From Solirubrobacterales bacterium 70-9 (lineage in GTDB: Bacteria > Actinomycetota > Thermoleophilia > Solirubrobacterales > 70-9), in NCBI GenBank assembly GCA_001898095.1, contig MKSH01000089.1, positions 15,445 through 26,493 on the forward strand: 11,049 bases of DNA, in the 5' to 3' direction. Under the pieces are notes generated by a model, which was given only the letters and a program-made list of their open reading frames with translations, did no database searches and was not told the DNA's origin. Position 1 is the first letter of the stretch. Each line of letters begins with the position of its first letter. The position numbers were made by a program, and so were the translations under genes. Below, piece after piece: positions 1-11,049 of this stretch.

Positions 1-117
1 CCGCCGCGAGACGCCCAGGACGGGACCGTCCCCCGCCGCTGGCGCCACGAACCCCGCCGTCTCCGCCCGCACAGGCCCACGGATCGCGCCGTCCCCCACC
101 CACCTCCGAACCGTCCC
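1..117. repeat. Degenerate GC-rich intergenic repeat
   Basis: No coding region is credible here. The stretch reads as about three degenerate units of roughly 22-32 bp, each beginning CCGTC(C/T)CC and tending to end in GGATCGCG or a similar GC-rich tail (units begin near 28, 59 and 91). The same wording recurs in the gene-free region at about 7783-8000, so this looks like a dispersed intergenic repeat family. The alignment was done by eye and the units are poorly conserved. The left boundary lies outside the window. Confidence 0.35.
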
Positions 118-147
118 TTGACATGTGACCGATTGGTCACCTATACT
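118..147 (+). promoter_or_regulatory. Sigma70-type promoter with embedded ArsR operator (leaderless arsR)
   Basis: A consensus -35 TTGACA (118-123) and a near-consensus -10 TATACT (142-147) are separated by 18 bp. The spacer holds a perfect palindrome, GTGACC-GATT-GGTCAC (125-140). Transcription should begin 6-8 nt after the -10, at or next to the ATG at 155, so the mRNA would be leaderless; no Shine-Dalgarno sequence fits there. An ArsR-type dimer bound to the palindrome would block RNA polymerase, which predicts negative autoregulation of the repressor and of the following SRPBCC gene. The operator assignment is inference from its position and symmetry. Confidence 0.85.
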
Positions 148-154
148 CGGTCCC

Positions 155-475
155 ATGATCGACGACGTGTTCAAGGCGCTGGCGGATCCGACCCGCCGCC
201 GACTGCTCGACGAGTTGTTCGAGCAGGACGGGCAGACCTTGAGCGCGCTCGAGCAGCGGTTGCCGATGACCCGCTTCGGGGTGGCCAAGCACCTGAAGGT
301 GCTGGAGGGGGCGGGGCTGGTGACGACGCAGCGGAGGGGGCGGGAGAAGTTGCACTTCCTGAACCCCGTGCCGATCCGCGAAGTCCACGATCGCTGGGTG
401 AGCAAGTACGCGGAGCCCTGGGCCTCGGCCCTCACCGGGCTCAAACGAGACCTCGAGAGGGAGGACCCGAAATGA
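155..475 (+). CDS. ArsR/SmtB-family winged-helix transcriptional repressor
   Basis: This 106-aa protein is a small winged-helix DNA-binding repressor. The N-terminal ADPTRRRLLDEL (10-21) is the classic ArsR opening. The helix-turn-helix covers about residues 27-57, with recognition helix TRFGVAKHLKVLEGAGLV (39-56), and a basic wing RRGREKLHFLNP (60-71) follows. No CxC or clustered His/Cys metal site is visible, so it is probably not a metal sensor; ArsR proteins paired with SRPBCC partners usually lack one. I chose ATG 155 over the in-frame GTG at 125 because the promoter -10 lies at 142-147 and the ADPTRR motif then starts at the usual distance. It overlaps the next gene by 4 bp (ATGA, 472-475), so the two should be translationally coupled. 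Its effector is unknown. Confidence 0.93.
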   Translation: MIDDVFKALADPTRRRLLDELFEQDGQTLSALEQRLPMTRFGVAKHLKVLEGAGLVTTQRRGREKLHFLNPVPIREVHDRWVSKYAEPWASALTGLKRDLEREDPK

Positions 476-975
476 ACGACGAGCAGCTCTACACCGTGGT
501 CGGCGACCGCGGTTCGATGACCGTGTTCGAGATCTACATCAAGACCAGCCCCGAGCGCCTCTGGGCGGCGATCACCGACGGCGAGATGCGCAAGCGATAC
601 AGCTTCGGCGTCGGCACCGAGTCGACCTGGACCGAGGGGTCGGAGTACCGCTCCGCCGTCCCCGGCGTGGTCGACATCGCCAGCGGCGAGAACGTCGAGG
701 TCGATCCGCCGAAGCGCCTCGTGCAGACCTTCACCGCGCTCTGGAGCGAGGACGTGAAGGCCGAGGGCACCTCGCGGGTGACCTGGGAGATCGACCCGGT
801 CGGCGATGACTCCTGCCGCCTGCGGGTCACACACGACCAGCTCGGCGCCGAGGCCAACAGCGAACTCTGGGGCGGCTGGCCGATGATCCTCTCCGGCCTG
901 AAGACCCTGCTGGAGACCGGCGAGGACCTGACCACCCCGGCCTCGCTGATGTACGAGCAGAGCCAAGCGCGCTGA
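472..975 (+). CDS. SRPBCC/AHSA1-like (START-fold) protein
   Basis: The 167-aa product belongs to the SRPBCC superfamily, AHSA1 (activator of Hsp90 ATPase C-terminal) type. The opening strand FEIYIKTSPERLWAAITDG (19-37) is the family hallmark. The strands PPKRLVQTF (79-87) and SRVTWEI (101-107) follow, and the long C-terminal helix GGWPMILSGLKTLLETGE (134-151) would close a hydrophobic pocket. Such proteins bind or modify small hydrophobic ligands; the ligand here cannot be read from sequence. ATG 472 overlaps the ArsR stop and has a GAGGGAGGA Shine-Dalgarno region just upstream. ArsR-SRPBCC pairs are common in actinobacteria and often control resistance or detoxification functions, but nothing in this window tells which. 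It is probably cytoplasmic, as no signal or membrane segment is seen. Confidence 0.92.
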   Translation: MNDEQLYTVVGDRGSMTVFEIYIKTSPERLWAAITDGEMRKRYSFGVGTESTWTEGSEYRSAVPGVVDIASGENVEVDPPKRLVQTFTALWSEDVKAEGTSRVTWEIDPVGDDSCRLRVTHDQLGAEANSELWGGWPMILSGLKTLLETGEDLTTPASLMYEQSQAR

Positions 976-1045
976 ATCGAGCCGCTTCCGGGCGGTACGC
1001 TGCCGGTATGGCGGTGACGATCGCGCCCGTCTCCTGCCCGCCGCG

Positions 1046-1426
1046 TCAGCGCTGGATCGGCTCGCCGTAGACGATCAGGCCGTGAAGGACGATGAGGCAG
1101 AGGGCGAAGATGCCCAGCGACCAGAACGGGTAGCTGCCGCCGATCGAGAGCAGGGACTCGATCGCGCCGATCGTCGCGCCGATGATCCCGACCGTGCGGC
1201 CGTAGACGCCGCCGCTGAACAGCGAGTAGCCGCCGGTCAGCTGGACGAGGCCGATGATCAGCGTCACCCAGCCCCAGAAGCCGAGGCCGAAGACGACGTA
1301 GGCGGTCTGGTGGTCGAAGAAACTGGCGTTGGTGATCGCGGCGATGCCGTAGATCACGTTGAGGACGCCGGCGATCAGCAACAACACCGCGGCGAACATC
1401 GCTCGTGCTTCGCCTCTGACTTCCAC
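1046..1426 (-). CDS. DUF7144-family four-helix membrane protein
   Basis: This 126-aa protein is almost entirely hydrophobic, with four predicted transmembrane segments at about 10-32, 43-65, 76-96 and 100-120. The WGWVTLIIGLVQLTGGYSL segment (51-69), the glycine-rich third helix after VYGRTVGII (74-82), and PFWSLGIFALCLIVLHGLIVYG (100-121) match the pattern I recall for the actinobacterial DUF7144 family. The function is unknown. I chose the GTG at 1426 over ATG 1399 because it has a strong Shine-Dalgarno, AAAGGAGA, on the minus strand at 1440-1433 with about 7 nt spacing, and the extra residues are charged, as expected ahead of the first helix. It is transcribed divergently from the formylglycine-generating enzyme across a 107-bp gap. 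Confidence 0.82.
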   Translation of the reverse strand: MEVRGEARAMFAAVLLLIAGVLNVIYGIAAITNASFFDHQTAYVVFGLGFWGWVTLIIGLVQLTGGYSLFSGGVYGRTVGIIGATIGAIESLLSIGGSYPFWSLGIFALCLIVLHGLIVYGEPIQR

Positions 1427-1533
1427 GTCTGGTCTCCTTTGTCTGAGGGTCGGGGACTGCGGAAACGGCTTCCGATGCCAGATTCGGCGGCGATCAGCCG
1501 TCCCCTGCCGCCATTCGGCACACTGGGAGTCGG

Positions 1534-2451
1534 ATGGACGAGCACGATCACGCCTGCTGTGCGCCCCGCCGGGAGACGAGCGGGGAGGGAGCGGGCGGCG
1601 ATCAAGATGCGGAGGAGGCGATCGTGCGGCCCGCCGCCGCGGACGGCGCCTCCACCGAGGATATGGTCCGCCTCGGCGGCAGCTTCCTGATGGGGACCGA
1701 AGATGTCGACGGCTTCCCCCAGGACCGCGAGGGCCCCGTCCGTGAGGTCGACCTGCCGCCCTTCTGGATCGACAAGCTCGCCGTCACCAACGCCCGCTGG
1801 GCCGAGTTCGCCGAGGCGACCGGCTACTGCACCGAGGCCGAGCAGGCGGGCTGGACCTTCGTCTTCGCCGGCCTCCTCCCGGACGACTTCGAACCGACCC
1901 GCGGGATCGCCAACGCGCCCTGGTGGCGCCAGGTCATGGGCGGCGACTGGCGCCACCCCGAGGGCCCGCACTCCGACCTCGACGGCCGCCTCGACCACCC
2001 CGTCGTCCACGTCTCCTGGAACGACGCGAAAGCGTTCTGCACCTGGGCCGGTGGCCGCCTCCCGCACGAGGCCGAGTGGGAGATGGCCGCCCGCGGCGGG
2101 CTCGTGCAGGCGCGCTTCCCCTGGGGCGACGAACTCGAACCGGGCGGCGCCCACGCGATGAACGTCTGGCAGGGCACCTTCCCCAACCACAACACCGGCG
2201 CGGACGGCTGGCTCGGCACCTGTCCGGTCGACGCGTTCGAGCCGAACGGCCACGGCCTGATGAACACCAGCGGCAACGTGTGGGAATGGTGTGCCGACCG
2301 TTTCGACCGCCAGACGCGGACGATCCGCGGCGGCTCCTACCTCTGTCACGCCTCCTACTGCAACCGCTACCGGGTGGCGGCGCGCAGCTTCAACACGCCG
2401 GACAGCTCGACCGGCAACATGGGCTTCCGCCTCGCCCGCGACGCCCGATAG
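1534..2451 (+). CDS. Formylglycine-generating enzyme (SUMF1-type sulfatase maturase)
   Basis: This 305-aa protein has the FGE-sulfatase fold and probably oxidises the cysteine of CxPxR sites to formylglycine using a copper centre. Visible motifs are the start of the domain RLGGSFLMG (46-54), FWIDKLAVTNARWAEF (77-92), HPVVHVSWNDAKAFCTWAG (155-173), RLPHEAEWEMAARGG (175-189), NTSGNVWEWC (244-253) and RGGSYLCHASYCNRYR (265-280). C271 and C276 match the two catalytic copper-binding cysteines of bona fide FGE, which related EgtB/PvdO-type proteins lack, so this should be a true FGE. Two oddities stand out. The loop between GNVWEWC and RGGSYLC is only 11 residues (254-264), shorter than I recall for typical members. 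The N-terminus carries its own C-A-P-R-R, a CxPxR match. No sulfatase gene is in the window. The GGGAG before ATG 1534 is close (4 nt), so initiation may be weak. Confidence 0.92.
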   Translation: MDEHDHACCAPRRETSGEGAGGDQDAEEAIVRPAAADGASTEDMVRLGGSFLMGTEDVDGFPQDREGPVREVDLPPFWIDKLAVTNARWAEFAEATGYCTEAEQAGWTFVFAGLLPDDFEPTRGIANAPWWRQVMGGDWRHPEGPHSDLDGRLDHPVVHVSWNDAKAFCTWAGGRLPHEAEWEMAARGGLVQARFPWGDELEPGGAHAMNVWQGTFPNHNTGADGWLGTCPVDAFEPNGHGLMNTSGNVWEWCADRFDRQTRTIRGGSYLCHASYCNRYRVAARSFNTPDSSTGNMGFRLARDAR

Positions 2452-2475
2452 GTTCCCTCCAACCGGCCGGGGTAG
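2452..2475 (+). promoter_or_regulatory. Possible SigB/SigF-type promoter for the baeRF gene
   Basis: GTTC (2452-2455), a 14-bp spacer and GGGTAG (2470-2475) approximate the GTTT-N14/16-GGGTA(T/G) pattern of SigB/SigF-type general stress sigma factors. Predicted initiation near 2482 leaves a leader of about 30 nt that includes the Shine-Dalgarno GAGGAGGAG (2498-2506) of the next gene. One -35 mismatch and the high local GC make this tentative. A better match occurs at 6543-6567. Confidence 0.35.
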
Positions 2476-2511
2476 ACGACCCCGACCCACGACCGACGAG
2501 GAGGAGCGCCG

Positions 2512-3594
2512 ATGGCCCACCCGACCTTTGAGGACGCGCGCCGTCTCAGCGACTGGCAGCCGCCGCTGGGAGTCGTCTCCGTCTACCTGGCCTTCGACCC
2601 CGCCGATCGCGGCGGTGCCTGGCGCACGGAGCTGCGCAACGGGCTCGACCAGCTGCTGGAGGCGGCCAAGGACGCCGACCACGAGCGCCGCCTCGCCCTC
2701 CGCGCGGTCGCCAGACGGATCACCGAGCGCTTCGAAGACGGCGACCACCGGCCGCCCCCGCGCGGCGCCGCCGGCTTCGTCGAGGTAGCCGAGAAGGCCG
2801 GCGAAGAACTCTGGTGGGGGACGGGCGCCGCTCCGCAGGCGGGCGCCTGCGTCGAGCTCGGCGAGACCCCCTCACTGGCGCCGCTGGTCGACCTCGCCTG
2901 CCGCGGTGAGCAGCGCGGGATCGCGATCGTCTCGCTCGAGCGCGTCCGCCTGTTGCTCTTCGCCGAAGGTGAACTGAGCGAGCTGGAGGATTGGGAGCTG
3001 GAGATCACCAGCCTCGACTGGCGCGAGCGCAAGGCGCGCACCGACGGCACCGGCCACGCGGGCCCCTCGGGCAAGGACGAATACGGCGACCGCCTCGACC
3101 ACAACCGGCACAAGTTTCTCGGCGAGGCCGGGGCTCTGGTCGGCAAGGCGCTGGCGGAGCGGGGGATCGGTCGGGCGCTGGCCTTCGGCCCGACGGTCGA
3201 CCTGGAGAGCTTCGAGGCAGGGGTGAACGCGCCCGCCCTGAAGCTGTCGCGGGGCGGCGAGACCGACCTGATCTCGACCCCGATCGGCAAGCTTCACGAG
3301 ACCGTCGCCGCGGCGGTCGAGAACGCCGACGCCGAGCGCGAGTCGCGGATCGTCGCGACGACCCTGGAAGAGTCGCGTGGCGGCAGCCGCGGCGCGACCG
3401 GCCTCCAGGACGTCGGCGAGGCGGTGGCGGAAGGCCGGGTCGAGCGCCTCGTCATGGACGCCGGCCTCGGCGGCCCGGCCGAGTCCCTGGTCCGCGGCGC
3501 CCTCGCCGCCAGCGCCAAGATCACCGTCGTCCACGGCGCCGCCGCCGAAGCTCTGGCCCCCGCCGAAGGCGCCGCCGCGATCCTGCGCTACTAA
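2512..3594 (+). CDS. baeRF-type (archaeo-eukaryotic eRF1-like) release factor homologue
   Basis: The 360-aa protein resembles the bacterial eRF1-like (baeRF/Vms1-related) family, thought to act on peptidyl-tRNA or ribosomes. The N-terminal region PPLGVVSVYLAFDP (17-30) precedes a helical stretch with repeated basic residues. The middle RGIAIVSLERVRLLLFAEG (135-153) looks like the eRF1 domain 2 core. It is followed by the basic, His-rich RERKARTDGTGHAGPSGKDE (171-190) and YGDRLDHNRHKF (191-202), where related proteins place the catalytic loop. I see no exact GGQ or GxxQ there. The C-terminal EGRVERLVMDAGL (307-319), then ITVVHG and the ending AAILRY, match the eL30-like domain 3. A strong Shine-Dalgarno GAGGAGGAG supports ATG 2512. 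Its TAA stop (3592-3594) is one copy of the MITE target duplication. Family assignment comes from recall of the domain pattern; the substrate is unknown. Confidence 0.72.
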   Translation: MAHPTFEDARRLSDWQPPLGVVSVYLAFDPADRGGAWRTELRNGLDQLLEAAKDADHERRLALRAVARRITERFEDGDHRPPPRGAAGFVEVAEKAGEELWWGTGAAPQAGACVELGETPSLAPLVDLACRGEQRGIAIVSLERVRLLLFAEGELSELEDWELEITSLDWRERKARTDGTGHAGPSGKDEYGDRLDHNRHKFLGEAGALVGKALAERGIGRALAFGPTVDLESFEAGVNAPALKLSRGGETDLISTPIGKLHETVAAAVENADAERESRIVATTLEESRGGSRGATGLQDVGEAVAEGRVERLVMDAGLGGPAESLVRGALAASAKITVVHGAAAEALAPAEGAAAILRY

Positions 3595-3759
3595 GAGGCT
3601 GTCTCAAAACCCCCGCGCACGCCTGGCGGCACCGGACACACTTCGCGGGGCGGCGTCCTCGGTCGGCCAAATGGCGCTGCCATTCGGCCTCCCTGCGTCC
3701 TACCCCCGCTCGGTCCGGCACTCGCCAGTCGCACACGCGAGTTTTGAGACAGCCTCTAA
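3592..3759. mobile_element. 162-bp palindromic MITE with TAA target duplication
   Basis: The element (3595-3756) is bounded by perfect 17-bp inverted termini, AGAGGCTGTCTCAAAAC (3594-3610) and its complement (3741-3757). Each side is flanked by TAA (3592-3594 and 3757-3759), a clean 3-bp target duplication if the element starts GAGGCTG. The two arms stay similar all the way inward and meet at a short hairpin, AATGGC-GCT-GCCATT, centred on 3677. The whole element is therefore one foldback palindrome with no room for a transposase. Termini of this type with TNA duplications are reminiscent of IS5-group elements; that link is inference. It lies between convergent genes and may also act as a transcription barrier. 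Confidence 0.82.
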
Positions 3760-3789
3760 GGCATTCGCGTGCTCTCGCGTGGGCGTTGC

Positions 3790-4551
3790 CTAAAAGGTCT
3801 GCACGTGTGACGTAAGCGTCCCATCGCGCCAGGCGTGGATGGCGAAGCCGGCCGGGTCGGGGACCATCTCGATCTTCGTCGACTCGAAATCCAGCACCGA
3901 CTGGAGGTAGGTGCTGGGGACGGAGAGGACGGCGCGGCCGGCGAGCTCGGCGGCGATCGGACGGTGGACGTGGCCGGCGATCACGCGCTTCACCTGGGGG
4001 TGGCGGACCAGGGCCTCGGCGAGCGCCGCTCGCGACTCGGGCGCGAGGCCGATCGCGTCGAAGGTCGGGATCGCGGTGCTGAGCGGCGGGTGGTGCATGG
4101 CGATCACGGTCGGCCTGTCGCGCTCCTCCCCGAGCACCGCGTCGAGCCACTCGATCCGCCCTTCGTCGAGCGCCCCGCCTTCGGTGCCGGGGATCGTCGA
4201 GTCGAGGCAGACGAGGCGCAGCGGGCCGAGGTCGACCGCGTGCGAGGCGTGCTCGTCGCCCTCGCCAGGCAGCCCGAAGGCCTGCCGCAATGGTCCCCGC
4301 AGGTCGTGGTTGCCGGGGAGGACGTACGGCTCGAGGTCGAGCGGCGCCAGCAGCTCGCGCACCCGCGCGTACTCGGCCGGAGTGCCGTTCTGGCTGAGGT
4401 CGCCGGAGACGACGAGGGCGTCGCAGCGCTGCGGCATTTCGAGGATCGCCTCGACCGCGCGCAGCAGGCACTCGTCCGGGTCGACCCCGTGCCAGTCCGC
4501 CCCGAGGTGGGTATCGGAGATCTGGAGGAGGAGGAAGGGCGCGTCGCTCAT
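3790..4551 (-). CDS. Class III cyclic-nucleotide phosphodiesterase-like metallophosphoesterase
   Basis: This 253-aa calcineurin-like phosphoesterase has all five metal-binding motifs: SDTHLG (D13, H15), GDLSQNG (D51), GNHD (N81, H82), the MHHPP block (H153, H154) and GHVH (H194, H196). Order, spacing and length fit the CpdA/Rv0805 class III phosphodiesterases, which hydrolyse 3',5'-cyclic nucleotides or other phosphodiesters using a two-metal centre. The true substrate is not decided by sequence. It has no signal peptide, so it is probably cytoplasmic. Its ATG at 4551 overlaps the stop of the ECF42 sigma gene (ATGA), so it is the third gene of the DGPF-sigma operon and is likely translationally coupled. 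The 3' end lies 30 bp from the MITE boundary. Confidence 0.9.
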
Positions 4552-5729
4552 CGGCTGATCGCACGCAGCTTACGTGCGATCAGCCGTTCCTCCGCCTCGT
4601 CGTCGATCAGCGCCAGCGCTCGTTCGAAGGCGGCACGCGCCTCCGCCTCGCGGCCGAGCCGCGCCAGCAGCTCACCGCGGGCCGAGTGCAGGTAGCGGTA
4701 AGAGTCGAGCCCGTCGATCTTCTCGACCAACGCCAGGCCTGCTGCGGGCCCGTAGGCCTCGCCGATCGCGACCGCCCGGTTCAGCTCGACCACCGGCGAG
4801 TCGGTGAGCCGGGCGAGCTCCGCGTAGAGCGCCGCGATCTGCTCCCGGTCGCGCGGCTCGTCGGCGTGCAGCGCACCGATCGCCGCCTGCACCACGTAGG
4901 GCCCGCGGCCGCGCAGGGCGAGCGCCCGGTCGAGCGCCGCCCGTCCGCTCGCCACCGCCGCGGCGTCGTAGAGCTCCCGGTCCTGGTCGGCGAGCAGGAC
5001 GATCTCCCCGTCCCGGTCGAAGCGCGCCGCCCGCCGCGCCTCGAGCAGCAGCATCAGCGCCAGCAGGCCGTGCGCCTCAGGCTCGTCGGGCATCAGCTCG
5101 GCGAGCGCGCCGCCGAGCCGGATCGCCTCCCCGGCCAGCTCGCCGCGGCCGCCGTAGCCCTCGTTGAAGATCAGGTAGATCGTCGCCGTCACCGCCGCCA
5201 GGCGGTCGGGGAGGAGGTGGTCGGGAGGGACGCGGAAGGGGATTCCGGCGGCCTTGATCTTCGCCTTCGCCCGCACCAGCCGCTGCGCCATCGTCGGCTC
5301 GGCGACGAGGAAGGCGCGGGCGATCTCGCCGGTCTCCAGGCCGCCCAGCGTGCGCAGGGTCAGCGCCACCTGGGCCTCGGTCGAGAGCGCGGGGTGGCAG
5401 CAGGTGAAGAGCAGCTCCAGTCGTTCGTCGGGGATCGTCCCGTCCTCGTCCATCTCGGTCGCCTCCTCGGCTTCCGCCTCCAGCAGGCGCGTCTTCTCCG
5501 CCAGGACGCGGCGCCGACGCAGCGTGTCGATCGCGCGGTTGCGCCCCGTCGTCACCAGCCAGTTGGCCGGGTTCGACGGGACGCCCTCGCGCGGCCAGCG
5601 CTCGGCGGCGGTCGCGAACGCCTCCTGGGCGGCCTCCTCGGCGAGCTCGAAGTCGCCGAGGATGCCGATCAGGGCGGCGAGGACGCGACCCCAGTCCTCG
5701 CGGAACGCCTCTGCGGCGCTCGTTACCAC
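4548..5729 (-). CDS. ECF42-type RNA polymerase sigma factor with DUF6596/TPR extension
   Basis: This 393-aa protein is about twice the length of a minimal ECF sigma factor. Region 2 is at about 5-75 ([20 protein letters not shown], 26-45; [12 protein letters not shown], 63-74). Region 4 is at about 115-165 ([20 protein letters not shown], 127-146). The linker has [10 protein letters not shown] (106-115), typical of this group. A long C-terminal part follows: DUF6596 around 185-285 ([11 protein letters not shown], 184-194; [20 protein letters not shown], 219-238) and TPR-like helices to the end. This is the ECF42 layout. These factors lack an anti-sigma gene and are thought to be controlled through the extension. 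The GTG at 5729 overlaps the DGPF stop by 7 bp, which places the sigma N-terminus correctly. The upstream DGPF gene is the usual ECF42 partner. Confidence 0.93.
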
Positions 5730-6085
5730 CCTTCTTTGAGGGGCCGCACCTCGATCGCACCGCCAAGCCGCGCGGCCGGCACCCGCGCGGCGAGCTCGAT
5801 CGCCGCGTCGAGGTCCTCGGCCTCGAAGAAGAAGAAGCCGCCGAGCGCCTCCTTCGTCTCCACGAACGGCCCGTCGGTGGTCAGCGTGCGGCCGTCCTCC
5901 ACCCGCACCGTGGTCGCTGCCTCGGGGGGCTGCATCCAGGGACCCGGCTCGACTCCCGGCGTCTGGTTCAGCGCCTGGTAGTCGACCCCGATCTGCTCCT
6001 GCTCGGCCGCCGAAAGGGTGGCCCAGCGCTCCGGGTCGGCCGGGGTCGGCGAATCGCCGTGGTTGATCAGCATGATGTAACGCAT
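5723..6085 (-). CDS. YCII/DGPF-domain protein
   Basis: The 120-aa product begins [11 protein letters not shown] and carries the signature [20 protein letters not shown] (71-90) and the C-terminal GGAIEVRPL (108-116) of the YCII-related DGPF family. These small ferredoxin-like proteins accompany ECF42 sigma factors in many genomes. Their biochemical role is unclear, though a stress-related enzymatic or sensing role has been suggested. ATG 6085 has an excellent Shine-Dalgarno, AAGGAGG, on the minus strand at 6097-6091, with 5 nt spacing. It is therefore preferred over an in-frame start 20 codons upstream that would lie in the promoter. The gene leads the operon and is followed directly by the sigma gene. 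Confidence 0.94.
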
Positions 6086-6117
6086 CGGTTCCTCCTTTTG
6101 GGGATGGTCCCGGATTG

Positions 6118-6144
6118 GACGAACGGGAACCGCCCGGATCGACA
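6118..6144 (-). promoter_or_regulatory. Putative ECF42-dependent promoter of the DGPF operon
   Basis: On the minus strand, TGTCGA (6144-6139) and CGTC (6121-6118) are separated by exactly 17 bp. This fits the TGTCGA / CG(A/T)C promoter signature I recall for the ECF42 group. Initiation about 7-8 nt downstream, near 6110, gives a leader of about 25 nt that includes the AAGGAGG of the DGPF gene. It predicts that the sigma factor encoded in the operon drives its own operon. The motif match is direct; the assignment rests on recalled family knowledge. Confidence 0.65.
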
Positions 6145-6176
6145 CCGATCCGAGATTTAACGATGCCGCCGCCGAT

Positions 6177-6205
6177 CGCGCCCCGACGGTCGGTGACGGG
6201 GCGCG
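6177..6205. terminator. Hairpin between the proline-rich gene and the DGPF promoter
   Basis: CGCGCCCCG (6177-6185) and CGGGGCGCG (6197-6205) form a perfect 9-bp stem with an 11-nt loop. It lies 27 bp past the stop of the minus-strand proline-rich gene and upstream of the DGPF promoter, where a terminator would insulate the two units. There is no U-tract on either side, which is common in high-GC actinobacteria, so termination is inferred rather than shown. Confidence 0.5.
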
Positions 6206-6231
6206 TCCTGAGTGTGCTTTCGACGAACGTC

Positions 6232-6531
6232 CTAAGCGACGATCGTCGGGGCCGGCTCGGGGACCGGGGGACCGGGTTCGGGCGGAACCGGGGGTGGTTG
6301 CGGCGGCAGCGGATCGGGGTTCGGCTCGCTCGGCGGGACCGGGTCGCGGCCCGGCTGGTCGGGTGGGACGGGGTCCGGTTCGGGCGGGACCGGCGGCCCG
6401 GGATCGGGTCCGGGGACCGGCGGCCCGGGATCGGGTCCGGGGACCGGCGGCACCGGGTCGGGAGTCGGCTCGGGAATCGACGGCGGACCGGGGGAGGGAG
6501 TCTCCCCGAAAAGGCTACGAGATTCGCTCAT
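6232..6531 (-). CDS. Small proline-rich repeat protein, function unknown
   Basis: From ATG 6531 the product is 99 aa. A 12-residue start, [12 protein letters not shown], is followed by about 85 residues of P-x repeats such as [15 protein letters not shown] (twice in tandem) and [14 protein letters not shown]. This would form an extended polyproline-like chain. I see no signal peptide or LPxTG anchor. The opposite frame is also open, but its Arg/Gly-rich product looks like a shadow. A SigB-like promoter 11 nt upstream and a hairpin beyond the stop give independent support for a real transcription unit on the minus strand. ATG 6531 is preferred over the in-frame GTG at 6561 because that GTG falls within the promoter spacer. 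No Shine-Dalgarno sequence is seen, so translation would be leaderless or nearly so. The gene is not recognised. Confidence 0.5.
6389..6442. repeat. 27-bp tandem repeat encoding PVPGPDPGP
   Basis: Two identical 27-bp copies (6389-6415 and 6416-6442) are followed by a partial third copy that diverges after about 10 bp. On the minus strand each copy encodes nine residues of the proline-rich protein (PVPGPDPGP), so copy-number change would keep the frame. Confidence 0.85.
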
Positions 6532-6542
6532 AAGCGCCCGAG

Positions 6543-6567
6543 GTACCCCTGTCCTTGCCACTCAAAC
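6543..6567 (-). promoter_or_regulatory. SigB/SigF-type promoter for the proline-rich gene
   Basis: On the minus strand GTTT (6567-6564), a 15-bp spacer and GGGTAC (6548-6543) match the GTTT-N15/16-GGGTAT form of mycobacterial SigF and Bacillus SigB promoters in all but the last base. The start codon at 6531 lies 11 nt beyond the -10, so the transcript would have at most a few leader bases. It suggests general stress or stationary-phase control. No experiment supports it here. Confidence 0.6.
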
Positions 6568-6725
6568 AATCTTTACGATGGTTGCATCTAACGGCGTAGT
6601 ACTTTTCTGGGGCCTCGTCCCGGATTCTGTTCCGAAACGTGCAGGTTCGTTGATTGCGCGAAGTGAGATAGGCGGGAAGCAGAAACGCGGTGGCAGGCAG
6701 TGATCTCGTCAAAGGAAAACGAACG

Positions 6726-7151
6726 TTGAACGGATCGGCCCTCGACGGTCAGAGCATGGCGCGCCCGGCGCTGACCGAGATCTCCAACACTGCCGTCGCC
6801 CTGCATCGTGAGCACTTCGGCCGCGGCCCCGGGGCGGCCAAGACCCACTTCTCCGACAATCTCGTCGTCTGCGTCCTCACCGACGTGTTCACCCCGGTTG
6901 AGCGGACGCTGATCGAGGCGGGCCAGGAGTCGCGCGTGCGCGAGACCCGCGCCGCCCACCGCGCCGCCACCGACGCGACCTACAAGGCCCGCATGGAAGC
7001 CGTCATCGGCCGCCACGTCGAGGCCCACCTGAGCTCGATCAACGTCGACCCCGACGTAGCCGTGGACGTCTTCGTCCTGGGCCCGGAGCTGGACGGCCCC
7101 GGGCCAGGCATCTCAGTCGATGGCGACGGCGACGGGGCAGAGCCGGCCTAG
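6726..7151 (+). CDS. DUF2294 domain-containing protein
   Basis: The 141-aa product from TTG 6726 contains the DUF2294 pattern: ALTEISNTAVALHREHFGRG (15-34), then NLVVCVLTDVFTPVERTLIE (45-64), and near the end SSINVDPDVAVDVFVLGP (103-120). The function of this family is unknown. The acidic tail after 121 (SVDGDGDGAE) looks disordered. Three in-frame starts exist: GTG 6690, TTG 6726 and ATG 6756. I prefer TTG 6726 because AAAGGA (6711-6716) sits 9 nt upstream and because third-position GC is low over 6690-6725 but high from 6726 onward. ATG 6756 has no Shine-Dalgarno. The 5' flank is unusually AT-rich for this genome. It appears to be a single-gene unit, followed by hairpins. Confidence 0.8.
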   Translation: MNGSALDGQSMARPALTEISNTAVALHREHFGRGPGAAKTHFSDNLVVCVLTDVFTPVERTLIEAGQESRVRETRAAHRAATDATYKARMEAVIGRHVEAHLSSINVDPDVAVDVFVLGPELDGPGPGISVDGDGDGAEPA

Positions 7152-7163
7152 CGCGATGTTCCT

Positions 7164-7228
7164 GGCGCCTCGTCGGGGCGCCGGCGGGTGAGGGCTGCGA
7201 AGGGACGGGGCGCCGGAAGCTGGCGCCC
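7164..7228. terminator. Two GGCGCC-stem hairpins after the DUF2294 gene
   Basis: GGCGCC (7164-7169) pairs with GGCGCC (7177-7182) across a 7-nt loop, 12 bp after the DUF2294 stop. A second hairpin, GGGCGCC (7208-7214) with GGCGCCC (7222-7228), also has a 7-nt loop. Their place directly after a gene suggests rho-independent-like termination without a U-tract. The shared GGCGCC stems also suggest they are related to each other. Confidence 0.4.
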
Positions 7229-7251
7229 GGGGCGAGGGACGGCAAGGGACG

Positions 7252-7303
7252 CGGCCCTCTCGGATGCGGTCCGGGCAGGCTGTGACCGCATCCGAGAGGG
7301 CCG
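7252..7303. repeat. Perfect 20-bp inverted repeat, copy 1 of a hairpin family with a conserved 12-nt loop
   Basis: Arms at 7252-7271 and 7284-7303 are perfect 20-bp complements around the loop CGGGCAGGCTGT (7272-7283). The inner 40 nt (7258-7297) align without gaps to the reverse complement of 7725-7764, inside the second hairpin. The loop is identical, and several stem pairs differ by paired substitutions. This marks the two as copies of one structured repeat in opposite orientation. Confidence 0.85.
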
Positions 7304-7377
7304 GGTCACGAGGAGAGGCCGAGGGCGCGGGTCCCGTGCGGGTCCCGGGGGAGATCCGCGACGAAGGCGTCGGGAAC

Positions 7378-7404
7378 GTGACGTCTCTTCAGGGAATACG
7401 TCAC
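7378..7404. repeat. Short inverted repeat GTGACGT-N13-ACGTCAC
   Basis: Seven-base perfect arms (7378-7384 and 7398-7404) flank a 13-nt loop. GTGACGTC recurs at 7514-7521 without its partner. It may be one more hairpin of the gene-free region or a fortuitous palindrome. Confidence 0.4.
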
Positions 7405-7424
7405 ATCGGTCGCAGGTCCCCTCG

Positions 7425-7471
7425 CTCCGTTCGCTGCTTGTACGGGTATGGCGAACAAAGAGCGAACGGAG
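7425..7471. repeat. REP-like palindrome CGTTCGC-N27-GCGAACG, copy A
   Basis: CTCCGTTCGCT (7425-7435) pairs perfectly with AGCGAACGGAG (7461-7471). The core CGTTCGC and GCGAACG are 27 nt apart, exactly as in the copies at 7590-7634 and 10345-10391. Stem bases next to the core differ from those copies but still pair. An outer GCAGG/CCTGC pair (7412-7416 with 7473-7477) may extend the structure. Confidence 0.65.
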
Positions 7472-7589
7472 GCCTGCGGCGGCCCGGGATCCCCCACGGA
7501 GGCGCACGTCCGGGTGACGTCCCCCTCATCTCCCTCACGCAAGGGAGGAGATCCTCGCGCCGCGACCCTCCCGCCGCCCCCAGCCCCGG

Positions 7590-7634
7590 TGCGTTCGCAC
7601 TTGGCTCCGCTATGCGGTCATTTCTGCGAACGCA
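7590..7634. repeat. REP-like palindrome CGTTCGC-N27-GCGAACG, copy B
   Basis: TGCGTTCGCA (7590-7599) pairs with TGCGAACGCA (7625-7634). The interior holds a small hairpin, CCGC-TAT-GCGG. The copy at 10345-10391 has the same outer arms, the same 27-nt spacing and a matching inner hairpin, so the two are clearly homologous. Confidence 0.8.
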
Positions 7635-7713
7635 TCGCCCTCGGCAGCCCGGAGGGGCGACGGATGTCCCCCGCAGGCGCACGCACCCTGCGCACTTCCC
7701 CCTGAACTCGTCG

Positions 7714-7775
7714 CGTCCCGGGCGTCTCGGAGGCGGCCACAGCCTGCCCGGGTCGCCTCCGAGACGCCCGGGACG
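7714..7775. repeat. Perfect 22-bp inverted repeat, copy 2 of the conserved-loop hairpin family
   Basis: Arms at 7714-7735 and 7754-7775 are perfect 22-bp complements around an 18-nt loop that contains ACAGCCTGCCCG (7739-7750). This is the exact complement of the whole loop of the hairpin at 7252-7303. Read on the minus strand, the inner 40 nt align gaplessly to that hairpin, with an identical loop and compensated stem changes. Confidence 0.85.
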
Positions 7776-7782
7776 GCCGGAC

Positions 7783-7914
7783 CCCCGCCGCAGGCGCCCC
7801 GGATCGCGCCGCCCGTCCCCGGCCGCAGGCCCTCCGGATTTCGCCGTCCCCGCCGCAGGCGCCCCGGACCGCGCCGCCCGTCCCCGGCCGCGAGGCCTGC
7901 CTCCGGATCACGCC
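7783..7914. repeat. 65-bp GC-rich direct repeat array built of about 32-bp subunits
   Basis: A 21-bp segment at 7783-7803 recurs exactly at 7848-7868, a period of 65 bp, and the similarity continues through the remainder of both units with small indels. Each unit splits into two subunits of about 30-35 bp built on (CC)CGTCCCCGGCCGCAGG followed by CCGGAT. More degenerate subunits continue to about 8000, and similar wording fills positions 1-117. No reading frame here looks coding. Confidence 0.65.
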
Positions 7915-8006
7915 GGCCGTCGGCTCGCCTCCGCTCGCAAGCCCTCCGAATCGCCCCACGCCGTCCCCGGCGCAGGCCTCCCGAACTACCCGCTCGGTAC
8001 TCCGAT

Positions 8007-9848
8007 CTAGCTCTCGACCTTGGCCTTGACGATCTCGGTCGCGGCGGCGTAGATCGCCTCGGCGTCGATCTCGGCCGCCCGCAGCAGCTGCTCCGGGGTC
8101 GCCGAGGAGGGCATGTCCTCGACCGCGAGGATGCGGACCGCGGCGGTGGCGCTGTGCTCGGCCAAGGCGGCCAGCACGGCCTCGCCGATGCCGCCCTCCT
8201 TCCAGTGGTCCTCGACGGTGACGATCGCGCCCGTCTCCTGGGCCGCCTTGACCAGCGTCTCGTGGTCGATCGGCTTCACCGAGTAGAGGTCGATGACACG
8301 GGCCGAGATGCCCTCGCCGGCAAGGCGCTCGGCCGCGGCCAGGGCCTCGTGGAGGGTGATCCCGGCACCGACGAGGGTGACGTCGTCGCCGTCGAGCACG
8401 GTCTTCGAGCCGCCCGCCTGGAATTCCTCCGAAGCGTCGTAGAGCACCGGCGTCGCGCCGCGCGTGGTGCGCATGTAGGAGATGCCGGCGGTGTCGGCCA
8501 TGATCTCGACCAGGGCCGCGGTCGAGGTCGCGTCGCTCGGGTAGAAGACGGTCGAGCCGTGCACCGCGCGCAGGCTGGCGAGGTCCTCGAGCGCCATCTG
8601 CGAGGGCCCGTCCTCACCGATCGAGACGCCGGCGTGGGACCCGCAGAGGCGGATGTCGGCGCGGCTGATCGCCGCCATGCGGACGAAGTCGTAGGCGCGG
8701 CTGAGGAACGCCGCGAAGGTCGAGGCGAACGGGGTCCAGTGGCGCCGCACCTGGAAGCCGACCGCCGAGGCGACCATCTGCTGCTCGGCGATGTAGACCT
8801 CGACGAAGCGGTCCGGGAAGGCGTTCTTGAAGTCTTCCGAGTGGGTCGAGTTGCCGACCTCGCCGTCCAGCGCGACGATGTCGTCACGGCGGGCGCCGAG
8901 CGCCGCCAAGGCCACGCCGTACGCTTTCCGCGTCGGCACCTCCTCGCCCTTTTCCCAGGTCGGCATCTCGCCGCCGGGGGTCTCGAAGCGGTGGATGGCG
9001 GCGTCGCCCTCGGGCTTCTTCACCTCGACCCGCAAGTCGCGCTCGCCGCCCAGTTCCTCGATCGCGGCGGCCGGATCGGAGAGCGGTTTGCCGTGCTTGC
9101 CGGGCAGGTCCTCGACCTCTTTCGCGCCCTTGCCCTTCTTCGTCCGGGCGACGATCATCGTCGGCCGGTCGCTTGCTTCGGCGTTGGCGTAGGCGTCCTC
9201 GATCTCCTGCACGTCGTGGCCGTCGATCTCGAGCACGTTCCAGCCCGCCGCCTCGGCGCGCCCGCCGTAGGAGCTGAGGTCCCAGCCGTGCATCGTTTCG
9301 CCGGTCTGGCCGAGCCGGTTGACGTCGATCAGCGCGGTCAGGTTGGCAAGGCTCTGCTTGCCGGCGTGCTCGACCGCCTCCCAGATCGATCCCTCGGCCA
9401 TCTCCGAATCGCCGCAGAGGACCCAGATGCGCGAGGGCATCTTCTCCATCCGCGCCGCGGTGGCGACGCCGACGCCGATCGGCAGGCCCTGGCCGAGCGA
9501 GCCGGTGGCGACGTCGACCCAGGGCAGGATCGGGGTGGGGTGGCCTTCGAGGCGCGAGCCGAGCTTGCGGAAGGTGAGCAGCTCGTCGTCCTCGATCGCC
9601 CCGACAGCTTTCAGCACCGAGTAGTAGAGCGGCGACGCGTGGCCCTTGGAGAAGATCAGGTGGTCGTTGCGAGGGTCCTTCGGCTCGTCGAAGTCGAGCA
9701 CCAGGTGCCCGTCCAGCAGCACCGCCAGGAGGTCTGCCGCCGACATCGAGGAGGTCGGGTGCCCCGACCCCGCCGCATCGGAGGAGCGGATCGAGTCGAC
9801 CCGCAGCTGTTGGCCAAGTTCGCGCCTGAAATCCGTATCTCCGGTCAT
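8007..9848 (-). CDS. tkt: Transketolase (short, animal-type)
   Basis: This 613-aa thiamine-diphosphate enzyme moves two-carbon units between sugar phosphates in the pentose phosphate pathway. All of the N-terminal, pyrimidine-binding and C-terminal domains are present in one chain. Motifs include SGHP (28-31, H30), SKGH (67-70), GSLGQG (116-121), CGDSEMAEGSIWEA (145-158) with N177 in DVNRLGQT for cofactor and metal binding, GKHGKP (250-255), EQQMV with catalytic E355, and GSHAGVSIGEDGPSQMALED (403-422). Length and motif wording resemble animal transketolases (about 620 aa) rather than the 660-aa TktA type. The usual GDGE is GDSE here, which keeps the aspartate. ATG 9848 has no Shine-Dalgarno but a -10-like TAGCGT 7 nt upstream, so it is probably leaderless. 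Tandem DXS-like or paired half-subunit versions are excluded by the single full-length frame. Confidence 0.95.
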   Translation of the reverse strand: MTGDTDFRRELGQQLRVDSIRSSDAAGSGHPTSSMSAADLLAVLLDGHLVLDFDEPKDPRNDHLIFSKGHASPLYYSVLKAVGAIEDDELLTFRKLGSRLEGHPTPILPWVDVATGSLGQGLPIGVGVATAARMEKMPSRIWVLCGDSEMAEGSIWEAVEHAGKQSLANLTALIDVNRLGQTGETMHGWDLSSYGGRAEAAGWNVLEIDGHDVQEIEDAYANAEASDRPTMIVARTKKGKGAKEVEDLPGKHGKPLSDPAAAIEELGGERDLRVEVKKPEGDAAIHRFETPGGEMPTWEKGEEVPTRKAYGVALAALGARRDDIVALDGEVGNSTHSEDFKNAFPDRFVEVYIAEQQMVASAVGFQVRRHWTPFASTFAAFLSRAYDFVRMAAISRADIRLCGSHAGVSIGEDGPSQMALEDLASLRAVHGSTVFYPSDATSTAALVEIMADTAGISYMRTTRGATPVLYDASEEFQAGGSKTVLDGDDVTLVGAGITLHEALAAAERLAGEGISARVIDLYSVKPIDHETLVKAAQETGAIVTVEDHWKEGGIGEAVLAALAEHSATAAVRILAVEDMPSSATPEQLLRAAEIDAEAIYAAATEIVKAKVES

Positions 9849-9861
9849 GGGAGGGACGCTA
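9849..9861 (-). promoter_or_regulatory. Possible -10 element for leaderless transketolase mRNA
   Basis: On the minus strand TAGCGT (9861-9856) fits TANNNT and ends 7 nt before ATG 9848, the same geometry as the arsR promoter (TATACT, 7 nt, ATG). No convincing -35 is seen. The absence of a Shine-Dalgarno supports leaderless translation. Confidence 0.4.
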
Positions 9862-9898
9862 GCGAAAGCGGACGGCGACCGTCTGCGATCCTCCCGGA

Positions 9899-10342
9899 GT
9901 GGACCCGGACCTCTACCGGCGCCGGCAACGGCGGCGGGCGACCATCGGTTGGTCGTTCCTCGGCCTGGTGGTCGCGGCGGTCGCGCTGGGAGTGATCTTC
10001 GGCGGCAGCGAAGGACACCAGCGGCCGACCCCCGGGCGCTCCTTCCAGATCTTCTCCTCGGCGATGACCGCGGAACAGTACGAAGGGCTCCACAAGGGCG
10101 AGAGCGAGCAGCAGGTGCTGCGCGCGCTGAAGAGCGTCGGGCTCGGCGAAGAAGAAGTCGAAGGCGCCGAACTCTCGGGACTCTTCCCGGTGCAACCGGA
10201 AGGCTCGACCTGCGCCTTCTGGACCCTCAGCGACGCCCCCGGCCACCTGGTCCGCCTCTGCTTCAGCGACCCGGAAGGCGTGCTGCTGCAGAAGTCCGTC
10301 GTCGTCTCCGGCGGCGAATCGGCGCCGAAGACCCTCGTCTAG
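9899..10342 (+). CDS. Single-pass membrane protein with possible SmpA/BLIP-like domain
   Basis: The 147-aa protein starts with a strongly basic cytoplasmic end (LYRRRQRRRA, 5-14), followed by one transmembrane segment (about 15-35, IGWSFLGLVVAAVALGVIFG). This predicts an N-in, C-out anchor. The extracytoplasmic part has MTAEQYEGLHKGESEQQVLR (56-75), which resembles the helix of SmpA/OmlA and BLIP-like repeats (a short helix, then a G-x-S/T-E-x-x-V turn). A strand region with two cysteines follows (C105, C121), possibly disulfide-bonded outside the cell. The domain call is weak. GTG 9899 lies 50 bp from the divergent transketolase start, and no proper Shine-Dalgarno precedes it, so it is probably leaderless. 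The function is unknown. Confidence 0.7.
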   Translation: MDPDLYRRRQRRRATIGWSFLGLVVAAVALGVIFGGSEGHQRPTPGRSFQIFSSAMTAEQYEGLHKGESEQQVLRALKSVGLGEEEVEGAELSGLFPVQPEGSTCAFWTLSDAPGHLVRLCFSDPEGVLLQKSVVVSGGESAPKTLV

Positions 10343-10344
10343 GC

Positions 10345-10391
10345 GTGCGTTCGCACTTCTGGCCGCATAGCGGCCATTACTGCGAACTCAC
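10345..10391. repeat. REP-like palindrome CGTTCGC-N27-GCGAAC(T), copy C, between convergent genes
   Basis: GTGCGTTCGCA (10345-10355) pairs with TGCGAACTCAC (10381-10391) with one mismatch. Inside lies a perfect TGGCCGC-ATA-GCGGCCA hairpin (10360-10376). The repeat fills the gap between two convergent genes. Its right end provides the TGA stop (complement of 10388-10390) of the agmatine deiminase. It is a good candidate for a bidirectional terminator as well as a repeat. Confidence 0.8.
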
Positions 10392-11049
10392 CAGCGGGCG
10401 GGGACTTGCTGGGTGATGCAGTGAACGTTGCCGCCGCCGAGGAGGATCTCGCGGGCGGGGACGCCGACGACCTCGCGCCCGGGGAAGGCGGCGGCGAGGA
10501 TCGCGGCGGCCCCGTCGTCGCGGGCCGGGTCGAGCAGCGGGAAGACGACGCGTGAGTTGCCGAGGTAGAAGTTGACGTAGCTGGCGGCCATCCGGTCGCC
10601 GGCGCGGCGCGGCTGCGTGCCTTCGGCCGGCTCGACCCCGGCGGCCTCCGCGGCGCTGATCGTCAGCGGCCCGGGCGCGGGGAGCTTCACCACCTCGAAG
10701 GAGCGGCCGCGGGCGTCGCTCGCCGCCTCCAGCCGCGCCAGAGCGTCGACCGAGATCGCGTGCTGGGGATCGGACGGATCCTCGACCCAGGTGAGCAGTA
10801 CGACGCCGGGTCGGGCGAAGGCGGCGAGGTTGTCGACGTGGCCGTCGGTCTCGTCCTCGAAGACGCCCTCGCCGAGCCAGACCACCTTCTCGGTCCCGAG
10901 GTAGGCGTGGAGGGCCGCCTCGACCTCGCCCCGGTCCAGCTCCGGGTTGCGGTTGCGATTCAGCAGGCACTGCTCGGTGGTCAGCACCGTGCCCTCGCCG
11001 TCGACGTGGATCGCCCCGCCCTCGAGCACGATCGGCGCCCGGTAGCGGC
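10388..11049 (-). CDS. aguA: Agmatine deiminase (peptidyl-arginine deiminase type), N-terminus beyond the window
   Basis: About 219 C-terminal residues are visible. The frame stays open through 11049, so the start lies outside; whole family members are about 340-370 aa. Visible guanidino-group-modifying enzyme motifs are LEGGAIHVDGEGT, EDETDGHVDN (catalytic His codon 10840-10838) and LGGGNVHCITQQVP with the nucleophilic Cys (codon 10420-10418). Together these hydrolyse agmatine to N-carbamoylputrescine and ammonia in polyamine synthesis or agmatine breakdown. NRNRNPELDRGEVE and MAASYVNFYLGN are also typical. The usual partner, N-carbamoylputrescine amidase, is not in the window. The TGA stop is formed within the right end of a REP-like palindrome. 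Confidence 0.93.
   Translation of the reverse strand, partial: RYRAPIVLEGGAIHVDGEGTVLTTEQCLLNRNRNPELDRGEVEAALHAYLGTEKVVWLGEGVFEDETDGHVDNLAAFARPGVVLLTWVEDPSDPQHAISVDALARLEAASDARGRSFEVVKLPAPGPLTISAAEAAGVEPAEGTQPRRAGDRMAASYVNFYLGNSRVVFPLLDPARDDGAAAILAAAFPGREVVGVPAREILLGGGNVHCITQQVPARW

Follow-up and report, generated by a model that had tools for sequence, protein, structure and literature searches.

Why should two long hairpins between the ends of two convergent genes carry the same loop, letter for letter, on opposite strands, and differ in their stems? The question is raised by a stretch of 11,049 nucleotides from Solirubrobacterales bacterium 70-9 (the window, i.e., the whole stretch that was analysed), in which both hairpins, called L and R here (Table 1), fall within the 855 bp separating the stop codons of an MpsC-family gene and a transketolase gene. 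A first-pass annotation of the sequence had offered three readings, namely a mobile palindrome, a protein-binding hairpin and a structured RNA, and had added a kissing interaction between the loops. Its mobile palindrome, conserved loop and covarying stems held up in the present analysis; the kissing interaction did not, and a structured RNA is not favoured. We believe that L and R are probably the two ends of a palindromic mobile element that is non-autonomous and of the REP/BIME/BOX type; it has spread in one clade of one genus, and its hairpins may well be read mainly via the loop.

The two hairpins and their identical 12-nt loop are exactly as annotated, in position and in detail. The loop of L reads in the sense of the upstream (MpsC-family) gene; all 12 nucleotides recur on the minus strand in R, where the loop is in the sense of the transketolase gene. 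The stem of R has 25 positions, 24 of them paired: from the base, 22 uninterrupted pairs, then an A/C mismatch and two more pairs next to the loop. The inner cores align without gaps, with four stem pairs showing double, pairing-preserving changes and one pair broken (A/C), in full agreement with the annotation. Folding as DNA gave z-scores of -8.1 to -8.8 for L and R on all four strands, and for each strand 0 of 200 shuffles were as stable as the real hairpin. Against the covariance model, itself made from such copies, L scored 94.1 bits and R 76.4 bits.

Table 1. Features of the element and its flanks (positions in the window).
Feature	Position	Strand	Description
Flanking gene, MpsC family (PF10057)	6690-7151	+	stops ahead of the element
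Left tail	7152-7251		short GGGACGG-containing units, lying after the stop codon of the MpsC-like gene and before hairpin L; read in the sequence
Hairpin L	7252-7303	+	20-bp stem (arms 7252-7271, 7284-7303), loop 7272-7283 CGGGCAGGCTGT
Interior	7304-7713		no long gene; length and modules vary among copies; 28 pairs aligned
Interior hairpin module CTCCGTTCGCT...AGCGAACGGAG	7425-7471		imperfect; common to copies of similar length; sequence and alignment
Interior hairpin module GTGCGTTCGCA...TGCGAACGCA	7587-7637		repeat family member (repeat I2)
Hairpin R	7714-7775	-	arms 7714-7738, 7751-7775; loop 7739-7750
Right tail	7776-8006		degenerate ~30-bp tandem units CCGTCCCCGGCCGCAGG..CCCCGAATCGCG, reaching the transketolase stop codon; read in the sequence
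Flanking gene, transketolase	8007-9848	-	convergent; gene end at the right side of the element

Directly 3' of either stem the sequence is GC-rich and has no U-run, so neither hairpin has the make-up of an intrinsic (Rho-independent) terminator. An Rfam 15 search of the window listed six matches (E up to 5), none at the gathering score of its own family. A match of L on the minus strand to Ms_IGR-5 (RF02471; E 0.0081, 26.4 bits vs a gathering score of 45) covers only positions 121-178 of the 184 in that model and was taken as a chance similarity of GC-rich hairpins.

The loop is not peculiar to this locus. The 4.2-Mb genome contains 180 exact matches to the 12-mer, 92 on the forward strand and 88 on the reverse, and a single match to the reversed pattern that served as control; the further copies on which the annotation had staked its reading exist here and also in relatives. 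Stems, types and pairing were analysed in the first 100 of the 180 copies. The stem is 19-27 bp long with at most two mismatches in 94 of them; of the remaining six, two are interrupted by N, one is stemless, and three have a stem broken 1, 7 and 10 bp from the loop. By the 3' arm, 60 are of type L (GAGAGGGCC), 38 of type R (GAGACG) and two are unassigned. Loops less than 700 bp apart are always inverted, + and then - (28/28), and 27 of these pairs join an L with an R (in the remaining pair, N truncates one end); L and R are therefore the ends of one element, of roughly half a kilobase. The loop-to-loop distance in the 28 pairs is 261-502 bp, and a spacing of 465-467 bp recurs nine times, the window copy included.

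By exact loop, 44 of the 100 copies are single. The far end of the 33 single L copies that were inspected is often an R that is mutated, N-masked, reduced or deleted, and the covariance model recovered additional degenerate partner ends. Downstream of L at four loci (L057, L019, L049 and L080), the R hairpin was seen on inspection to be gone or cut to its outermost few bases, with the surrounding element kept; these are natural deletions of a long palindrome. In one more copy (L050, 1223-1290; G000:C60, near 23455) the R hairpin has its loop inverted inside the stem, as if flipped between the arms. Several contigs of related MAGs start or end tens to a few hundred bases from a family hairpin (in G006, contigs C23, C28, C49, C52, C65, C73 and the end of C3; also loci L212, L217 and L225), so the repeats probably break assemblies and the copy numbers are likely underestimated.

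What is kept in these hairpins? The annotation had proposed the fold and the loop rather than the stem sequence. In an alignment of 59 copies from the own genome, 97.0% of the cells are paired and 11 of the 20 pairs have changed on both sides; for 141 matches (117 distinct) from other genomes the values are 96.2% and 14 of 20. The covariation scores, 0.225 vs 0.080 in shuffles for the former and 0.371 vs 0.137 for the latter, were reached in 0 of 500 shuffles in either alignment, and the non-compensatory changes that the annotation had allowed for are not what was found. In the other-genome set, 23/500 shuffles reached the real number of double-change pairs, and 111/500 reached that of pair types; since the copies are related to each other, the shuffle outcomes are not probabilities.

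The exact loop core GGCAGGCTGT is present in 104 of the 117 distinct model matches, many of those loci having been fetched by the loop, an ascertainment to which loop constancy in most other sets is also subject. At loci fetched via neighbouring genes, 13 of 16 model matches have the exact core (the model was built on loop-bearing copies) and the other three have one or two changes in it; these 16 hairpins are of several stem types, with stems differing between species. Judging by the alignments, what is conserved is the hairpin structure, and the stem sequence is free to change, which is what the annotation had read from two copies.

It is tempting to ascribe the pairing to the palindromes themselves: template switching or arm conversion, and not selection, would keep the arms matched, and the loop would be constant from recent spread. 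Most copies are indeed near-perfect palindromes, and the deleted or base-reduced R hairpins and the loop inverted in its stem (both noted by inspection) are what hairpin-mediated errors would give. Such self-correction sits poorly with stems that vary widely across species around a decamer kept at the loop-independent sites and, with partial choice by loop, in the distinct model matches. It also leaves uncorrected an A/C mismatch that recurs at the third pair from the loop, in 16 of the 81 distinct hairpins whose loop core is exact and whose stems pair at 14 or more of 18 positions. We consider self-correction a possible but rather doubtful explanation, which can nonetheless operate alongside a mobile element.

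The kissing interaction would be an intramolecular complex of the complementary loops, 12 bp long, in one transcript or single strand. We compared 49 L/R pairs, excluding 18 adjacent pairs untypable by our crude rule. The loops are identical, i.e., fully complementary on one strand, in 27 of them, as the complex would have it, but in the other 22 they are unequal through single changes that are uncompensated; in addition, R is deleted in copies where L persists. We find this interaction hardly credible and have abandoned it.

Can the hairpins act as RNA at the 3' ends of genes? Each convergent gene would then end in a sense hairpin serving termination, processing or stability, with its loop bound by an RNA-binding protein and the whole kept by selection. 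The position of the copies bears on this device and equally on a mobile element that settles beside gene ends. None of the 61 L copies lies inside a predicted gene; 34 are between convergent, 17 between co-directional and 5 between divergent genes, and 5 are at contig edges (genes were called by a codon-usage script trained on the seven window genes). Convergent pairs account for 37 of 65 element intervals vs 8 of 84 other adjacent gene pairs at the same loci (Fisher p 5e-10). On the L side a stop codon could be identified in 37 of the 61 cases, and the loop starts 35-64 nt past it in 22 of the 37; at convergent sites each of the two hairpins shows its loop in the sense of the gene that it follows. 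The distance from the stop codon, the loop sense and the convergent excess speak for the device.

The device is opposed by the lack of a U-run 3' of either stem, by the 6 of 65 element intervals that are divergent, and by two observations set out below: the hairpins are missing at the same gene ends in relatives, and the element is clade-limited (6/201 genomes). The broken stem pairs are likewise unfavourable. Read in the loop sense, the same 81 hairpins have 39 of A-C type vs 13 of G-U type, or 23 vs 13 (not significant) if the recurrent position 3 is excluded, p being only indicative for related copies. No preference for G-U pairs is seen in the loop sense, which weighs against the structured RNA of the annotation. 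We regard the RNA device as unlikely.

The stop codons facing the element are TAG in 40/67 cases vs 36/87 in the own genome (p 0.034) and in 33/61 vs 127/335 in relatives (p 0.023). Stop-codon targeting via TAG, with a possible link to the CTAG overlaps of convergent genes, is a weak lead. Elsewhere in the window, the stops of another convergent pair enclose an inverted repeat CTAAGAGGCTGTCTCAAAAC...GTTTTGAGACAGCCTCTAAG (3591-3760; 38-nt arms, 82% complementary, 94 nt apart), which resembles either a MITE of another kind or a terminator used by both genes; a 16-bp hairpin CGGCTGATCGCACG..CGTGCGATCAGCCG with a 3-nt loop (4552-4586) occupies the junction of a metallophosphoesterase gene and a sigma-factor-like gene.

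Is the element, then, mobile? At the window site, all five other carrier genomes (5/5) have mpsC and transketolase adjacent and the element absent: the end of the mpsC similarity and the start of the transketolase similarity are 2-153 bp apart in these relatives vs about 920-930 bp in the window. Short gaps could in principle stem from deletion, yet five such losses at this site are unlikely. For 12 further copies out of the 61 L copies, the L-side gene was looked up in the five relatives. Both flanks were recognisable in 34 site comparisons: 15 gaps are of at most 150 bp, none with a model match; 6 comparisons have a family hairpin at the same place, some of another stem type; and 13 have a longer gap and no model match. 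Six further rows have a hairpin 3' of the gene and an unrecognised right flank. The tgt site measures ~600 bp in the own genome vs 10-123 bp in four relatives, the fifth having its own copy, and at three sites the right-hand similarity in one relative starts immediately after the left stop codon, with zero bases in between.

The presence and absence at orthologous sites indicates that the species gained copies, or possibly lost them, independently of each other. Since whole elements are missing there, a mobile palindrome is the best of the three options of the first-pass annotation. CTAGC occurs at both flanks of the window element, which largely follows from the two TAG stop codons; no clean target-site duplication was found between the genomes compared, which belong to different species.

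Exact loops number 180, 212, 57, 49, 24 and 16 in the six carrier genomes of the genus and 0-4 each in 55 other genomes (six of the same genus and 49 of other genera). Of the 12 genus genomes the covariance model recognised 6, and a search of 201 genomes from the order again gave 6 positives, every one from one genus; the model's counts of 117-150 per genome are not copy numbers, as up to 150 candidates were scored and palindromes can match both strands. A scan of named genomes, which may leave out records near the window, gave among the matches listed the MAGs Solirubrobacterales bacterium RYN_247 and Actinomycetota bacterium SZAS-9, -10, -14 and -15. In the matches of the scan in Poribacteria (2) and Streptomyces (1), pairing stops at the four stem pairs that the pattern itself prescribes. 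Non-carrier genomes also gave stray loop matches; in the 24 with the locus given, from 24 genomes, 1-6 of the 12 positions flanking the loop pair. Both kinds of match were rejected. Across the genomes searched, the element is limited to six species, a single clade within one Solirubrobacterales-like genus of actinobacteria.

Genome-wide copies that are numerous, dyad-symmetric and identical in their loop word might also be expected of binding sites that serve a nucleoid or chromosome-organising protein and were spread and retained on that account. We think this highly unlikely: few sites are common to species (6/34 comparisons), the copy number varies (16-212 exact loops), and the structure is long and composite with a variable interior.

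This interior is modular. The module at 7425-7471 has five better-paired relatives in the fetched loci. The family of the module at 7587-7637 has 24 copies there, 8 inside exact L-R pairs, 15 at most 600 nt from an exact loop and 1 beyond; in the window, another TGCGTTCGCA...TGCGAAC hairpin of this family stands at 10346-10403 with neither L nor R adjoining. Subfamilies differ in their interior, types other than that of the window carrying CTGAGTGAGTTGAACACACC..., GACTTTCACCCTGCC... or GATGGGCCGAAAAGCGC... hairpins. The interior hairpin families count 24, 16, 14, 8 and 5 copies in the fetched loci; only 4 of the 67 hairpins are more than 600 nt from any exact loop, and thus most of them probably belong to elements, in some cases to elements of which the second end is degenerate.

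Tail units of the GGGACGG type occur on both sides, between the hairpins and the neighbouring stop codons. One in the left tail (7200-7230) has its own small GGCGCC...GGCGCC hairpin, and similar units are found between the stop codon and L in other copies; units like those of the right tail also adjoin other R ends. A 16-base word of the right tail has 14 exact matches in the own genome; the four that adjoin listed exact R copies lie 57-61 bp beyond the loop. As to coding content, the longest complete ORF inside each of the 28 pairs has 26-144 codons, and spacings within one subfamily (465, 466, 467, 458) differ by non-multiples of three. An autonomous copy is ruled against by these ORFs and by the short spacing of the pairs.

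The search for a mobilising enzyme covered three families. Y1 transposase (PF01797) was found in 0 of the 12 genus genomes (drafts, completeness 78-100%), the control being positive in 5 of 14 known genomes. A reverse transcriptase is present in one of six carriers and one of six non-carriers of the genus, so there is no association with carriers. Integron integrase exceeds the TIGR02249 cut-off in none of the 12 genomes; matches below it occur in all 12, and also in all 14 controls. No transposase is among the 21 Pfam families seen at least twice in 124 genes near copies (best 25 of 155 families viewed), the recurrent families being ordinary chromosomal ones; PHROGs likewise gave no mover for genes near copies (best 25 of 72 families viewed).

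Loss of SbcD, a hairpin nuclease subunit, was considered as the cause of accumulation and rejected: all 12 genus genomes, carriers and non-carriers alike, are below the TIGR00619 cut-off, so SbcD cannot tell one from the other. Weaker matches occur in 7 of the 12, and 8 of 14 controls are above the cut-off. The lack of SbcD above the cut-off in these genomes (G000-G011) is possibly a background permissive for long palindromes, with the reservation that the sensitivity of the NCBIfam model in this group may differ.

Integron attC sites are recognised as folded single-stranded hairpins, with structure more important than stem sequence. The ends of IS200/IS605-derived elements are recognised in the same manner, and the element resembles both in this respect; it differs in belonging to a genus without Y1 transposase and without integron integrase above the cut-off. 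Like MITEs, it is non-autonomous, dispersed and absent at empty sites; a MITE-type partner transposase with matching ends was not found in the searches made.

By its sequence features the element is most like REP/BIME/REPIN and BOX repeats, and it does not belong to the REP family. REP, BIME and REPIN repeats are high-copy intergenic palindromes that form inverted dimers of unlike ends near 3' ends, and REP repeats are mostly between convergent or co-directional genes (PMC3733652). The present copies are likewise inverted dimers (28/28 inverted), intergenic (0/61 L in genes) and positioned at 3' ends. The behaviour is similar, but the anatomy is not. In the sections of PMC3733652 used here, CGTC-family REPs have an 8-9 bp stem, a 4-5 nt loop and an unpaired tag, and most REP dimers have spacers of 20-100 bp; here the stems are of 19-27 bp with a 12-nt loop, and the loops are spaced by 261-502 bp. 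An unpaired GTAG or CGTC foot is lacking (L begins AAGGGACSCGGCC, and the CGTC at R is paired within the stem), as is the Y1 (RAYT) transposase in the 12 genus genomes. What moves repeat families that lack a RAYT is in general not known, as PMC3733652 states for CGTC REPs. The TnpA-REP enzymes contact hairpin irregularities and, in some REPtrons, loops, according to the portion of PMC8266576 used here, and this is a precedent both for reading of the loop and for the recurrent A/C mismatch near it.

The BOX repeats of Streptococcus pneumoniae are described, in the part of PMC3049150 drawn on here, as modular, non-coding, dispersed and lineage-limited, with constant ends and a variable interior, and are judged parasitic; BOX and RUP cause target duplications. 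We liken the element to BOX by architecture, as it too has constant ends and a modular interior differing between subfamilies. The phylum is another one, however, and end hairpins with an invariant 12-nt loop are not among the BOX features described in that part of the source. Within the open-licence literature we found no description of such repeats in this bacterial group or with these features.

As far as can be judged from sequence, the element-wide empty sites, the fixed geometry of its ends and its clade-limited amplification show the element to be non-autonomous and mobile. As the stems drift in pairs and the loop stays, the ends may well be read as folded hairpins via the loop. The ends would be extruded or single-stranded hairpins, recognised mainly by the loop plus the presence of a stem, the sequence of which would be irrelevant. 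An enzyme supplied in trans would insert or copy the element beside gene ends, and the interior hairpins and tail repeats may be passengers or accretions. It is conceivable, and we propose it tentatively, that this is a new mobilisation system of Actinomycetota, in which ends with little stem sequence in common, the stems being free to drift, and with the same 12-nt loop are served by a trans-acting enzyme, neither Y1 nor integron, that reads the loop of folded DNA and delivers the element to the overlapping or adjoining stops of convergent genes.

Palindromic repeats are common. In this family a near-constant loop and drifting stems are combined with about 200 exact loops in each of two genomes and with ready empty-site comparisons, and the question of what mobilises orphan palindromes is therefore directly testable here. 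It is a clean case in which the recognised feature seems to be the folded structure and not the duplex sequence.
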